Part shown: in pieces, positions 1-64,000 of the stretch
Position numbering within the stretch: the stretch's first letter is position 1
Layout: each line of letters begins with the position of its first letter
Origin: Solidesulfovibrio fructosivorans JJ]
GTDB lineage: Bacteria > Desulfobacterota > Desulfovibrionia > Desulfovibrionales > Desulfovibrionaceae
Length of the DNA stretch: 64,000 nt
Direction: 5' to 3'
Assembly (NCBI RefSeq): GCF_000179555.1
Contig: NZ_AECZ01000012.1
Coordinates: forward strand, 1-64,000
Notes under the pieces: generated by a model
What the model saw: the letters and a program-made list of their open reading frames with translations, nothing else
Database searches by the model: none
What the model was told of the DNA's origin: nothing
Translations under genes and position numbers: made by a program

Positions 1-31
1 GGGGTTCCCGCCCCCCCAGTTCCTCCTCCTC

Positions 32-688
32 CTACTCCGCCGCTTCGGCGGCGGCGCGGCGGCGGTGGCGGATGTATTCGATGATGCCGGGCAGGATGGA
101 GATGAAGATGACGGCGATGATGGCCACGCTGAAGTTGCGTTTGATGAAGGGCAGGTTGCCGAAGAAGTAGCCGACGTAGACGAAGATGCCGACCCAGAGG
201 ATTGCGCCGCCGATGCTGTAGGCCAGGAATTTGGCGTAGGTCATGCGGGCGATGCCGGCGACGAAGGGGGAAAAGGTGCGCACGATGGGCACGAACCGGG
301 CCAGGATGACGGTTTTGCCGCCGTGGCGTTCGTAGAAGGCGTGGGCGCGCAGCAGGTATTCCTTTTTGAAGAACCGCGTTTTTTCACGTTCGAACACGGC
401 CGGGCCGACACGGCGGCCGATCCAGTAGTTGACGTTGTCGCCGAGGAAGGCGGCGGTCACGAGCAGGATGAAGATGATGTTGGGGTTGAGGACTCCCGCG
501 CCGCACAGGGCGCCGGTGGCGAACAGCAGGGAGTCGCCGGGCAGGAACGGGGTGACCACGAGCCCTGTCTCGCAAAAAATGATCATGAAAAGGATGAAAT
601 AGGTCCAGGTGCCGTAATCGGTGGCGATGATGCTCAAGTGTTTGTCGACATGCAGGACGATGTCGACGAGTTGCAGGAGAAAGTCCAT
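32..688 (-). CDS. DedA family inner-membrane protein
   Basis: 218-residue polytopic membrane protein of the DedA/VTT family, whose members are linked to lipid flipping and membrane-potential homeostasis. Seen: Glu40 in a CETG motif and Asp52 in PFLPGDS, matching the acidic pair essential in E. coli DedA proteins. Arg131 and Arg137 lie in the RFVPIVRTFSPFVAG segment, the family's arginine signature. Several hydrophobic segments follow and the tail is short and basic. The frame stays open upstream, but ATG at 688 has AAGGAG eight bases before it, so the upstream part is not coding. Substrate unknown. Confidence 0.92.
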   Translation of the reverse strand: MDFLLQLVDIVLHVDKHLSIIATDYGTWTYFILFMIIFCETGLVVTPFLPGDSLLFATGALCGAGVLNPNIIFILLVTAAFLGDNVNYWIGRRVGPAVFEREKTRFFKKEYLLRAHAFYERHGGKTVILARFVPIVRTFSPFVAGIARMTYAKFLAYSIGGAILWVGIFVYVGYFFGNLPFIKRNFSVAIIAVIFISILPGIIEYIRHRRRAAAEAAE

Positions 689-815
689 GCGGGCTCCTTG
701 TGGCGTAATGGGAGAGGCCCTTGCATAGGCGGGCGGGGGGCGTTTGGCAAGGGTGCCGCGCCTGCCTGCGCGACGGGGCTTTTCAAGGCCCGGGGCGCGC
801 TGTAGGTTGACCGCC

Positions 816-2105
816 ATGCCGCAAAGCGATCCCGCCCATTGTAGCGATGCCGTCCCCGCCGGAACCGGCCGCAGTTTCCGTCTGGTCTGTCCGGCGCGGG
901 ACATTCCCTTGGTCGAGGCGCTGTTGGCCGCGACTGGCCATCGTGGCGCGCCGGAGCCTTTTTCGCCCTGCTGCCGGCGCCTTGCGGACGAGCCCACGCC
1001 GCTGGGGAGTTCGCTGGCCGCCCGGTTCGGCTACATCCATATCCAGGACCGCTCGTCCATGTTGCCGCCGCTGTTGCTCGATCCGCCGGCCGGGGCGCGG
1101 GTGCTCGACATGTGCGCCGCGCCGGGCGGCAAAACCGGGTTTCTGGCCCAGCTTGTGGGGCCGACAGGGTTTGTCCTTGGCAACGAGCCGTCCCCGGACC
1201 GTCTGGCGACGCTGAGACAGACGCTTTTGCGGGAGAATCTGGCCAATACGGCCACCTGCGCCCAGACCGATCTGTCGCCGTTTTTTCCGGAGGGGGCGTT
1301 CACCCACATTCTGCTCGACCCGCCGTGCAGCGGCTGGGGCACGCTGGATAAGAACCCCCAGGCGGCGCGTATCTGGAGCGGGGACAAGGTCGCGCCGCTT
1401 ATCGCCTTGCAGCGAAAGCTTTTGGAAACGGCGGCGCGGCTGCTGGTTCCGGGCGGGCGGCTGCTGTATTCCACCTGCACCACCAATGTCGTGGAAAACG
1501 AGGACCAGACGCGTTTCGCACTGGACCATCTGCCCCTTGCGCCGTTGCCGCTGACGCCCCCGGAGGGATTCGTGTTCGAGGCCCCGCATCGGGACGACGT
1601 CTCGGGCGTGTTACGGGTGGACAGCCGCGCCTCGGCGGCCCAGGGTTTTTACATGGCCCTTTACGAAAAGACCGGCGGCGCTGCGGCGGCCGATGAGGCG
1701 GACGGGGAACTGCCCGGGACGCCGGTGCCGGAAAAGGCGCTTGTCGCGTCCGGCTGCGATCTTGCCGGGCTGCCGCCGGGGAAGGTCATGGCCTTTGGCG
1801 ACAAGGCGTTTTTCCTCCATGCCGGCGCGGCGGCCATTCCGGCCGGGTTGCGCTACCAGGGGCACCAGGTCGGGACGTACCGGGCGGGCGTTTTCCGGCC
1901 CCAGGCCCGGGCGCGGCTATTTCTTTCGCGGGAGGCCCAAGGGGCGGGGTTGAACGAGGAAGCGCTTTGCCGTATCGAGGCTCTCCTGGCCGGCCAAAGC
2001 CTGCCGGCGGGGGATCTGCCGGCGCGGCCGGGTCTTTTTTTTCGCGGCCTGCCGCTGGGGTTTCTCGCCCGCAAGGGCGCGCGGCTCCTGTGGTCGGACA
2101 GGTAA
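816..2105 (+). CDS. RsmB/NSUN-type RNA (cytosine-5) methyltransferase
   Basis: 429-residue SAM-dependent m5C RNA methyltransferase of the RsmB/RsmF/NSUN family, probably acting on rRNA. Seen: SAM-binding DMCAAPGGKTG (~93-103), catalytic DPPCSGWGTLDKNP (~165-178) and YSTCT with the second family cysteine. The C-terminal ~130 residues resemble the extra RNA-binding domain of RsmF-like enzymes rather than the N-terminal NusB domain of RsmB. Start at ATG 816 chosen as the first Met ahead of the conserved region; no strong SD is visible. The next gene begins 20 bp after the stop on the same strand. Confidence 0.88.
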   Translation: MPQSDPAHCSDAVPAGTGRSFRLVCPARDIPLVEALLAATGHRGAPEPFSPCCRRLADEPTPLGSSLAARFGYIHIQDRSSMLPPLLLDPPAGARVLDMCAAPGGKTGFLAQLVGPTGFVLGNEPSPDRLATLRQTLLRENLANTATCAQTDLSPFFPEGAFTHILLDPPCSGWGTLDKNPQAARIWSGDKVAPLIALQRKLLETAARLLVPGGRLLYSTCTTNVVENEDQTRFALDHLPLAPLPLTPPEGFVFEAPHRDDVSGVLRVDSRASAAQGFYMALYEKTGGAAAADEADGELPGTPVPEKALVASGCDLAGLPPGKVMAFGDKAFFLHAGAAAIPAGLRYQGHQVGTYRAGVFRPQARARLFLSREAQGAGLNEEALCRIEALLAGQSLPAGDLPARPGLFFRGLPLGFLARKGARLLWSDR

Positions 2106-2125
2106 CTTTTTTTCCTGGAGGATGC

Positions 2126-2953
2126 ATGCACGGCAGCGATCGCAAACTGGCGCGGCTTTTTCACCCCCGGACCGGCAAGACGGTCATCGCGCCCCTGGAT
2201 CATGGGGTCATGGAGGGGATGCTTTCGGGTCTCGAGGAGCTTTCGCGCCTGATCGAGCTGGTGGGGGAATTTCCCATCCAGGGCGTCGTGCTCAACAAGG
2301 GGGCCATGCGGGCGCACCTTGCCGAGGTGCCGCTTTTCGCCATGGCCGTGGCCCAGCTTTCCGGCGGCACGCGCCACTGCCTGCCGCCCTATGCCCGCAG
2401 CCTCATGTGCGGCGCGGCCGAGGGGCTGCGCCTCGGCGCGGACATGGTGGCGGTGCAGGTCAACATCGCCAACGAGCTCGAGGACCGGATGCTGGCCGAC
2501 ATGGGGGCCATCGTGGACGAGGCCCATGGGCTTGGCGTGCCGGTTCTGGCGCTCATCACGCCCAAGGGCGAGCGGGTGGTCAACGAGAACGACCCGAGCC
2601 TCATCAACCACTGCATCCGGCTCGGGGCCGAGCTTGGCGCGGACATCACGGGCGTGCCGTATTCCGGGGACGCGCGCAGCTTTTCCCGGGCGGTCGGCGC
2701 GTCGAGCGTGCCGGTGGTGGTGACGGGCGGGCCGTCCCGGGCGGAATTCAAGGGCTTTGCGACCATGGTGGCCGAGGCGCTTGCCGCCGGCGCGGCCGGC
2801 ACCTGCATCGGGCGCAACGTCTGGCAGCATCCCAATCCGCGCGAGGCCTTGCGGCGCATCGTGGAGCTCGTGCACGGGACCGAGGAGGTGGAGGCGGTCG
2901 AAGCGGCCGTGGCCGCGGCCCGGGAGGCGCGGCAGGCGGAGGAAGAGGATTGA
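2126..2953 (+). CDS. DhnA-type class I aldolase family protein (ADH-synthase-like)
   Basis: 275 residues, homologous to archaeal-type class I fructose-bisphosphate aldolase and 2-amino-3,7-dideoxy-D-threo-hept-6-ulosonate synthase, which sulfate reducers use for aromatic amino-acid precursors. Seen: APLDHGVMEG near the N terminus, a TIM-barrel pattern, and phosphate-binding VVVTGGPSRAEF and AGTCIGRNVWQ near the C terminus. Odd: where relatives usually have the Schiff-base lysine (pattern D-I-V-K-T-N-Y-T-G-D), this protein reads DITGVPYSGD, with Gly at the Lys position. It may be a diverged paralogue with another activity. ATG 2126 follows CTGGAGG; the overlapping ATG at 2122 is in another frame. 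Confidence 0.8.
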   Translation: MHGSDRKLARLFHPRTGKTVIAPLDHGVMEGMLSGLEELSRLIELVGEFPIQGVVLNKGAMRAHLAEVPLFAMAVAQLSGGTRHCLPPYARSLMCGAAEGLRLGADMVAVQVNIANELEDRMLADMGAIVDEAHGLGVPVLALITPKGERVVNENDPSLINHCIRLGAELGADITGVPYSGDARSFSRAVGASSVPVVVTGGPSRAEFKGFATMVAEALAAGAAGTCIGRNVWQHPNPREALRRIVELVHGTEEVEAVEAAVAAAREARQAEEED

Positions 2954-2962
2954 ACGGCTGAT

Positions 2963-3003
2963 GCGAGAGGGGAAACCCTTTTCACAGGGTTCTCCCCTCT
3001 CGC
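2963..3003 (+). repeat. Type A intergenic hairpin, copy 1
   Basis: Long inverted repeat with arms starting GCGAGAGGGG and ending CCCCTCTCGC, followed by a conserved flank like CTCCCCTTCCTAAA. It sits between convergent genes. No U-run follows the stem; the T-tract is in the loop. Same family as 22923, 27069, 43331 (inverted) and, diverged, 60575. Confidence 0.75.
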
Positions 3004-3038
3004 GCGCTCCCCTTCCTAAATCTTACGATGGGATAGAG

Positions 3039-5147
3039 TCACTTCGTGGCTTTGATGACCACCAGCGTCACGTCGTCCTCCAGGTGCGCGCCGGCCTTGA
3101 ATTCCTTGAGGTCCGCCACCAGCGCGTTGACGATGGCCGAGGCCGGCCGGTGGGCCTCCCGGCGCACGATCTCCTCGATGCGCTCCTTGCCGTACATGGC
3201 GTCCTCGCCGTTTCGGGCCTCGTGGATGCCGTCCGTGAAAAGCACCAGCACCTGTCCGGGGGCCAGCCACGGCCGCCGCGACTCCTCGTAGCGCCAGTCG
3301 GCCATGGCCCCGAGCGGAATGCCGTTGCCCATGAGCTGGTCGAAGGAATCCGTGGCCGGGTCGTAGAGCAGGCCCGGATCGTGCCCGGCCCGGCACCAGA
3401 CGAGTTCGTGGGCGGTCTTGTCCAGGCGCAGGAAAAACAGCGTGATGAACCGGCCCGTCATCTGCGTGTCCTGGCACAGCAGGTCGTTGACCTCGGTCAA
3501 AAGGGCCCCGGGACCGGGGCGGTCGATGGCCCGGCCGCGCAAAAGCGCCCGGCCCGTGGCCATGAAAAGCGCCGCCGACACGCCGTGCCCGGTCACGTCG
3601 CCGACCACGATGTCGGCATGGGCCGCGTCGTCCTGGGCGAATTCCAGAAAATCGAAATAGTCGCCGCCGGTCTCGTCGCAGTAGAGGCTCAGCGCCGCCA
3701 CATCCATGCCGTCCATGGTCGGCGGCCGGCCCGGCAGCAGGTTTTGCTGCACCTCCATGGCGAGGGACATGTCGTGTTTGAGCTTCACCCGTTCGAGCAG
3801 CTGGGGAGCCATCTCGTTGAACGCCCGGCCGAGGTCGCCCAGTTCGTCGCTGCCCCGCGCCGGCACCTGGGCCGTAAAATCCCCGGTGGCGAGCCTTTCC
3901 GCCGCCGCCGCCAGTTCCTTGACCGGCCGGGTGACGGTCTTAGACGCGGACAGGGCGATGCCGACCACCACGCCCACGGCCGCCAGCACGAACCAGCCGA
4001 TATCCTTGAGCAGGCCGTCGATCGCGGACAGCACGCGGTGTTCGGCCCGTTTGGCGTCGTTGATCACCACCGATCGGGGCGCGGCCAGGGCCACGGCCAG
4101 TTGTTTGTCGCGAATGGGCGCGTAGGCGAAAAGCGTGTCCCGGCCCTTGTACTCGAGCCGCTGTACTCCGGACCGGCCCGCTTCCAGGTCGGCGATGACG
4201 GCGGCCAGGGCGTCTCCCTGGGGCGAGTCGATGCGTTCGAGCTCCACCGGCGCGGTCCAGTCCTTGGTTTTTTGGATATAGTCGCGGCGGGCCACGATCA
4301 CGAGTTCCGGCTGGCCGGAAACGGTCTTCCGGCTGACCGAAACCACCATGGACTGCATGGCGTCGCCCCAGGCGGTGGACAGGTCGCTTTCGAGGAACAG
4401 GTCGCCCATGGAAATGTCCAGGCCGGCGACGCCGAGCACCTTTCCGCTCGGCGCGCGCAGGGCCAGGGCCATGGTGGCCAGCACCTGGCGCGTGACGGCG
4501 TCGGTCATGATGTCCCAGGTGATGCCGTGCGACGTGGCCGCGTTTTGATACCAGGCCCGGCGGCGGGGATCGTAGTCCGCCGGATAGCCGCCATGGCCGG
4601 GATAGGCGCAGTGCAGCCCCGAGGCCAGACCCACGTAGCCAAAAAGCATGAGCTTTTTGTGGCGCGCGAAAAGGGTGCGGTAAAAGGGCAGCATGTCGGA
4701 GAGCGCCTGCATCTGCGGCAGGGCTTGCTCGCGCGTGAGCCCGGGGGGGAGGTGGAAGGCCAGGGCGTCGTAGCTGGCCGAAACGTTCGTGCCGGGAATC
4801 TCGGTCAGGGTGGCCTTGGGCACGACCCCGGCGTCGAAATCCTTGTCCAGATACAGGGGGGGGACGGGCTTTTCCCAGGCGGCTTCCCGCAGGTCCCGGG
4901 CGGCCTCGTTCGCGGTCAACGCCAGGGAGGTTTGCAGGAGGTCGAGGGTGTCGGCGCAGTTTTCGCCCAGCATGTCGGCGGTCTGGCGCAGCTCCTTGCC
5001 GGCGCTGACTTCCAGGGCCATGGCCGCGCGTTCGGAAAGCTCATGGCCCAGCCGGTCCGTCTGCCGCCAGGCGTAAAACCCCAGGGCGCACAGGGGCGTG
5101 ACGACCATCACGAGCAGGAATACACAGAATTTCGAACGGATTCGCAT
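3039..5147 (-). CDS. Membrane Cache-HAMP-SpoIIE (PP2C) serine phosphatase 1
   Basis: 702 residues. An N-terminal membrane segment (~6-26) is followed by a large periplasmic dCache-like sensor with YDPRRRAWYQNA and GVAGLDISMGDL, a second membrane segment (~375-397), HAMP (TVTRPVKELAAAAERL) and a C-terminal SpoIIE/PP2C phosphatase. Phosphatase metal-site motifs are DETGGDYFDF, VVGDVTGHGVSAALFMA and VLFTDGIHEARN, ending in LEDDVTLVVIK. Such proteins dephosphorylate anti-sigma-factor antagonists in partner-switching circuits; no STAS or anti-sigma gene is adjacent. ATG 5147 follows GGGGAG. Paralogue of the gene at 60872. Confidence 0.9.
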   Translation of the reverse strand: MRIRSKFCVFLLVMVVTPLCALGFYAWRQTDRLGHELSERAAMALEVSAGKELRQTADMLGENCADTLDLLQTSLALTANEAARDLREAAWEKPVPPLYLDKDFDAGVVPKATLTEIPGTNVSASYDALAFHLPPGLTREQALPQMQALSDMLPFYRTLFARHKKLMLFGYVGLASGLHCAYPGHGGYPADYDPRRRAWYQNAATSHGITWDIMTDAVTRQVLATMALALRAPSGKVLGVAGLDISMGDLFLESDLSTAWGDAMQSMVVSVSRKTVSGQPELVIVARRDYIQKTKDWTAPVELERIDSPQGDALAAVIADLEAGRSGVQRLEYKGRDTLFAYAPIRDKQLAVALAAPRSVVINDAKRAEHRVLSAIDGLLKDIGWFVLAAVGVVVGIALSASKTVTRPVKELAAAAERLATGDFTAQVPARGSDELGDLGRAFNEMAPQLLERVKLKHDMSLAMEVQQNLLPGRPPTMDGMDVAALSLYCDETGGDYFDFLEFAQDDAAHADIVVGDVTGHGVSAALFMATGRALLRGRAIDRPGPGALLTEVNDLLCQDTQMTGRFITLFFLRLDKTAHELVWCRAGHDPGLLYDPATDSFDQLMGNGIPLGAMADWRYEESRRPWLAPGQVLVLFTDGIHEARNGEDAMYGKERIEEIVRREAHRPASAIVNALVADLKEFKAGAHLEDDVTLVVIKATK

Positions 5148-5224
5148 GTGCCGCTCCCCGGGTCGCGGTTGCCGCGCTCCTCCGCATGCCCTTTTCCCGG
5201 CGGGCATGGCGGCGGCAAAAACGA

Positions 5225-7072
5225 TCAGTCTTCTTCTTTGAGCTTCTTAAGCGTCTTGGAGTAGGCCGTAAAGACATGCTGGCGGCCGAGCATGCCGAGC
5301 ACCGCGTTGGGCTTGTCCAAGGCGACCACGGGCAACTGGGAAAGCTCCGTTTCGATGAAAAGCATCACCGCGTCGTACAGCGACATGTCCGGATGGATGA
5401 CCACCAGCGGCCTGGTCAGCTCGCCGACCAGGACCAGGTCGTGCAGGCATTCCTCGAACAGCACGTTGCGCACGTCCTGCAGGGCCAGGATGCCGGTGAG
5501 CGTCCCCTCGTGGTTTTTCACCGGAAAGACCATGGCGCTCGTGCCGGAGATGATGTGGGCCAGGGCTTTCAAGGTGACGCTCTCCTCGAGGATGGTGGTG
5601 CGGCTCGGGGTGAAGACGCTCGAAACCGGCACGCCCTCGAGGATGTTGTTGGTGGCGTCGGAGACGTGGGCCGGGGAGGCGAACTTGTTGTCCACCTGGT
5701 TTTCGTAGAGGTGGATGTCGTCGCAAAGGACCAGGGCGATGGCCGAGCACAGCATGAGCGGCGCGAGCAGGCCGTAGCCCTGGGTGATCTCGCAGACCAT
5801 GATCAGCGGGCCGATGGGGGCGTGGGCCACGCCGGCGAAAAAGGTGGCCATGCCGACCATGGTGTAGCCGCCGGGCTGGGACACGATGTCCGGGCGCAGC
5901 CAGTGACCGGCCTGCCCCACGATGCCGCCCGCCGCGCCGCCCAGAAACAGGGCCGGGGCGAACATGCCGCCGGAAAGTCCCGAGCCCATGGTAAGCGAGG
6001 TGGCCAGCACCTTGCCGAAGAAAAGCCCGACCAGAAACGTCAGCCCGATCTGCCCGTTGACCGACAGCTCCAGCCAGCCGTAACCGCCGCCGAGCAGTTG
6101 CGGGTAGTACATGCCCAAAATGCCCATGCCGAGCCCACCGAGCACCATGGACGGCGTCCAGCCGAAGCGTTCCTGGATTTTTCCGAACACCTTGAACTTC
6201 ATGAAGAAGAACGTGCCGAGGAAAAAACGGGCCCCAAGCGAGACGACAACGGCCAGGACCAGGTAGAACGGCAGTTCCATGGGGTTGTCGAACACATAGC
6301 GCGGCGTCTGGAGGATCGGGGCCACGCCGAAGAAAAAGGAGAAGAGCGTGTGGGCGACCACGGACGAGACAACGGCGGGCAGCAGCGCTTCGGCCTCGAA
6401 GTCCTCGGAATAGAGCACTTCCACGGCGGTGATGGCGCCGCCGAGGGGGGCGCGGAAAATGGCCCCGAGGCCGCCGGCCGCCCCGGCCAGCAGCAGGATG
6501 CGGCGCTGGCGGGTGGTCAGATGCAGCAGCCGGGCCAGAAACGAGCCCAGGCCCGCGCCGAGCTGGGAGATGGGACCTTCCTGGCCGGCCGAGCCGCCCG
6601 AGGCGATGGTGCAGATGGCCGTGGCGCCTTTGATGATCGGCACGAGCGGGCGGATGATGCCGGATTTTTTGTGGAAAGCCCTGATCATGGCATCGGTGCC
6701 GTCGGTGACGCCGCTCATGGCCTCGGGAATGAATTTGGTCGCCAGCAGGCCGGTAATGAGCCCCACGCTGGTGGTGAAGACCGGGATGAGCCAGGGACGG
6801 TAGGGGCCGGGCAGGGTCTGCTCTATGGCCTCGCCGGCCGGGTGGGGCAGGGACAGCCCGGCCAGACTCACCTGGAGGAAGTTTTGCAGTTTGTCGAGGC
6901 CGAGGAAAAACAGCACGGCCAGGGTGCCGGAGCCAAGGCCGGCGACGACCCCGAGCACCAGCCAGCGCATGAGGCTGATGCGGTTGTAGCGGCGGGTGAG
7001 GCTTCGCCAGAAAACGCGGGGTCTGCGAAAGATCGAGGGAGCGATTTTTTTCTGCGGTGGCGTGGGTTCCAT
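5225..7072 (-). CDS. ClC-family chloride channel/antiporter with CBS pair
   Basis: 615 residues: a ClC membrane core (~35-435) plus two C-terminal CBS domains (~455-610). Seen: SGGSAGQEGPISQ, the selectivity-filter loop keeping the gating glutamate (usual GREGP, here GQEGP), and SGLSGGMFAPALFLGG for the second filter loop. CBS domains in such proteins bind adenine nucleotides and gate transport. The frame extends far upstream inside ribF; ATG 7072, 14 bp after the ribF stop, is chosen although its SD is poor, so translation may be coupled to ribF. Confidence 0.9.
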   Translation of the reverse strand: MEPTPPQKKIAPSIFRRPRVFWRSLTRRYNRISLMRWLVLGVVAGLGSGTLAVLFFLGLDKLQNFLQVSLAGLSLPHPAGEAIEQTLPGPYRPWLIPVFTTSVGLITGLLATKFIPEAMSGVTDGTDAMIRAFHKKSGIIRPLVPIIKGATAICTIASGGSAGQEGPISQLGAGLGSFLARLLHLTTRQRRILLLAGAAGGLGAIFRAPLGGAITAVEVLYSEDFEAEALLPAVVSSVVAHTLFSFFFGVAPILQTPRYVFDNPMELPFYLVLAVVVSLGARFFLGTFFFMKFKVFGKIQERFGWTPSMVLGGLGMGILGMYYPQLLGGGYGWLELSVNGQIGLTFLVGLFFGKVLATSLTMGSGLSGGMFAPALFLGGAAGGIVGQAGHWLRPDIVSQPGGYTMVGMATFFAGVAHAPIGPLIMVCEITQGYGLLAPLMLCSAIALVLCDDIHLYENQVDNKFASPAHVSDATNNILEGVPVSSVFTPSRTTILEESVTLKALAHIISGTSAMVFPVKNHEGTLTGILALQDVRNVLFEECLHDLVLVGELTRPLVVIHPDMSLYDAVMLFIETELSQLPVVALDKPNAVLGMLGRQHVFTAYSKTLKKLKEED

Positions 7073-7086
7073 GGTGCGGCTTTGGG

Positions 7087-8025
7087 TCAGGGCCTTGCAT
7101 CGGGCGCGGCCAGGATCATCCGGGCCAGGCCGATGTCTTCCCGTATGCGGGCGGCCAGTTCGTCGGGACCGGAGAATTTTTTCTCGGAGCGGATGCGCTG
7201 CACGAAATGGACCCTGATGGGCTCTCCGTAAATCTTGCCTTTGAAATCGAGGACGTGGGCTTCGACGGACATCTCGAATTCCCCGAAGGTGGGGTTCTTG
7301 CCGATGTTGGCCACGCCCGGCCGGATGACGCCGCCGAACTCGACCCAGACCGCGTAGACGCCGGTCAGGGGTACGAGTTCGTCCTTGAAGGACAGGTTGG
7401 CGGTGGGAAAGCCGAGCTTGCGGCCGCGTTTCTGGCCGTGGGCGACCAGGCCGCGCACCTGGTGGAAGCGGCCGAGCAGGGGGCGCGCGTCCCAGACCTT
7501 GCCGGCCTGGACCATGTCGCGGATGCGGGTGGAGGAGACCACCGCGCCGTTTATGATGACCGGGTCGAGGCGTTCGACGGTAAAGCCCAGGTTTTGGCCG
7601 AGGGCGGTGAGCAGATCGAAGTTGCCGCGCCGGCCTTTGCCGAAGGCGTAATCGTAGCCGATGACGAGGTGGCGCAGGCTGAGTCCTTCGACCAGGGCCT
7701 CGCGCACGAAGTCCTCGGGCTCGCGGGCGGCCACTTCGCGGGTAAACGGCAGGACCACGGCCACCTGTATTCCCTGGGCCTCGATGCATTCGAGTTTTTG
7801 CTCGGTCGAGGTGATGGCCGGCGGGGCGGCGCTGCCGAGCAGCACCTGCCGGGGGTGGGGATCGAAGGTCAAAGCGACGCTGACCAGGGAGGCGGCGGCG
7901 GCCCGGTCGCACACACGCTGGAGCAGCTTGGCGTGGCCCATATGCACGCCGTCGAAATTACCGATGGTCAGGCATACGCCGTTTAAGGCGTCGTGGATGT
8001 CCGCGATGCGGGTAACGACAATCAT
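7087..8025 (-). CDS. ribF: Bifunctional riboflavin kinase/FAD synthetase
   Basis: 312 residues. Converts riboflavin to FMN and then FAD in the cytoplasm. Seen: N-terminal FAD-synthetase nucleotidyltransferase domain with IGNFDGVHMGHAKLL (~17-31) and SSTRIRDMVQAGKV (~160-173), and C-terminal riboflavin kinase domain with GRKLGFPTANLSF (~190-202) and a PGVANIGKNPTFG segment. Length is typical. ATG 8025 is the first Met before the conserved domain; SD weak. First gene of a ribF-clc pair. An intergenic gap and a divergent tRNA-Leu lie upstream. Confidence 0.93.
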   Translation of the reverse strand: MIVVTRIADIHDALNGVCLTIGNFDGVHMGHAKLLQRVCDRAAAASLVSVALTFDPHPRQVLLGSAAPPAITSTEQKLECIEAQGIQVAVVLPFTREVAAREPEDFVREALVEGLSLRHLVIGYDYAFGKGRRGNFDLLTALGQNLGFTVERLDPVIINGAVVSSTRIRDMVQAGKVWDARPLLGRFHQVRGLVAHGQKRGRKLGFPTANLSFKDELVPLTGVYAVWVEFGGVIRPGVANIGKNPTFGEFEMSVEAHVLDFKGKIYGEPIRVHFVQRIRSEKKFSGPDELAARIREDIGLARMILAAPDARP

Positions 8026-8201
8026 GGGGTGGTCCGGCGGGCGGTTGTGGTTGCGCCTCGCCCGCGGCACGTCTGGTGCTACCTTAAAAGAGAGGCGGCT
8101 TCAACCGGGGAGATTTTGGGCTTCGAACAAAAAAAAGCGGGCAAACGCGATTTTTTACTTGCCAAGACCGGCCCGCTTTTATAAAAGCTGTCTTCCGCAC
8201 T

Positions 8202-8288
8202 GCCGAAGTGGTGGAATTGGTAGACACGCTAGGTTCAGGGTCTAGTTCCCGCAAGGGAGTGGGAGTTCGAGTCTCCCCTTCGGCACCA
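8202..8288 (+). tRNA. tRNA-Leu (CAG)
   Basis: 87-nt class II tRNA. Acceptor GCCGAAG pairs with CTTCGGC, CCA is encoded, the anticodon loop TTCAGGG gives CAG, the variable arm is long (TTCCCGCAAGGGA), and GGTTCGA-type T-arm sequence is present. An AT-rich island begins just downstream. Confidence 0.96.
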
Positions 8289-8295
8289 AGATTTC

Positions 8296-8329
8296 AAAGG
8301 GTTCAAGCTGTGATGGCTTGAACCCTTTT
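8296..8329 (+). terminator. Intrinsic terminator after tRNA-Leu
   Basis: Stem AAAGGGTTCAAGC / GCTTGAACCCTTTT with a 7-nt loop, followed by a T-rich tract, 8 nt beyond the CCA end. Confidence 0.85.
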
Positions 8330-8478
8330 ATCTTTTTCAGGGGTAAGAGACGGCCGGCAATCGCCCCCCAGCGTTGAAACCTTTTCAATGATAGAAGCTG
8401 GGATCTGGTGCAAGGCGTTGGTACAAAAATACCAACTGCGGGAGGCCCCTATGTGGGATTCCCAATAGCGAACGGAAT

Positions 8479-9435
8479 TTATTTGATTTTGTATGTGTGT
8501 ATTTCATATTTGCTGTTCGCATAAGAGTATTTGTATTTCTCGTCTCCTCTCAAGAAGTCGTATGAAAGAAAATTTGTTGCGGATGCAATGTCGATAATAT
8601 CTGCCACCAACAAAGCCGAACCAGGCCCGAAACGTTTAAAATCCATGGTATACGCCGAATTCCATAGACTGACGGTTCTGTCCGAGTAAAAAAGCATATT
8701 ATACGCCAAAATTGTTTTGCCTAAAGACATCGTAGACAAGAACATCGGAAAGCCCTCTGCCGCCAGCCCTTTGACAAATTTTCTTCTCCGCTGATCTTCG
8801 AATTTGCCTCTTGATCCTTTGGCTCGTCATTCACGATCATGGATATCCATCAATGTATCAAGATTCACATCTTTTGGAGAAACTCGGTGCCGCAACGTGG
8901 CGCCATCGCGAACAAGACGACGGAGATCCCGGTTCGCTTGCTTGCGAGTTTCGGAAGAATGCAACCAGCCCGTTGGATCTTTTCCGATGCTGGCAATATC
9001 AAGCGAATGACCAAGTACACCTTCAACGAATTCAAGGTGATTTGTTCTCTTTAATGCTTTAACCAATGGATCGCTCGGAAGGATATTCCACAACAACTTT
9101 GTATTGTACTTGGTTTCGCTCACTAAGTATTCTGCGATACAGGCAGAGATTGAGGACGTGTCGCCAGTGAATATGCTTCCGGTAATATCCGCCGCATTAT
9201 AACACAATGTTCGTAATGCGCCATCGTGTGCCATTAACGGCAGCACTAACGCATTGTTGGCATCTCGAGCGACTAAAATAAAAGTGTTTGAGACGTCATT
9301 GTAACTGGTCAGCCAGGACCTCGCCCAAGCCAACCGTTGAAACGGTGTAAAGTTCTCAGTTGAATTTTCAATATGGCGCCAAATATCCGTGCCGTCGCTA
9401 TCCTTCATGATATCATTGTACACATCGATTCTCAT
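8479..9435 (-). pseudogene. CelD/FemAB-like GNAT acetyltransferase interrupted by one in-frame TGA
   Basis: Reads as one 318-codon frame broken only by a TGA at 8827-8829. The N-terminal part (203 residues from ATG 9435) has FTPFQRLAWARSWLTSY and YNAADITGSIF, and ends DTLMDIHDRE. The same frame resumes without shift as RAKGSRGKFEDQRRRKF and continues to YKYSYANSKYEIHTYKIK. This matches the BioF2-like/CelD acetyltransferase fold used in polysaccharide or cell-wall modification. The stop falls where relatives often have Trp, so TGG to TGA is likely. Base composition is visibly AT-richer than the surroundings, suggesting transfer. SD AGAGGAAC lies ~14 bp before ATG 9435. Confidence 0.7.
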
Positions 9436-9785
9436 ATCGCGAATAATGTTCCTCTGAAAAGTTCCCTTTGGTGGACTCAATCTTTTTACCGGAGAGCTGC
9501 CAGTCTGACATATATAAAACTGAAATGAATGAAAAGACAAGCTGACGCTAAAGGAATATCCGCAAAGATTGCGGACAGCAAAGAATAATTGCTGATAGTT
9601 GCAAACAGACAACATAACGTAGGCATTGTGACAATTGCTGTAGCAACAATATTTCTGCTTTGCCTGGTGATGCTCTTTTCAAACAGGACAAATGCATAGG
9701 ATGTGTCAAACGGGCCATAAAAGAAGGGGAAACCGTTTGTGCGGCGAAGCAGTGAGAGAACTCCCACGTTGGCGACGCCTGAAAA
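9436..9785. other. AT-rich stretch without a supportable gene
   Basis: Upstream of the broken acetyltransferase and next to the TauE operon terminator. Short hydrophobic frames exist on the minus strand (for example 9486-9767) but lack an SD or recognisable domain. I see no transposase, integrase or repeat boundary here. Confidence 0.5.
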
Positions 9786-9835
9786 GAGAGCGGGCTGTCA
9801 CACCGGAAACCCCGGATGGCAGCCCGCTCTTTTGA
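9786..9835 (-). terminator. Bidirectional terminator of the TauE operon
   Basis: AAAAGAGCGGGCTG and CAGCCCGCTCTTTT form a long stem with T-runs on both sides. It lies 62 bp after the last gene of the minus-strand operon and marks the boundary with the AT-rich island. Confidence 0.85.
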
Positions 9836-9897
9836 GGGACGAACGCGGTTGTCCCATGCCGCGTGTCCCCGCCTGATATCCGCCGAGCGACAGCCCG

Positions 9898-10770
9898 TCA
9901 GCCCTCCGTGCCGCCCGGGGCCGCGTCGCCGGTCGCATCCGAAGGCATGGCCGCGCGCGACACCACATGGAACGGGGAAATGTCGGCATCGAGGCCCACT
10001 TTCGACTCGGACGATTCCTTGGCCACGCGCAGGGCGGTCAGCGTCCCCACCCGGCGCAGCTTCGGGTCGAGCAGGGCCAGCTCGTCGCCCTCCCGTATGC
10101 CGTGCTCGCTGCCCAGGCCGAAAAGAATGTCCCAGTGGTCCTTGTGTTTGGCCAGCTTGTAGATGGGGCCGAGGCCCTCGGCATGCAGCCGCGCCTCTTC
10201 CTTGCCGGCCCGGCGGTAGGCGTAAACCAACAGCAGGGCGGCCAGGGGAATGATGGCCATCACCACCCACCAGGGTCCAAGGCCCAGAAAGCGTTCGGAA
10301 AGCGACACGTAGCTTCCCCGCAGGGCGGCGGCGTCGGGGAACACGTCGACCAGCACCATGGAGCGTTCCTGGTCCGGTCCCGGCGGATGCAGCTGTTCCT
10401 TGGGGAAGACCGTCACGGCATAGCGGCCGGGAGGCGTCTGCGGGTTTACCGTAAACACGCCGCGCCAGACGCGGCCGCGCAGTTCCTGGAAATGGACGGC
10501 GATGCCGGGCGCATCGGCGTGGGTGGCCAGCACCTTGTCGTTGAGCAGGGCAATCCGTTTGTTCTCCTCGTCCGGATCGTCGGAGCGGGGCCGGTTGTAA
10601 ACATTCTGGACGGATTCTGGCAGCTTGCCCACCACTTCATGGTGTTCTCCGGGCAGGCTGCGCAAAACGTCCGAGCGGGCGTCGAAGACGAGGTAGAGCA
10701 CAATATCCGCGATGCATGCCAGAAAAAGGACGAACAGGAGCACCGACAGCCGCGGCAAAATGTGTCGCAT
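9898..10770 (-). CDS. Conserved membrane-anchored protein of the TauE/UspA operon
   Basis: 290 residues, function not recognised. One N-terminal membrane segment (~8-28), a soluble ~130-residue presumably periplasmic part, a second hydrophobic segment (~168-187), then a cytoplasmic tail of ~100 residues with IYKLAKHKDHWDILFGLG and GIREGDELALLDPKLRRVG, resembling a small beta-barrel of the kind seen in FlgT/LysM-adjacent domains. ATG 10770 follows GGAGG. Last gene of the sigma54-controlled operon, 13 bp after the preceding stop, so probably linked to the exporter's function. Confidence 0.75.
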   Translation of the reverse strand: MRHILPRLSVLLFVLFLACIADIVLYLVFDARSDVLRSLPGEHHEVVGKLPESVQNVYNRPRSDDPDEENKRIALLNDKVLATHADAPGIAVHFQELRGRVWRGVFTVNPQTPPGRYAVTVFPKEQLHPPGPDQERSMVLVDVFPDAAALRGSYVSLSERFLGLGPWWVVMAIIPLAALLLVYAYRRAGKEEARLHAEGLGPIYKLAKHKDHWDILFGLGSEHGIREGDELALLDPKLRRVGTLTALRVAKESSESKVGLDADISPFHVVSRAAMPSDATGDAAPGGTEG

Positions 10771-10783
10771 GGCCGCCTCCGCG

Positions 10784-11035
10784 CTACTGCGCCAGGGTTT
10801 CGGCCCGCTGTTCGGCCTTCATGTCCCGTGCTTCCAGGCGCTTGATTCGCCACAGCACGATGTAGGCCAGGGCGATGGTGGGCACGAAGAGCGGCACGTA
10901 GCAGTGCAGAAACGTCTCGGAAAAATCGGCCGAGGTGTTGAAGCATTTGGAAAAAGTGTAGGTCAGCTCGGCGATGATCAGGATGTCCATGGTGATCAGG
11001 GTGACGGCCCGCTTGGCGGCGTGGGACAGGGACAT
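10784..11035 (-). CDS. Small two-helix membrane protein
   Basis: 83 residues; hydrophobic segments at ~10-27 and ~45-63 and a charged C-terminal tail (RIKRLEARDMKAEQRAE). No family recognised. AAGGAG eight bases before ATG 11035. It lies between a secreted protein and a membrane protein in the TauE operon. Confidence 0.75.
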   Translation of the reverse strand: MSLSHAAKRAVTLITMDILIIAELTYTFSKCFNTSADFSETFLHCYVPLFVPTIALAYIVLWRIKRLEARDMKAEQRAETLAQ

Positions 11036-11105
11036 GGCGCAACTCCTTGGAGAGTAAGGCGGAAGCGCCCCGTTTCCGGAACGCCTCCGCCGATTGGGGT
11101 GGGGG

Positions 11106-11444
11106 TTACTTTTTGCGCAGGTCCTGCTTGGAGACGTTCATGACCTTGGCGGCCTTCTTCTTCTCGCCTTCCACGGTGTAGGCGATGCGCAGGATGTCGC
11201 CGGGCTGGGGCGGAATCCCGATTTTGGCTTCGCTGACGTCATAGACGGTCAGGATGCCCGTGGACTTGCCGTAGGGGCTCTCGGGGCCGAAGTTGGTGTC
11301 GTAGGCTTCGACCTTGATGGTTTTCTGGGCGTTGTTGCTTTCCAGGCATTTTCCCTGGACCACGCTGAAGGCCAGGGCCTGTCCGGCCGCGAAGATCAGG
11401 CCAAGGGCCAGGGCCAGGGTGACAATGGTATGTTGACGGCGCAT
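11106..11444 (-). CDS. Small secreted protein of the TauE operon
   Basis: 112 residues with a clear signal peptide: basic MRRQ, hydrophobic core, cleavage after GQALA around residue 25. The mature ~87 residues are lysine-rich, start FSVVQGKCLESNNAQKT and include a single Cys, predicted beta-rich, periplasmic. No known domain recognised. GGAGG precedes ATG 11444. It sits directly downstream of the exporter gene. Confidence 0.78.
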   Translation of the reverse strand: MRRQHTIVTLALALGLIFAAGQALAFSVVQGKCLESNNAQKTIKVEAYDTNFGPESPYGKSTGILTVYDVSEAKIGIPPQPGDILRIAYTVEGEKKKAAKVMNVSKQDLRKK

Positions 11445-11466
11445 GGCGGTTCCTCCGTTGACTGGG

Positions 11467-12489
11467 TTAGGCGGATTGTTCCCGGGCCTTCTTGGCGCGC
11501 AGTTCCTTGGCCGCGCCGGAAAGCATGATCCTGATGATCCACAGGCAGATGATGGTGATGGTCCCGAGAATGACCACCGTGGCCGCGGCGTTGAACTTGA
11601 ACTGCTTGAGGATGATGGAGAGCATGCAGCACAGAACGGCCACGCCGAAGGCCAGGCGGATGCCGTAGCCCTTGGCGTACTTGGTGGCCACGGTGCCGAT
11701 CTGGGCGCCGATGGCCGCGCCGGAGAGCATCACGAAGACGGCCACGAGTTCGATGCGTCCCTTGAGGGCGTAGGTGAACGAGCCGTAAAGGCCGGAGATC
11801 ATGACCTCGAAGAGGTCGGTGCCCACGGCGATGTGGGTCGGGCAGCCGATGAGGTAGACCAGGGCCGGCATGCGGAAGAGACCGCCGCCGATGCCGAGGA
11901 AGCCCGCCAGCACGCCGGTGAGGTAGCTGACCAGGATGGGCAGCCAGACCGAGCAGGTGAAGCCGGCCGTCTTGAAGTACATCATGGGCGGAATGTTGAT
12001 CCGCTGCATGGTCTTGTACCAGGTCAGGCCTTCGCCGCTCTCCCCGCTGCTCTTTTTCTTGCTGGTCGCCTTGTGATAGTCATAAAAGACCATCCAGGAA
12101 ATCAGGGCCAGAAGCACCACGTACACCCAGCGAACGACCGGCCCGATGGTGCCTAGCCGCTCGAGTTTCATGACGATCTGGGCGCCGCATTCGATGCCGA
12201 TCATGGTGCCGATCAGCATGACGAAGCCGAGTTTGTAGTCCACGTTGCCGAATTTGGCGTGGCGCATGGTGGAGATCATCGATTTGCCGGCGATGTGGGC
12301 GATGTCGGTGCCGATGGCGAAGGCCATGGGGAAACCCAGGATGTTGAGGCCCGGCGTGACCATCCAGGCGCCGGCCATGCCGAAGAAACCGCCGATGACG
12401 CCGACCGAGAAGCCGATCAGCACGAGGCCGGGCCACAAAATCTCCACACCCGCGATGGGCATGTACAGGTAAAGCCAACTGGTATCCAT
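11467..12489 (-). CDS. TauE/SafE family sulfite/organosulfonate exporter
   Basis: 340 residues, about eight membrane helices, with the two half-repeats typical of TauE/SafE (PF01925): GFSVGVIGGFFGMAGAWMV near the N terminus and GVLAGFLGIGGGLFRMPALV in the second half. The family exports sulfite, sulfoacetate or related anions; in a sulfate reducer sulfite export is plausible but not shown. AAGGAGG precedes ATG 12489. Within the UspA operon. Confidence 0.88.
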   Translation of the reverse strand: MDTSWLYLYMPIAGVEILWPGLVLIGFSVGVIGGFFGMAGAWMVTPGLNILGFPMAFAIGTDIAHIAGKSMISTMRHAKFGNVDYKLGFVMLIGTMIGIECGAQIVMKLERLGTIGPVVRWVYVVLLALISWMVFYDYHKATSKKKSSGESGEGLTWYKTMQRINIPPMMYFKTAGFTCSVWLPILVSYLTGVLAGFLGIGGGLFRMPALVYLIGCPTHIAVGTDLFEVMISGLYGSFTYALKGRIELVAVFVMLSGAAIGAQIGTVATKYAKGYGIRLAFGVAVLCCMLSIILKQFKFNAAATVVILGTITIICLWIIRIMLSGAAKELRAKKAREQSA

Positions 12490-12516
12490 GGCGTATCCTC
12501 CTTGCAGGGTGTGGCG

Positions 12517-12816
12517 CTAGTTTTCGATGATCTTGCGGGACTTGAGGTCAAGCCCGGTGCGGGACATGATGAAGTCCATGAGCACGCCGAGGAAGCAGCC
12601 GTAGCCGGCGGTCAGCACCACGGCCCATACCGCGAACAACACAGGATTGAAGTTGTAGAGGTTGGCGAAGTATTTCATGATATCCGAAGTGATGACGCGC
12701 GTATCGGCCACGACGACCAGTTCGCTCGCCGAGCCGCCGGCGGCCAGGGCCAGTGCCGGAATGAGCAGTCCCGAAAGCAGGGTCAATCCCGTTACCCATA
12801 ACGTGCGACGCAACAT
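12517..12816 (-). CDS. Small membrane protein preceding TauE
   Basis: 99 residues; N-terminal signal anchor (~5-27, LLSGLLIPALALAAGG) and a second helix (~57-82, NPVLFAVWAVVLTAGYGCF). The middle is hydrophilic and may face the periplasm. No domain recognised. GGAGGT precedes ATG 12816. Placed between UspA and the exporter, so it may be an exporter subunit or accessory protein (inference). Confidence 0.75.
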   Translation of the reverse strand: MLRRTLWVTGLTLLSGLLIPALALAAGGSASELVVVADTRVITSDIMKYFANLYNFNPVLFAVWAVVLTAGYGCFLGVLMDFIMSRTGLDLKSRKIIEN

Positions 12817-12837
12817 ACGTACCTCCAGCGGTTGCAG

Positions 12838-13248
12838 TTATTTTACCACGAACACGGAACAGGGAGCATGGGCCACCACGCCCTGGGCGACGCTGCCGAC
12901 CAGCAAACGCTCCAGCCTGGATTTGCCCTTATGTCCGATGACGATGCGATCCGCGCTGATCTCCTTGGCGTAGGTCACGATGGAAGAAGCCGGGGATTCG
13001 CTTTGCTCCACACGGGTCTGGGCGTGCACCCCCTTGGCGGCGGCTGCTTCCTTGGCGGCGGCCACGGTTTTTTCGGCTACCGCCCGCAGCTTGTCGTTCA
13101 TGCCCGGCGGCATGTCGTCGATATCGTCGAGCAGCGAGGCTACGGAGATGATGGTGAGCTCGGCCGCTTTGTCGACGGCCATGGTAACGGCTGTTTCCAG
13201 GACTTTTCCGGCAAAGGCGGAATCGTCGATGGCCACGAGGATTTTCAT
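12838..13248 (-). CDS. Universal stress protein UspA family
   Basis: 136 residues, typical single-domain length. Seen: MKILVAIDDSAFAGK at the N terminus and the ATP-binding-type GHKGKSRLERLLVGSVAQGVV, close to the G-2x-G-9x-G(S/T) signature, ending in PCSVFVVK. Cytoplasmic. ATG 13248 with GAGAGGGC upstream. First gene of a six-gene operon with the TauE exporter, about 65 bp downstream of a sigma54 promoter. Confidence 0.9.
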   Translation of the reverse strand: MKILVAIDDSAFAGKVLETAVTMAVDKAAELTIISVASLLDDIDDMPPGMNDKLRAVAEKTVAAAKEAAAAKGVHAQTRVEQSESPASSIVTYAKEISADRIVIGHKGKSRLERLLVGSVAQGVVAHAPCSVFVVK

Positions 13249-13321
13249 GGAGCACGCCCTCTCGTTAAAGGTTGCGGCGATCGGGTGCGGGCCACACCGG
13301 CCCGGCGTTTGTTCCAAAAAG

Positions 13322-13338
13322 AGCAATCGCCATGCCAA
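13322..13338 (-). promoter_or_regulatory. Sigma54 (-24/-12) promoter of the uspA-tauE operon
   Basis: On the minus strand the sequence reads TTGGCATG-GCGA-TTGCT, matching YTGGCACG-N4-TTGCW with the GG/GC spacing exact. Transcription would start near 13311, ~63 nt before the uspA ATG. A sigma54 activator gene is divergently adjacent. Confidence 0.85.
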
Positions 13339-13403
13339 GGACCTTTTTTGCGAAATAGAGGTTTTTTATTTCAAGTACTTATCTGAAGTTTTGAAAACCG
13401 GTA

Positions 13404-13432
13404 TTGACACCTTTGCCGGATTTGGCAAGATG
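13404..13432 (+). promoter_or_regulatory. Candidate sigma70 promoter of the sigma54 activator, overlapped by an inverted repeat
   Basis: TTGACA at 13404 and CAAGAT 16 bp later form a plausible -35/-10 pair. The imperfect palindrome TTGCC-N6-GGCAA (13413-13428) covers the spacer and -10, a layout that would allow autorepression. Confidence 0.45.
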
Positions 13433-13486
13433 GAAAAAAAAGAACTGCATTGGAAAAAGTTCTTGAGATCCCGGTAGAAAGAGAAA

Positions 13487-13506
13487 TCCGGCAAGTTGTT
13501 GCCGGA
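13487..13506. promoter_or_regulatory. Palindrome TCCGGCAA-N4-TTGCCGGA, candidate activator site
   Basis: Perfect 8-bp arms with a 4-bp spacer, ~150 bp upstream of the sigma54 promoter, a usual distance for an enhancer. It shares TTGCC/GGCAA with the palindrome at 13413. Confidence 0.6.
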
Positions 13507-13576
13507 TACCGGCCGGATGGGAACGACAAGGCTGCGGCCGGATTTCGCTCTTTTTTTCACACAAAGGAGGGCGGCG

Positions 13577-16084
13577 ATGACGTGGATGGACCTGCCCAGC
13601 CGGATACAAGCCCGATTTCTCCCATGTTATGCGCCAAACAAGCTGCGTGTGCGCACGAAGCTTTTGGCCGTGCTCATTCCCTCCATGGTGGCCATCCTGC
13701 TCGTCACCGGCTACGTCACCTACATTTTCTCGCAACAATTCCTGCAAGAGGCTTTGGAACGCAGCGGAATCGTGCAAACCCTGGCCTTGTCCAAAGCCCT
13801 GGAGGACGCCTTGGCCCGGGGGCGGCGCGACCTGCTTTTTTTCGCCGGGGAAAAGCCGACCGCCGAGGGCATGGCCGCCTATCTCACGCGGATAAACGCC
13901 CTGCGCCCCTTTCCTTACTGTGAATTCGGCTACCTGGACCTGGAAGGGCACGAGCACATCTATTACGTCACCTTGCGCGGCAAGGCGCTTCGGGTGCCGG
14001 ACGCCGCCATTCCGGACATCCGGCCGAGTCCCTTCCGCCTGGTGGAGGAGGCGCGCGGCCTGGGCCCCGGCCAGGTCGTCCTCGGCCCGCTCGCCCAGCT
14101 CGACTACCACCTGACCCTCGGAACGGGCGAGGATATGGCCATGGGCGACGAGGTCTACCGCCTGGTCACGCCCCGCGCCGACGCCGCCGGCCGGATCGTG
14201 GGCGTGTACATCCTGAGCATCGAGGCGCGGGATCTGCGCAACATCCTGTCGCTGTACAACTCCATCCACTCGCCGCTGCACGGTTTCGAGCGCAGCCTGG
14301 AGGTCCGGTACAGCTTTCTCTTCGATACCGAGGGCTGGGTGTTGTTCCAGTCGGCCGAGGTCGGCGATCCCGGCCTGGAGCTCACCACGTACCTTGCCAG
14401 GGCCGGCTATTCCGGAACGCTCGGGCGGCGCGGCATGGAATCGGCCTTCCGGCCCGAGTCCCACTACAAGCATTTCTGGCGGATGATCGGCGACGTGCGC
14501 GAGGGCAAAAGCGGCATCATCGACAAGGCCGACGACGGTCAGCTCGACGTCGGCGGGTTTCGCGCCAGCTACATGCCCTATGCCCCGGTACGGTTTGCCC
14601 CGTCGGAAAACGGCACGCCCAAGGTGGTGGCCGGCGTGGCTTACATGGACAAGACGCGCATGACGCTGCGCGCCGGCTACAAGCAGGTGGACGTGGTCTT
14701 CATCATCACGCTTTCGGCCATCATCCTGGTCACGGGGCTCATCACCCTGCTGGCCCGGGCCATCACCCGCCCCATCATCGACCTGTCGCGCTCCGTCGCC
14801 AGCATCGAATCCACAAGCGGGCTTTCGCCCATCGAGCTGCCGGATCACGACCACGAGACCACGCTTCTAAAAAACGCCATCAACGCCATGATCGCGGCCA
14901 TGCGCCGCCAGTGGGGCGAGATCAAGAGCCGCGACAAGAAGATCGAACAGGTGCGCATGCGCGAGGCGGCCAGCCCCGACCCGGTTGCGCTCGGCGTCAT
15001 GGCCGGGCTTTTCCCGGAGATCAAGGGGGCGGGACCGCTGCTGGAACGGCTGCGGGCGGAAGTGGCCAAGGCGGCCCAGGTGGACGCCGACGTGCTGGTG
15101 ACCGGCGAAACGGGTACGGGCAAGCAGCTCGTGGCCGAGGCCATCCACCGCTACAGCCGGCGCGCGGCCAAGCCGTTCATTTCCATCAACTGCGGCGCGT
15201 TGGACGAGAATCTCCTGCTCGACACGCTGTTCGGCCACGTCAAGGGGGCCTTCACCGAGGCCCGCACCGAGCGCAAGGGCGCGTTTCTCGAGGCCGACGG
15301 CGGCATCCTGTTTCTCGACGAGATCCAAAGCGCCACGCCCAAGGTGCAGCAGGCGTTGTTGCGGGCCATCGCCATGCGCCGGGTGCGCCCTCTCGGCAGC
15401 GACAAGGAGCTGGCCGTGGACGTGCGCATCATCGCCGCCTCCAACGTGGACCTTCGCGAGGCCATTGCCCAGGGGATGTTCCGGGAGGACCTGTATTTCC
15501 GGCTCAAGGTCATTGCCGTGTCCACGCCGCCGCTGCGGCAGCACAAGATGAGCATCTCGGTTCTGGCCCACCATTTTCTCAAGCAGGCCGGCGACACCAC
15601 GGCCCGGCGGGGACTTGGGCTCTCACGGGGGGCGCTGGCCAAGCTGACCGCCTACGACTGGCCGGGCAACATCCGGGAACTCAAGCACTGCATCCTGCGA
15701 GCGGCGGTCATGTCCGAGCACAGCGTCATCCAGGATACGGACATCGTGCTTGAGGCCGATGCCGGAACCTTCGACGCGGCCGGGACGGAACAGGCGGGCG
15801 AGGCGGTCGCGGCCCCGTCCGACGAGTCCTTGACCCTCGCCGTCGCGCCTGTCGAACCGGTGGCGCTCAACGCGCGCCAGCGGGCGGCGCTGCCCGTCAT
15901 CGTGCGGGAGGGGTCGGTCACGCGGGGGCGCTACGAGGCGCTTTGCGGCGGCATTCCCCAGCGCACGGCCGTGCATGACCTGCGGGACATGGTGGACAAG
16001 GGGCTGCTCGCGCGGCGCGGCAGCGGCCCGGCCACGCGCTACGAACCCACGCAGGCCGGGATTTCCGCCGTTGGGAAGACTTGA
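13577..16084 (+). CDS. Membrane-bound sigma54-dependent activator with Cache-like sensor
   Basis: 835 residues. Membrane segments at ~28-50 and ~372-395 enclose a ~320-residue periplasmic sensor; HAMP-like region follows, then AAA+ sigma54 activator domain (~490-720) and a C-terminal winged helix (~765-832). Seen: Walker A GETGTGK (~509), Walker B GGILFLDEI, sensor II PGNIRELKHCI. The sigma54-contact loop reads GAFTEA rather than GAFTGA. The DNA-binding end (LNARQRAALPVIVREG ... RTAVHDLRDMVDKGLLARRG) looks like a Fic/RecG-type winged helix, not a Fis helix. AAAGGAGG lies just before ATG 13577. Likely activates the divergent uspA-tauE operon. Confidence 0.88.
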   Translation: MTWMDLPSRIQARFLPCYAPNKLRVRTKLLAVLIPSMVAILLVTGYVTYIFSQQFLQEALERSGIVQTLALSKALEDALARGRRDLLFFAGEKPTAEGMAAYLTRINALRPFPYCEFGYLDLEGHEHIYYVTLRGKALRVPDAAIPDIRPSPFRLVEEARGLGPGQVVLGPLAQLDYHLTLGTGEDMAMGDEVYRLVTPRADAAGRIVGVYILSIEARDLRNILSLYNSIHSPLHGFERSLEVRYSFLFDTEGWVLFQSAEVGDPGLELTTYLARAGYSGTLGRRGMESAFRPESHYKHFWRMIGDVREGKSGIIDKADDGQLDVGGFRASYMPYAPVRFAPSENGTPKVVAGVAYMDKTRMTLRAGYKQVDVVFIITLSAIILVTGLITLLARAITRPIIDLSRSVASIESTSGLSPIELPDHDHETTLLKNAINAMIAAMRRQWGEIKSRDKKIEQVRMREAASPDPVALGVMAGLFPEIKGAGPLLERLRAEVAKAAQVDADVLVTGETGTGKQLVAEAIHRYSRRAAKPFISINCGALDENLLLDTLFGHVKGAFTEARTERKGAFLEADGGILFLDEIQSATPKVQQALLRAIAMRRVRPLGSDKELAVDVRIIAASNVDLREAIAQGMFREDLYFRLKVIAVSTPPLRQHKMSISVLAHHFLKQAGDTTARRGLGLSRGALAKLTAYDWPGNIRELKHCILRAAVMSEHSVIQDTDIVLEADAGTFDAAGTEQAGEAVAAPSDESLTLAVAPVEPVALNARQRAALPVIVREGSVTRGRYEALCGGIPQRTAVHDLRDMVDKGLLARRGSGPATRYEPTQAGISAVGKT

Positions 16085-16127
16085 TGATGCCGCGTCTCGT
16101 CGCTTCGGGACGCGGCATGGCGGCGGC

Positions 16128-16337
16128 CTAGTCGGCCGTTTCCCAGGATTTGCCGTCGGCCGAAACCTTGGTCGTGACGGTCTTTCTGGCCCCGCAGTGC
16201 CGGCAGAAGACTTCCACCGTGCGCGTGGTCGGGGTGCTCGCCGCCTCGGACGAGCGCAGCGCCGGCTTGTTGCAGAAGATGCAGTCGAACTCGGGTTCCT
16301 GATCCACGGGCGCGGGCTGGCGCAGGGTGAAGCTCAT
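16128..16337 (-). CDS. Small zinc-ribbon-like protein
   Basis: 69 residues. Two Cys pairs, CIFC (~19-22) and CRHC (~45-48), suggest a single zinc site; the linker is Ser/Thr-rich. No function recognised. AGGAG precedes ATG 16337. It follows the thioesterase gene on the same strand by 44 bp and is probably co-transcribed. Confidence 0.7.
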   Translation of the reverse strand: MSFTLRQPAPVDQEPEFDCIFCNKPALRSSEAASTPTTRTVEVFCRHCGARKTVTTKVSADGKSWETAD

Positions 16338-16381
16338 GGGCGGTCTCCTGTCGGCAGGCGCGCCTGCCGTTTCTTTGCGCG

Positions 16382-16768
16382 TTAGGTGTCCAGGACGTGG
16401 CGCGGCGGGACGAAGCAGGTGAACGTGCCGGTAAGGACCGTCGTCTCTTCGCGGCGCACCGTCACCTCCGCCAGCCGTTTTTTCCCTTCTTCCTCCACAA
16501 GGCCCGCCTCGGCCACAAGTTCCTCGCCGACAGCCACCGGGGCCGTGAACCGGACCGTTGCCGCGCCGAGGACCACCAGCGGATCGTTGACCGCGAGCAT
16601 GGCGGCATAGTCGGCCAGGCCGAAAACGAAACCGCCGTGCACCAGCCCCCTGTCGTCGGCGGCCATGGCCGGGGAGGTGGTCAGTTTGACCACGGCTCGG
16701 CCGGTGGACAGTTCCACGGGCGTGCCGCAAAGGGCCGTGTCGATGCGAAGGTGGGTGTTTTGTCGCAT
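16382..16768 (-). CDS. PaaI-like hotdog thioesterase
   Basis: 128 residues, typical size for a single hotdog domain acyl-CoA thioesterase. Seen: GLVHGGFVFGLADYAAM, with the HGG motif and following acidic residue of the PaaI/YbgC superfamily, and a VRFTAPVAVGEELVAEA strand pair. Substrate unknown. AAGGAG eight bases before ATG 16768, so the upstream extension is not used. Confidence 0.82.
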   Translation of the reverse strand: MRQNTHLRIDTALCGTPVELSTGRAVVKLTTSPAMAADDRGLVHGGFVFGLADYAAMLAVNDPLVVLGAATVRFTAPVAVGEELVAEAGLVEEEGKKRLAEVTVRREETTVLTGTFTCFVPPRHVLDT

Positions 16769-16824
16769 GGGCGCTCCTTGACCCGAACATGCCAAAAGCG
16801 CCAGGCGAGAGCAACGGCGCGAGG

Positions 16825-16872
16825 TCGCAAAAAAAGGCCGCTCCCCGGGAAGGGGGCGGCCTTTTTTGCGAG
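16825..16872 (-). terminator. Bidirectional terminator between pilin 1 and thioesterase
   Basis: AAAAAAAGGCCGC and GCGGCCTTTTTT form a strong stem with T-runs on both sides. It lies 31 bp after the pilin stop on the minus strand. Confidence 0.85.
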
Positions 16873-16902
16873 CGGGAAATGGTATCGTTATGCGGGCTCT
16901 GT

Positions 16903-17073
16903 TTAGCTGCCCTTGATGGAGGTGGCGATGGAGTCGAAGGTGGTGCTCAGGTTCTGTCCGAGGGTGGTGACGACGGTGACGATGACGGCGGCGATGAGGG
17001 CGGCCATGAGGCCGTATTCCACCGCGGTTGCTCCTTCCTCGTTACGAACGAAATTGGTGATGGCGCGCAGCAT
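16903..17073 (-). CDS. Flp/Fap-type IVb pilin, copy 1
   Basis: 56 residues. Short basic leader, then NEEGATAVEYGLMAALIAAV, the Flp pilin signature with the G/A-x4-E-Y processing region, then a hydrophobic helix and TLGQNLSTTFDSIATSIKG. Processed by a TadV-type prepilin peptidase and assembled by a Tad machine; neither is in the window. AGGAG precedes ATG 17073. It differs from copy 2 at only three residues, reflecting recent duplication. Confidence 0.9.
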   Translation of the reverse strand: MLRAITNFVRNEEGATAVEYGLMAALIAAVIVTVVTTLGQNLSTTFDSIATSIKGS

Positions 17074-17139
17074 GGTTTTTCTCCTCTTTCTTTATATGTC
17101 TTGCCGGTTATATCCGTTGCCGATCTTGCCAAAGTATAA

Positions 17140-17155
17140 AGCACGGGGCGTGCCA
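17140..17155 (-). promoter_or_regulatory. Sigma54 promoter of pilin copy 1
   Basis: Minus strand reads TGGCACG-CCCC-GTGCT: perfect -24 box and TGC of the -12 box at exact spacing. The start site would be near 17129, ~56 nt before the ATG. Confidence 0.75.
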
Positions 17156-17313
17156 GATAGTCTGGCATGGATAACCAACTGCAATCACTGGTGAAAAATG
17201 CCATCAGGTCGAAACTGTTCCTGGATGCGTGGAACAGCAGGGAGGTATTCGCGGATTTATGGAACCATGCGGCGATAATACGGTCGCGCCGCCAGGATGA
17301 GCGACGCAACGGG

Positions 17314-17356
17314 CCAAGGCAACTGGCCGCTTCCGGGAAGGGGGCGGCCAGTTGCG
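17314..17356 (-). terminator. Hairpin after pilin copy 2
   Basis: CAACTGGCCGC and GCGGCCAGTTG form an 11-bp stem ~35 bp beyond the copy-2 stop. The flanking T-run is weak, unlike the matching hairpin after copy 1. Confidence 0.55.
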
Positions 17357-17388
17357 AGCGGGAAATGGTGCCGTTATGCGGGCTTTGT

Positions 17389-17559
17389 CTAGCTGCCCTT
17401 GATGGAGGTGGCGATGGAGTCGAAGGTGGTGCTCAGGTTCTGCCCGAGGGTGGTGACGACCCCGACGATGACGGCGGCGATGAGGGCGGCCATGAGGCCG
17501 TATTCCACCGCGGTTGCTCCTTCCTCGTCACGAACGAACTTGGTGATGGCGCGCAGCAT
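17389..17559 (-). CDS. Flp/Fap-type IVb pilin, copy 2
   Basis: 56 residues, nearly identical to copy 1: DEEGATAVEYGLMAALIAAV, then VGVVTTLGQNLSTTFDSIA. Differences are N/K and N/D before the processing site and T/G in the helix. RBS, leader and sigma54 promoter are duplicated along with it. Two pilin genes without tad genes nearby suggests the assembly locus lies elsewhere in the genome. Confidence 0.9.
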   Translation of the reverse strand: MLRAITKFVRDEEGATAVEYGLMAALIAAVIVGVVTTLGQNLSTTFDSIATSIKGS

Positions 17560-17627
17560 GGTTTTTCTCCCCTTTCTTTATATTGTGTCTTGCCGGTTGT
17601 ATCCGTTGCCGATCTTGACAGGTATAA

Positions 17628-17643
17628 AGCACGGGGCGTGCCA
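17628..17643 (-). promoter_or_regulatory. Sigma54 promoter of pilin copy 2
   Basis: Identical to the copy 1 element (TGGCACG-CCCC-GTGCT), ~70 bp upstream of the copy 2 ATG. Conserved although the leader between promoter and gene has small indels. Confidence 0.75.
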
Positions 17644-17775
17644 GTTTTACTCAAATAAAGAGTATGCTGTAATAACAGCGGAAAATAATTTTTGCCTGGA
17701 TGAACTGTCTTGAAAAAATAGAAAGACGTGATTGTGTTCCAAAAAACATGGAACCGGGGAGTGTCGTCTTTTCGA

Positions 17776-19986
17776 TCAGCGCGGGCCGGACGAGGGCATG
17801 GCCTGAGGGGCCATATCCGGGAGCAAGGCCGCGCCGACGAGGCCCAGGCGCTTGGCCGCGCCCGGAGACGGCGGCAGGACCCGCATCTCGAGGCGGGATT
17901 TTCCCGGCGGCAGGCGCAGGGGAAGCGTGACCGGCGTGGAGAGCGCCCTGGCGTCGATTTCCTTCGTGAAGCCCGGTCCCGTAACCAGTACGCGCACGGG
18001 CGTCATGGCCACGAGGTTGCACGCAAGGCGCGCCGCGACCGGTTGCCCGCCGCTGTTGGTCAGCCGCAACACGCCGCTGTCGCCGATCCAGACGATGGGG
18101 CCGCTGATCGAATGCTCCGGCGGCGAGCAGCCCTCGCCAAAGCGCAGGGTGAGGTCCGAGGGCGCGCCCACGGCCAGCCGCCAGGACGGCACCATAGCCA
18201 GGGAATCCACGGGAATGGCCCGGCCGGTGAGCGTCGTTTCCGAAAGTTTCCGGCGGCCCATGGCCATGGCCGAGATCAGCCGCCAGACGCCGGCGTCCTC
18301 GTAAAGGATGTCGGGGTAGCGGTTGGTGGCGTCGCTTATGACGGAAGCGGCGTCGGCGAGGAGCGCGGGCTGGTCGGGGCGCGGCGCGTACGGGTCGGGA
18401 CGTGGCGGCCCGAGGCGCGTCACCCGGGCCAGGAGAAGGGACGTGGCGGCGTCGGTCGGCCCGGACAGGCGGCGCAGGGCGTAGACGGGCAGTCCCGGAG
18501 GCGCGACCGGATCGATGCGCTCAAGGACATGCAGGCGCTTGCCCGTGCGGTGGGCGAACCAGGCGTCCCAGTAGCCCGGATGGGTGATCTCCACATTGAC
18601 CGGGGCAAAAAGGTCCGGGGCGACGAGGGTCGCGCCGTCCGGCAGGGCGTCGAAATCCGGGCTTTTGACGGCGAGTCGGGCCATGCGCCAGCGCGAGGCG
18701 GCGGCGATCTTGCTTTCGAGCACCGAGGCGTTGACCGAGGCGTTCACAAGCGCCACGGCGGCGGCCAGCACGGCCAGACCGGCGGCGAGCCCCTTGCGGG
18801 ACCGGCCGGAAACCCGGCCGCACAGCCACAAGGCGGCCAGCGCCAGCCCCACGGACCAGGCATAGGCGGAAAAGGTCGAGGTGACGTACCAGGTGATGCC
18901 GTGGCTGGTCGGCTCCTGGTACTTGGGCGACAGGCCGATGAGGAAATTGGGGCAGTAGGCGGCGTAGAGCACAAGGCACGCCGGGAGGAGCCGCGCGCGC
19001 ACACGGTCCGGGCCGCGCGAGAGGAGATGGTAGGCCAGCCCGCCGGTAACGACCGAGAGGCCCAGCCAGGCCGGGGACAGGCGCGGCCAGTTGGCCGTGA
19101 GCTGGCGCAGGTAGCCGGTGAAATCGAGGACGAGCCCGTTCGTTATGACCGGAAAGCGGTTCACGTACTCGACGTCGAGGTGAAACGCGCCAAGGGGCAG
19201 GGCGCTTTGGCTGTAGGCCAGCACCGTTTCCAGGATGCGCAGCGGACTGGTGAGGTCCAGGGCGTTGCCCTCGTACTGGGAGGGATGCAGGGCGCGGTAG
19301 GCGACGTACGTGACGAGATAGACCGCCAGCCCGATGTTGGCCCGGGCCATGGTCCGAAGCCGCTCCCGTTTCGGCCGGTCGTACCGTTCCCCGGCCAGCC
19401 AGACGACGGCGCACAGAAGCGGCGCGTAGCACAAAAACGCCTCGAAATGGCAGTAGGCGGCAAAGGCCAGGATATTGGCCAGGACGACGAGCCGCGTCCG
19501 GCCCGTGCGCCCGTGCCGCCACAGGCAGTAGCCCGCCCAACTGATGCAGAGAAGCCCCGAATCGAAGACCAGCGGATAGGACGAGACGATGTTGTGGTGC
19601 CAGTTGTCCTGGTAGAAGGCGACGGCCAAGAGCATGGCCAGAAGCCCGAGCGCCGGCAGCCCGGCCACGGTCGCCGCGAGAAAGGCGCACGAGGCCATGG
19701 CCGCGGCGAAGACGGTGAGCGATATCGCCTTGCGCGCGGGTTCGCTGTCCAGCCGGTAGGGCAGGGCGGTGAGCCCCACGTGGAGGTAGTGGTGGAACCG
19801 GCCGGCCCCGGCGGCCAGCTCGGCCGCGAACGCCCCGATATCGCCGCTTATGACGTGCTGCTCGTAGAAAAGGTCGTCGCTGGTGGTGGCTCCGGTGCGC
19901 AGCTGCCCGGCAAAGGCCAGCACGAACGCCGCCGCCAGACAGGCCAGAACCAGGGTGCGGGCGGGGGGCGACGTGTCCTTGAGCAT
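17776..19986 (-). CDS. Large polytopic membrane protein, GT-C glycosyltransferase-like
   Basis: 736 residues. Roughly ten to twelve hydrophobic segments in the first ~460 residues, then a ~260-residue soluble C-terminal part. An acidic pair occurs in the first extracytoplasmic loop (TTSDDLFYEQHV), as in GT-C enzymes that use lipid-linked sugars. No specific family could be named. ATG 19986, 22 bp after the ArsB/NhaD stop on the same strand, with a weak SD. Possibly in the same transcript as the transporter. Confidence 0.7.
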   Translation of the reverse strand: MLKDTSPPARTLVLACLAAAFVLAFAGQLRTGATTSDDLFYEQHVISGDIGAFAAELAAGAGRFHHYLHVGLTALPYRLDSEPARKAISLTVFAAAMASCAFLAATVAGLPALGLLAMLLAVAFYQDNWHHNIVSSYPLVFDSGLLCISWAGYCLWRHGRTGRTRLVVLANILAFAAYCHFEAFLCYAPLLCAVVWLAGERYDRPKRERLRTMARANIGLAVYLVTYVAYRALHPSQYEGNALDLTSPLRILETVLAYSQSALPLGAFHLDVEYVNRFPVITNGLVLDFTGYLRQLTANWPRLSPAWLGLSVVTGGLAYHLLSRGPDRVRARLLPACLVLYAAYCPNFLIGLSPKYQEPTSHGITWYVTSTFSAYAWSVGLALAALWLCGRVSGRSRKGLAAGLAVLAAAVALVNASVNASVLESKIAAASRWRMARLAVKSPDFDALPDGATLVAPDLFAPVNVEITHPGYWDAWFAHRTGKRLHVLERIDPVAPPGLPVYALRRLSGPTDAATSLLLARVTRLGPPRPDPYAPRPDQPALLADAASVISDATNRYPDILYEDAGVWRLISAMAMGRRKLSETTLTGRAIPVDSLAMVPSWRLAVGAPSDLTLRFGEGCSPPEHSISGPIVWIGDSGVLRLTNSGGQPVAARLACNLVAMTPVRVLVTGPGFTKEIDARALSTPVTLPLRLPPGKSRLEMRVLPPSPGAAKRLGLVGAALLPDMAPQAMPSSGPR

Positions 19987-20008
19987 GGGCGCGGGGGACG
20001 GACGCGGG

Positions 20009-21346
20009 TCAGACCTTGAGCAGGTAGTAGCGCACGTAGATGTAGATCATGGACAAGAAGATGGTGGCCACGGTCACGGGCGCGCCGTACTTGAGGAACC
20101 GGGCGAAGGATATCTTGTGCCCGGCCTTTTCCGAAAGCCCCACCACAATGACGTTGGCCGAGGCCCCGATGGCCGTGCCGTTGCCGCCCAGACACGCGCC
20201 AAGGGCCAGGGACCACCAGACCGGCAGCATGGTGGGATGGGTGTAGAGCGCCTGCCCGGAAAGGCCCGTGGTCGGGCCGAGGACCTTGTCCGCCAGCTCG
20301 GCCAGAAGCGGGTTCATGGTGGCCACGAAGGGAATGTTGTCCACGATGGCCGAGGCGATGCCGGAAAACCAGACCATGACCATGGACAAGGTGAGCATGG
20401 AGTCCTTGGTCGGGTGGGTGAGCGCGATGACCTTCTGGGAGAAAAGCTCGATGAGGCCGGCTTTGACCGTGCCGCCGATGATGATGAAAAGGCCCATGAA
20501 GAAAAAGATGGTGGGCCATTCCACTTCCTCCAGCACCTTTTGCGGGTTCTGGCGGGAGATCAAAAGCAGCGTCGAGGCCCCGAGCAGGGCCACGGTCGCC
20601 GGTTCGTAGTGGAGCAGGCCGTGGAGCATGAAGCCGCAGATGGTGAGCGCCAGCACGAAGCCGCTTTTTTTGAGCAGCGCCGGGTCCTTGATCAGCGCCC
20701 TTTCGTTCATGGCCAGGATGCGGGCCTTTTGGGCCTCGCCCACGTGCAGCCGTTTGCCGAAGAGGACCTTCCAGGAGAGCATCCAGGCGATCATGATGAA
20801 GACGATGGCCGGGGCGAGGTGGCCCATGAAATCCATGAAGTCGAGGCCGGCCTTGGAGGCGATCATGATATTGGGCGGGTCGCCGATAAGTGTTGCCGTG
20901 CCGCCGATATTGGAGGCCAGGGCCTCGGTGATCAGGTAGGGCACGGGGTCGATTTCGAGCTCCCGGGCGACGAGCAGCGTTACCGGGGCCAGAAGCAGCA
21001 CCGTGGTCACGTTGTCGAGAAAGGCCGAGGAGATGGCCGTGACCACGGCGAAGATGGCCATGATGGCGAAGGGTTCGCCCCGGCCGATCTTGGCCGCCTT
21101 GACGGCCACGTACTGGAACACGCCCGTCTTGGTCATGATGTTGACGATGATCATCATGGATATCAGCAGGAAGATCACGTTCCAGTCGACGCCGAGGTCG
21201 GCGTCGTGGAAGGCGTCGTGCTGGGTGAGGACCTTGAGGGCCAGGGTCAGGGCCGCGCCGAACAGGGCCACCTTGGTCTTGTGGATCTTTTCCGAGACGA
21301 TGACGGCGTAAGCCAGAACGAAAATGGCGGTAGCGGTCCAAAACAT
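20009..21346 (-). CDS. ArsB/NhaD-type (ion transporter superfamily) permease
   Basis: 445 residues, about eleven membrane helices. Seen: SSAFLDNVTTVLLLAPVT and ALASNIGGTATLIGDPPNIM in the first half, and SAIVDNIPFVATMNPLL and GACLGGNGTAIGASANVIVV in the second half, the paired D-N and G-N-x-T-x-IG signatures of ArsB/NhaD/SLC13-like carriers. Sodium/proton exchange or anion export are both possible. It starts 5 bp after the CBS gene, so the two form an operon. Confidence 0.87.
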   Translation of the reverse strand: MFWTATAIFVLAYAVIVSEKIHKTKVALFGAALTLALKVLTQHDAFHDADLGVDWNVIFLLISMMIIVNIMTKTGVFQYVAVKAAKIGRGEPFAIMAIFAVVTAISSAFLDNVTTVLLLAPVTLLVARELEIDPVPYLITEALASNIGGTATLIGDPPNIMIASKAGLDFMDFMGHLAPAIVFIMIAWMLSWKVLFGKRLHVGEAQKARILAMNERALIKDPALLKKSGFVLALTICGFMLHGLLHYEPATVALLGASTLLLISRQNPQKVLEEVEWPTIFFFMGLFIIIGGTVKAGLIELFSQKVIALTHPTKDSMLTLSMVMVWFSGIASAIVDNIPFVATMNPLLAELADKVLGPTTGLSGQALYTHPTMLPVWWSLALGACLGGNGTAIGASANVIVVGLSEKAGHKISFARFLKYGAPVTVATIFLSMIYIYVRYYLLKV

Positions 21347-21351
21347 GGAGT

Positions 21352-21813
21352 CTAAGCCTCGTCTTCAAGGCCGCAACGTTCGGCCAGGTATTTGAGAATG
21401 GCCCGGCGGGAAACTTCGCCCACCAGTCTGCCCTCGTCGTCGATGACCGGCAGCACGTTGACCCCGCGCTCGGCGATGAGCGCCTCGGCCTCGAGAAACA
21501 GGGCGTCGGGCGTAACGGCCGCGAAATCCGTGGTCATGATGTCGGCGGCCGGCTGGCCCTTGCAGGCGGAAAAGGCCTGGCGCAAGACGGATTCGTCGTC
21601 GGGCAGGGCCTTGACCAGATTGGAGTCCAGATAAAACGGAAACATGACCCGCAGGATGTCGTAGCTGCTGATGACGCCAAGAAGCTTGCCGTCCTTGTCC
21701 ACGACATAGACCAGCCGCGATTCCATCTGCCGGTAGGCGGCGAGCAGGGCGGCGAAGTCCACATCCGGACCGATGACGGCCAGGGATTTGTGCATCATGT
21801 TACGTATGCGCAT
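21352..21813 (-). CDS. Two-CBS-domain protein
   Basis: 153 residues: two CBS motifs (~5-60 and ~85-145), IRNMMHKSLAVIGPDVD and IMTTDFAAVTPDALFLEAE, with RLVYVVDKDGKLLGVISSYDILR and VLPVIDDEGRLVGEVSRRAIL. CBS pairs sense adenosyl nucleotides. Five bp separate it from the downstream transporter, which it probably regulates. AAGGAG precedes ATG 21813, so an upstream extension in the same frame is not used. Confidence 0.88.
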   Translation of the reverse strand: MRIRNMMHKSLAVIGPDVDFAALLAAYRQMESRLVYVVDKDGKLLGVISSYDILRVMFPFYLDSNLVKALPDDESVLRQAFSACKGQPAADIMTTDFAAVTPDALFLEAEALIAERGVNVLPVIDDEGRLVGEVSRRAILKYLAERCGLEDEA

Positions 21814-21886
21814 GGGGACTCCTTGCTTGCTGAGGCGGGGCTTATGGATTTCGGGCATTGGCAATGCGCCCTTTTGCCGAATATTG

Positions 21887-22888
21887 TCAAGATTGGCGGG
21901 AACCCCTGTCGGGGAGCACCTCAGGGTTGAGGCAGGTGGGCGGCGTATCGCCCGCGAGCATGGCCAGCAGGTTCCGCGCCGCAAGCTCGGCCATGCCGTC
22001 CCGGGCCTCGCTGGTCGCCGAGCCGATGTGCGGGGTCACGACCACGTTCGGCAAGGCGGCCAGGCCCACGGCCATCTTGGGCTCGAACTCGTAGACGTCG
22101 AGGCCGGCTCCGGCCAGGCGTTTTTCCCTGAGGGCGACGACGAGCGCCGCCTCGTCGATGATGGGGCCGCGTCCGGTGTTGACCAGAATGGCCGTGGGCT
22201 TGAGCCTGGCCAGGGCGGCGGCGTTGAAGGCGTGGCGCGTCTCCGGCGTCAGCGGCGCATGGATGCTGATGATGTCGGCCGTGGCCAGGAATTCCTCGAA
22301 GGGAAGCCTTTTCGCCCCGCATTCGCGTTCCAGGGTCTCGTTGGGACGCCTGCCGCCGCAGGTGACCACGGGCATGGCAAAACCGCGCGCCATAAGGGCC
22401 ATGGCCGTGCCGATGCGGCCGGGACCGAAAATGCCAAGGGTCTTCCCGCTGATCTGTTGGCCGATGAACTGGAGCGGCCCCCAGCCCGGCCAATTCCCCG
22501 AGCGCATGACCGCATCCGAGACCACGATCTGGCGGGCCACGGCGAACACCAGCGCCCAGGCCAGCTCGGCCGTGGCCGTGGTCAGCACGTCCGGGGTGTT
22601 GGAAACCGGCACGCCCCGGCGGGTGGCCTCGGCCACGTCGATGTTGTCGAAGCCCACGGCATAGTTGGCATAGCCGCGCAGCAGCGGCGCGGCGTCGAAA
22701 AATCCGCTGTCGATGCGGTCGGTCAAGAGCCCGATCACGCCGTCGGCCGTGGCGGCATGCTGGAGCAGCTCCGCCCGGTCAAGGGGCCGGTCCTCGGGAT
22801 TCACCCAGACGTCGCAGGTTTCGCGCAACAAAGACAAACCGGCTTTGGGAATCCGCCGGGTCACGATGACGCTCGGTCGCTTGGCCAT
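21887..22888 (-). CDS. D-2-hydroxyacid dehydrogenase (glyoxylate/hydroxypyruvate reductase type)
   Basis: 333 residues, usual length. NAD(P)-binding GIFGPGRIGTAMA (~150-162; the common second residue Leu is Pro here), active-site region ILVNTGRGPIIDEAAL, catalytic Arg in that segment, and His in PHIGSATSEARDGM. AVGFDNIDVAEATRRGVPVSNTP is the GyaR-like substrate region. Reduces glyoxylate or hydroxypyruvate with NAD(P)H. ATG 22888 follows AAGGAG. Confidence 0.9.
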   Translation of the reverse strand: MAKRPSVIVTRRIPKAGLSLLRETCDVWVNPEDRPLDRAELLQHAATADGVIGLLTDRIDSGFFDAAPLLRGYANYAVGFDNIDVAEATRRGVPVSNTPDVLTTATAELAWALVFAVARQIVVSDAVMRSGNWPGWGPLQFIGQQISGKTLGIFGPGRIGTAMALMARGFAMPVVTCGGRRPNETLERECGAKRLPFEEFLATADIISIHAPLTPETRHAFNAAALARLKPTAILVNTGRGPIIDEAALVVALREKRLAGAGLDVYEFEPKMAVGLAALPNVVVTPHIGSATSEARDGMAELAARNLLAMLAGDTPPTCLNPEVLPDRGSRQS

Positions 22889-22922
22889 GGCAGGGACTCC
22901 TTGTGAGGGGAAGGAGGGTGAT

Positions 22923-22963
22923 GCGAGAGGGGAAACCCTTTAAAAAGGGTTCTCCCCTCTCGC
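22923..22963 (+). repeat. Type A intergenic hairpin, copy 2
   Basis: GCGAGAGGGG ... CCCCTCTCGC stem with the CTCTCCCCTTCCTAAA flank. It lies upstream of the dehydrogenase gene, between it and a type B hairpin. Confidence 0.75.
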
Positions 22964-23040
22964 GCTCTCCCCTTCCTAAATTTCCCAAAGTTTATATCGG
23001 TAACACATTGATACCGCTAAAAGTCTTTGGAAGGGGGTCT

Positions 23041-23072
23041 GGGGGAAACCTTTCTTCAGAAAGGTTTCCCCC
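23041..23072 (-). repeat. Type B intergenic hairpin, copy 1
   Basis: Perfect 14-bp stem GGGGGAAACCTTTC / GAAAGGTTTCCCCC with a TTCA loop. On the minus strand it is followed by the conserved flank GACCCCCTTCCAAAGACTTT. The last codons and the stop of the upstream membrane protein lie inside the stem. Confidence 0.75.
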
Positions 23073-24828
23073 AGTTCTTCATAGAGATCATACGCCTGTA
23101 TAGCGCCGCGCCAGTGGCGGTGTCGAGCCAGCGCTTGTCCGGGCTGGGCGGCGTCTCGGCAATCATGACGCCTTTGGCCGTGGTGAACGGCGGCAGGGGA
23201 ACCACGGCCGAGGCCCGCACCCGGCTGGTCACGGACTTTTGTCCGTCAATGAGGGCGAGGGTGAAAAAGCCGTAGGGCTTCATGGCGGCGTCCGGGTTGT
23301 CGATGCGGACGAAGGCCAGGTCGCTGGGCCGGGACAGGGCGTAATTGAGGAAATAGGCGTCGCCGTGGCGGGTGATGCTCGTGGCCACGTTTTCGACCCT
23401 GGTCACGAGGGAGAAAAAGACGATGACGGCCAGGGCCAGCGCCTGGGCGGCGGCGCCCGTGCGAACTAGCCGCGACCGGGCGGCCAGGACCTGCCCAGCG
23501 GCGAAAAGTCCGAGCACGGCGGCGACTCCGAGGCCAAGGCCCAGGGAGGCGTAGAGCGTGGTTCCCTCGTGGTCCAGGAAGTCGTAGGGCAGCAGGTAGC
23601 CGAATTGGAAGCAGGGGAGCAGGGTAAAGAGCTTGTCGAAGGGTACGGAATAGTTGCGGCTGTCGAGGAAGGCGTTGGGGAATTTGAACAACACGCAGGT
23701 CAGGCACAGGGAGAGCAGAAACAGCGGCAGGGCCAGCCATTTGTTGACCCGCCCGGGCTCGTCGAGCCAGCGGGCCAGGCCGAAGGCGACAAAGGGCATG
23801 GCCGCGGTCCAGTTGCGCGCGGCGTAGGCCTCGCTGCCGTTGGCCCAGAGCATGGTGCAGAAATAGGCCACGAACAGGACGAGGATGGAGCTTTCGGGCT
23901 GGTCCTTGTCCTTCCAGATGAAGCAGAAAAGCCCGATTAGCCCCAGCAGCAGGTGGGGGGCGTTTGGGATCAGCCCGTGGCGCATGTCGAGGAGGTTGGT
24001 CAGCACCCGGTCGGGCACGGCCAGGAGGGTAACGGGAAAGGCTGGGTTGCCGCCGCCCACGGCCAGGCCGAAAAGCGCTTTGTTGTAGAGCAGAAACAGG
24101 ACGAAGAGCCCCGCGGCGATGCCGAACATGGCCAGTTGCCTCGACCGGGGGAGTTTTTTGCGCACCCCGGCGTAGACGATCAGAAAGGCCGTGGCCGCCT
24201 CCAGGGACAGCTTCACGTGAACGAAGGGCAAAAGGCACAGCCCGAGCGCGGCCCAGAGGGCGTTGGCCGGGTTCTTGTGGCGTCCGGACAGGAAAAAGAG
24301 GAGTACCAGACAGTTGCAGGTGAAAAGCAGGATCTCGGCGAAAAAAAGCCGCAGGTAGAAAATGAGCGGGCAGGCAAAGGCCACCCCGGCCACGGCGGCA
24401 AGGCTTGGACCATGGGGAAAGCGCAGGCGAAGCGCCTTGTAGAGGATGACGAGGCCGAGCGCGCCCACGGCAAAAGAAAGCCAGCGCGCGCCGTCAAGTC
24501 CGGCCAGGGTCAGGGCCGGCGAGCCCAGGACGGGGTAGACCACGGAATGGATGAGCCGGCCGGCGTGGCCGGCGGGACTGGCGGCAAGGGGCGTGGTCAA
24601 GCCGGAGTCGGCCACCATTTCGCGCCACAGGGCGTCGCTCGGGTGGAAACCCTGGCCGTGGAAGATGCCCAGGCCATAGGCGGCGTAGCGCACCTCGTCG
24701 CCGGTGAAGGCCAGCTTGCCGAGAATGAGCGCGTGCACGGCCCAAAGCGCCAGGAGCAGGGCGGCCAGGGAGACGGCGGCGTTTCCCGGCGCATGGGCGC
24801 GATTGTTGGCGGGATCGGGGTGTCGCAT
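23056..24828 (-). CDS. GT-C-like polytopic membrane protein
   Basis: 590 residues; ~11 hydrophobic segments. First extracytoplasmic loop has LAFTGDEVRYAAYGLGIF, with the acidic pair expected of GT-C glycosyltransferases of the PMT/ArnT type. Soluble C-terminal ~90 residues. Specific substrate not recognised. ATG 24828 with AAGGACGG upstream is preferred over the more distal start at 24993. The stop codon lies in a type B hairpin. Comparable in size and topology with the gene at 17776 but not obviously a close paralogue. Confidence 0.75.
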   Translation of the reverse strand: MRHPDPANNRAHAPGNAAVSLAALLLALWAVHALILGKLAFTGDEVRYAAYGLGIFHGQGFHPSDALWREMVADSGLTTPLAASPAGHAGRLIHSVVYPVLGSPALTLAGLDGARWLSFAVGALGLVILYKALRLRFPHGPSLAAVAGVAFACPLIFYLRLFFAEILLFTCNCLVLLFFLSGRHKNPANALWAALGLCLLPFVHVKLSLEAATAFLIVYAGVRKKLPRSRQLAMFGIAAGLFVLFLLYNKALFGLAVGGGNPAFPVTLLAVPDRVLTNLLDMRHGLIPNAPHLLLGLIGLFCFIWKDKDQPESSILVLFVAYFCTMLWANGSEAYAARNWTAAMPFVAFGLARWLDEPGRVNKWLALPLFLLSLCLTCVLFKFPNAFLDSRNYSVPFDKLFTLLPCFQFGYLLPYDFLDHEGTTLYASLGLGLGVAAVLGLFAAGQVLAARSRLVRTGAAAQALALAVIVFFSLVTRVENVATSITRHGDAYFLNYALSRPSDLAFVRIDNPDAAMKPYGFFTLALIDGQKSVTSRVRASAVVPLPPFTTAKGVMIAETPPSPDKRWLDTATGAALYRRMISMKNWGKPF

Positions 24829-25028
24829 CCGTCCTTCATGAAGGCTTTTGGCGCCGGCGGCATTGGAGATAGGGACGCGGCCGTCAGGGCCACATTCGCC
24901 CCCGGCCGTACCGTCGGCGCAAGGTGGCCCAGGCGGCGCGATCTTGTCAACGGCGGGTAAAAGCCGGGCCGGGCGGGCGGTTATGGGCGGCATGTCGCGG
25001 CCCGGTGCATTTATGATGAAGATTTCAC

Positions 25029-25062
25029 TTTACAAACGGGCTGGAAGTTTTATTTCTAGAAT
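25029..25062 (+). promoter_or_regulatory. Possible promoter of the 25.1-kb structured array
   Basis: AT-rich stretch with TTTACA (25029) and TAGAAT (25057). The spacing between these (22 bp) is too long for one standard sigma70 promoter, so the assignment is weak. Confidence 0.25.
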
Positions 25063-25095
25063 CAACGGCAACCTCATATGAGGTGGAACCCGAGC

Positions 25096-26159
25096 AGGAG
25101 GCAACGCCGTCACGAATCCCGTCTCCCATACCCGGCGAAACGAGTCGCCCACCCCCAAGGCCAAACCGGCTTATGCCGGAACCTTGAAGGCGAAAGGACT
25201 TGCCCGATCGCCACGCAAAAGCGCCAGCGGTACGGCCGACAGGCCGAGAAAGACCGCCGCAGATGTTGGGAGTCAGAGGACCTGGAAGCGGGAAACTTTC
25301 AAGACGGAACATTGGAGGGCACTGCCGATGGGCTTACGCGACCCATACACGGCGAAGCGAGTCGCCCCGAAGTGACGGCCGTAAGCAGGCCGGAGTGGTG
25401 GCTGAACTTATCCGGTCACCGGGGAGGAGCCAGACGGCCAGAGACGGCCGGGGCCTCTCCGAAGGAACAAGGATCCGGAACCAGGCAACAGCCGAACGCA
25501 AGATAAACTGGAGGGCAATGCCGACGGGCCTTAAAAACCCATATTCGGCGAAGCGAGTCGCCCCGAAGTGACGGCCGTAAAGGCCGGAAGGGCGGTCGGA
25601 CTTATCCGGTCGCCGGGAGGAGCCAGAGGCCACGCGGGCCGGCCCCTCTCCACGGAAACAAAGGATCCGGTATCAGGTAATCTCGGAGCGTAAGACAAGC
25701 CGGAGGGCAATGCCGATGGGCTGATACGCCCCATAATCGGCGAAGCGAGTCGCCCGGAATAGATGGCCAGGTAACGGCCATCCCGGCAAAAGGACATCCC
25801 GGAAGGCGTGGTGCGGAAATTGACCGGAAAACATTGGAAAAGGTCAGGCACACGCGAGTAGGGATCGGCTCCCGGTAATGACGAGAAGCCAATGCGCGCC
25901 CGGCGCGCGGAAACGATAAGACGCGATGTTCCCTACCCGGCGAGAAGACTCGCCGCGCGCATGCGGAACCGGAGGTTCTCTCCGGAACCCGCCCGGTGCA
26001 GGAACCGCCCTGCCGCCGGCGCACGGGAAGCGGCCCGGCCGCAACAGCCGGATGATGCCGCGACCCGCCACGAAAGGGTAACGGAAACAGGTTACGTCGG
26101 AACGAAACAGTATCGAACCGACCCCGCCCGGCCCGGCTGCGGACCGGACGGGGTCTTTT
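25096..26159 (+). ncRNA. Array of five ~200-nt structured repeat units upstream of htpX
   Basis: No convincing coding potential. Five units share the core CCCATA-N2-CGGCGA-N6-TCGCC; its hairpin GGCGA/TCGCC begins at 25134, 25351, 25547, 25739 and 25939 (spacing 217, 196, 192, 200). Unit 5 has GGCGAG/CTCGCC, a compensated extension. Three central units add GGAGGGCAATGCCGA before the core and a GGCC/GGCC hairpin after it, enlarged to GATGGCC/GGCCATC in unit 4. Units 2 and 3 also share ACTTATCCGGTC and AAGGATCCGG. It ends in an intrinsic terminator 30 bp before htpX. Plus-strand transcription is inferred from that terminator. I do not recognise it as a known RNA class. Confidence 0.6.
26120..26159 (+). 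terminator. Intrinsic terminator between the array and htpX
   Basis: Arms GACCCCGCCCGG and CCGGACGGGGTC (one C-A mismatch) followed by TTTT, 30 bp before the htpX ATG. It could end the array transcript or act as an attenuator of htpX. Confidence 0.8.
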
Positions 26160-26189
26160 CCTATAGACGTCATGGAGGTTTTCCCCATC

Positions 26190-27044
26190 ATGAGCAGCCA
26201 GATAAAGACCGCCCTGCTCCTCGGACTTCTTACCGCGCTCATCCTCGTCGTGGGCCAGGCCATGGGCGGCCGGCAGGGCCTTGTCATCGCCTTTTTTTTC
26301 GCCGTGATCATGAACCTCGGCAGCTACTGGTTCTCGGACAAGATCGTGCTGTCCATGTACGGCGCGCGCGAACTGTCCCCGTCCGACGCCCCGGGCGTTC
26401 ACGCCATGGTCGAGGAGCTGGCCCGAAACGCCGGCATCCCCAAGCCCCGCCTCATGATCGTGGCCCAGGAATCCCCCAACGCCTTCGCCACGGGCCGCAA
26501 CCCGGAGCATGGCGTGGTCTGCGTGACGGCGGGCATCCTGCGGCTGCTTTCCCCGGAAGAGCTGCGCGGCGTGCTGTCCCATGAGCTGTCCCACATCAAG
26601 AACCGCGACATCCTCGTCCAGTCCATCGCCGCGGTCCTGGGCGGCGCGGTGATGATGATGGCCAACATGCTCCAGTGGGGAGCGATTTTTGGCATGGGCC
26701 GCAGCAGCGACGACGAAGGCGGTGGTGGCGGCGTCCTCGGCGCGCTGGCCATGGCCCTGCTCGCGCCCCTCGCGGCCACGCTCATCCAGATGGCCATTTC
26801 CCGGTCCCGGGAATACCTGGCCGACGCCACCGGGGCGAAGATTTCCGGCACGCCGCTGGCCTTGGCCGGAGCCCTGGGCAAGCTCGAGAACTACTCCCGG
26901 CAAATCCCCATGCAGGCGAACCCGGCCACGGAAAACATGTTCATCGTCAATCCGTTCGCCGGCGTCTCCATGGCCTCGCTTTTCTCCACCCACCCGCCCA
27001 CCGAGGAACGCATCCGCCGCCTGCGCGACATGGCCGGACGTTAA
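26190..27044 (+). CDS. htpX: Membrane zinc metalloprotease HtpX
   Basis: 284 residues. Membrane endopeptidase that cuts misfolded inner-membrane proteins. Seen: two N-terminal helices (~8-45), zinc motif [12 protein letters not shown] (HExxH, ~128-139), two further helices with a Gly/Asp-rich loop, third ligand region [15 protein letters not shown], and [19 protein letters not shown] 11 bases before ATG 26190 favours this start over ATG 26172. Downstream of the tandem RNA-like array and its terminator. Confidence 0.93.
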
Positions 27045-27068
27045 GAGAAGAGAAGGATAGAAGACAGT

Positions 27069-27110
27069 GCGAGAGGGGAAACCCTTTTGCAAAGGGTTCT
27101 CCCCTCTCGC
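27069..27110 (+). repeat. Type A intergenic hairpin, copy 3
   Basis: GCGAGAGGGG ... CCCCTCTCGC with the CTCTCCCCTTCCTAAA flank, 24 bp after the htpX stop between convergent genes. Confidence 0.75.
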
Positions 27111-27198
27111 GCTCTCCCCTTCCTAAACTCTTTAGCGGTTACGGCTGCCGTACGGGTTAACAGTCCCGTCCCTTTGGAAGTCTTTGGAAAGGGGGTTT

Positions 27199-27231
27199 GG
27201 GGGGAAACTTTTCTACAGAAAAGTTCCCCCC
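27199..27231 (-). repeat. Type B intergenic hairpin, copy 2
   Basis: GGGGGGAAACTTTTC / GAAAAGTTCCCCCC around a TACA loop, immediately after the stop of the NYN gene. Minus-strand flank CCCCCTTTCCAAAGACTT matches the other B copies although the stem bases differ. Confidence 0.75.
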
Positions 27232-27237
27232 AACTTC

Positions 27238-27819
27238 TTACCGCGCGACTTCGCTCGCGAAATCGTCGATCCAGTAGATGCGGTCGGCCCGGCACTGCAG
27301 GTCGGTGGAAACGCCGTTCTTGAAGACGAGCAGCTCGAAGCGCTTGTTTTTTTCCGTGATGTACTCGATGGCGTCCAGCAGGTCGCTGTCGCCCGAGGAC
27401 AGGATCAGGGTGTCGTAGTTGTCGACGTGGGTCAGGGCCAGGGTGGCCAGGCCCACATCCACTCCTTTTTGCTGCTCGCGGCTCAGGCGATGCTTGGGGT
27501 CGTTGGGGCAGGCCACGGGCACTTTGCGGCGACAGTGTTCGCAGTAGAGATCCGTGATTTCGCTCGAGCGCAGTTCGTAGAGCTTGGTGATGATTTTCGG
27601 CCCGATGGGCGGGGCGCTGCGCATCCAGTTATAGAAGGAAACCTGGGCGTCGGGCGTGGGATTGGGAACGGAATTGAGATAATAGGCTCTCCAAAGCGGT
27701 TCTTCAATCTCAAGCTTGTTTCTCAATTTGACATAGTCGATACTATAATCACGATTGTAAATGGATTGTCCGCGATACATGTATCCGGCGTCGATCAGCC
27801 AGAGCTTGCGATTGATCAT
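27238..27819 (-). CDS. NYN/LabA-like PIN-fold protein with Cys cluster
   Basis: 193 residues. LWLIDAGYMYRG near the N terminus and LILSSGDSDLLDAIEYI in the second half are the acidic motifs of NYN (PIN-like) nucleases; VDVGLATLALTHVDNYD precedes the latter. An insert with YCEHCRRKVPVACPND offers three Cys (CxxC plus one) for a metal. Role unknown, RNA processing likely for the fold. AAGGAG seven bases before ATG 27819 favours this start over 27825. Confidence 0.8.
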   Translation of the reverse strand: MINRKLWLIDAGYMYRGQSIYNRDYSIDYVKLRNKLEIEEPLWRAYYLNSVPNPTPDAQVSFYNWMRSAPPIGPKIITKLYELRSSEITDLYCEHCRRKVPVACPNDPKHRLSREQQKGVDVGLATLALTHVDNYDTLILSSGDSDLLDAIEYITEKNKRFELLVFKNGVSTDLQCRADRIYWIDDFASEVAR

Positions 27820-28047
27820 AGGCATACTCCTTGTTTTTCTTTATTCGCGGCCGCGCGGCCGGATTGTTGCTGACAGTATTGCGCAACAGAGTCGTATCCT
27901 CCTACCTGAAATGGAAAAAAGCGGGAAGAGATGGCGGGAAAAAATAAAACCCAATTATTTCAAGTTGATTTAGGGAATAAAAAAGTATTCCTATCCTTGG
28001 AGTAAGGAATAGGCGCGGGGAAAGGGCGGCGATAGGGCGGGCACAGG

Positions 28048-28671
28048 CTAGTGTTTGTGGATATGCACCCACACCCCGTAGGAATCGCGGTGGACCTCGG
28101 CGTCGGCGATGCCGGCCTGTTTCAGGACGCGCGGCAGGTAGCCGTCGGCCTTCCAGTCGTTTCGCGAGTCTTTCTCGCCCTCGCCGGACCATTTGGGACG
28201 CATGGCCCGGACTTCCTCGATGGGCTGGTAGCGGCTGAAGCCGCAGCCGATAAGCGCCGAGCCGCCCGGGGCCAGCACGCGGTTGAGTTCGGCAAAGGCC
28301 GCCACATGGTCCTCCCAGAAGGGGATCGAGCCCCGGCTGACCAGCAGGTCGACGGTGCCGTCCTCCATGGGAATGGCGGTCACGTCGGCCTCGAGAAAGC
28401 GGAAGCGTTCGGCCGGGAGGGCGTGGCGGGTCACGTTTTCCCGGGCCAACTCCAGCACCTCGGGCTTGGCGTCGAGACAGACCATGGACAGGTCCGTGAT
28501 CTTGGCCAACTCGATGCAGACGGCGGCGCTGCCCGTGCCCACGTCCAGGCACATGCCCTTGGTGACGCCGAAGTCGTCCACGATCTGGCGGGCGAGCAGC
28601 GGATACATGGCGGCAAAGCGGTGGTTGGCGTCGTAAATGTAGAAACCCGGGTCAAAAGTCGTTTCGGACAT
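28048..28671 (-). CDS. Class I SAM-dependent methyltransferase
   Basis: 207 residues. MCLDVGTGSAAVCIELAK is motif I (SAM binding), VCLDAKPEVLELAREN motif II, RFLEADVTAIPMEDGTVDLLVSRGSIPFW the following strands, and EVRAMRPKWSG lies in the C-terminal half. Small-molecule methyltransferase type; substrate unknown. ATG 28671 follows CAAGGAGC and overlaps the end of the ABC ATPase gene by 20 bp, so it belongs to the same operon; a corrinoid or metal link is possible but inferred. Confidence 0.85.
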   Translation of the reverse strand: MSETTFDPGFYIYDANHRFAAMYPLLARQIVDDFGVTKGMCLDVGTGSAAVCIELAKITDLSMVCLDAKPEVLELARENVTRHALPAERFRFLEADVTAIPMEDGTVDLLVSRGSIPFWEDHVAAFAELNRVLAPGGSALIGCGFSRYQPIEEVRAMRPKWSGEGEKDSRNDWKADGYLPRVLKQAGIADAEVHRDSYGVWVHIHKH

Positions 28672-29533
28672 GACGGCTCCTTGTTGGGGCGGCGTTCGGA
28701 ACCTGGCCGGCGGCGGAAAGGGGAATGGCGCGTTTTTTCCCCGGATGCCGCAGGACCCGGCGCATGCGCGTCGGCACGCACACCCGCATATGTTCATTTA
28801 AAGGATGCACCTCGATGGCGGCGTCGTAAAGTCGGCCGAGGTTGCGGCTGGTGACGGCCTCAGCCGGGGCGGCGTCGGCCAGAACGTGGCCCGAGCGCAT
28901 CATCACCACCCGGTCGGCCACCCAGAGGGCGTGGTCCGGAAAGTGGGTGGTCATGAGGCAGGTGCGGCCCTCGTCGCAAAGTTCGCGCACGATTTCCAAA
29001 AATCGGGCTTGATTGCCGAAATCCAGGCCGTTGACCGGTTCGTCCATGACGAGCACCGGCGTTTCCTGGGCCAGGGCCCGGGCCAGCATGACGAGCTGGC
29101 GCTGGCCGCCGCTTAAGCGCGTCAGCGGTGTATCGGCGAACCGGTCGACGCCGAAGCGGGCCATGGCCGCCCGGGCGATGTCCCGGTCGTCCTTTCCCGG
29201 CCGGCCGAAGGCCCGGGCCCGGGCGGCCCGGCCCATGAGTACCGTCTCGAAGGCGGAGTAGGCAAAGGCCGGCTGCGAAAGCTGGGGAACATAGGCGGCC
29301 AGTTTGGCCAGTTCCCGGGGCGAACTGGCCGCCACGTCCCGGCCCTCGATGCGGGCGTCGCCGGAACCGGGAGAAAGCAGGCCGAGAATGAGGCGCAACA
29401 GCGTGGTCTTGCCGCAGCCGTTGGGACCGAGCAGGCAGGCGAGTCCCCCCGGGGCCACGGTGAAGGACACGTCGCACAGCACCGCGCGGCCGTTGTAGGA
29501 AAAGGCCAGGTTGCTGACGGCGACGGCGTCCAT
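28652..29533 (-). CDS. ABC transporter ATPase, iron-siderophore/cobalamin type
   Basis: 293 residues. Walker A GPNGCGKTT (~36-44), Q-loop YVPQLSQPAF, ABC signature LSGGQRQLVMLARAL, Walker B VLVMDEP and switch His in TTHFPDHALW. FepC/BtuD-like length plus a basic ~40-residue C-terminal tail that overlaps the start of the methyltransferase gene. Couples ATP hydrolysis to the adjacent permease. ATG 29533 lies 2 bp after the permease stop. Confidence 0.92.
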   Translation of the reverse strand: MDAVAVSNLAFSYNGRAVLCDVSFTVAPGGLACLLGPNGCGKTTLLRLILGLLSPGSGDARIEGRDVAASSPRELAKLAAYVPQLSQPAFAYSAFETVLMGRAARARAFGRPGKDDRDIARAAMARFGVDRFADTPLTRLSGGQRQLVMLARALAQETPVLVMDEPVNGLDFGNQARFLEIVRELCDEGRTCLMTTHFPDHALWVADRVVMMRSGHVLADAAPAEAVTSRNLGRLYDAAIEVHPLNEHMRVCVPTRMRRVLRHPGKKRAIPLSAAGQVPNAAPTRSRHVRNDF

Positions 29534-29535
29534 GG

Positions 29536-30582
29536 CTAGCTCCAGCCCCGCCGGGCGGTTTTGAGCACCAGCGGGAAAAAGGGAATGCCGATCAGGGCCG
29601 TCAGGATGCCGAGCGGTATCTCCACGCCGAAGGCCAGGCGCGAGATGTCGTCCACGGCCAGCAGGTACACGGCCCCGAGCAGGGCGGCGGCGGGCAGAAG
29701 CCGGCCGTGCCCCGGCCCCACCAGCATGCGCCCGGCATGGGGAATGATGAGTCCCACCCAGCCGATAAGCCCGGCGATGGAGACGGTCAGGGCGCAGAGT
29801 ATCGTGGAGAGCGCGATGAGGGCCAGCCGCACCGGGCCGGTGGACAGCCCCAGGCTTCGCGCCTCCTCGTCGCCGAGGCTCAAAAGGTCCAGACGGCCGG
29901 CGAAGCGAAAAAGGATCACCAGCCCCAGGCAAAAGGCCGGCGCGGCCAGGCGCATGGTGGTGCCGTCGGCCCGGGACAGCCCGCCCATCAGCCAATAGGT
30001 GATGGCCGGCAATTCGTCGTTGGGGTCGGCCGTGTACTTGGCCGCCGCGAGCAGGGCGGTAAACAGGGCCGAGCTGATCACCCCGCCGAGGATGAGCAGC
30101 AGCAGCTTGTCGCCCTTGCCGCTGCCGGCGAGCCCCAGGGCCATGCCCACGGCCGTGATGCCGCCGACAAAGGCGAAGACCTGGACCATGGTCCAGCTTA
30201 CCCCCGCCAGCATGCCGACCGCCGCGCCAAAGGCCGATCCGGCCAGCACGCCGAGCAGCCCTGGCGAGACGAGGGGATTGACGAACATGGCCTGATAGGC
30301 CGTGCCCGAGGCGGCGAGCACCGCGCCGACCAGCATCGCGGCCAAAAGCCGGGGAAAGCGGATATCGCACAGCACCGTGGCCACAAGCCGCTGCTGCCCG
30401 GCGGCGATATCCTGGCCGGAGAGGGCGCTTTGGAAAAAACGCCACTGGTCGCCGAGACTTATGGGGTACTGGCCCACGGTCAGGGACCAGACCGCGGTCA
30501 GGACGAGCACGGCCGCCAGGACCGGCACGGCGTACCGGGACCTGGCGGCGGCGTTCGGCGGGGATGCGGTGGAACGGCTCAC
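29536..30582 (-). CDS. FecCD-family ABC permease
   Basis: 348 residues, about ten helices. Seen: RFPRLLAAMLVGAVLAASG and FVNPLVSPGLLGVLAGSAFGA, the FecCD/BtuC signatures, and IAGLIGWVGLIIPHAGRMLVGP, the cytoplasmic coupling segment. GTG start at 30582 overlaps the TGA of the binding-protein gene, indicating translational coupling. The frame is open further upstream but that part lies within the binding-protein gene. Confidence 0.9.
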   Translation of the reverse strand: MSRSTASPPNAAARSRYAVPVLAAVLVLTAVWSLTVGQYPISLGDQWRFFQSALSGQDIAAGQQRLVATVLCDIRFPRLLAAMLVGAVLAASGTAYQAMFVNPLVSPGLLGVLAGSAFGAAVGMLAGVSWTMVQVFAFVGGITAVGMALGLAGSGKGDKLLLLILGGVISSALFTALLAAAKYTADPNDELPAITYWLMGGLSRADGTTMRLAAPAFCLGLVILFRFAGRLDLLSLGDEEARSLGLSTGPVRLALIALSTILCALTVSIAGLIGWVGLIIPHAGRMLVGPGHGRLLPAAALLGAVYLLAVDDISRLAFGVEIPLGILTALIGIPFFPLVLKTARRGWS

Positions 30583-31646
30583 TTGCGGTGCGGATTCTTG
30601 CCGGCCAAAAGCGTCTTGGCTTCGTCGGCGCTGATGTCCTTTTGCAGGTACAGCTTCAAAAACGCCTGGGTTTCCTTGACCATGTCGTACGGGAAGACCT
30701 TCGGGTACAGGGCGTGGGCCGCCCATTTGGCTCCGAGCAGGCGCATGAAGGAGGGCGGACGGTCGAACCAGTTGAACGGCGCGTCCGGGATGAGGAACAC
30801 CCTGCCCGCCTTGACGGCCGGAATGTCCTTCCACAGGGGCGAGGAGAGGATCATGTCGCGGCACTTGGCGTCCTGGACCAGGATGGCCTGGGGCGCGTAG
30901 CCCATGACGGTCTCCATGCTCACCTTGTCCATGCCGAAGCGGTTGGACTGGGGCTTTTTGTGGACGTTCACCCCGCCGGCCATCTTGATGACCATGGTGT
31001 GAAAGGAGTCCGCGCCGTCGGTGTAGAGGCCGTCACCGCCCTCGGCGTAGTAGACGGTCAGGCGCTTGTCCTGGGGAATCTTGGCCAGCCCGGCGCGCAG
31101 TTCGGCCAGGGTCTTGTCCGCGGCCGCGGCCAGGGCTTCGCCGCGTTCCTTTTTCCCGAGCGCTTCGCCCAGAAACCGGAAGTCGGCCGGATAGTTGTCC
31201 GGCGATTCGCTGTCGATGTGGACGACGGGTATGCCTATCTCAATGAAGAACTTGTCGAACTCGCGGTTGGAACTGGCCATGGTGCCGCTGACCACGAGGT
31301 CGGGCTTGGCCGCGAGCAGCGCTTCCTTGTTGGGCACCATGCCTTTGCCGAAGAAACCGCCCAGAACCGGCAGATTGGCCGCGCAGGCCGGCATGAAGGC
31401 CTTTGCCGGCGGGAAGGGCTTGAAGTTCCATCCCGCCAGCACGCAGGGGTCGATGGCGTACACGAGCAGGCTGTCCGGCGGGGACAGGGCGTAGACCTTT
31501 TTGGGGGCGTCCGGGATGGTCACCGTCTTTTTGGTCATGTCGGTGACCGTCCTGGCCATGGCCGGAGCGGTCGCGGCCAGGGTCAGCAGACAGACGAGCA
31601 GGGCGGCCGCAAGGGGAAGCGTGCGGCGCAAAGCGGTACGAAGCAT
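30579..31646 (-). CDS. Periplasmic binding protein of the siderophore/cobalamin ABC importer
   Basis: 355 residues with signal peptide (MLRTALRRTLPLAAALLV, cleavage near APAMA ~31). PF01497-type fold: KKVYALSPPDSLLVYAIDP, AKPDLVVSGTMASSN, MVIKMAGGVNVHKKPQSN, PQAILVQD, and DIPAVKAGRVFLIPDAPFNWFDRPPS. Absence of a lipobox Cys suggests a soluble periplasmic protein. Substrate unresolved (iron chelate, corrinoid or other metal). AAAGGA precedes ATG 31646. First gene of a four-gene operon ending with a methyltransferase. Confidence 0.9.
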   Translation of the reverse strand: MLRTALRRTLPLAAALLVCLLTLAATAPAMARTVTDMTKKTVTIPDAPKKVYALSPPDSLLVYAIDPCVLAGWNFKPFPPAKAFMPACAANLPVLGGFFGKGMVPNKEALLAAKPDLVVSGTMASSNREFDKFFIEIGIPVVHIDSESPDNYPADFRFLGEALGKKERGEALAAAADKTLAELRAGLAKIPQDKRLTVYYAEGGDGLYTDGADSFHTMVIKMAGGVNVHKKPQSNRFGMDKVSMETVMGYAPQAILVQDAKCRDMILSSPLWKDIPAVKAGRVFLIPDAPFNWFDRPPSFMRLLGAKWAAHALYPKVFPYDMVKETQAFLKLYLQKDISADEAKTLLAGKNPHRK

Positions 31647-32315
31647 GGGCGGCTTTCCTTTGGCGCGGGGCGCGGTTGGCGGCGGCGGCGCGGCGTTTAC
31701 GCGACGCGGCCGATTATCGATGCCGCCAGTATAGGGCGCGCTTCGGGTATCGAGCAATGTGACACTTATGATTTTTTAATAGGTATTTTAGGGCGTTGTC
31801 GGTCTCGCAGCGGAATTGTACTGTCACGGGAAATCTAAAATGAGAGGCAAGCCCATTTTGTTTTCTTGTAGGACAAAGATGGTTCCGTATGCTGGATGGG
31901 AAAATGGTATTGTGTCCGGAGGCATCGATTTTTCGGGTGGGAAATGCCGCGATAGTGCAACATATTGATTTGTACTGTATGGATCGTACAGCGCGAATGA
32001 TTTGAATATGGACTTTGAAATGGTGTTGGATTCGCCAGTAATTCATGGTGAAGTTGTCAAGAATCACGCTTTTTTATATTTTCCGTGATCAGTATTGGGG
32101 GTATTTCAAGCAAAAATCATCTACTGTCATTGCGTTGCAAGTACGCGTGTCCGTCCCTCCTTTTTGGCTTTTTTGTAACATACCGTATTTATTGCATTCT
32201 CATTGTTTGCTGTCATATTTGTAATATTTTACAAAGTGTTACGACCCCTTCGCCAGGGGTCGGTCAGCGGCAACGGTTGTTTCTGCAACGGCGAACATTC
32301 GCATGCGAGGGAGGG
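31647..32315. promoter_or_regulatory. Long AT-rich divergent regulatory region between importer and porin
   Basis: 669 bp without a gene, markedly AT-rich. It contains a perfect palindrome TTTGTAA-TATT-TTACAAA at 32218-32235, ~80 bp before the porin ATG. I could not find a convincing Fur box or settle the porin promoter. Confidence 0.55.
32218..32235. promoter_or_regulatory. Palindrome TTTGTAA-N4-TTACAAA, candidate operator of the porin
   Basis: 7-bp perfect arms. The layout resembles CRP/FNR- or Rex-type sites but matches neither consensus well. Position upstream of the porin suggests control of that gene. Confidence 0.4.
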
Positions 32316-33794
32316 ATGATGAAACTATTGCGCAGCCTGGCGATGGCTGTTTCTTGCGTCATGGTCCTGTGCGCCGTGGCCCAGGCGGCCACGGAAGTGA
32401 GGATGGTGGGCGACGCCCTTGTCTATGGCGTCTTTTATTCGAACCGCAATTTCACGGGCTGGAACGCGCCGGCCTGGACCTCGTCCAGGCCGACCTGGAA
32501 GGGTCCTTCCAAGACCGAGGAAAGCTTCCAGATCTGGGAGCGCTTCCGCGTGCGGACCGACTTCGTCGCCAACGAGGCCGTGAAGTTCCGGCTCGCGCTC
32601 AAGGTGGAGGACACCTGGGGCCACGGCACCCTGACCGCCGCCAATCCGACCACGTCCGTGGTGCCCTACCAGGCCTTCCTGCAGTTCAAGCTCCCGGGGT
32701 GCGCGGTTTCGGCCACGGCCGGCCTGCAGCGCGTCGAAATGCCCCAGAGCCAGCTTTTCTACTCCTCGCCGGTCTTCGGCGACAACATGGCCGCCCTGGT
32801 GGTGAAGGCGCCGCTTATCGACAAGACCCTTTCGGCCGTGGCCGGCTTCGGGCGTCTGATCGACACGGACCGCACCTTTGACACGACCACCACCCAGGTG
32901 GCCGACGAGCTCGACGCCTACTTCCTGGCCCTGCCCGTCACCCTGGAAGGCTTCAAGGCCACGCCCTGGGGCGCGGTGGCCGTGGCCGGACGCAATACCG
33001 ACTACTTCACCAACAAGAGCTCCCAGTACAAGACGTCCTTTTACGCCGACAACCTGACCTCGGCCGGGACGTACCTGAGCCCCACGCTGTGGAAGAACGA
33101 CCAGAACGCGTTCTGGTGGGCCGGCGGCGCCTTCGAGGTGTCCGCCCTCGATCCCGTTCGCTTCTATGCCGACGTGATCTATGGGGCCGGCTCCCAGAAC
33201 GACCGCAAGAAGAACCGCCGCGAAGGCTGGTTCCTCGACGCCGGTCTGGAATACACGGGCTGGGACCTGCTCACGCCCAAGGCCTTCGGCTGGTGGTCCA
33301 CCGGCGAGGACGGCTCGACCATGAACGGTTCCGAGCGCATGCCCATCATCCGCTCCAACTGGGGCCCGGGCAACACCTTCCTGTTTGACGACAACCAGGA
33401 ACTGGTCAAGGACGCCAACATGGCCATGAGCCCGGTCGGCTCCTGGGGCCTCGGCGCCAGCCTCGACAACATGAGCTTCATCGAAAAGATGACCCACCGC
33501 CTGACCTTCACCTTCGTCGGCGGCACCAACTCGGCCCGGGCCATCCGCTTCCTCAACACCTTCATGGGCAGCAACCCCTACTTCGTGATGGGGCGCGACC
33601 TGGCCGTCGGCGAGTATGTGCTCGGCGTCAACTTCGACAACAAGTACATGATCTACCAGAACCTGGCCGCCGTTGTGGAAACGGGCTGGGCCCACGGTGA
33701 ATTCAAGCAGAGCATCTGGGGCCACCGGATGGTCAGCCAGGCCCGGGACGGGGATACCTGGAAGATCTCTTTCGGCTTGTCCTACAAGTTCTAA
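32316..33794 (+). CDS. Outer-membrane porin, DESULF_POR1 type
   Basis: 492 residues with signal peptide (KLLRSLAMAVSCVMVLCAV, cleavage near AQAA). Mature N terminus TEVRMVGDALVYGVFYSN is typical of the homotrimeric major porins of Desulfovibrio; alternating aromatic beta-strands throughout and a terminal Phe (FGLSYKF), the signal for outer-membrane insertion. General diffusion of small anions is likely. GAGGGAGG precedes the double ATG at 32316/32319, and the exact start is uncertain by one codon. The frame is open far upstream but AT-rich and non-coding there. Confidence 0.9.
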   Translation: MMKLLRSLAMAVSCVMVLCAVAQAATEVRMVGDALVYGVFYSNRNFTGWNAPAWTSSRPTWKGPSKTEESFQIWERFRVRTDFVANEAVKFRLALKVEDTWGHGTLTAANPTTSVVPYQAFLQFKLPGCAVSATAGLQRVEMPQSQLFYSSPVFGDNMAALVVKAPLIDKTLSAVAGFGRLIDTDRTFDTTTTQVADELDAYFLALPVTLEGFKATPWGAVAVAGRNTDYFTNKSSQYKTSFYADNLTSAGTYLSPTLWKNDQNAFWWAGGAFEVSALDPVRFYADVIYGAGSQNDRKKNRREGWFLDAGLEYTGWDLLTPKAFGWWSTGEDGSTMNGSERMPIIRSNWGPGNTFLFDDNQELVKDANMAMSPVGSWGLGASLDNMSFIEKMTHRLTFTFVGGTNSARAIRFLNTFMGSNPYFVMGRDLAVGEYVLGVNFDNKYMIYQNLAAVVETGWAHGEFKQSIWGHRMVSQARDGDTWKISFGLSYKF

Positions 33795-33865
33795 GGCGTA
33801 GCCGGCCGTCCGGATCCGGGGATGCTTCCGGTCCGCGCCGGCTGTGAACCGATGCGTTGCCGCGC

Positions 33866-33896
33866 AGGCCGGGGCTTTCGGGTCCCGGCCTTTTTA
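33866..33896 (+). terminator. Terminator of the porin gene
   Basis: AGGCCGGG / CCCGGCCT stem followed by TTTTT, 72 bp after the stop. Confidence 0.8.
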
Positions 33897-33984
33897 CGTT
33901 TGCGTGTCGGGAGTCGAATATCGCGGGGGAGGGAAGAAGGAATGCGGCATGCCGCGCGTTCGCAATAAGCGATGGCAGCCATGC

Positions 33985-34014
33985 AAAAAAGGGCCGAAAC
34001 AGACGTTCCGGCCC
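33985..34014 (-). terminator. Terminator of the RRM-protein gene
   Basis: Minus strand: GGGCCGGAAC / GTTTCGGCCC then TTTTTT, 66 bp after the stop. Confidence 0.8.
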
Positions 34015-34079
34015 CTCGTTGCGTCTTCAGACCATCCGCGGCTGACGTACCCGGATCGACGCGGACGGAAAGCGGGATT

Positions 34080-34391
34080 CTACCAGCGACCGCCGCCGCC
34101 GCCGTAACCGCCGCCGCGACGGCCGCCGCCGCCGCCGCCCGAACGGGGCTTTTCCTGGGCTTCGTTGACCTTCAGGGTCCGGCCGGCCAGCTCCTTGCCG
34201 TCCAGGGCGGAAATGGCGGCAGAGGCGCCTTCGTCATCCATCTCCACGAAGCCGAAGCCGCGCAGGCGACCGGTTTCGCGGTCGGTGATGAGGTTGACGC
34301 TGATCACTTCGCCGTAAGGGGCGAAATGATCGCGGACATCGTCTTCCGTGGAGGAGAAGGACAGGTTACCCACGTAAAGTTTCTTCGACAT
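34080..34391 (-). CDS. RRM-domain RNA-binding protein with Gly-rich tail
   Basis: 103 residues. One RRM (~3-78): RNP2 KLYVGNLSF and RNP1 RGFGFVEM, preceded by ITDRETGRL. The tail is almost pure Gly/Arg, as in cyanobacterial Rbp and plant GRP proteins that respond to cold. GGAGC nine bases before ATG 34391; the upstream open frame is a non-coding AT-rich leader of ~200 bp, long enough to carry cold-shock-type 5'UTR control (inference). Confidence 0.92.
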   Translation of the reverse strand: MSKKLYVGNLSFSSTEDDVRDHFAPYGEVISVNLITDRETGRLRGFGFVEMDDEGASAAISALDGKELAGRTLKVNEAQEKPRSGGGGGGRRGGGYGGGGGRW

Positions 34392-34581
34392 GTACGGTAG
34401 CTCCGTTCTTTGGCATGGTCTTTTTCGGCGTGTTGGGGGGCGTCTTCCAAAGGTCCAAGCAGCGAAAGTTGGCATGCGCGTTGATAAAAGTGCCTTATTG
34501 TACACAGACCGCATACAAACACAACAACTATATGCCCGGCGGCAGAGGGTTTTTTTTAAAATTTCACAGTCGGCCCAGCGC

Positions 34582-35316
34582 CTATCCGGCGCGGCCCGCG
34601 ACACGTTCGGCCATATCCGGCCGCGTCAGTTCGGCAATGGCGTCCCTGGCCGCAAAGGCGGCCTTCCCCTTGGCCGTGTCGAGGACGCCGGCCGCCTGGG
34701 CAAGGGCCGCCCGCCGCAACCGCTCGTTACGCTTGCCGATTTGACGAAAGACCCAGCTTGCCGCCTTGGCCACGATGCGCCGCTCATCGGCGCAGACGGC
34801 GGCCACGGCCCGAAGATCCGCCTCCAACGTCTCTTCGTCCGCCGTCTTGTCGTGCACGGCCAGACAGGCCAGAAGCGATAGCCCGGCCCGCTTGACGAAG
34901 GCGGGCCCGGCCAAAATCCAGCGCCGGGCCGTCCGTCGTGGGACGGGCGTGCGCCGGGCCAGCGTGTTGACGAACTGGTCGCACAGGTCCCAGGAGTCGA
35001 TGGCCGCGACCATGGCCTCGAGCTCCTCCGGCGAAACCGCGGCGGGATCGTGGATCAGGCAGGCCAGGATGCGCGCCTCGTGGATGGCGCTCGCCCACAA
35101 CCGTCTGGCCGTGTCCGCGTCGCGCCCGGTTTCCCGGGCCAGGACGCGCAGCCGCGACACCGGGACGCCGTAGGCGCGGGCAACGTTGATGCCGTAGCGG
35201 ACCATGCCGGCCCGGTTGGTTTCGCTTTGCCGGGCACGCAAGGCGTCCAGAAGCGCGGCGGCTTTGGCCTCGGGCGTGTCCGGCGTGGTTTCCTGTGGCG
35301 TCCCTTTTTGCTTCAA
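34582..35316 (-). CDS. AlkD-like DNA alkylation repair / HEAT-like protein
   Basis: 244 residues, all-helical repeat pattern. MVRYGINVARAYGVPVSRLR, DSWDLCDQFVNTL and VKRAGLSLLACLAVHDKT match the AlkD family of 3-methyl-/7-methylguanine DNA glycosylases, in which conserved Trp and Asp of the WDLCD segment line the DNA lesion site. The start is TTG at 35316, with CGGAGA eight bases upstream; no ATG is available near the N terminus. Confidence 0.82.
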   Translation of the reverse strand: MKQKGTPQETTPDTPEAKAAALLDALRARQSETNRAGMVRYGINVARAYGVPVSRLRVLARETGRDADTARRLWASAIHEARILACLIHDPAAVSPEELEAMVAAIDSWDLCDQFVNTLARRTPVPRRTARRWILAGPAFVKRAGLSLLACLAVHDKTADEETLEADLRAVAAVCADERRIVAKAASWVFRQIGKRNERLRRAALAQAAGVLDTAKGKAAFAARDAIAELTRPDMAERVAGRAG

Positions 35317-35361
35317 GGGGAGTCTCCGCGAAAAGAAGGCCCGCGCGGCCAGGGCGCGGCG

Positions 35362-36345
35362 TCAGCCGAAAATGGCGTAACCCACGGTGACCAGGGCGAT
35401 GCTTGCCGCGCGAAGTGCCTGGTTGTGCACGATCAGCCGCATGGCCGCCTTGGGCTTGAAAATGCCGGCGTAGTACGGAAACTGGTGGCGGAAGGCGCGC
35501 ATGGGCGTGGACAGGATGTTGCCCACAAGCAGGGCCAGCACCACCTGCCGCGTGGTCAGGTCGCCCGCGCCGAGCATGGCTCCGGCCGCGGCCAGCCCGG
35601 CCGTGAATTCCGCCACCACCTGGAACATGACGATGCTCACGGCCTGGGGCGTCATGAAGGACAACAGCCCGAGATGCGTCGAGAGCCATTTTTCCATGGC
35701 CCCGAACGCGCCTCCAACGACCAGATAATGGATGCCTATGTAGATGGGCACGGTGAAAAGCACCATGGTGCGGATGCGCCGGGCAAAGCGTTTGAGACCT
35801 TTGCGCAGGGCCTTTTGCCAGGAAAATTGGCCATCTTGCAGGTGGCAGACCACGCAGCCCTCGGGCAGCGGCGGCAGAACCACGCGGCCGTAGGCTAAGA
35901 TGGCCACCGTGCGCAGCAGGGCGGCGGTGAGGGTTAGGCCGACGTAGAGCGCGGCCGGGCGCGTGCCGAGAAACGGCACGGTGATGAAAAACATCTGGGG
36001 CAGATGGAGAAAATAGGTGGGCAGGCTGTTGAAGAGATTGGCCAGGATCAATTCGCGGTCGGTGAGTTTCTTGGCGGCGTAAGCCTCGGCCAAAAGGGAG
36101 TTGGCGGCCATGCCCGAGAAAAAGGCCATGGAGAAGCTGGCCCCGACCACATCCTTAAGATGGCCCAGCCGGATGATGGGCGCGGCGAGACGGGCCAGAA
36201 AGCGGGTCCAGTTGAGGGCTTCGATAAGATTGGCCACGAGCAGGCCGATGGCCAGGGAGACGAGGAGGCGGCCAAGCGGCCACAGCAGGGAATGCCAGAG
36301 GTGCGCGAAATCCATGGTGGCGGGAGGTATATCCAGATGCGGCAT
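35362..36345 (-). CDS. Nucleoside-recognition (Gate) domain membrane protein
   Basis: 327 residues, about eight helices in two halves with Gate/nucleoside-recognition signatures (FSMAFFSGMAANSLLAEAYA and VVAEFTAGLAAAGAMLGAG), as in SpmA/SpmB and YjiH-type proteins. A short soluble loop between the halves carries CVVCHL. Transport role is likely, substrate unknown. ATG 36345 or ATG 36315 (MDFAHL) could be used; neither has a good SD. Confidence 0.75.
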   Translation of the reverse strand: MPHLDIPPATMDFAHLWHSLLWPLGRLLVSLAIGLLVANLIEALNWTRFLARLAAPIIRLGHLKDVVGASFSMAFFSGMAANSLLAEAYAAKKLTDRELILANLFNSLPTYFLHLPQMFFITVPFLGTRPAALYVGLTLTAALLRTVAILAYGRVVLPPLPEGCVVCHLQDGQFSWQKALRKGLKRFARRIRTMVLFTVPIYIGIHYLVVGGAFGAMEKWLSTHLGLLSFMTPQAVSIVMFQVVAEFTAGLAAAGAMLGAGDLTTRQVVLALLVGNILSTPMRAFRHQFPYYAGIFKPKAAMRLIVHNQALRAASIALVTVGYAIFG

Positions 36346-36442
36346 TTTTGGGAAGCGGCGAGGGCGGGGCGCTTTTTTTTAGGAGGGAACGAATAAGAGT
36401 TGACACCGGAGTGGGATGCGCATAATGAATTTCTTCCCGTGT

Positions 36443-36518
36443 GGGCCGTTAACTCAGTCGGTAGAGTATCTGCCTTTTAAGCAGAGAGTCGCTGGTTCGA
36501 GCCCAGCACGGCCCACCA
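36443..36518 (+). tRNA. tRNA-Lys (TTT)
   Basis: Acceptor GGGCCGT / ACGGCCC, anticodon TTT in CTTTTAA, CCA encoded, T-arm GGTTCGAGCC. Ten bp upstream of tRNA-Glu. Confidence 0.95.
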
Positions 36519-36528
36519 GCAAGCGTCC

Positions 36529-36604
36529 GTCCCCATCGTCTAGTGGCCTAGGACGGCGGCCTCTCACGCCGCTAACAGGGGTTCAAATCCCCTTGGGGAC
36601 GCCA
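36529..36604 (+). tRNA. tRNA-Glu (CTC)
   Basis: Acceptor GTCCCCA / TGGGGAC, anticodon CTC in CCTCTCAC, discriminator G and encoded CCA, T-arm GGTTCAAATCC. Confidence 0.95.
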
Positions 36605-36613
36605 AGACAATTC

Positions 36614-36651
36614 AAGGGCTTACAGCTAAAATGGCTGTAGGCCCTTTTTTT
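36614..36651 (+). terminator. Terminator of the tRNA-Lys/Glu transcript
   Basis: AAGGGCTTACAGC / GCTGTAGGCCCTT then a T-run. A near-identical hairpin in inverted orientation lies at 37707. Confidence 0.88.
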
Positions 36652-36753
36652 GCGCCATCCTTCCACGTGAAGACAATGCTCGGGGGCGGGCGTTGCCCCT
36701 TGCCTTGCCCGCATTCATTGTTATAACTTGTGTGCCAACATGGAGGTGTCGAC

Positions 36754-36981
36754 ATGCAGGCGCTCAAGATCAGGAAAGTGGGGAATTCCCTCGGGCTGGT
36801 GCTGCCGAAGGAAGCCGTGGCGCGGCTCAAGGTCGTGGAGGGCGATACGGTGTATCTGACCGACGCTGAAGACGGATACCGGATCACGCCCATGGACGCG
36901 TCCTTTGCCGAGCAGATGGCGGCGGCGGAAGACATTATGCGCGAGGACCGCGACGTGTTGCGCGAGTTAGCCAAGCGATGA
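36754..36981 (+). CDS. AbrB/MazE-type antitoxin
   Basis: 75 residues. KIRKVGNSLGLVLPKEAVARL is the SpoVT/AbrB swapped-hairpin DNA-binding domain; the C-terminal half (EQMAAAEDIMREDRDVLREL) is the toxin-binding, probably disordered part. GGAGG eight bases before ATG 36754. Its TGA overlaps the toxin's ATG by four bases. It neutralises Doc and autorepresses the pair, as known for Phd/MazE-like antitoxins. Confidence 0.9.
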   Translation: MQALKIRKVGNSLGLVLPKEAVARLKVVEGDTVYLTDAEDGYRITPMDASFAEQMAAAEDIMREDRDVLRELAKR

Positions 36982-37355
36982 TGTGGCGTTGGATTGACGC
37001 CGCCGTGGTGCTGGCCATCCACGACCAGCAGATTGCCGAACACGGGGGAGGCGCTGGTGTCCGGGATCTGGGGTTGCTCGAAAGCGCCTTGGCCAGGCCG
37101 GAGCAACTGGTCGTCCACGAAAACCCCGATCTGTTCGACCTGGCTGCTACCTACGCCCATGGGATCGTCCGCAACCATCCTTTCGTGGATGGCAACAAGC
37201 GGACGGCCTACGTCGTGTGCATGCTCTTTTTGCGGCTCCACGGGGGCCGTATCGAAATCCCCGGCCCGGATCGGGTCATTGCCTTTGAACAACTCGGCAA
37301 GGGGGCGGTTGATCGAGAGGGCTTGGCCGGCTGGCTGCGGGCCCGCAAAAAATGA
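36978..37355 (+). CDS. Doc (Fic-family) toxin
   Basis: 125 residues, typical. Fic motif HPFVDGNKRTAYVV (~66-79) in the Doc form HPFxxGNK; relatives phosphorylate EF-Tu and block translation. VRDLGLLESALARPEQ near the N terminus is also Doc-typical. The pairing with an AbrB-fold antitoxin rather than Phd is common in chromosomal copies. Start ATG 36978 overlaps the antitoxin stop. Confidence 0.92.
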   Translation: MMWRWIDAAVVLAIHDQQIAEHGGGAGVRDLGLLESALARPEQLVVHENPDLFDLAATYAHGIVRNHPFVDGNKRTAYVVCMLFLRLHGGRIEIPGPDRVIAFEQLGKGAVDREGLAGWLRARKK

Positions 37356-37477
37356 CGGCGGGCGTTTTTTCAGGTCCCGACGACACTGCGCCAAGCGTTG
37401 AACAATGACGGCTGCGTCAATGCCTGAAGAAAGGACCAAGCAGGTCCCGCACCGTCCGAACCGCGGCAGCGGGCGGA

Positions 37478-37648
37478 TTACAGCACATCTTCGGGGGTGA
37501 AGCCCAACCTCGCCCATTGGGCTTCGGCCCGGGGCAGTTCCTCTCCGGAATACGCCTCAAGGACAAGACTCTCGGCCACAAGCCGCCATATGTGCTCCAC
37601 CTCGTACGTGTAGTCCTTGTAGAAACGCGGCAGCCGCTTCAACCCCAC
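37478..37648 (-). CDS. Possible small or remnant ORF
   Basis: A 56-codon frame beginning GTG 37648 reads VGLKRLPRFYKDYTYEVEHI then WRLVAESLVLEAYSGEELPR and ends FTPEDVL. It looks protein-like (acidic/hydrophobic pattern, Trp, Tyr) but has no SD and no known domain. It may be the 3' remnant of a gene in the toxin-antitoxin island. The rest of 37356-37750 shows nothing else except a terminator. Confidence 0.3.
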   Translation of the reverse strand: MGLKRLPRFYKDYTYEVEHIWRLVAESLVLEAYSGEELPRAEAQWARLGFTPEDVL

Positions 37649-37706
37649 GGAGGGGCGTGGAGTGGGTCTCTTTTTCGTCTATGGGTACCAATAGGGTATC
37701 AAAAAG

Positions 37707-37742
37707 AAAAAGGGCCTACAGCCGATTTAGCTGTAAGCCCTT
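37707..37742 (-). terminator. Terminator of tRNA-fMet, homologous to the tRNA-Glu terminator
   Basis: Minus strand AAGGGCTTACAGC / GGCTGTAGGCCCTT then TTTCTTTTT. The stem matches 36614 apart from a few loop bases, giving an inverted repeat that flanks the toxin-antitoxin segment. Confidence 0.82.
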
Positions 37743-37750
37743 GGACTTCC

Positions 37751-37828
<78 letters not shown>

Positions 37829-37934
37829 TCACGTGGAGAAATGTATCTAGGCCGTTGCCCCTTTCCCGTCAAGCAAAAAAACGGAAAAAAAGAAATTCAT
37901 AGCCAATGATCGGCAATAAATGTAGTGGAAACAG

Positions 37935-38204
37935 ATGATTATAACGTCAGATTTTGTGCTTTTTCTGGCCGTCTCCGGATTCGGCCTGCTGGCCGCTTCC
38001 CTGGCGGTCCAAAAAAGGGCACTATGGTTCGCCGCCGTCGGGATGGCCGCCCTGACGGTTCTGACGGTCGTCGAGTCCGACCCCGTTTTATTGCTGGGCG
38101 CACTCGCCCTGGCGGGGGCAAGGTTTTTGCGCACACCCCCGGAGGACTCGCCGCCGGACCGCCCGGACCCGGGCCTCGACGCTCTGGAAGGGCGGCGGTC
38201 TTGA
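37935..38204 (+). CDS. Possible small membrane protein upstream of rpmH
   Basis: 89 residues with hydrophobic segments at ~8-25 and ~30-62 and a Pro/Asp-rich tail. No family recognised; SD weak (GTGGAAAC). It fills the leader between tRNA-fMet and rpmH, so it may instead be untranslated leader. Confidence 0.4.
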   Translation: MIITSDFVLFLAVSGFGLLAASLAVQKRALWFAAVGMAALTVLTVVESDPVLLLGALALAGARFLRTPPEDSPPDRPDPGLDALEGRRS

Positions 38205-38257
38205 CGATGTTGATTTTCGCGGCTATGAGAAGAAGTTCATCACAATTTATGGAGTCC

Positions 38258-38806
38258 ATGCATGAGCAAGAAAACATACCAGCCGAGCAAAATCCGCAGA
38301 AAACGCACCCACGGCTTCCTGGTCCGCTCCAGGAGCAAAACCGGGCAGGCCATCCTGCGCCGTCGCCGGGCCAAGGGCCGCAAACGTCTGGCCGTCTAGG
38401 CTTTTCTCCGGCGCACAGGCTCCGGACGCGATGGGAGTTCGCGGCCTGCTTTGATGCGGGCCGCCGCTATCACGGCAAGACTTTTCTCCTGTTCGTCCTG
38501 GCGCGCGAGGACCGGGACGCTCCCTGGCGACTCGGCATGGCCATCAGTAAAAAAGTCGGCAATGCCGTCGCCCGAAACCGTGTCAAACGAGTTTTGCGTG
38601 AGTGCTTCCGTCTTGACGCCCCTGACGCCGTTTCCGCTTTGGATATCGTGGTCGTCGCCAAAAAAAGCCTGGATCCGGGCCGTTTGACCCTGGACGCGGC
38701 CTGCCGCGACCTGCGTCCGCTGTTGACGCGGATGGCCAGGGATTTCGAGCGTGCTCCCGGGCCGGGGAGTCCGACCCCATGCGAAGCGCCCTCATCTGGG
38801 TCATAA
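38258..38806 (+). CDS. rnpA: RNase P protein with start nested upstream of rpmH
   Basis: 182 residues. The conserved RnpA core begins ~residue 49 ([14 protein letters not shown]), continues [16 protein letters not shown] and has the RNR motif [20 protein letters not shown]. In this frame there is no ATG, GTG or TTG between rpmH's end and the core; the only candidate is ATG 38258, four bases before the rpmH ATG. That makes a Pro/Gln-rich ~48-residue N-terminal extension encoded by the +2 frame of rpmH, as reported for Thermus. A non-standard start (CTA/ATA) or sequence error is the alternative. Confidence 0.75.
38262..38399 (+). CDS. rpmH: 50S ribosomal protein L34
   Basis: 45 residues: [19 protein letters not shown] then [20 protein letters not shown], the highly conserved L34. 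ATG 38262 shares the upstream GGAG with the rnpA ATG at 38258. Start of the rpmH-rnpA-yidD-yidC-jag cluster, normally found beside dnaA or mnmE; neither is here. Confidence 0.95.
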
Positions 38807-39165
38807 CCTTCTATCGGCTTGCCCTCTCGCCCCTTAAGCCGCCATGCTGTCGCTTCGTGCCCACCTGCTCCGAATACGCCATCGAGGCTCTGGAGCGGTT
38901 CGGCGTCGTACGGGGCGGCCTGCTCGCCCTGTGGCGGATTTTACGTTGCCATCCCTTTGCCCGGGGCGGTTTCGACCCTGTCCCACAAGCACTCTGGCCG
39001 CGCCCGAGAGCGCCTCGAGAAGCGTCCCCCATGCGACGCACCCACACTCATCGACGGGATTTGAAGGACAATGGAAAACAAACGCGTAATCCTGGCCGTG
39101 GTTCTCTCCCTTGTCGTCCTGGTGGGTTGGAACTTCCTGTTTCCAACCAAACCCCCGGTCCCTAA
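38779..39165 (+). CDS. yidD: Membrane-insertion factor YidD with long C-terminal extension
   Basis: 128 residues. The core (~1-70) is typical: [32 protein letters not shown] and [13 protein letters not shown]. Family members usually end soon after that; here the frame continues ~55 residues ([20 protein letters not shown]) and runs 95 bp into yidC. The tail is basic and low in conservation signs; it may be translated or reflect a lost stop codon. Overlaps the end of rnpA by 28 bp. Confidence 0.82.
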
Positions 39166-40684
39166 GACCGAAACCACGACGCAAACCCAGGCTCCCGCAC
39201 CTGACAAACCCGCCCCCGGAAAAACCGAGGCCCAGGCGCCGAAAGCCGAAACCCTGGCCGCCTTCGCCCCCACGCCCGGCAAGACCCTGACCGTGGACAC
39301 CCCCCTGTACACGGCCGTTTTCAACAGCACCGGCGGCCTGCTCTCCCGGTTCTCCCTCAAGCAGTACCGCCAGACCATCGCCGCCGACTCCCCCCTGGTC
39401 GACCTCATTAACGAAAAGGCCCACGCCAAGGCCCCGTTGGGACTGATCCTCAACGGCACGCCCACTTGGCAGAACGTGGAATGGTCCGTCCAGGGCGGCG
39501 ACGTCACCCTCGACGCCTCAGGCACCGCCTCCGTGACCTTCGTCGGCCGCATGGGCGATACCATCATCAAGCGTGTCCTGACTTTTTCCGGCTCGAACTA
39601 CCTCATCGACGAGAAGCTGTCCCTGTCCAACACCGGCGCCAATCCGGCACGCGAACGCCTGTCCATGACCGTGGCCGTGGACCGTCTCTCGGCCGAAGGC
39701 GACAGCTACAACCCCACCCAGGCCGCCTTCTACGACACCTCGGGACTGGAGCTTTTCCACAGCGAGAAAAAGCTGGCCGAGGGCATCGCCGACGAAAAGC
39801 CGGTGGAGTGGGGCGCCATCATGAGCAACTACTTCCTCGTCGGCGTCATTCCCGATACCACGGACCTGCGCGGCAAGGCCAAGATCGAGGACGGGCTGTT
39901 CCGCCTGGCCGTGGACAAGGACGGCCTCGAGATTCCGGCCGGTGGTCGCCAGGACCTCACGATCAGCTACTATCTCGGCCCCAAGGCGCCGAAATTCCTG
40001 GCTATGGCCCCGCATCACCTGTCGGCGGCCATCGATTACGGCTGGTTCGACTTCATCGCCAAGCCGTTGGTGAAGCTGCTGCATTTCTTCTACAACTACG
40101 TCGGCAACTACGGCGTGGCCATCATCCTCCTGACCGTGCTCATCAAGGCGATCTTCTGGCCGCTGTCCCACAAGAGCTACAAGTCCATGGAGCAGATGAA
40201 AAAGCTCCAGCCGCTGCTCTCGCAACTGCGGGAGAAGTATAAGGACGACCGCCAGAAGATGAACGAAGAGATGATGCAGCTCTACAAGACCTACAAGGTC
40301 AACCCGGCCGGTGGCTGCCTGCCCATGGTTGTGCAGATCCCGGTCTTCTTCGGTCTGTACCAGGCCTTGCTGCACTCCATTGAATTGCGCCACGCCGCGT
40401 TCATCACCTACTTCCCCTTTACGCACCACATCTGGCTTGCCGACCTTTCGGCCAAGGATCCCTACTACATCACGCCGCTCATCATGGGCGCGACCATGTT
40501 CCTGCAGCAGAAAATGACCCCGGCCCCGGGCGATCCCACCCAGGCCAAGATCATGCTGCTCATGCCCGTGATCTTCACCTTCATGTTCCTCAACTTCCCC
40601 TCGGGATTGGTGGTGTACTGGCTGGTCAACAACGTCATTTCCATTGCCCAGCAATACTGGATGCTCAACAAGAAGCACTCGTGA
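39071..40684 (+). CDS. yidC: Membrane protein insertase YidC
   Basis: 537 residues, Gram-negative form: N-terminal helix ([19 protein letters not shown]), Pro/Thr/Lys-rich linker, periplasmic P1 beta domain (~75-330), and five-helix insertase core with [38 protein letters not shown] and [19 protein letters not shown]-terminal [20 protein letters not shown]. Inserts and folds inner-membrane proteins. Between yidD and jag as usual. Confidence 0.96.
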
Positions 40685-40748
40685 CGTCCTTCGTCATCGG
40701 GCATCCATGGCCGCACCAAAGCGGCGCAAGTGCAATCAAGGAGCGTTT

Positions 40749-41780
40749 ATGAGCGAATTCAGAACCTTCAGCGGTAAGACCGTCGATGAGGCCATGCAGG
40801 AGGCATGTCGCCATTTCGGCGAGCCCCGTGAAAAGTTGGAAGTGGAGATCCTCTCCGGCGGCTCCTCCGGCATTTTCGGCCTCGTCGGCAAGAAAAAGGC
40901 CGAGGTCCGGGCCCGCCTGCGCGAGGAAGTCAACCTGTTGCAAGGCATGGAGGACTCCCGCAAGCGCGACGGCGCGCCCAAGTCCGAAAGAAATAGCCGT
41001 TCGCGCAAGCCCCCGCGCCAGCCCGCGCCGGAAAAGCAAAAGCCCGAACCGGTCGCGGCCGAACCCGTCGCCCCGCGCCAGGAAGCCGCTCCGGCCCCGG
41101 TCGCGGAACCCGTCGCGCCTCCGGTCGCGGAACCGGATCCGGTCGACGATCTTCCGGACGACGCCATGATGGAAATGGATGAGGAGTGCGCAACGGAAAG
41201 TCCCCGGCGCGAATCCCGCGGCAACCGCGAGGAACGCCGGCCGGCCGCTCCGGAGACGCCGCCCCAGCCCATTACCCCTGAACTCGAAGCCATCGTGCGC
41301 GAAGTCATGGACCAGATGCTCGACGGCATCCTCGGCCAGATTCCCGAATACGAGATCTCCGGCCACAGCGAACGCGTGTCCGTGCTCATCCTCGACGAGG
41401 AGAATTCCGGCCTGCTCATCGGCCGCGAAGGGCAGACCCTTTCCTCCATCCAATACCTCGTCAACCGCATCGTCATCCGTCGTCACGGCAGCCCCATCAA
41501 GGTCCAGATCAATACCGGCGAATACCGTGAGCGCCAGGACGACAACCTGCGCAAGATGGCCATTTTCCTCGCCGACAAGGCCAAGACCCTGGGGCGGCCC
41601 CAATCCACCAAGCCCCTGTCTTCCTACCACCGACGGGTCGTGCATCTGGCCCTTCAGGAGGACGAGGCCATCTCCACGCGCTCCAAAGGCGACGGGCCGC
41701 TCAAACGCGTGCTCATCGTGCCGCGCGGCCGCGGCAACGACGCCCAGCCGCAACAGCAGGGGGACCAGCAGCGATCGTAG
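40749..41780 (+). CDS. jag: Jag/SpoIIIJ-associated KH-R3H RNA-binding protein
   Basis: 343 residues. N-terminal Jag_N domain (~1-55, FRTFSGKTVDEAMQEACRHF, SGIFGLVGKKKAEV), a ~110-residue Pro/Glu/Arg linker, KH domain with GLLIGREGQTLSSIQYL and R3H domain with NLRKMAIFLADKAKTLGRPQ, ending in SYHRRVVHLALQ and ISTRSKG. KhpB/Jag proteins bind mRNA and affect cell elongation. The linker is longer than in many homologues. AAGGAG precedes ATG 40749. Confidence 0.92.
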   Translation: MSEFRTFSGKTVDEAMQEACRHFGEPREKLEVEILSGGSSGIFGLVGKKKAEVRARLREEVNLLQGMEDSRKRDGAPKSERNSRSRKPPRQPAPEKQKPEPVAAEPVAPRQEAAPAPVAEPVAPPVAEPDPVDDLPDDAMMEMDEECATESPRRESRGNREERRPAAPETPPQPITPELEAIVREVMDQMLDGILGQIPEYEISGHSERVSVLILDEENSGLLIGREGQTLSSIQYLVNRIVIRRHGSPIKVQINTGEYRERQDDNLRKMAIFLADKAKTLGRPQSTKPLSSYHRRVVHLALQEDEAISTRSKGDGPLKRVLIVPRGRGNDAQPQQQGDQQRS

Positions 41781-41789
41781 TCGCAGTGG

Positions 41790-42290
41790 CGGGGCGGCGC
41801 TTCGCCCCAGGGGAGGCGCCGCCTCCCCTGGACCCCTCCGCCGGGGGGCTTGATGCCCCCCGGACCCCCCTTTACCGGGTTGGGTTGGTGTCTTTGAGCG
41901 GCGGGACGTCGAATGTTAGTTGCCGCAATCGGCCCGGCGACACGAGGGGCTAAAGCCCCTCGACGCCGGACGCGATTGCGGCAACAACCGCGCCAGCGGC
42001 GAAGCGCCGCATTTTAAGAAGGAAAGTTTGTTCTAAAGTTCGCCCCGAAGGGGCGACGGCGTGGTGGCGGCGGCATTTGCCGGGACGAGCTTGTCGCGAA
42101 GCGACATGCACCGTCCCGGCAAATGCCGCCGCCATCTTCCACTCTCCGCCTTTTCGCCCCCCATCCGCGCCTCCGCCCGACCAAAGCCCACCGGATGGGG
42201 GGACCGGGGGGCCCGTGGCCCCCCGGCGGGGGTGCGGGGGCGGAGCCCCTGCCTTGGTGGAAGTCCAGGAGAGGCAGCGCCTCTCCTGGC
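41790..42290 (+). repeat. Hairpin-chain element, copy F, downstream of jag
   Basis: About 500 bp of consecutive palindromes with no gene. It aligns with the reverse complement of 46140-46615. Conserved hairpins: CCGGGGGGC/GCCCCCCGG; outer TTGCCGCAATCG/CGATTGCGGCAA enclosing CGAGGGGC/GCCCCTCG; GCGGCG/CGCCGC; CGCCCC/GGGGCG; and a long arm TGGCGGCGGCATTTGCC / GGCAAATGCCGCCGCCA with an inner GTCGCGAAGCGAC. Several stems differ from the other copy by paired changes. Last hairpin CCAGGAGAGG/CCTCTCCTGG ends at 42289. Confidence 0.8.
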
Positions 42291-42313
42291 TTAACGTAAG
42301 GAGACGTATCGTC

Positions 42314-43219
42314 ATGGGTCGAAACGCATCGTTCCGAGCGGATGTTTTGTGCCTGACTACGGCGCTTATCTGGGGCCTTGCCTTTGTGGCGCAGCGGATC
42401 GGCATGGCGCATTTGGGGCCGATGGGGTTTAACGGCATCCGGTTCGCGCTGGGCGCGGCGGTGCTGGCTCCCTTGGCGATGCGTTCGATGCGCTACCCGC
42501 CGCCCGCGCCGTTTCTGGGCGATGGTGATCCGGGGTTTCCCTGGATCGGGGGGCTTCTTGCCGGGGCGGTGCTTTTTGCGGGCGCTTCGTTGCAGCAGGT
42601 GGGGCTTTTGTACACCACGGCCGGCAAGGCGGGGTTCATCACCGGCTTGTATGTGGTGTTGGTGCCGCTGCTGGGATTTTTTCTGGGCCAGCGTCCGGCC
42701 CGGGGCGATGTGATCGGGGCGGTGGCGGCGGCCTGCGGGCTTTATTTTTTGTCGGTGAATGAGGACCTCAGCCTGGCTCCGGGGGATGGGCTGGAGCTTA
42801 TCGGCGCGTTTTTCTGGGCCGGGCATGTGCTGCTGATCGGCTGGCTATCGCCGCGTACCCGGGCCTTGCCGTTGGCTATGACCCAGTACGCGGTCTGCTC
42901 GGTGTTGAGCCTTGTTTGCGCGTTCCTCTATGAAACCGTGACCTGGGAGGGGATCGTGGGCGCGGCCTGGCCGATACTATACGGCGGCCTGTTTTCCGTG
43001 GGGCTTGCCTATACGTTGCAGGTCATCGCCCAGCGCGACGCCAAGCCCACCCATGCCGCCATTCTGCTCAGCTTCGAGACGGTGTTCGCGGCCATTGGCG
43101 GGGCGCTGATGCTGGACGAACGGCTTGGAGGGCGCGGTCTTTTCGGCTGTGCGCTCATGTTTACCGGCATGCTGGTGTCCCAGCTCTGGCCCAAGGCCAA
43201 GGGACAGCGGGCGGCGTAG
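42314..43219 (+). CDS. EamA/DMT-superfamily metabolite exporter
   Basis: 301 residues, ten helices in two EamA repeats. TALIWGLAFVAQRIGM opens repeat 1 and FFWAGHVLLIGWLSPRTRAL opens repeat 2; the family signature RFALGAAVLAPLA follows the first. Typical drug/metabolite transporter length. Substrate unknown. AAGGAG ~11 bp before ATG 42314. It starts 25 bp after the last hairpin of element F. Confidence 0.88.
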   Translation: MGRNASFRADVLCLTTALIWGLAFVAQRIGMAHLGPMGFNGIRFALGAAVLAPLAMRSMRYPPPAPFLGDGDPGFPWIGGLLAGAVLFAGASLQQVGLLYTTAGKAGFITGLYVVLVPLLGFFLGQRPARGDVIGAVAAACGLYFLSVNEDLSLAPGDGLELIGAFFWAGHVLLIGWLSPRTRALPLAMTQYAVCSVLSLVCAFLYETVTWEGIVGAAWPILYGGLFSVGLAYTLQVIAQRDAKPTHAAILLSFETVFAAIGGALMLDERLGGRGLFGCALMFTGMLVSQLWPKAKGQRAA

Positions 43220-43330
43220 CCATCGCGATATCCGGCGGAGAATTTTCGTGAAGCAAAGTTTTTTTCCATGCCTTACCCGCGATTAAGGTTAACAGCTTAA
43301 CATTATTAAAAGTTTTGGGGAGGGGAGAGC

Positions 43331-43372
43331 GCGAGAGGGGAACCCTTTTTTCAAAAAGGGTTCCCCTCTCGC
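43331..43372 (-). repeat. Type A intergenic hairpin, copy 4 (inverted)
   Basis: GCGAGAGGGGAACCC / GGGTTCCCCTCTCGC; the flank CTCTCCCC lies on the minus-strand 3' side, so orientation is opposite to copies 1-3. It sits between convergent genes. Confidence 0.75.
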
Positions 43373-43390
43373 ATCCTCTTCTTCTCTCCA

Positions 43391-43420
43391 TAAAAAAGCC
43401 CGGCCGGGGCCGGGCTTTGC
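43391..43420 (-). terminator. Terminator of the LysM/TPR gene
   Basis: Minus strand AAAGCCCGGCC / GGCCGGGCTTTTTT, 22 bp after the stop. Confidence 0.85.
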
Positions 43421-43441
43421 ATCAACCTTTGGAAGTCGCGC

Positions 43442-44803
43442 CTATTGGCACAGCTTTTCTTTCTTGGCGCTGTCGAGCAGTTCGCAATCGCCCAGGGTGC
43501 AGGCTTTCTTGTAGTCCTCGCACATGGGGCCGTACTGCTTGAGGTGCAGGTAGGTGAACCCGCGTCCCTTGTAGTAGTCCGCCTCGTTGGGACCGAAGCC
43601 GATGGCCTTGTTGAAGTCGGTGATGGCCTGCTGGTACTGGCCGGAGCGGGTGCGGCTGAGGCCCCGCATGGAGTAGGCCAGGGCGAAGTTGGGGTTCTTC
43701 TCGATGGCCTTGGTGTAGTCGTCGATGGCCTTGGCGTACTGCTTCATGTAGTAGTGGGCATGGCCCCGGCTGGCGTAGAAGTCCGCACGGTTGGGGTTGA
43801 GCTTGATGGCCTTGTTGAAGCTGTCCACGGCCTGCTGGAACTTGTTTTGCTTCCCGAACTCGATGCCCTTTTCAAAGGCGGCTTCGGCGTCGGACGTCTG
43901 CAGGCCGGTTTTGGCCGGCGCGGCTTCGGGCTCGGCCGTTTTGGCCGGCTTGGCCGGTTCCGTCGGGGCGGCGGCTTCGGGTGTCCTGGGAGCCGAGGCC
44001 GGGCGTTCCGGTTCGCTCACAGCCGCGGGCGCTTGCTCGGGGGCGGGAGTGCGGGCCGGCGCGGCTTCGGGCTCGACGGCCTTGCTGGGCACGTTGAGCT
44101 TCTGGCCGGAATGCAGCTTTTTGCCGAGGCCGGGGTTGAGCCGGTAGAGTTCCTTGACGCTGATATGGAATTTGCGGGCCACCGTGTGCACGGTGTCGCG
44201 CTTGTGGGCGGTGTAGGTGCTGGTCGTTGCGTGGGATTCGCGGGATTTTTCGGCCTTGCGCGCGGGCTTCTCGGCGGGTTCGGCCTTGGCCGGCGCGGCT
44301 CCGGGGACGACGAGTTCCTGGCCGATGCGCATCTTTTTGGGATGCAGGGATTTGTTGGCCTTGAGCAGCTCATCCACGCTGACGTCGTACTTGGCGGCGA
44401 TGGCGCCGAGGGTGTCGCCCTTTTTGACCTTGTAGCTGCCAGATTTCGCCTGGGACTTGCTTTCCTTGACTTTGTCCCGGGCCAGGGCGGCGCGCTCCTT
44501 TTCGGAGGAGCCTTCGGCCTTTTTGCCGGCCTTTTCCTTTTTGGGTTCCTTTTCCGAATGCTTCTTATCGGCTTTGCCCGAAGAGCCCCCGGGGATCGTC
44601 AGCGATTCGCCCACCCGCATTTTTCTTGGATCGAGCCCTTTGTTGGCCTTGAGCAGGTCCTGGACGGAAACGCCGTGCTTTTTGGCGATGGACACCGGCG
44701 TGTCGCCGGCTTTGACGGTATAGGCCCCGACTTCGGCCGGGCGGACGGTTGCGAGCAGGCTGAGGCATAACAGGGGAAATACGAGGCGAGACAATCGAGG
44801 CAT
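43442..44803 (-). CDS. Secreted triple-LysM, TPR-repeat protein
   Basis: 453 residues. Signal peptide (LVFPLLCLSLLATVRP, ~27). Three LysM domains: ~28-72 (TVKAGDTPVSIAKKHGVSVQ), ~122-166 (KVKKGDTLGAIAAKYDVSVD) and ~196-240 (RDTVHTVARKFHISVKELYR), separated by Lys/Glu-rich linkers; an Ala/Pro/Glu-rich hinge; then three to four TPRs from ~305 (AFEKGIEFGKQNKFQQAVDS). LysM binds peptidoglycan, so a periplasmic scaffold is likely. The C terminus has three Cys (CEDYKKACTLGDC). No partner gene adjacent. Confidence 0.9.
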   Translation of the reverse strand: MPRLSRLVFPLLCLSLLATVRPAEVGAYTVKAGDTPVSIAKKHGVSVQDLLKANKGLDPRKMRVGESLTIPGGSSGKADKKHSEKEPKKEKAGKKAEGSSEKERAALARDKVKESKSQAKSGSYKVKKGDTLGAIAAKYDVSVDELLKANKSLHPKKMRIGQELVVPGAAPAKAEPAEKPARKAEKSRESHATTSTYTAHKRDTVHTVARKFHISVKELYRLNPGLGKKLHSGQKLNVPSKAVEPEAAPARTPAPEQAPAAVSEPERPASAPRTPEAAAPTEPAKPAKTAEPEAAPAKTGLQTSDAEAAFEKGIEFGKQNKFQQAVDSFNKAIKLNPNRADFYASRGHAHYYMKQYAKAIDDYTKAIEKNPNFALAYSMRGLSRTRSGQYQQAITDFNKAIGFGPNEADYYKGRGFTYLHLKQYGPMCEDYKKACTLGDCELLDSAKKEKLCQ

Positions 44804-45045
44804 GGCACCACCTTAGCGCTGTCTGGTTCTCTGCGAGGTTTGGAATGCGGTCACGAAACTGAAGGCATCTTTCTAAACTACCTCGGCCACGGGAGCAATG
44901 TTTTTCAGAATTCGAAAGATTACAGGATGATGAAATATTCGTTCATGTCCGCGCAACTTTACGTGAGAAGGGCGCGGTGCTATCCGCGTAGAGCGGCTTT
45001 TCAGGAATTCTCCTGCATAACGCTTCATTGCTTCCATGGCGTTTC

Positions 45046-46137
45046 ATGAACAAAAAACGTTACGGCCTGTCCGTCATCAGCTATACCTATGAGGACCATG
45101 GGCTTGCCGCCGATCTTGTCGCTTCCATCGATTCCTGGGATTTCCGGCCCCGGGAAATCATCGTGGTCGACGACGGCTCCAGCGAGCCCTTTTCCCCGCC
45201 GGCATCCGATCCTGCCTTACGCGTGCTCCGGTTGACGCCCAACCAGGGACCGGGGCAAGCTAAAATCGCCGGACTTTCCGCCGCGTCCGGGCGCTTTCTC
45301 TTGTCCGTGGACGCGGATATCCGCCTGCCGCCCGATTGGGTGACGCGGGCCCTGCCCCTGGCCTCCCGGCCCGAAGTCGGACTCGTGTCCGCGCCCATCC
45401 TGACCGAGGCCGGCGACGGACTCCTTGCCGCCTACCAGAAATTGCGCTTCAGCCATATGGTCGGTTTCGTCGGCGAACCGGACGTGATCCCGGCCGGACT
45501 GTGGCTTCTGCGGCGCGAAACCTGGCAACGCCACGGGTTTGCCGAGTACCGCGAACGCCTGCATGAAGACGTCTACTTCAGCCATAAGCTCCGAGGCAAG
45601 GGCCTGACTCTGCGCATCCTGCCCGACGCGCCTGTCCGGCAGGTCCGCCGCTTGTCGCGCCTGACCATGACCCGCCGGGGTTGGACCTGGCAGGGCGGCC
45701 AGTATCTCGACGCCGCTTCCCGAAACCTCATCGACGCCGTGAACGCCTTCCTGTTCGCCATGCGCCGCCGCATGCGCGCGCACCACCAAGCCGACCCGCG
45801 CTTCATCTTCTACGATTATCTCTACTGCGCCTACGGCTTCGTCGCGCTCCTGCGCCAGGCCGCCTTCCCCGAACCCGTGGTCCGCGCCCTGGCCGCCCGG
45901 CTGGCGGCCGATCTCCCAAACGAGGCCCTGCGCCAAATTTTCGCCGCCGACCTCGCCGACCTGGGCTGCCCGCCCCAACCCGCCGGCCCACACCCGCTCA
46001 TCGCCGCCATCCGCCAAGGCCTGTGCTCCATCCTGCCCGAAGGAAGCGACGCGGCCATGCTCCAGGCCCTGCCGCACCTCATCGAGGAAGACAGCCGCCA
46101 CGATTGGCACTTCTCGTTCTACGACGCATCGGTGTAG
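45046..46137 (+). CDS. Family 2 glycosyltransferase
   Basis: 363 residues. GT-A fold: LSVISYTYEDHGLAADLV, REIIVVDDGSSEPF (nucleotide-binding DD), LLSVDADIRLPPDW (DxD-like DAD), then LHEDVYFSHKLRGKGL (catalytic-region ED). The C-terminal ~120 residues are helical and unique. No membrane helix, so cytoplasmic or peripheral. Probably polysaccharide or protein glycosylation. ATG 45046 lacks a clear SD. Stands alone between convergent partners and element S. Confidence 0.85.
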   Translation: MNKKRYGLSVISYTYEDHGLAADLVASIDSWDFRPREIIVVDDGSSEPFSPPASDPALRVLRLTPNQGPGQAKIAGLSAASGRFLLSVDADIRLPPDWVTRALPLASRPEVGLVSAPILTEAGDGLLAAYQKLRFSHMVGFVGEPDVIPAGLWLLRRETWQRHGFAEYRERLHEDVYFSHKLRGKGLTLRILPDAPVRQVRRLSRLTMTRRGWTWQGGQYLDAASRNLIDAVNAFLFAMRRRMRAHHQADPRFIFYDYLYCAYGFVALLRQAAFPEPVVRALAARLAADLPNEALRQIFAADLADLGCPPQPAGPHPLIAAIRQGLCSILPEGSDAAMLQALPHLIEEDSRHDWHFSFYDASV

Positions 46138-46139
46138 TC

Positions 46140-46615
46140 GGCGGGGCTCTGCCCCAGACCCCGGCGGGGGCTCTGCCCCCGCACCCCCGCCGGGAGGCCG
46201 AGGGCCCCCCGGACCCCCCATCCGGTGGGCTTGGGCCGGGCGGAGGTGGGGCTGGCTGGCGGGAGAGCGGGGGTGGAGAAGATGGCGGCGGAATTTGTCG
46301 GGACGGTGCATGTCGCTTCGCGACAAGCTCGTCCCAGGCAAATTCCGCCGCCACCACGCCGGTCGCCCCTTTGGGGCGACATTCGGAGAAAAATATCTTT
46401 TTCTTAAAATGCGGCGCTTCGCCGCTGGCGTGGTTGTTGCCGCAATCGCGTCCGGCGTCGAGGCGCAAAGCGCCTCGTGTCGCCGGGCCGATTGCGGCAA
46501 CAAGAATCCCACCATCGCCACCCTGCAAGGTTGCGTCCCGGCAGAGCGTAAAGGGAGGTCCGGAGGGCATAAGCCCTCCGGCGGGGTCTGGGGCAGAGCC
46601 CCAGCATCTTCATTC
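46140..46615 (-). repeat. Hairpin-chain element, copy S, downstream of the copper ATPase
   Basis: Reverse-complement homologue of 41790-42290. Read on the minus strand it begins 6 bp after the ATPase stop with GGGGCTCTGCCCC, then CCGGAGGGC/GCCCTCCGG, TTGCCGCAATCG ... CGATTGCGGCAA enclosing CGAGGCGC/GCGCCTCG, GCGGCG/CGCCGC, GTCGCCCC/GGGGCGAC, and TGGCGGCGGAATTTGCC / CAAATTCCGCCGCCA. Both copies lie 3' of, and on the same strand as, a gene. Confidence 0.8.
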
Positions 46616-46620
46616 TTCCC

Positions 46621-49122
<2,502 letters not shown>

Positions 49123-49124
49123 CG

Positions 49125-49143
49125 GCGTATGATAATCATTTTC
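49125..49143. promoter_or_regulatory. Fur-box-like 19-mer at the start of copA
   Basis: GCGTATGATAATCATTTTC matches the Fur consensus GATAATGATAATCATTATC at 15 of 19 positions, with a perfect ATGATNATCAT-type core. It lies 2-21 bp upstream of the ATG, so it would overlap the RBS region. Confidence 0.5.
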
Positions 49144-49242
49144 ATTCCTGGCGCAAGCCGGTGCCATCCCGGCCTCCAGGCTGGAAATTGACGTTCGATA
49201 AGGATAGAAAGCGGAAAATGGCGCGGCAAAGGAGCCCGAGGC

Positions 49243-49614
49243 ATGCGATCCGACGTAATGGCCGCCTTCTGGGAGGCCCAGAAACGCGAGCCGAACCGAT
49301 GGGAACGGCTTCGCGAGATTTTCGAGAAACTCAGCATGGTGCTGGAGATGCCCTCAATGTGCCTGGGGAATGCCGACGACCTGTTGGAGCAGCTGGAACA
49401 GCGCCTCAACGAGGCTGGGCAGCTTTTTCCGGAACCGGACTGGCTGGCCTTCGACGCCACCGGGCCCGAGGGGCTGGAGCAATATTGCGCCAACCACATG
49501 GGCGGGATGCTGGAAACCCTTATCCAGGTCGTGGAACGGCTGGCCGAGGAGCGGGCCGAGGAACGGGCCGCGGGTGTTTCGGGCCCGGGCGGCAAGGACG
49601 GGGGCCGCGAATAA
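49243..49614 (+). CDS. Hypothetical helical protein
   Basis: 123 residues, acidic, predicted mostly helical ([40 protein letters not shown]). No domain recognised. AAAGGAG eight bases before ATG 49243. Divergent from copA, 120 bp apart. Confidence 0.7.
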
Positions 49615-49749
49615 TTCCGTTTCGCTTTCCGAATGGCGGAAAGCGGGGCGATCCGTTTTATACGGTATTTCTTGTATTTTTTTAATTATAACGGGCGTTA
49701 TGCTTTTTGGGGATAAGGCCCGGCCCGCGTGGAATAGTCAGGCGACGGA

Positions 49750-49783
49750 TAAAAAAAGGGGTCATGCTGTCGCATAACCCCTT
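49750..49783 (-). terminator. Terminator of tRNA-Pro
   Basis: Minus strand GGGGTTATGC / GCATGACCCC then TTTTTTT, nine bp after the tRNA. Confidence 0.88.
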
Positions 49784-49791
49784 GGAAAGTC

Positions 49792-49869
49792 TGGTCGGGA
49801 TGAGAGGATTCGAACCTCCGACTTCTGCGTCCCGAACGCAGCGCTCTAGCCAGACTGAGCCACATCCCG
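49792..49869 (-). tRNA. tRNA-Pro (CGG)
   Basis: Acceptor CGGGATG / CATCCCG, anticodon CGG in TTCGGGA on a CTGCG/CGCAG stem, CCA encoded. 78 nt. Confidence 0.95.
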
Positions 49870-50038
49870 TCGTGGAAGACAGGCTTTTAGAGCATCGCGC
49901 GGGCTTTGGCAAGCACTAATGTCGGTTGTCAGAACGCCAAGACTCATCTAATCATGGAGAGCGTTGCGGGCCACGGGCCGTGTCGGGAGGATTGGCGCGG
50001 CATTCGGGTGCGGACAGGCCCCTCTTCAGGAGATATAT

Positions 50039-51124
50039 GTGATCAAGGTAGTCGTGGTCGACGATTCGGCCTTCATGCGCAAGGCCATAAGCACCATGCT
50101 GGCCAAGGACCCCGAAATCGAGGTCGTGGCCACGGCCCGCGACGGCGAGGAAGGGCTGGAGATGATCCGGCGCCACCAGCCGGACGTTGTGACGATGGAC
50201 ATCGAGATGCCGCGCATGGACGGGCTCACCGCCCTGCGGCACGTGATGATGGAAATGCCCCGGCCGGTGCTCATGGTGAGCTCCCTGACCACCGAGGGGG
50301 CCGAGGCGACGCTCAAGGCCATGGAACTCGGGGCTGTGGATTTCATCCCCAAACAGCTTTCCAAGGTGTCCCTCGACATCGTCAAGATCGAGGAAGAACT
50401 GCGGGCCAAGGTCAAGACCATCGCCCGGCGCCGCATGAGCCATCTGGCCCGGGGGCCGCTTTCGGGGCGGGCCCGCCCGGGGGCCGCCGCCCCGTCGACG
50501 CCCGGCGCCCCGGAGCGCGCGGCCCGGCCGGCCCGGCCCACGGGCAAGCAGAACCGCGATCTGGTGGCCATCGGCGTCTCCACCGGCGGGCCGCCGGCCG
50601 TGCAGAAAGTGCTTTCGACCCTGCCCCAGGATTTTCCGGCCGGCATTCTGATCGCCCAGCATATGCCGGCGGCGTTTACCGGCCCCTTTGCCAAGCGCCT
50701 GGACGGCGTCTGTCGCATTACGGTCAAGGAGGCCGAGGACGGCGAACGGTTGCAGCATGGCGTGGCCTATGTGGCTCCGGGAGGCAAGCATCTGCGCATC
50801 GACCAGAAGGTCAGCCGCATCGACGTGCGCGTGGTCGAGGAACCGCGCGAGGCCCTGTATAAACCCTCGGCCTCGGTGCTGTTCGACTCCGTGGCCGGGG
50901 CCGTGGGCCGGCGGGGACTCGGAGTGGTGCTGACGGGCATGGGCAGCGACGGCCTGGACGGCATGCGCTTGCTCAAGGCCAAGGGCGGTCGCGCCCTGGC
51001 CCAGTCCGACTCCACCTGTGTCGTCTACGGCATGCCCAAGGCCATCGTGGACGCGGGGCTGGCCGACGAGATAGTGGATATCGACGAGATGGGCGAGGCC
51101 ATCCTCCACAACCTCTACAAATGA
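50039..51124 (+). CDS. cheB: Chemotaxis methylesterase CheB
   Basis: 361 residues. Receiver domain (~1-120) with VVVDDSAFMRK, phospho-Asp in DVVTMDIEMPRMDG and Lys in IPKQLSKV; linker rich in Arg/Pro; methylesterase domain (~175-355) with active-site Ser in GVSTGGPPAVQ, His in LIAQHMP, and Asp region LTGMGSDGLDGM. Removes methyl groups from chemoreceptors. GTG start 50039 after AGGAG, which fits the receiver N terminus. Opens the chemosensory operon; next gene overlaps or abuts the stop. Confidence 0.94.
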   Translation: MIKVVVVDDSAFMRKAISTMLAKDPEIEVVATARDGEEGLEMIRRHQPDVVTMDIEMPRMDGLTALRHVMMEMPRPVLMVSSLTTEGAEATLKAMELGAVDFIPKQLSKVSLDIVKIEEELRAKVKTIARRRMSHLARGPLSGRARPGAAAPSTPGAPERAARPARPTGKQNRDLVAIGVSTGGPPAVQKVLSTLPQDFPAGILIAQHMPAAFTGPFAKRLDGVCRITVKEAEDGERLQHGVAYVAPGGKHLRIDQKVSRIDVRVVEEPREALYKPSASVLFDSVAGAVGRRGLGVVLTGMGSDGLDGMRLLKAKGGRALAQSDSTCVVYGMPKAIVDAGLADEIVDIDEMGEAILHNLYK

Positions 51125-51159
51125 CCGCTCCCCGGCGGGGCGGCGGGCAAGGACGCGGC

Positions 51160-53082
51160 ATGGTGGACTGCAAGGAGCTTTGCCAACGGCTTGGCGGCGA
51201 CGATCCGGACGTGCTCCGGGATGCGGCTTATGAGGCCGGCGAAAACGCCTGTCTCGAAGCGGTGCCGTATTTGGCCAAATTGCTGTGCTCGCACAATCTC
51301 GGCGTGCAGGAAGCGGCCGACCGGGCCCTGCGCAAGATCGGCGGCAAGGACGTGGTGGCGGCGGTCAAGCCGCTGTTGCGCTCCGACGACGCGCCCCGTC
51401 GCAACGCCTCCATGGACATCCTGCGGGCCGTGGGGGACCAGGATTTTCCCACGCTCCTGGAGCTGCTCCACGACGCCGACCCCGACATCCGTATTTTCGC
51501 TTCGGATATCCTGGGCTCCACGGATACCCGGGAGGCCGTGGCCCCGCTTTGCGAGGCGCTGCTCAAGGACCCCGAGGTCAACGTCCGCTACCAGGCCGCG
51601 GTGAGCCTCGGCGAGCTGGCCTTCCACGACGCGGCGGAGTGCCTGGGCAAGGCGCTCGGCGACGAGGAGTGGGTCCAGTTCGCGGTCATCGAGGCCCTGG
51701 CCAAGATCCGCGACGCCTCTTCGGTCGGGGCCCTGGTCAAGGCCCTGGACAAGAGTTCGGACCTGGTCGCCTCCATGATCGTCGACGCTTTGGGCGAAAT
51801 CGGCAACATCAAGGCCGTGACCATGCTTTTAAAACGCATGGACGCCTCGCCGGAGGTCCTGCGCAACAAGATCGTCAAGGCCGTGGTGCGCATCCTCGGC
51901 GGCAAGGCGCTTTCGCTTTTGTCCCCGGCCGAGCGGGAACGCTTCCGGGGCTATCTGCTGGCCGCGCTCGGCGACGACGAGGATGACGTGCAGGACGCCG
52001 CGGTGTCCGGCCTGGGGTCCGTCGGCGGCGAGGCGGCGGCGGCGGCCGTCATCGCCCACTGCGCCCGGCTCGACCGGGACCATCATCCGGAGCGCTACGA
52101 GCATGCCGTGGGCGCGCTGCGCGAGATGGGACTGACCAAGGCCCTGGGGGAGGCGTTGCGCCTGGGCGGCGACGCCAAGCGGCAGGTGGCCCTGGACGTC
52201 CTGACCGAGCTGCCGTGCCCGGATTGCGCGCTTTTGGTCATGGACGCCTTTGCCGGGCTTCCCGCCGCGGTCCGTCCGGCGGCGGCCAAGACGCTGGCGT
52301 CCATTGCCGGCGAAGAGGCGCTGCCATTCTTTTTGGGCCTTCTGGACGACGCCGACGAGGCCGTGCTGCTCGAGGCCGTGGCGTTTCTCGGCGCGAAAAT
52401 GCACTATCAGCCGGCCGGGGAACCCATTTTCGCGCTGCTGGCGCATCCCTCCGACGCGGTCAAGGAGGCGGCGCTCGAGGCCTGCGTGGCCATCGGCGGC
52501 GAGTATCTCGACGCCCGTTTCCGGGAACTTTTCCAAAGCGAGGAGCCCGTGGAGCGGCTTATGGCCGTCTATGCCCTGGGCAAGATGGGCGTGCGCGACC
52601 ACATGGACGTGATCCGGGGCGCGCTTTCCGACGAGGTCCCCGACATCCGCAAGATCGCTCTCGAGGCCTTGGCCGAGATGTGCGGCCACGAAGAGGAAGG
52701 GCTGCCGCTCATCGTGGCCGGTCTTTCCGACGAGAACCGCGACGTGCGTCTGGCCGTGGTGGAGCTTCTCGGCGGCTGCGACAGCGACAAGGTCTATCCG
52801 TCCCTGGAGCAGGCGCTGTCCGACCCGGACGACTGGGTGCGCATCCGGGCCGTGGAGGCCATGGGGCTTCGCGGTGAGCACCAGGCCGTGCCCCGGCTCT
52901 TGGAACTGGCTTCGGACCAAAGCAAGCTGGTGGCCCTGAAGGCCGTGGAAAACTTGGGGGAAATTGGCGGCCCCGAAGCCTTGGAGGCGTTGCGCGGGCT
53001 GACCGCCGGCGACGACCCCGAACTGGTCGCCGCCGCCGAAGCGGCCGTCGCCAGGCTGCAGGACGAGCAAGGGGGGCGCTAG
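51160..53082 (+). CDS. HEAT-repeat scaffold protein of the Che operon
   Basis: 640 residues made almost wholly of ~30-residue HEAT/PBS-lyase-like repeats (for example VQEAADRALRKIGGKDVVAA and VRIRAVEAMGLRGEHQAVPR). No other domain. It lies between cheB and cheR, so it probably scaffolds the array or adaptation enzymes (inference). ATG 51160 has AAGGA seven bases upstream; ATG 51121, overlapping the cheB stop, would add 13 low-complexity residues. Confidence 0.85.
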   Translation: MVDCKELCQRLGGDDPDVLRDAAYEAGENACLEAVPYLAKLLCSHNLGVQEAADRALRKIGGKDVVAAVKPLLRSDDAPRRNASMDILRAVGDQDFPTLLELLHDADPDIRIFASDILGSTDTREAVAPLCEALLKDPEVNVRYQAAVSLGELAFHDAAECLGKALGDEEWVQFAVIEALAKIRDASSVGALVKALDKSSDLVASMIVDALGEIGNIKAVTMLLKRMDASPEVLRNKIVKAVVRILGGKALSLLSPAERERFRGYLLAALGDDEDDVQDAAVSGLGSVGGEAAAAAVIAHCARLDRDHHPERYEHAVGALREMGLTKALGEALRLGGDAKRQVALDVLTELPCPDCALLVMDAFAGLPAAVRPAAAKTLASIAGEEALPFFLGLLDDADEAVLLEAVAFLGAKMHYQPAGEPIFALLAHPSDAVKEAALEACVAIGGEYLDARFRELFQSEEPVERLMAVYALGKMGVRDHMDVIRGALSDEVPDIRKIALEALAEMCGHEEEGLPLIVAGLSDENRDVRLAVVELLGGCDSDKVYPSLEQALSDPDDWVRIRAVEAMGLRGEHQAVPRLLELASDQSKLVALKAVENLGEIGGPEALEALRGLTAGDDPELVAAAEAAVARLQDEQGGR

Positions 53083-53085
53083 TCC

Positions 53086-53964
53086 ATGACCTCGCTTTTT
53101 TCCAAGACGATATCCCTGCGGAAGGATCTGAAGATCACCGACGCGGAGTTCTCCCAACTGCGGGATTTCATCTACGCCCAGGCGGGCATCTATGTGGCCG
53201 ACAACCGCAAGTATCTCGTGGAAAACCGGCTCGCCTCGAGACTCAAGGAACTCAATCTCAAAAGCTTCTCGGAGTACCACGCCTATTTGCAGTATGACGC
53301 GGGCCGCCGCCAGGAGCTCAATCGTCTTTTCGAGGTCATCACCACCAACGAGACGAGTTTTTACCGCAATCCGCCCCAGCTGAAGGTCTTCCAGGACATG
53401 GTGCTCAAAGACGTCCTGGACAAGCAGCGCAAGCTCAAGCAGAAGCGGTTGCGCATCTGGTCGGCCGGCTGCTCCACCGGCGAGGAGCCCTACACCATCG
53501 CCATCATTCTCTTCGAGGTGCTGCGCACGGAAATCGCCTCCTGGGACATCCGCATCACGGCCAACGACCTGTCCGAGGCCGTGCTGGCCCAGGCGCGGGA
53601 AGGCGTCTATACCGAGTACAGCCTGCGCACCACGCCCAAGGAGATCGTCTCGCGCTATTTCAACCCGGACGGGACCAATTTCAAACTGCGGCCCGAAGTC
53701 AAACGTCTGGTCAGCTTCGGCCAGATCAACCTGAGCGACCGGATGATGCTCAAGCGCGTGGAGCGTTCCCACATCGTATTTTGCCGCAACGTCATTATCT
53801 ATTTCGACGATGAAATGAAGAAAAACGTCATCGCGGCCTTTTACGACAATCTGCTCCCCGGCGGCCAGCTGCTCATCGGGCACTCGGAATCCCTGCACAA
53901 CATTTCCCGGGCCTTTCGTCCCAAGCACTATCCCGGGGCCATTATTTACGGCAAGGAGGAGTAA
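53086..53964 (+). CDS. cheR: Chemoreceptor methyltransferase CheR
   Basis: 292 residues. N-terminal helical domain (~15-85; LRDFIYAQAGIYVADNRKYL), then SAM domain with TTNETSFYRNPPQL, WSAGCSTGEEPYTIAIIL (SAM motif), ITANDLSEAVLAQAREGVY, and VFCRNVIIYFD. Methylates receptor glutamates. Starts 3 bp after the HEAT gene, in the same operon. Confidence 0.94.
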   Translation: MTSLFSKTISLRKDLKITDAEFSQLRDFIYAQAGIYVADNRKYLVENRLASRLKELNLKSFSEYHAYLQYDAGRRQELNRLFEVITTNETSFYRNPPQLKVFQDMVLKDVLDKQRKLKQKRLRIWSAGCSTGEEPYTIAIILFEVLRTEIASWDIRITANDLSEAVLAQAREGVYTEYSLRTTPKEIVSRYFNPDGTNFKLRPEVKRLVSFGQINLSDRMMLKRVERSHIVFCRNVIIYFDDEMKKNVIAAFYDNLLPGGQLLIGHSESLHNISRAFRPKHYPGAIIYGKEE

Positions 53965-54099
53965 CGGCATCACGGCGTCGACGACCGGTGTCGCCTTATA
54001 AAAATACGTCGGCTTTTTCAGGTACGTATTGGAATGTCTTGTCGTCGCAATTTTATACGCGGTTACGCGAGATAACACGAGGACCACGTTGGAGCGTCC
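53965..54099 (+). promoter_or_regulatory. AT-rich gap before parA, possible internal promoter
   Basis: 135 bp, visibly AT-richer than the flanking genes, the only sizeable gap in the operon. It could host a promoter for parA-cheW-cheY-cheA, but I cannot define -35/-10 boxes. Confidence 0.3.
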
Positions 54100-54864
54100 A
54101 TGCCCCGCATACTGGCCATAGCCAACCAGAAGGGCGGGGTGGGCAAGACCACCACGGCGCTCTCCCTGGCGGCGGCCCTGACGCTCGCCGGGCGGCGGGT
54201 CCTGGTCATGGACCTCGACCCCCACGGTTGCGCCTCGGCGCATCTGGGCATCTTTCCCGAGGATGTGGCCGCCACCTCGGCGGACGTGTTCCGGGCGCGG
54301 ACGCCGAGGGAAACGCCTTGGGAGCGGGTGGTTATCCGGCCGAGGCTGGCGGATTTTGATCTGGCCCCGAGCCATGCGGCGCTTTTGGATATGGAAACGG
54401 ACCTTGCGGACAGGAAGGGGAAGGGCGTGCTGCTGAAGGAAGCGCTGGCCGCGGGACCGGCCTACGACCACGTGATTCTCGACTGCCCGCCCCATACCGG
54501 GGTGGTGCTGGTCAACGCGCTTGTGGCCGCGGACCTGTGCCTCATCCCCATCCAGACGGATTTTCTGGCCCTGCACGGCGTGCGCAACCTTTTCGACACC
54601 ATGCGCACGCTCAACCGGGCGCTGCCCCGGCCCATCGCCTACCGGGCGCTGGCCACCATGTACGACCGGCGGGCCAAGGCCTGCCAGCGGGTGCTGGAGC
54701 TTTTGCGCGGCAAGTTCGTCGGCCGGATGTTCGCGACGGTCATCGGCCTCGACACCAAGTTTCGCGAAGCCAGCGCCGCCGGCCGGGTTATCCAGGACGT
54801 GGCCCCGGGCAGCCGGGGCGCGCGCGAATACGGCGAGTTGGCCAAAGAGGTGTTGTCCCTGTGA
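54100..54864 (+). CDS. ParA-family ATPase (ParC-like) of the Che operon
   Basis: 254 residues. Deviant Walker A NQKGGVGKTTTALSLAAAL (~8-26), Walker A' LVMDLDPHG, and Walker B region HVILDCPPHTGVVLVNAL. Such ParA proteins placed beside cheW/cheY/cheA position chemosensory clusters (ParC in Vibrio, PpfA in Rhodobacter). Its stop overlaps the next start (GTGA). An orphan ParA, no ParB near. Confidence 0.9.
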   Translation: MPRILAIANQKGGVGKTTTALSLAAALTLAGRRVLVMDLDPHGCASAHLGIFPEDVAATSADVFRARTPRETPWERVVIRPRLADFDLAPSHAALLDMETDLADRKGKGVLLKEALAAGPAYDHVILDCPPHTGVVLVNALVAADLCLIPIQTDFLALHGVRNLFDTMRTLNRALPRPIAYRALATMYDRRAKACQRVLELLRGKFVGRMFATVIGLDTKFREASAAGRVIQDVAPGSRGAREYGELAKEVLSL

Positions 54865-55580
54865 GCGGCCCCCTGGAGGAATATTTCAAGGAACACGTCA
54901 CGCTGCCCGAGAAGGGGCAGGGGGCGTTTTCCGATGCCGAGCGGGCCTTTCTGGCGCGCTACATGGGTGAGGATTTCGAGGCGGCCCTGTCCCGCGAGGG
55001 GCTTGACAAGCCCGCCCGGGTGGAAACCGTGGCCGGGGCGCTTGCCTCCGGGCCCGGCGACGAAGTGGCCCCGGCGTCGCAGGCCGCCGGGGCGGACGCC
55101 CCGCCGGAGCGGGACGCGGACGCGGCCCTGGAAGCCGGCCTGCGCCGCGCGGAGTCGCTCAAGCTTGTCGGGTTCCGCCTGGCCGGGCAGGAGCTGGCCG
55201 TGCCCATCGCCCAGGTGCAGGAAGTGCTGCGGGCCATGCCCGTGACCAGGCTGCCGGCCGCGCCGCCCCAGATCCTCGGCATCCTCAATCTCCGCGGCCG
55301 GGTGGTCCCCATGGTGGATTTGGCCGCGATCGCGGATTTTTCCGGTGCGCGGGGTGAAAACCGCTTCATCATCGTGTGCCGTTGCCGGGAGATGCTGGTG
55401 GGACTGATGGTGGAAACCCTGTCCACCATGTATCAGGCACGGGGAGAGGAGATCGAATGGGGGGTCGAGGCGCGGGTGGGCGTGGCCTCGGACCTTGTTT
55501 CCGGGCTGCTCAAGGTCGGCGAGGGGCTGGTCGCCATTCTCTCCGTTGACAGCCTTTTCCAAAAGGTTTTGAAGAGTTGA
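54861..55580 (+). CDS. cheW: CheW-like coupling protein with N-terminal extension
   Basis: 239 residues. C-terminal CheW domain (~97-235): LKLVGFRLAGQELAVPIAQV, ILNLRGRVVPMVDLAA, GLMVETLSTMYQAR. The N-terminal ~95 residues (PLEEYFKEHVTLPEKGQGAF then a DFEAALSREGLDKP region and a Pro/Ala/Asp stretch) are extra relative to a plain CheW and recall ParP-type CheW proteins that bind ParC. GTG start 54861 overlaps the ParA stop by 4 bp. Confidence 0.88.
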   Translation: MSGPLEEYFKEHVTLPEKGQGAFSDAERAFLARYMGEDFEAALSREGLDKPARVETVAGALASGPGDEVAPASQAAGADAPPERDADAALEAGLRRAESLKLVGFRLAGQELAVPIAQVQEVLRAMPVTRLPAAPPQILGILNLRGRVVPMVDLAAIADFSGARGENRFIIVCRCREMLVGLMVETLSTMYQARGEEIEWGVEARVGVASDLVSGLLKVGEGLVAILSVDSLFQKVLKS

Positions 55581-55592
55581 GGAGGTAGGTCG

Positions 55593-55961
55593 ATGCCCAA
55601 GCATATCCTCATCGTGGACGACTCCAAGACCGTGCGCAACCTTGTGGCATTCATCATGCGCAAGGAAGGCTTCAAGGTCACCGCGGCCGAGGACGGCCTC
55701 GACGGTCTGGAGAAGCTGTACACCGATCCGCAGGTCGATCTCATCATCACCGATATCAACATGCCGCGCATGGATGGCATCACCTTCATCAAAACCGTGC
55801 GCGAGCAGGATGCGTATCGGGATATCCCCATTGTGGTGCTCTCCACCGAGGGCGAGGAACGCGACATCCATGCCGGGCTTTCCATCGGGGCCAATTTGTA
55901 TATGGTAAAGCCGGCCCAGCCCGAAGTCATGGTGCGCAACGTGAAGATGCTTTTGGGGTAG
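55593..55961 (+). CDS. cheY: CheY-type response regulator
   Basis: 122 residues, receiver only. LIVDDSKTVRNLVAFIMRKE, phospho-Asp in LIITDINMPRMDG, VVLSTEGEERD (Thr/Ser site) and MVKPAQPEVM (Lys). Single-domain CheY that would accept phosphate from the adjacent CheA. Good GAGGAGGT SD before ATG 55593. Confidence 0.94.
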   Translation: MPKHILIVDDSKTVRNLVAFIMRKEGFKVTAAEDGLDGLEKLYTDPQVDLIITDINMPRMDGITFIKTVREQDAYRDIPIVVLSTEGEERDIHAGLSIGANLYMVKPAQPEVMVRNVKMLLG

Positions 55962-56007
55962 GTAGAGTGACGTCCCGAATCGACGTCGATAGCCGTGAGG
56001 TGCCTTG

Positions 56008-59000
56008 ATGAGCCAGGATTTCATGGATCCGGAATTGTTTGCCGACTTCATCGTGGAAGCGCGGGAGCATCTCGAAACCATCGAGCCCAATCTTCTCGAA
56101 TTGGAGCGCAACCCCGGAAACCTAAGCCTCCTCAACGACATTTTTCGCCCCATGCATTCCCTCAAGGGGGCCTCCGGCTTTCTTGGCCTCAATGCGATCA
56201 ACGGGCTGGCCCACAAGGCCGAAAACATCCTCGACGAGCTGCGCAAGGGCAACATTCCCGTCACGCCCGAGATCATGGACGTGATCCTGGCCGCCACGGA
56301 CCTGCTGCGCACCATGATCGAGAATCTGGAGCAGACCGGGGTCGAGGGCGACGTGGACACCGCGCCGGTCATCGCCCGCATCGCGGCCCAGCTCGAGGGC
56401 GGGCCGCCGGCCGCGCCCGAGGTGCCGGCCGCGCCCACCGATTTCCCGGCCGAGGATGTCGCCCCGCCCGCCGCCGAACCGACTCCCGAACCCGAACCGG
56501 AACCCGGGGCCGCCCCGGCCGTCGAGTCCGCACCCGCCGCCGGCAACGGCGCGGCCGCCGCGGCCGCCGAGAAGATCGCCAGGATCACCGAGGAGCTGCC
56601 GCCCTTCGTTCCCGACACCTACCAGCTCACCTCCATCGGCGAGGGCCATATGGCCGATTTCCTGGAAGAGGCCCGGGAAATCATCGAGCGCTTAAACGCC
56701 GCCCTGCTCGAACTCGAATCCGCCGGCGAGGGCCGCTCGGAAAGCATCAACGACATTTTCCGTTATTTCCACAACCTCAAGGGCAACAGCGGCATTATCG
56801 GCCACAAGGATTTAAACGCCCTGACCCATGAGGCCGAAACGCTGCTCAACCGCGTGCGCAAGGGCGAGATCGCCACCAGCCCGCTGATGGTGGATCTGCT
56901 TTTGGCCGTGGTCGATCAGGTCGAGGCCCTTGTCAGCGACATCGAGCCCGCCACGAGCATGGCCACGCCGCTCGACATCCGGCCGCTGGTGGCCCGTCTC
57001 AAGCAGGCCACCGAGGACGGCGAGGTGTTCGAGTCGCCGAGCGCCGGGACGGCGGCCGACCAGCCGGAAGAGGAAGGCGAGGCCGCGTCCGAGGCGGAAG
57101 GCGAACCGGAACCCGCGCCGCAGGAAGCCGGCCCCGCCGCCAAGGAATCCGCCAAGCCCGCCGCCACGGGCTACGACCCCGAGGACGTGGCCGTCTTCGA
57201 GTCCACCATCGACCAGCAGATCGTATATATGGGCCAGGCCCTGGCCGGGCTGGCCGAGGATCCCGAATCCAAGGAGATGGAGGACGGCCTTTACCGCGCC
57301 CTGGTCACCATCCAGAATTCCTCGGGCTACATGGGGCTTTCCGACCTCAAGGTCCAGGCCGAGCGCACGGCCGGCCTCGTGGACCAGGCCCGCAAATCCG
57401 GTCTTTCCTTCGACATCCTGCTCGACATGCTGCGCCAGGAGTGCTCGATCCTGGGCGACATGCTCACCGCCGCCCTGGCCACGCTTCGCGGCGGCAAGGC
57501 CCCGGCCGCGCCCAAGGCGGCCCCGCTGCCGGCCAGCGAACCGGCTCCCGCGCCCAAGGCCGAGCCCAAGGCCGCGCCCAAGGCCGAGCCCAAGGCCGCG
57601 CCCAAGGCGGCTCCCGCGCCGGAATCCGAACCGGCCCCCGCTCCCAAGGCAAAACCCAAGGCCGAACCCCAGCCGGAAGCCAAGCCCACGCCGCCTCCCG
57701 CCGCCAAACCCGCGCCCGAGGCGAAACCGGCGGCCAAGTCCGCGCCGGCCCCCGCGTCAAAGCCGGCGGCCAAGCCCGCCAAGCCTGCCGCCCAGGCCGC
57801 GCCCGCCGCCCAGGCGGGCGAAGCCGGCGGCAAGCCCAAGGTGTCGGCCACCATCCGCGTGGACCACGAAAAGCTCGACCATCTGATGAACCTTATCGGC
57901 GAGCTCATCATCAACCGCAACCGCTTCGCCATGCTCGCCCGCTCCCTGGAAGAGGGCAAAAACGACGTGGCCCACATCGGCCAGCAGCTGACCGAAACCA
58001 CCTATTCCATGGCGCGTATCTCCGACGATCTGCAAGACACGATCATGAAGGTGCGCATGGTGCCGGTCTCCACGGTCTTTTCCCGCTTTCCGCGCCTGGT
58101 GCGCGACCTGTCGCGCAAATCCGGCAAGGAAGTGAACCTCATCACCGAAGGCGAGGAAACCGAACTCGACAAGTCCGTGGTCGAAGTCATCGGCGACCCG
58201 CTGGTGCACCTCATCCGAAATTCCGTGGACCACGGCATCGAGACCGAGGCCGAGCGCGTGGCCACCGGCAAGCCGCCGGTGGGCCGGGTGTGGCTTCGCG
58301 CCTACCACCGGGGCAATTCCGTGGCCATCGAGATCGAGGACGACGGCAAGGGCATCGACCCGGCCAAGATGCGCGAAGTGGCGGTCAAAAAAAATCTCAT
58401 GTCGCCCGAGGAGGCCAAGGCCCTCGACGACCGCGACGCCATCGACATCATCTTCATGCCCGGCTTCTCCTCGGCCGAGAAGATCACCGACATCTCCGGC
58501 CGCGGCGTGGGCATGGACGTGGTGCGCACCAACATCAAGAACCTCAAGGGCACGGTCAACGTCACGAGCGAAGTGGGCAAGGGCACCAAGTTCACCCTGT
58601 CCCTGCCGCTGACCCTGGCCATCATCGACGCGCTGATGGTGGTGGTCGCCGGCCAGATTTACGCCATCCCGCTCGATTCCGTCTCCGAGACGACCAAGAT
58701 CGAACTCAAGCGCATGACCGAGGTCAACAAGCGCAAGTGCGTGACGCTTCGCGGCGAGGTGCTCGGCATCGTGGAACTGGCCGAAATCCTCGAGCTGCCG
58801 CCTGAAGAGAGGGAACGGGAAATCGTCCCCATCGTCATCCTCCAGGACAACGAGCGCCGCCTCGGACTTATCGTCGACCGGCTGCTCGAGCGCCAGGAAA
58901 TCGTCATCAAGCCGCTCGGGGCCTATCTCTCGGAATTCGATATGCGCGGCATCTCCGGCGCGACCATCATGGGCGACGGCTCGGTCGTGCTCATCCTCGA

Positions 59001-59052
59001 CCCGCACGAAATCTACATGATGTCCACCCCGGGCGTTCGCTCGAAAGGGTAG
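56008..59052 (+). CDS. cheA: Chemotaxis histidine kinase CheA with two active HPt and one degenerate HPt domain
   Basis: 1014 residues, about 1.5 times E. coli CheA. HPt 1 (~4-110, phospho-His ~50 in PMHSLKGASGFLGL), HPt 2 (~215-325, His ~255 in YFHNLKGNSGIIG) and HPt-like 3 (~390-490), where the aligned segment VTIQNSSGYMGL lacks the His (Val ~433). A ~120-residue Pro/Ala/Lys linker follows, then dimerisation (VDHEKLDHLMNLIGELIINR), ATPase (NSVDHGIETEAERV; IEDDGKGID; ITDISGRGVGMDVV) and CheW-like domain. ATG 56008 preferred over TTG 56005. Last gene of the operon; a type B hairpin follows. Confidence 0.94.
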   Translation: MSQDFMDPELFADFIVEAREHLETIEPNLLELERNPGNLSLLNDIFRPMHSLKGASGFLGLNAINGLAHKAENILDELRKGNIPVTPEIMDVILAATDLLRTMIENLEQTGVEGDVDTAPVIARIAAQLEGGPPAAPEVPAAPTDFPAEDVAPPAAEPTPEPEPEPGAAPAVESAPAAGNGAAAAAAEKIARITEELPPFVPDTYQLTSIGEGHMADFLEEAREIIERLNAALLELESAGEGRSESINDIFRYFHNLKGNSGIIGHKDLNALTHEAETLLNRVRKGEIATSPLMVDLLLAVVDQVEALVSDIEPATSMATPLDIRPLVARLKQATEDGEVFESPSAGTAADQPEEEGEAASEAEGEPEPAPQEAGPAAKESAKPAATGYDPEDVAVFESTIDQQIVYMGQALAGLAEDPESKEMEDGLYRALVTIQNSSGYMGLSDLKVQAERTAGLVDQARKSGLSFDILLDMLRQECSILGDMLTAALATLRGGKAPAAPKAAPLPASEPAPAPKAEPKAAPKAEPKAAPKAAPAPESEPAPAPKAKPKAEPQPEAKPTPPPAAKPAPEAKPAAKSAPAPASKPAAKPAKPAAQAAPAAQAGEAGGKPKVSATIRVDHEKLDHLMNLIGELIINRNRFAMLARSLEEGKNDVAHIGQQLTETTYSMARISDDLQDTIMKVRMVPVSTVFSRFPRLVRDLSRKSGKEVNLITEGEETELDKSVVEVIGDPLVHLIRNSVDHGIETEAERVATGKPPVGRVWLRAYHRGNSVAIEIEDDGKGIDPAKMREVAVKKNLMSPEEAKALDDRDAIDIIFMPGFSSAEKITDISGRGVGMDVVRTNIKNLKGTVNVTSEVGKGTKFTLSLPLTLAIIDALMVVVAGQIYAIPLDSVSETTKIELKRMTEVNKRKCVTLRGEVLGIVELAEILELPPEEREREIVPIVILQDNERRLGLIVDRLLERQEIVIKPLGAYLSEFDMRGISGATIMGDGSVVLILDPHEIYMMSTPGVRSKG

Positions 59053-59071
59053 GCAAGCATGCCTCCGGCGG

Positions 59072-59107
59072 CCAGGGGGAAACTTTTTGAAAAAAGTTTC
59101 CCCCTGG
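59072..59107 (+). repeat. Type B intergenic hairpin, copy 3
   Basis: CCAGGGGGAAACTTTTT / AAAAGTTTCCCCCTGG followed by ACCCCCTTCCAAAACTTTT, the conserved flank, after the cheA stop. Confidence 0.78.
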
Positions 59108-59142
59108 ACCCCCTTCCAAAACTTTTAATGGGAATAACCAGT

Positions 59143-59182
59143 GAGCCCCTATCCGACGCGAATCGGATAGGGGCTCTTGTTT
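59143..59182. terminator. Bidirectional intrinsic terminator between cheA and the b5 gene
   Basis: GAGCCCCTATCCGA / TCGGATAGGGGCTC, perfect 14-bp stem, then TTGTTT. It lies between the two opposite type B hairpins. Confidence 0.82.
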
Positions 59183-59217
59183 GGCGGACCCTATGAAAAG
59201 TTTTTGAAGGAGGGGGT

Positions 59218-59257
59218 CCGGGGGAGGGGACTTTTTTCAAAAAGTCCCCTCCCCCGG
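59218..59257 (-). repeat. Type B intergenic hairpin, copy 4
   Basis: CCGGGGGAGGGGACTTTTT / AAAGTCCCCTCCCCCGG, with minus-strand flank ACCCCCTCCTTCAAAAACTTT. Serves the minus-strand gene that ends at 59280. Confidence 0.75.
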
Positions 59258-59279
59258 AAGCCTTTCCTCTTCTCCTCCC

Positions 59280-60017
59280 CTAGTCTTCGTGCGGCGGGAA
59301 GGTCAGGGCCGCGCCGAACCAGCCGATCAGCGAGACCAGCGGGAAAAGCGCCAGGACCACGATGATGAAGCCGGGGTGGCTGCCGGGGTGGGCGAGCATA
59401 TCCGGGGCCTTGAGATGGGCCACGAAGGCCCACAGCGCGGCCAGGAAGAGGATCGGGGTGGCGATGAGCTTGACGATGACGGGGGGGATGCGGGCGGAGG
59501 CGTAGTTGAGCCACCAGGTGAAAAGCCCGGTGACGATGGCCACCGGCGTGAAGACCACCGCCGCCCCGAGCAGCACGAGCAGGGCCGCGTCGAATCCGGC
59601 CCAGCCGGTGACGAGCGCCAGCACCAGGCACAGCGGGGCCAGCACGCAAAAGGCGATGGGAAAGTGCACGGTCATGGGGTGGGGGTGGCGCTTGAGCATG
59701 GGAAACCGCGTCATGTACTTGGAAATCCAGGCCGGCACGCGGTTGGCCACGGGTTCCGGGGCCAGAACAGGCGCTTCCAGGATGCCGACGCGGGGGAAAC
59801 GCGTGAGCAACTCGGCGGAATGCGGGGCCTGGGCCAGGTCGAGGCCCATGTCCATGCCGGCGTGGTGCCGGTTCATGTGCTTGCCGTCTTTCCACCGCTT
59901 GCTGGATGAAATGTCGTAGACCACGCCTTTGTAGGCCACGTAGGCGGGCTTGCCGTCGCTGCCGTCGTAGCCGGCCAGTTCTTGGGGCGTGAAATGTTTA
60001 TCGGGCGTCTGGCTCAT
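59280..60017 (-). CDS. Cytochrome b5-like heme domain fused to DUF2231 membrane domain
   Basis: 245 residues. N-terminal b5-like domain (~8-75): FTPQELAGYDGSDGKPAYVA, then KGVVYDISSSKRWKDGKHMN with His candidates for heme (H in GKHMNRHH). A linker leads to four helices (~110-240) starting HPHPMTVHFPIAFCVLAPLC, a DUF2231 pattern. Probably inner-membrane redox or heme protein; partner unknown. Its start overlaps the response-regulator gene by 20 bp, so both are co-transcribed. Confidence 0.82.
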   Translation of the reverse strand: MSQTPDKHFTPQELAGYDGSDGKPAYVAYKGVVYDISSSKRWKDGKHMNRHHAGMDMGLDLAQAPHSAELLTRFPRVGILEAPVLAPEPVANRVPAWISKYMTRFPMLKRHPHPMTVHFPIAFCVLAPLCLVLALVTGWAGFDAALLVLLGAAVVFTPVAIVTGLFTWWLNYASARIPPVIVKLIATPILFLAALWAFVAHLKAPDMLAHPGSHPGFIIVVLALFPLVSLIGWFGAALTFPPHED

Positions 60018-60447
60018 GCATCGCTCCTGGATGACGTTTGTGGGGGGCGTCGATGAGATCGAATTTGCGCAATTCGTCGAGCACGGTGTCGCAGCTGAAG
60101 GGCTTGGCCAGAAAGGACATGGCCTGGCCCTGGAAAAAGGCGCGGTAGACGGTCACGTCGTCGTCCTGGGCCGAGATCATGATGACCTTGGCCGCGTCGG
60201 ATGACGAGACGCCCTGTTGGTGTTCCAGGTGGCGCATGCCTTCAAGCGCCTGGTGGCCGTCCATGCCGGGCATCAGGACGTCGACGAAAATGAGGTCGTA
60301 GGGATCGCCCGCGGAGAGCGCGCGACCAAAGGCGGAAAGCCCGTCCTTGCCGTTGGCGGCCGTGTCGCAGGCGGCATACGGGGACAGGATTTCCCGAAGG
60401 AAACAGGTGTTGACTGGATCGTCGTCGACGATGAGCGCTCGCAGCAT
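59998..60447 (-). CDS. CheY-like response regulator
   Basis: 149 residues. LIVDDDPVNTCFLREIL, phospho-Asp in LIFVDVLMPGMDGHQALEG, VIMISAQDDD, FLAKPFSCDTVLDEL. Single receiver domain, no output domain. It precedes and overlaps the b5/DUF2231 gene, which it may regulate indirectly. No strong SD identified before ATG 60447. Confidence 0.9.
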   Translation of the reverse strand: MLRALIVDDDPVNTCFLREILSPYAACDTAANGKDGLSAFGRALSAGDPYDLIFVDVLMPGMDGHQALEGMRHLEHQQGVSSSDAAKVIMISAQDDDVTVYRAFFQGQAMSFLAKPFSCDTVLDELRKFDLIDAPHKRHPGAMHEPDAR

Positions 60448-60574
60448 GTGGCTTCCCGAAGCTGGCGGACATCCTGCCCGCCTCGCCGGAGAACCCTAAC
60501 ACAACATTGCGCCGCGTCAACACAATCCACGAGACTGAAAAGGGAAGTGCGAGGGGAGGGAATTACAAAAAGGA

Positions 60575-60619
60575 AGCGCGAAAGGGGAAATCCCTTAAAA
60601 AAGGGGGCCCCCTCTCGCG
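60575..60619. repeat. Type A-like intergenic hairpin, copy 5 (diverged)
   Basis: GCGCGAAAGGGGAAATCCCTT / AAGGGGGCCCCCTCTCGCGC, imperfect, same design as the A elements. Confidence 0.55.
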
Positions 60620-60681
60620 CGGGCCCTTTTCCCGAATTTTTTCCCACGGGCGTTTTCATGGGGAAGAGACCTCGGACAGGG

Positions 60682-60855
60682 TTACTTCCGCCCCTCGAGA
60701 CCGGCCGGGTGTCCAGCCAGGCCGCAATACCCCGTATCCGGGCCGGCGGCGCGCCACATCATGCACATGGTTCCCTGGCAGAACTTCAGCTTGTCGTCGT
60801 GGGTGGTTAAAAGCGGACAGTATTTGAACTTGGCTTCCTTTTCGGTCACGGGCAT
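60682..60855 (-). CDS. Small Cys-rich protein (57 aa)
   Basis: Begins MPVTEKEAKFKYCPLLTTH and includes KFCQGTMCMMW and TGYCGLAG: four Cys that could bind a metal or Fe-S cluster. No family recognised. Strong support from AAAGGAGG placed directly after the TAA of the upstream phosphatase gene, ATG only 16 bp beyond it, so it is probably translationally coupled. Too short for routine ORF calling and overlapped by longer non-coding frames. Confidence 0.75.
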   Translation of the reverse strand: MPVTEKEAKFKYCPLLTTHDDKLKFCQGTMCMMWRAAGPDTGYCGLAGHPAGLEGRK

Positions 60856-60871
60856 GGGGCGTGCCTCCTTT

Positions 60872-63076
60872 TTAAGCCTGGTCGGTTACGGCGACGACGA
60901 CCAGGGTCACGTCGTCGTCCAGGGATTTCGCCCCCCGGAAGGCGTCCAGGGCGGCGAACAGGGCGTCGAGAACGGCTTGCGCTCCGTCCGGGGCGGCTTT
61001 GGCCAGGATGTCGCGGGTGCGCTCCTTGCCGAACATCTCCCCGGCGGCGTTTTCGGCCTCCCACAGGCCGTCGGAACCGATGAGAATGACCTGCCCCGGG
61101 GCCAGGGCCGCCGCGCCGGTTTCAAAACGGGCCTCCTCGGCCACGCCAAGGGCCATGCCCCGGGCGGTGAGCGCATCGATGCCGCCGGTCGCCGGATCGT
61201 AGCGCATGGCCGGGTCGTGGCCGCCCCGGGCGAACGTCGCCGTGCGGGCCGCCGGGTCGATCTCCATGTAAAAAAGCGTCATGAACCGGCCGGTGCCGTA
61301 GACGTCGCGGGTGAGTTCCCGGTTGACGTCGCGAAGCACCTCGCCGGGCGCGCCCGGGTGCTTGGCCCTGGGACGCAGCAGCGCCCGGGCCGTGGTCATG
61401 AGCAGGGCCGCCTCGAGGCCGTGCCCGGACACGTCGCCCAGGGCGATGGCGAGCCGCCCCGCCTTGTCGCCCTCCAGAGGAATGAAATCGAAATAGTCGC
61501 CGCCGGTCTCGTCGCAGTAGCGGCTGGCGGCGGCGAACCGAAGGCCCGGGACCATCGGCGGTTCGGCCGGCAGCAGGCTGTGCTGGATTTCGCTGGCCAG
61601 GGCCAGGGTTTCGCTGAGGCGCACATGGGCCTTCAGGCGCGGGGCCATGGCGTTGAACATGCGGCCCAGCTCGCCGATTTCGTCGCGGCCCGTGGCTTCC
61701 ACCCGGGCGTCGAAATCGCCTTCGGCCAGCTTGCCGGCGGCGTCGGTCAGGGCCCGGATGGGGCGGGTGACGGCCTGCGAGGCGCGAAGCGAGATGAAGA
61801 TCAGGGCCAGCATGACGGCGGCCACGACGAAGGTGCCGAAGGTGAAAAGGTTCATGATGCTGCCCTCGACGTCTTCGCCCACTGCCCGGGAGGCGGCCAG
61901 GACGTCGGCCACCGAGGCGATCTGCATGAGCGCCTCGCCCTCGGCCGTGCGGGCATAGGCGGCCAGGGAGTCGCGGCCGTCGTAGGTCAGCCGTCGCACG
62001 CCGGAAACGCCCTTTTCCACGTCCTCGGCCATGGCGGCAAGCGTTGCCGTATCCGGCGAGGGCAGGGGCGACGGCGTAACGAAGGCGTGCCAGCCGTGTC
62101 CGTGTTCCAGGCGCTTTTGCCCGGCTTCGACCATGAGCGTCGGCCGGCCGGCCGTGTCGCGGTCGCTTATGACCAGAAGCGACCGCACGTTGCCGGAAAA
62201 GTGGCTCGGCATGCTGACCGAGGCGAGTAGGGTGTCGAGGGGGGTGAGGATGGCCGCGACCCCGGCGGTGGTGCCTTCCGGGCCGACGATGCGGCAGGAG
62301 ACGGCCACGGCGATGCGGCCCGTGCCCGGTTCCGCCTGGGGTGGGGTCCACACCGGCCCGGGGAGTTCCATGGCGGCTTGATACCAGGGGGCCCGGGTGG
62401 GGTCGAAACGCTTGGGCGATCCGGCCAGGGCCGGGTAGATGGCCATGAGCCCCGAAGGAAGGGCCGTTATCTGGAAGTGGGCCAGCCGGCCGGCCAGGGC
62501 GGCGATGCGGCGGCTCGGGGCAAGCAGGGCGGCCAGCCGTCGCGGCTCGGGCGCGTCCAGGGCATTCGCGGCGTTCGAGCCCGCCGGCAGACGCAGGGTG
62601 ATGCGGTCCGGGTCCACGGGAAGGGGCGTTTGCGTGCCGGCCGGGGACAGGCGGAAGTAGTCGGGCAGGTCTTTGAAACCGATCGGGGCGTCCGGGGACG
62701 TTTCCGCATCGTGGCTTCGGCCCATTCCCATGCCCATTCTCATGCCCATATGCGCGCCCCGCATGGCTTCGACCGTGACCACGTCGTCCGGGTCCGGTGC
62801 CGGGGGCTCGGGCGCGGCCAGGAGGTTTTCGGCGGCAAGTCCCTGCATGGTCACGGCCACGGACAAGGTCTTTCGCCGACTGTCGAGGAGCCGGGCGTGG
62901 TCTTCCACCAGCCGGCGCAGCCGTGTTTCGGCCTCGGCCACGAGTTGGGCGGCCACGCGCCCGGCCAGCTTGTCGGCGAGACGGTGCAGGGCGAACTGGC
63001 TGTTGGCGCGCAACAGCACGATCGGCGTGAGCGAAAGGGCGGCCAGAAGCCAGAACAGTTTCCAGCGGATGCGCAC
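60872..63076 (-). CDS. Membrane Cache-HAMP-SpoIIE (PP2C) serine phosphatase 2
   Basis: 734 residues. Membrane segment (~8-24), periplasmic sensor to ~395 with DPTRAPWYQAAM, second membrane segment (~400-425), HAMP (VTRPIRALTDAAGKLAEGDF), and SpoIIE/PP2C with DETGGDYFDFIPL, LGDVSGHGLEAALLM, LIGSDGLWEAENA and SLDDDVTLVVVAV. Paralogue of the gene at 3039. Odd: residues 105-122 of the sensor hold six Met and two His, a possible metal-binding insert. Downstream of the helicase gene, 37 bp apart; a small Cys-rich gene follows. Confidence 0.9.
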   Translation of the reverse strand: MRIRWKLFWLLAALSLTPIVLLRANSQFALHRLADKLAGRVAAQLVAEAETRLRRLVEDHARLLDSRRKTLSVAVTMQGLAAENLLAAPEPPAPDPDDVVTVEAMRGAHMGMRMGMGMGRSHDAETSPDAPIGFKDLPDYFRLSPAGTQTPLPVDPDRITLRLPAGSNAANALDAPEPRRLAALLAPSRRIAALAGRLAHFQITALPSGLMAIYPALAGSPKRFDPTRAPWYQAAMELPGPVWTPPQAEPGTGRIAVAVSCRIVGPEGTTAGVAAILTPLDTLLASVSMPSHFSGNVRSLLVISDRDTAGRPTLMVEAGQKRLEHGHGWHAFVTPSPLPSPDTATLAAMAEDVEKGVSGVRRLTYDGRDSLAAYARTAEGEALMQIASVADVLAASRAVGEDVEGSIMNLFTFGTFVVAAVMLALIFISLRASQAVTRPIRALTDAAGKLAEGDFDARVEATGRDEIGELGRMFNAMAPRLKAHVRLSETLALASEIQHSLLPAEPPMVPGLRFAAASRYCDETGGDYFDFIPLEGDKAGRLAIALGDVSGHGLEAALLMTTARALLRPRAKHPGAPGEVLRDVNRELTRDVYGTGRFMTLFYMEIDPAARTATFARGGHDPAMRYDPATGGIDALTARGMALGVAEEARFETGAAALAPGQVILIGSDGLWEAENAAGEMFGKERTRDILAKAAPDGAQAVLDALFAALDAFRGAKSLDDDVTLVVVAVTDQA

Positions 63077-63113
63077 GGGCGTCCTCGGGCTTGGCGGTCA
63101 AGGGTCGGCGATT

Positions 63114-64000
63114 TTAGGAAGCATCCTCCATTTCCAGGTAATCGGCAAGGATGACCTTGGGGCCGAAATCCGGGAAATTGACGCGGCACTTGCCGTCGTC
63201 GAGCATGGCGATGATCTTGCCCCGGCCGAAAATCTTGTGGCGGCAGTAGCCCATCTTGCCGGTCGGGGCCTTGCGCGGCGCGGGGGCTCCCGTCAAGTGG
63301 GGCGCTTCGGCCGGGCGCGTCAGGCGGGAGCGCACGGCCGTGGCCGGGGCCGAAGGCGGCGGGCAGGCGGCAAAGGCGGCGGCCGAACCGCCGCCGAGCC
63401 GTTCCCGGCGCTCGGGAAGCGTCCCCGGGGGCAGCTCGCGCAGGAAGATGCTCGGCAGGGCGGGAGCGCAGCCGCCGGTCTGGCGCTGGTAAATAGTCTC
63501 CGGCGCGAAAAGGGTCAGGTGTTCCCGGGCCCTTGTGCAGGCCACGTATAACAGCCGGCGCTCCTCTTCCAGGTCCTCGGGCCGGGACAGGGCGTGGCGC
63601 GAGGGAAAGCGTTCGTCCACCAGGTCGATGACCAGCACGGCCGACCATTCGAGGCCTTTGGCCGAATGCACGGTGGAAAGCACCACGTGGTCCTCGCGGG
63701 TCTTCTTGCGGTCCTCGTCCGGGTTTTCGAGCACGAGGTCGGCCAACATGGCGTCGAGGTCGGCGTAGGCGGCGGCGATCTGCTGGAGCTGCTCCAGGCC
63801 TGCCTGCCTGCGCGGGTAGTCCTCGGGGTATTTCTCGGCCAAAAGCGGCGCGTAGGCCTCGATGACCCGTTCCAGAAGCTGGGCCGGGGAGGGGGGTAGG
63901 GCGCGCAGGGTGTCGAGGAATTCGATCAGCGCGCGAAATTCCTGCGATTTGGCCGCCATCTTGCCGAGTACGGCCCGGTCGCCGGACTGGATGGCGTTGA
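63114..64000 (-). CDS. UvrD/PcrA-like helicase, 3' part only
   Basis: Runs off the right edge; about 295 codons are visible, enough for the C-terminal third of a superfamily 1 helicase. Seen: motif V/VI region VVLSTVHSAKGLEWSAVLVI, RRLLYVACTRAREHLTLF, and a C-terminal basic domain ending KIFGRGKIIAMLDDGKCRVN, a UvrD/PcrA-type tudor-like RNAP-binding tail. ATP-dependent 3'-5' DNA unwinding in repair. The N-terminal Walker A part lies outside the window. Confidence 0.88.
   Translation of the reverse strand, partial: NAIQSGDRAVLGKMAAKSQEFRALIEFLDTLRALPPSPAQLLERVIEAYAPLLAEKYPEDYPRRQAGLEQLQQIAAAYADLDAMLADLVLENPDEDRKKTREDHVVLSTVHSAKGLEWSAVLVIDLVDERFPSRHALSRPEDLEEERRLLYVACTRAREHLTLFAPETIYQRQTGGCAPALPSIFLRELPPGTLPERRERLGGGSAAAFAACPPPSAPATAVRSRLTRPAEAPHLTGAPAPRKAPTGKMGYCRHKIFGRGKIIAMLDDGKCRVNFPDFGPKVILADYLEMEDAS

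Follow-up and report, generated by a model that had tools for sequence, protein, structure and literature searches.

A structured RNA family of Desulfovibrionaceae, apparently new, with a tandem form upstream of htpX in Solidesulfovibrio

Introduction

The RNAs CsrB, RsmY and RsmZ carry repeated elements within each molecule and are encoded by more than one gene per genome. Other large bacterial RNAs, such as OLE, GOLLD and ROOL, are long and structured, with functions described as poorly known in the available part of the source (PMC12286853). Among sulfate reducers, a survey of Oleidesulfovibrio alaskensis placed ncRNAs in 18 Rfam families, as given in the available part of the text (PMC11124144), and a paper on 104 motifs does not name Desulfovibrio in the part available (PMC2864571). 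The RNA considered here was not found described in the literature searched, which did not include a 2017 set of 224 candidate RNAs.

The locus under study lies in a 64,000-nucleotide stretch of the genome of Solidesulfovibrio fructosivorans, referred to below as the window. It appears to represent a new family of Desulfovibrionaceae RNAs, with no catalogued match at Rfam gathering score. With Rfam 15, the only matches at this score were five tRNAs in the window and two tRNAs in 20 relative loci, while two single-unit RNAs gave no match at E<=5. An earlier sequence-only reading of the window had found no resemblance to known tandem riboswitches. The six hits of the array at E<=10 are all below gathering score.

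The array of S. fructosivorans

Inspection of the sequence places five tandem units of about 200 nt, as the sequence-only reading had proposed, at window positions 25063-26159, adjoining htpX. Their cores begin at 25125, 25342, 25538, 25730 and 25930, with spacings of 217, 196, 192 and 200 nt that match the range of 192-217 given before. The pattern CCCATA-N2-CGGCGA-N6-TCGCC had been ascribed to all five cores. It holds for units 1-4 and fails for unit 5, whose core deviates (TCCCTA; 77% identity to unit 1) and which corresponds to a distinct terminal class in relatives. The middle part of the array was also detected independently by TRF (25314-25759, period 192, score 551). The features, with unit boundaries within the array set by the authors' choice, are as follows:

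25029-25056, plus strand: promoter-like sequence TTTACA-N16-TATTTC
25063-25307, plus strand: unit 1, first type, with a 5' hairpin, the GCAGGAGG leader and the core hairpin at 25125-25150
25308-25503, plus strand: unit 2, middle type, with the core at 25342-25367, followed by helices P4 and P5
25504-25695, plus strand: unit 3, middle type, with the core at 25538-25563
25696-25895, plus strand: unit 4, middle type, with the core at 25730-25755
25896-26119, plus strand: unit 5, terminal type, with the core at 25930-25955 and the CGGAGGTTCTCTCCG hairpin
26120-26159, plus strand: intrinsic terminator that ends the array, formed by a G+C-rich hairpin and the run TTTT (26156-26159)
26190-27044, plus strand: htpX, preceded by GGAGG at 26174-26178, with a tblastn orthologue 3' of congener arrays

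Judged from the promoter-like site, transcription of the array probably begins near 25063, some 30 nt before position 25096, where the sequence-only reading had begun the element. The gene name htpX comes from that same reading, which assigned it without a family search. A broad-family model described below, R3, matches unit 1 over 25081-25179, with E 6e-5 in the genome search, and unit 3 over 25494-25588 (E 0.002). The CGGAGGTTCTCTCCG hairpin of unit 5 has the same letters in 15 of 15 array loci, and a related version of the array terminator is likewise present in all 15. A terminator scan calls positions 26141-26156, in a setting where shuffled sequences also give 2.3 such sites on average. 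The intrinsic terminator predicted before the htpX ATG is thus present, with 34 nt between T-run and ATG where 30 bp had been stated.

Two other repeats occur in the window. Directly 3' of htpX, positions 27055-27240 hold a dispersed element of about 180 bp with many inverted repeats. A search of the window genome gave 93 matches to it at E<=0.001, including 40 long ones, with the window copy counted (382 first-look candidates, 40 scored). By eye, letters resembling this element come after the single-unit RNA at two other loci (L187 and L227). Positions 57504-57692 hold imperfect tandem repeats of 90 bp and 12-24 bp.

Conservation across Solidesulfovibrio

A BLASTN comparison with 59 relatives gave strong matches in all of the 13 congeners, and elsewhere nothing rose above noise. 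The array lies upstream of htpX in all 14 Solidesulfovibrio genomes searched, window genome counted, and comprises three units in eight of them, four in three and five in three. The units fall into a first, a middle and a terminal class. In one congener (G010) the third unit looks by eye like a chimera, its 5' half close to unit 4 and its 3' half to unit 2, which suggests unequal recombination.

Upstream of the array, TTTACA with a spacer of 15-16 nt is kept in 14 of 14 htpX-linked arrays, 102-105 nt ahead of the first core; a strict consensus promoter scan found no promoter. Downstream, tblastn places an htpX orthologue directly 3' of the array in all 13 htpX-linked loci of congeners. The gene upstream of the array in the window recurs in 5 of 13 other array regions, and htpX is the constant neighbour. 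Its ATG lies 29-41 nt past the terminator T-run in all 14 arrays. Since so short a gap could hardly hold a separate htpX promoter, coupling by read-through is likely, and transcription of htpX probably passes through the terminator or starts inside the array.

The constant htpX and its close spacing to the terminator also favour another explanation, in which the array is a cis-acting leader: its tandem domains would respond to a signal and govern the terminator that immediately precedes htpX. However, the same genus contains family members away from this gene. Covariance models of terminal units (R1) and of middle units (R2) revealed further three-unit loci, two in G006 and one in G008, and single-unit loci in G004, G011 and G013, with promoter-like and terminator sequences similar to those of the arrays. 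With R2 the single-unit copies reach 57-73 bits, even though they were absent from its building set. The window genome itself has a second family member, a single unit on another contig (C31, L187:4013-4210), which sits between a CBS/PAS hybrid kinase gene and a convergent EAL/GGDEF gene. Seven weak covariance-model hits (L098, L100-L103, L105, L106) were taken as chance by eye, and weak R2 hits (E 0.02) occur also in two other families of the order.

RNA structure and coding capacity

In 24 middle units, the core hairpin together with helices P4 and P5 is paired in 95.8% of cells, and seven pairs change on both sides; slid controls are paired in 26-47%, with 0-2 such pairs. This bears out the paired variation of hairpin bases noticed in the sequence-only reading. 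Because the core hairpin is invariant in middle units, structural support there comes from P4 and P5. Further pair types are at shuffle level (118 of 500 shuffles as high). Double changes affect 10 of 36 pairs in the terminal-unit alignment and just 2 of 18 in that of first units.

The single-unit form has a 5' hairpin, followed by the leader and the core hairpin, and two further hairpins enclosed within a terminator stem. Of 13 Solidesulfovibrio single-unit loci fetched, 11 were aligned and two (L226, L230) were left out as not fitting the search expression. The six-helix structure of these orthologues is paired in 98.4% of cells, with six pairs changed on both sides, against 39-47% in slid controls; here too, further pair types do not exceed shuffles (420 of 500 as high).

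The lack of protein conservation in the frames between hairpins, claimed in the same reading, agrees with the coding tests. In five close array pairs the mismatches have no clear codon phase, and of 19 indels, 17 have lengths not divisible by three. Only 2 of 90 frames in arrays lack stop codons, and these two lie on the minus strand. Across genera the distance from leader to core varies between 29 and 38 nt with no kept frame. A protein-coding repeat was therefore rejected, given the lack of a conserved frame in arrays and the frame-breaking distances between leader and core. The array reads as a structured non-coding RNA.

The variation of unit number between species could also reflect a decaying or selfish DNA repeat with no RNA function. 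Against such a repeat stand the compensatory changes, the conserved promoter-like and terminator sequences, the retention in 14 of 14 genomes, and the finding that the array is the one strong BLASTN match to itself within the window genome. This explanation is considered very improbable.

A wider family in Desulfovibrionaceae

Relatives in other genera were found with a pattern derived from the core, followed by choice by eye. From the matches listed in 82 genomes, 20 further regions were fetched and 17 kept as seeds, while three (L147, L148, L155) were dropped because they have no leader. These three also break the only core pair that the pattern does not constrain, so that their omission favours the pair statistic. 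One of them, L148, lies directly before an HU-like gene. Model R3 was built from 22 single-unit RNAs, namely the 17 seeds and L099, L104 and L095-L097. In these 22, the pair 69:76, the only core pair not fixed by the search pattern, is formed throughout (A-U 11, G-C 6, C-G 3, U-A 2). Neither further pair types (172 of 500 shuffles as high) nor double-change pairs (163 of 500) of this alignment rise above shuffles, and its leader helix is only 70.5% paired.

A covariance-model search for homologues had been set as a check on the sequence-only reading. At E<=0.01, R3 matches 110 of 287 Desulfovibrionaceae genomes, in 20 of 44 genera, where about three genomes are expected by chance and E-values are rough. 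At E<=1e-5 there are 14 genera, 11 of which had given seeds and three of which (g10, g21, g44) had given none. Wider searches matched 87 of 247 genomes of the order and 86 of 218 of the class, and the hits listed all belong to Desulfovibrionaceae; the two samples overlap, and the share of other families in them is not stated.

Since the seeds were chosen through the core pattern of the array, circularity was checked with an HMM built from the 19 seeds outside Solidesulfovibrio. Its best scores are 14-23 bits on each of 15 arrays, against 6.2 for the best of 1500 shuffled arrays. Many of these hits cover the core only, and 14 of 15 arrays have at least one hit that extends into the leader (model position <=17); the terminal unit is scarcely matched. 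The leader GGAGG and the 3' domain lie outside the seed pattern.

A set of 52 single-unit RNAs was chosen by the authors from 78 matches, leaving out array units, duplicates, many close relatives in g5, and L205. The leader contains GGAGG in 51 of them. Folding energy, computed for 18 of the 52, has a mean z-score of -2.5 relative to shuffles. Loose promoter matches lie upstream of 46 and, by eye, cluster in position; as 49% of shuffled upstreams also pass, this scoring is weak. Terminator-like T-runs follow 49 of the 52, a raw count with no shuffled baseline. In six genera (g5, g14, g21, g37, g46, g47), two single-unit genes lie adjacent, about 260-400 nt apart.

Two alternative explanations centre on the conserved leader. 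It has been considered that GGAGGGU and AAUA mimic a ribosome-binding site or pair with CCUCC-containing RNA, and both elements are indeed abundant in the 52 RNAs (GGAGGG 51 versus 6 expected, AATA 67 versus 40). Nevertheless, GGAGG is predicted to be mostly paired (mean unpaired probability 0.25), and divergent three-unit copies carry GGAGT or GGATGG instead, which makes a base-pairing or ribosome-directed RNA of this type rather unlikely.

The second candidate is the protein CsrA, which would be sequestered through an NGGA loop of the leader, multiplied in the array according to the logic of CsrB and RsmZ. Of 40 genomes, 37 encode CsrA, that of the window among them. CsrA also occurs in genomes in which the search for the RNA found nothing, which speaks against this role. 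All 52 single-unit RNAs have GGA in the leader, often as AACGGA, and plain GGA is somewhat more frequent than in shuffles (323 versus 289, z 2.8). The window array shows the same excess (43 versus 34, p 0.02), as does one other array, though not most. The more specific A.GGA, however, stays at shuffle level in the arrays and in the single-unit RNAs (87 versus 78.5, z 1.2). Moreover, what is conserved is GGAGGG, predicted to be mostly paired, with a single conserved site per domain. On these counts the family does not show the many GGA in hairpin loops that mark CsrB-type RNAs; loop placement was assessed for the window array, by unpaired probability. A CsrA sponge is therefore not supported and is held to be doubtful.

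Genomic context of the other loci

Outside the htpX-linked arrays, tblastn found htpX and the two neighbour genes of the window at 0 of 47 loci (2.5-8.5 kb each), and thus the riboswitch reading is not supported in general. No neighbour gene common to several genera was seen. Pfam searches on 10 neighbour proteins identified EAL/GGDEF and CBS/PAS histidine kinase genes in Solidesulfovibrio, a calcineurin-like phosphoesterase in g3, and MerR and Hpt genes in g8. At seven loci (L094, L095, L104, L153, L187, L203, L204) ORF calls place a convergent gene 3' of the RNA, confirmed by Pfam for L187 only. The gene faced by L104 is one that we take to resemble dnaE, and two tRNA genes lie about 1 kb from the single-unit locus L095. 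In g46 (L142-L144, L156, L202), the gene downstream of the single-unit RNA is presumably uppP.

Some observations by eye concern individual genera. A short GTG/ATG frame can be traced across the core at some of the g46 loci, while g5 has a frame that runs from near the GGAGG. In g37 (L099, L189), two adjacent single-unit RNAs precede a gene resembling those for RRM-type RNA-binding proteins.

For the cis-acting leader, these loci weigh against the fixed spacing to htpX: a terminator of its own, with no htpX nearby, belongs to the paralogues as well as to the single-unit relatives, ORF calls put a convergent gene opposite several of them, and no Rfam aptamer reaches gathering score, or E<=5 in the two single-unit RNAs searched at that level. 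Control of htpX as the main role of the array is accordingly judged improbable. The sequence-only reading had offered both a riboswitch-like regulator and a stand-alone repetitive ncRNA. The latter gains support from the paralogues away from htpX and the single-unit relatives in many genera. The former does not stand as a general function, and its one remaining cis element is the spacing to htpX.

Proposed mechanism and meaning

The reading favoured here, with a probability of roughly 55%, is that of a trans-acting RNA with multiplied domains, combined with read-through into htpX. That a new structured RNA family exists is held to be far more certain. Sequence comparison establishes the homology, covariation, non-coding nature, loci away from htpX and conserved promoter-like and terminator sequences.

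In the favoured reading, the array would be a gene, transcribed into a structured ncRNA of about 1.1 kb in which a first-type unit is followed by one to three middle units and then by a terminal unit. The basic form would be one domain of about 200 nt that combines a 5' hairpin and the AACGGAGGG leader with the motifs AAUA and CAUA, the hairpin GGCGN-ANNGAG-N'CGCC, and two hairpins enclosed in a terminator stem. The RNA may act in trans and independently of Hfq, through repeated contacts with one partner, for which a protein, the ribosome or another RNA are candidates. More genes and more domains would then provide higher dosage or valency, and the htpX of Solidesulfovibrio would be expressed by read-through of the array terminator.

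Growth of the family by gene pairs as well as by fused domains suggests that domain number matters, as it would in a sponge or scaffold. A bolder and more tentative version of the favoured reading sees a new RNA class, in which a covarying domain of about 200 nt stands alone as a small RNA across much of the family and was fused by unequal recombination into three to five units in Solidesulfovibrio. In bacteria that lack Hfq, it would bind a global partner as a multivalent scaffold or sponge, and a membrane-stress protease gene would tap its read-through. Hfq (PF17209) was found in 0 of 40 Desulfovibrionaceae genomes from 31 genera, in a search with a control match in 5 of 14 known genomes. 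The occurrence of CsrA and Hfq does not separate genera with the RNA from those without.

The family is relevant to environmentally important sulfate reducers, having strong matches in 14 of their genera. The failure to find Hfq in any of the 40 genomes bears on how small RNAs work in these bacteria. The natural series of one, two adjacent, three, four and five domains allows a direct test of what domain number does, with the fixed position of htpX as a possible read-out.

Comparison with known systems

Like OLE, GOLLD and ROOL in the available part of their description (PMC12286853), the array is long (about 0.7-1.1 kb), structured and of poorly known function. Unlike them, it is built of three to five copies of one domain of about 200 nt that also stands alone, and its Rfam hits include none of these families, even below threshold.

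With the tandem riboswitches, such as those for glycine and c-di-GMP, the array shares structured tandem domains followed by a terminator and a gene. The family differs from them in having no fixed downstream gene and no aptamer match at gathering score.

CsrB, RsmY and RsmZ resemble the family in their repeated elements and in the several genes per genome, in bacteria where CsrA is encoded. In contrast to these RNAs, the family shows no enrichment of A.GGA and one conserved GGA per domain of about 200 nt.

Sibling or tandem sRNA genes, for example those of Neisseria as covered in the available part of the sources, are comparable to the pairs of adjacent single-unit copies in six genera. The family differs from these siblings, as far as those sources describe them, in that a search of 40 genomes found no Hfq and in that the domains of Solidesulfovibrio are fused in one array.
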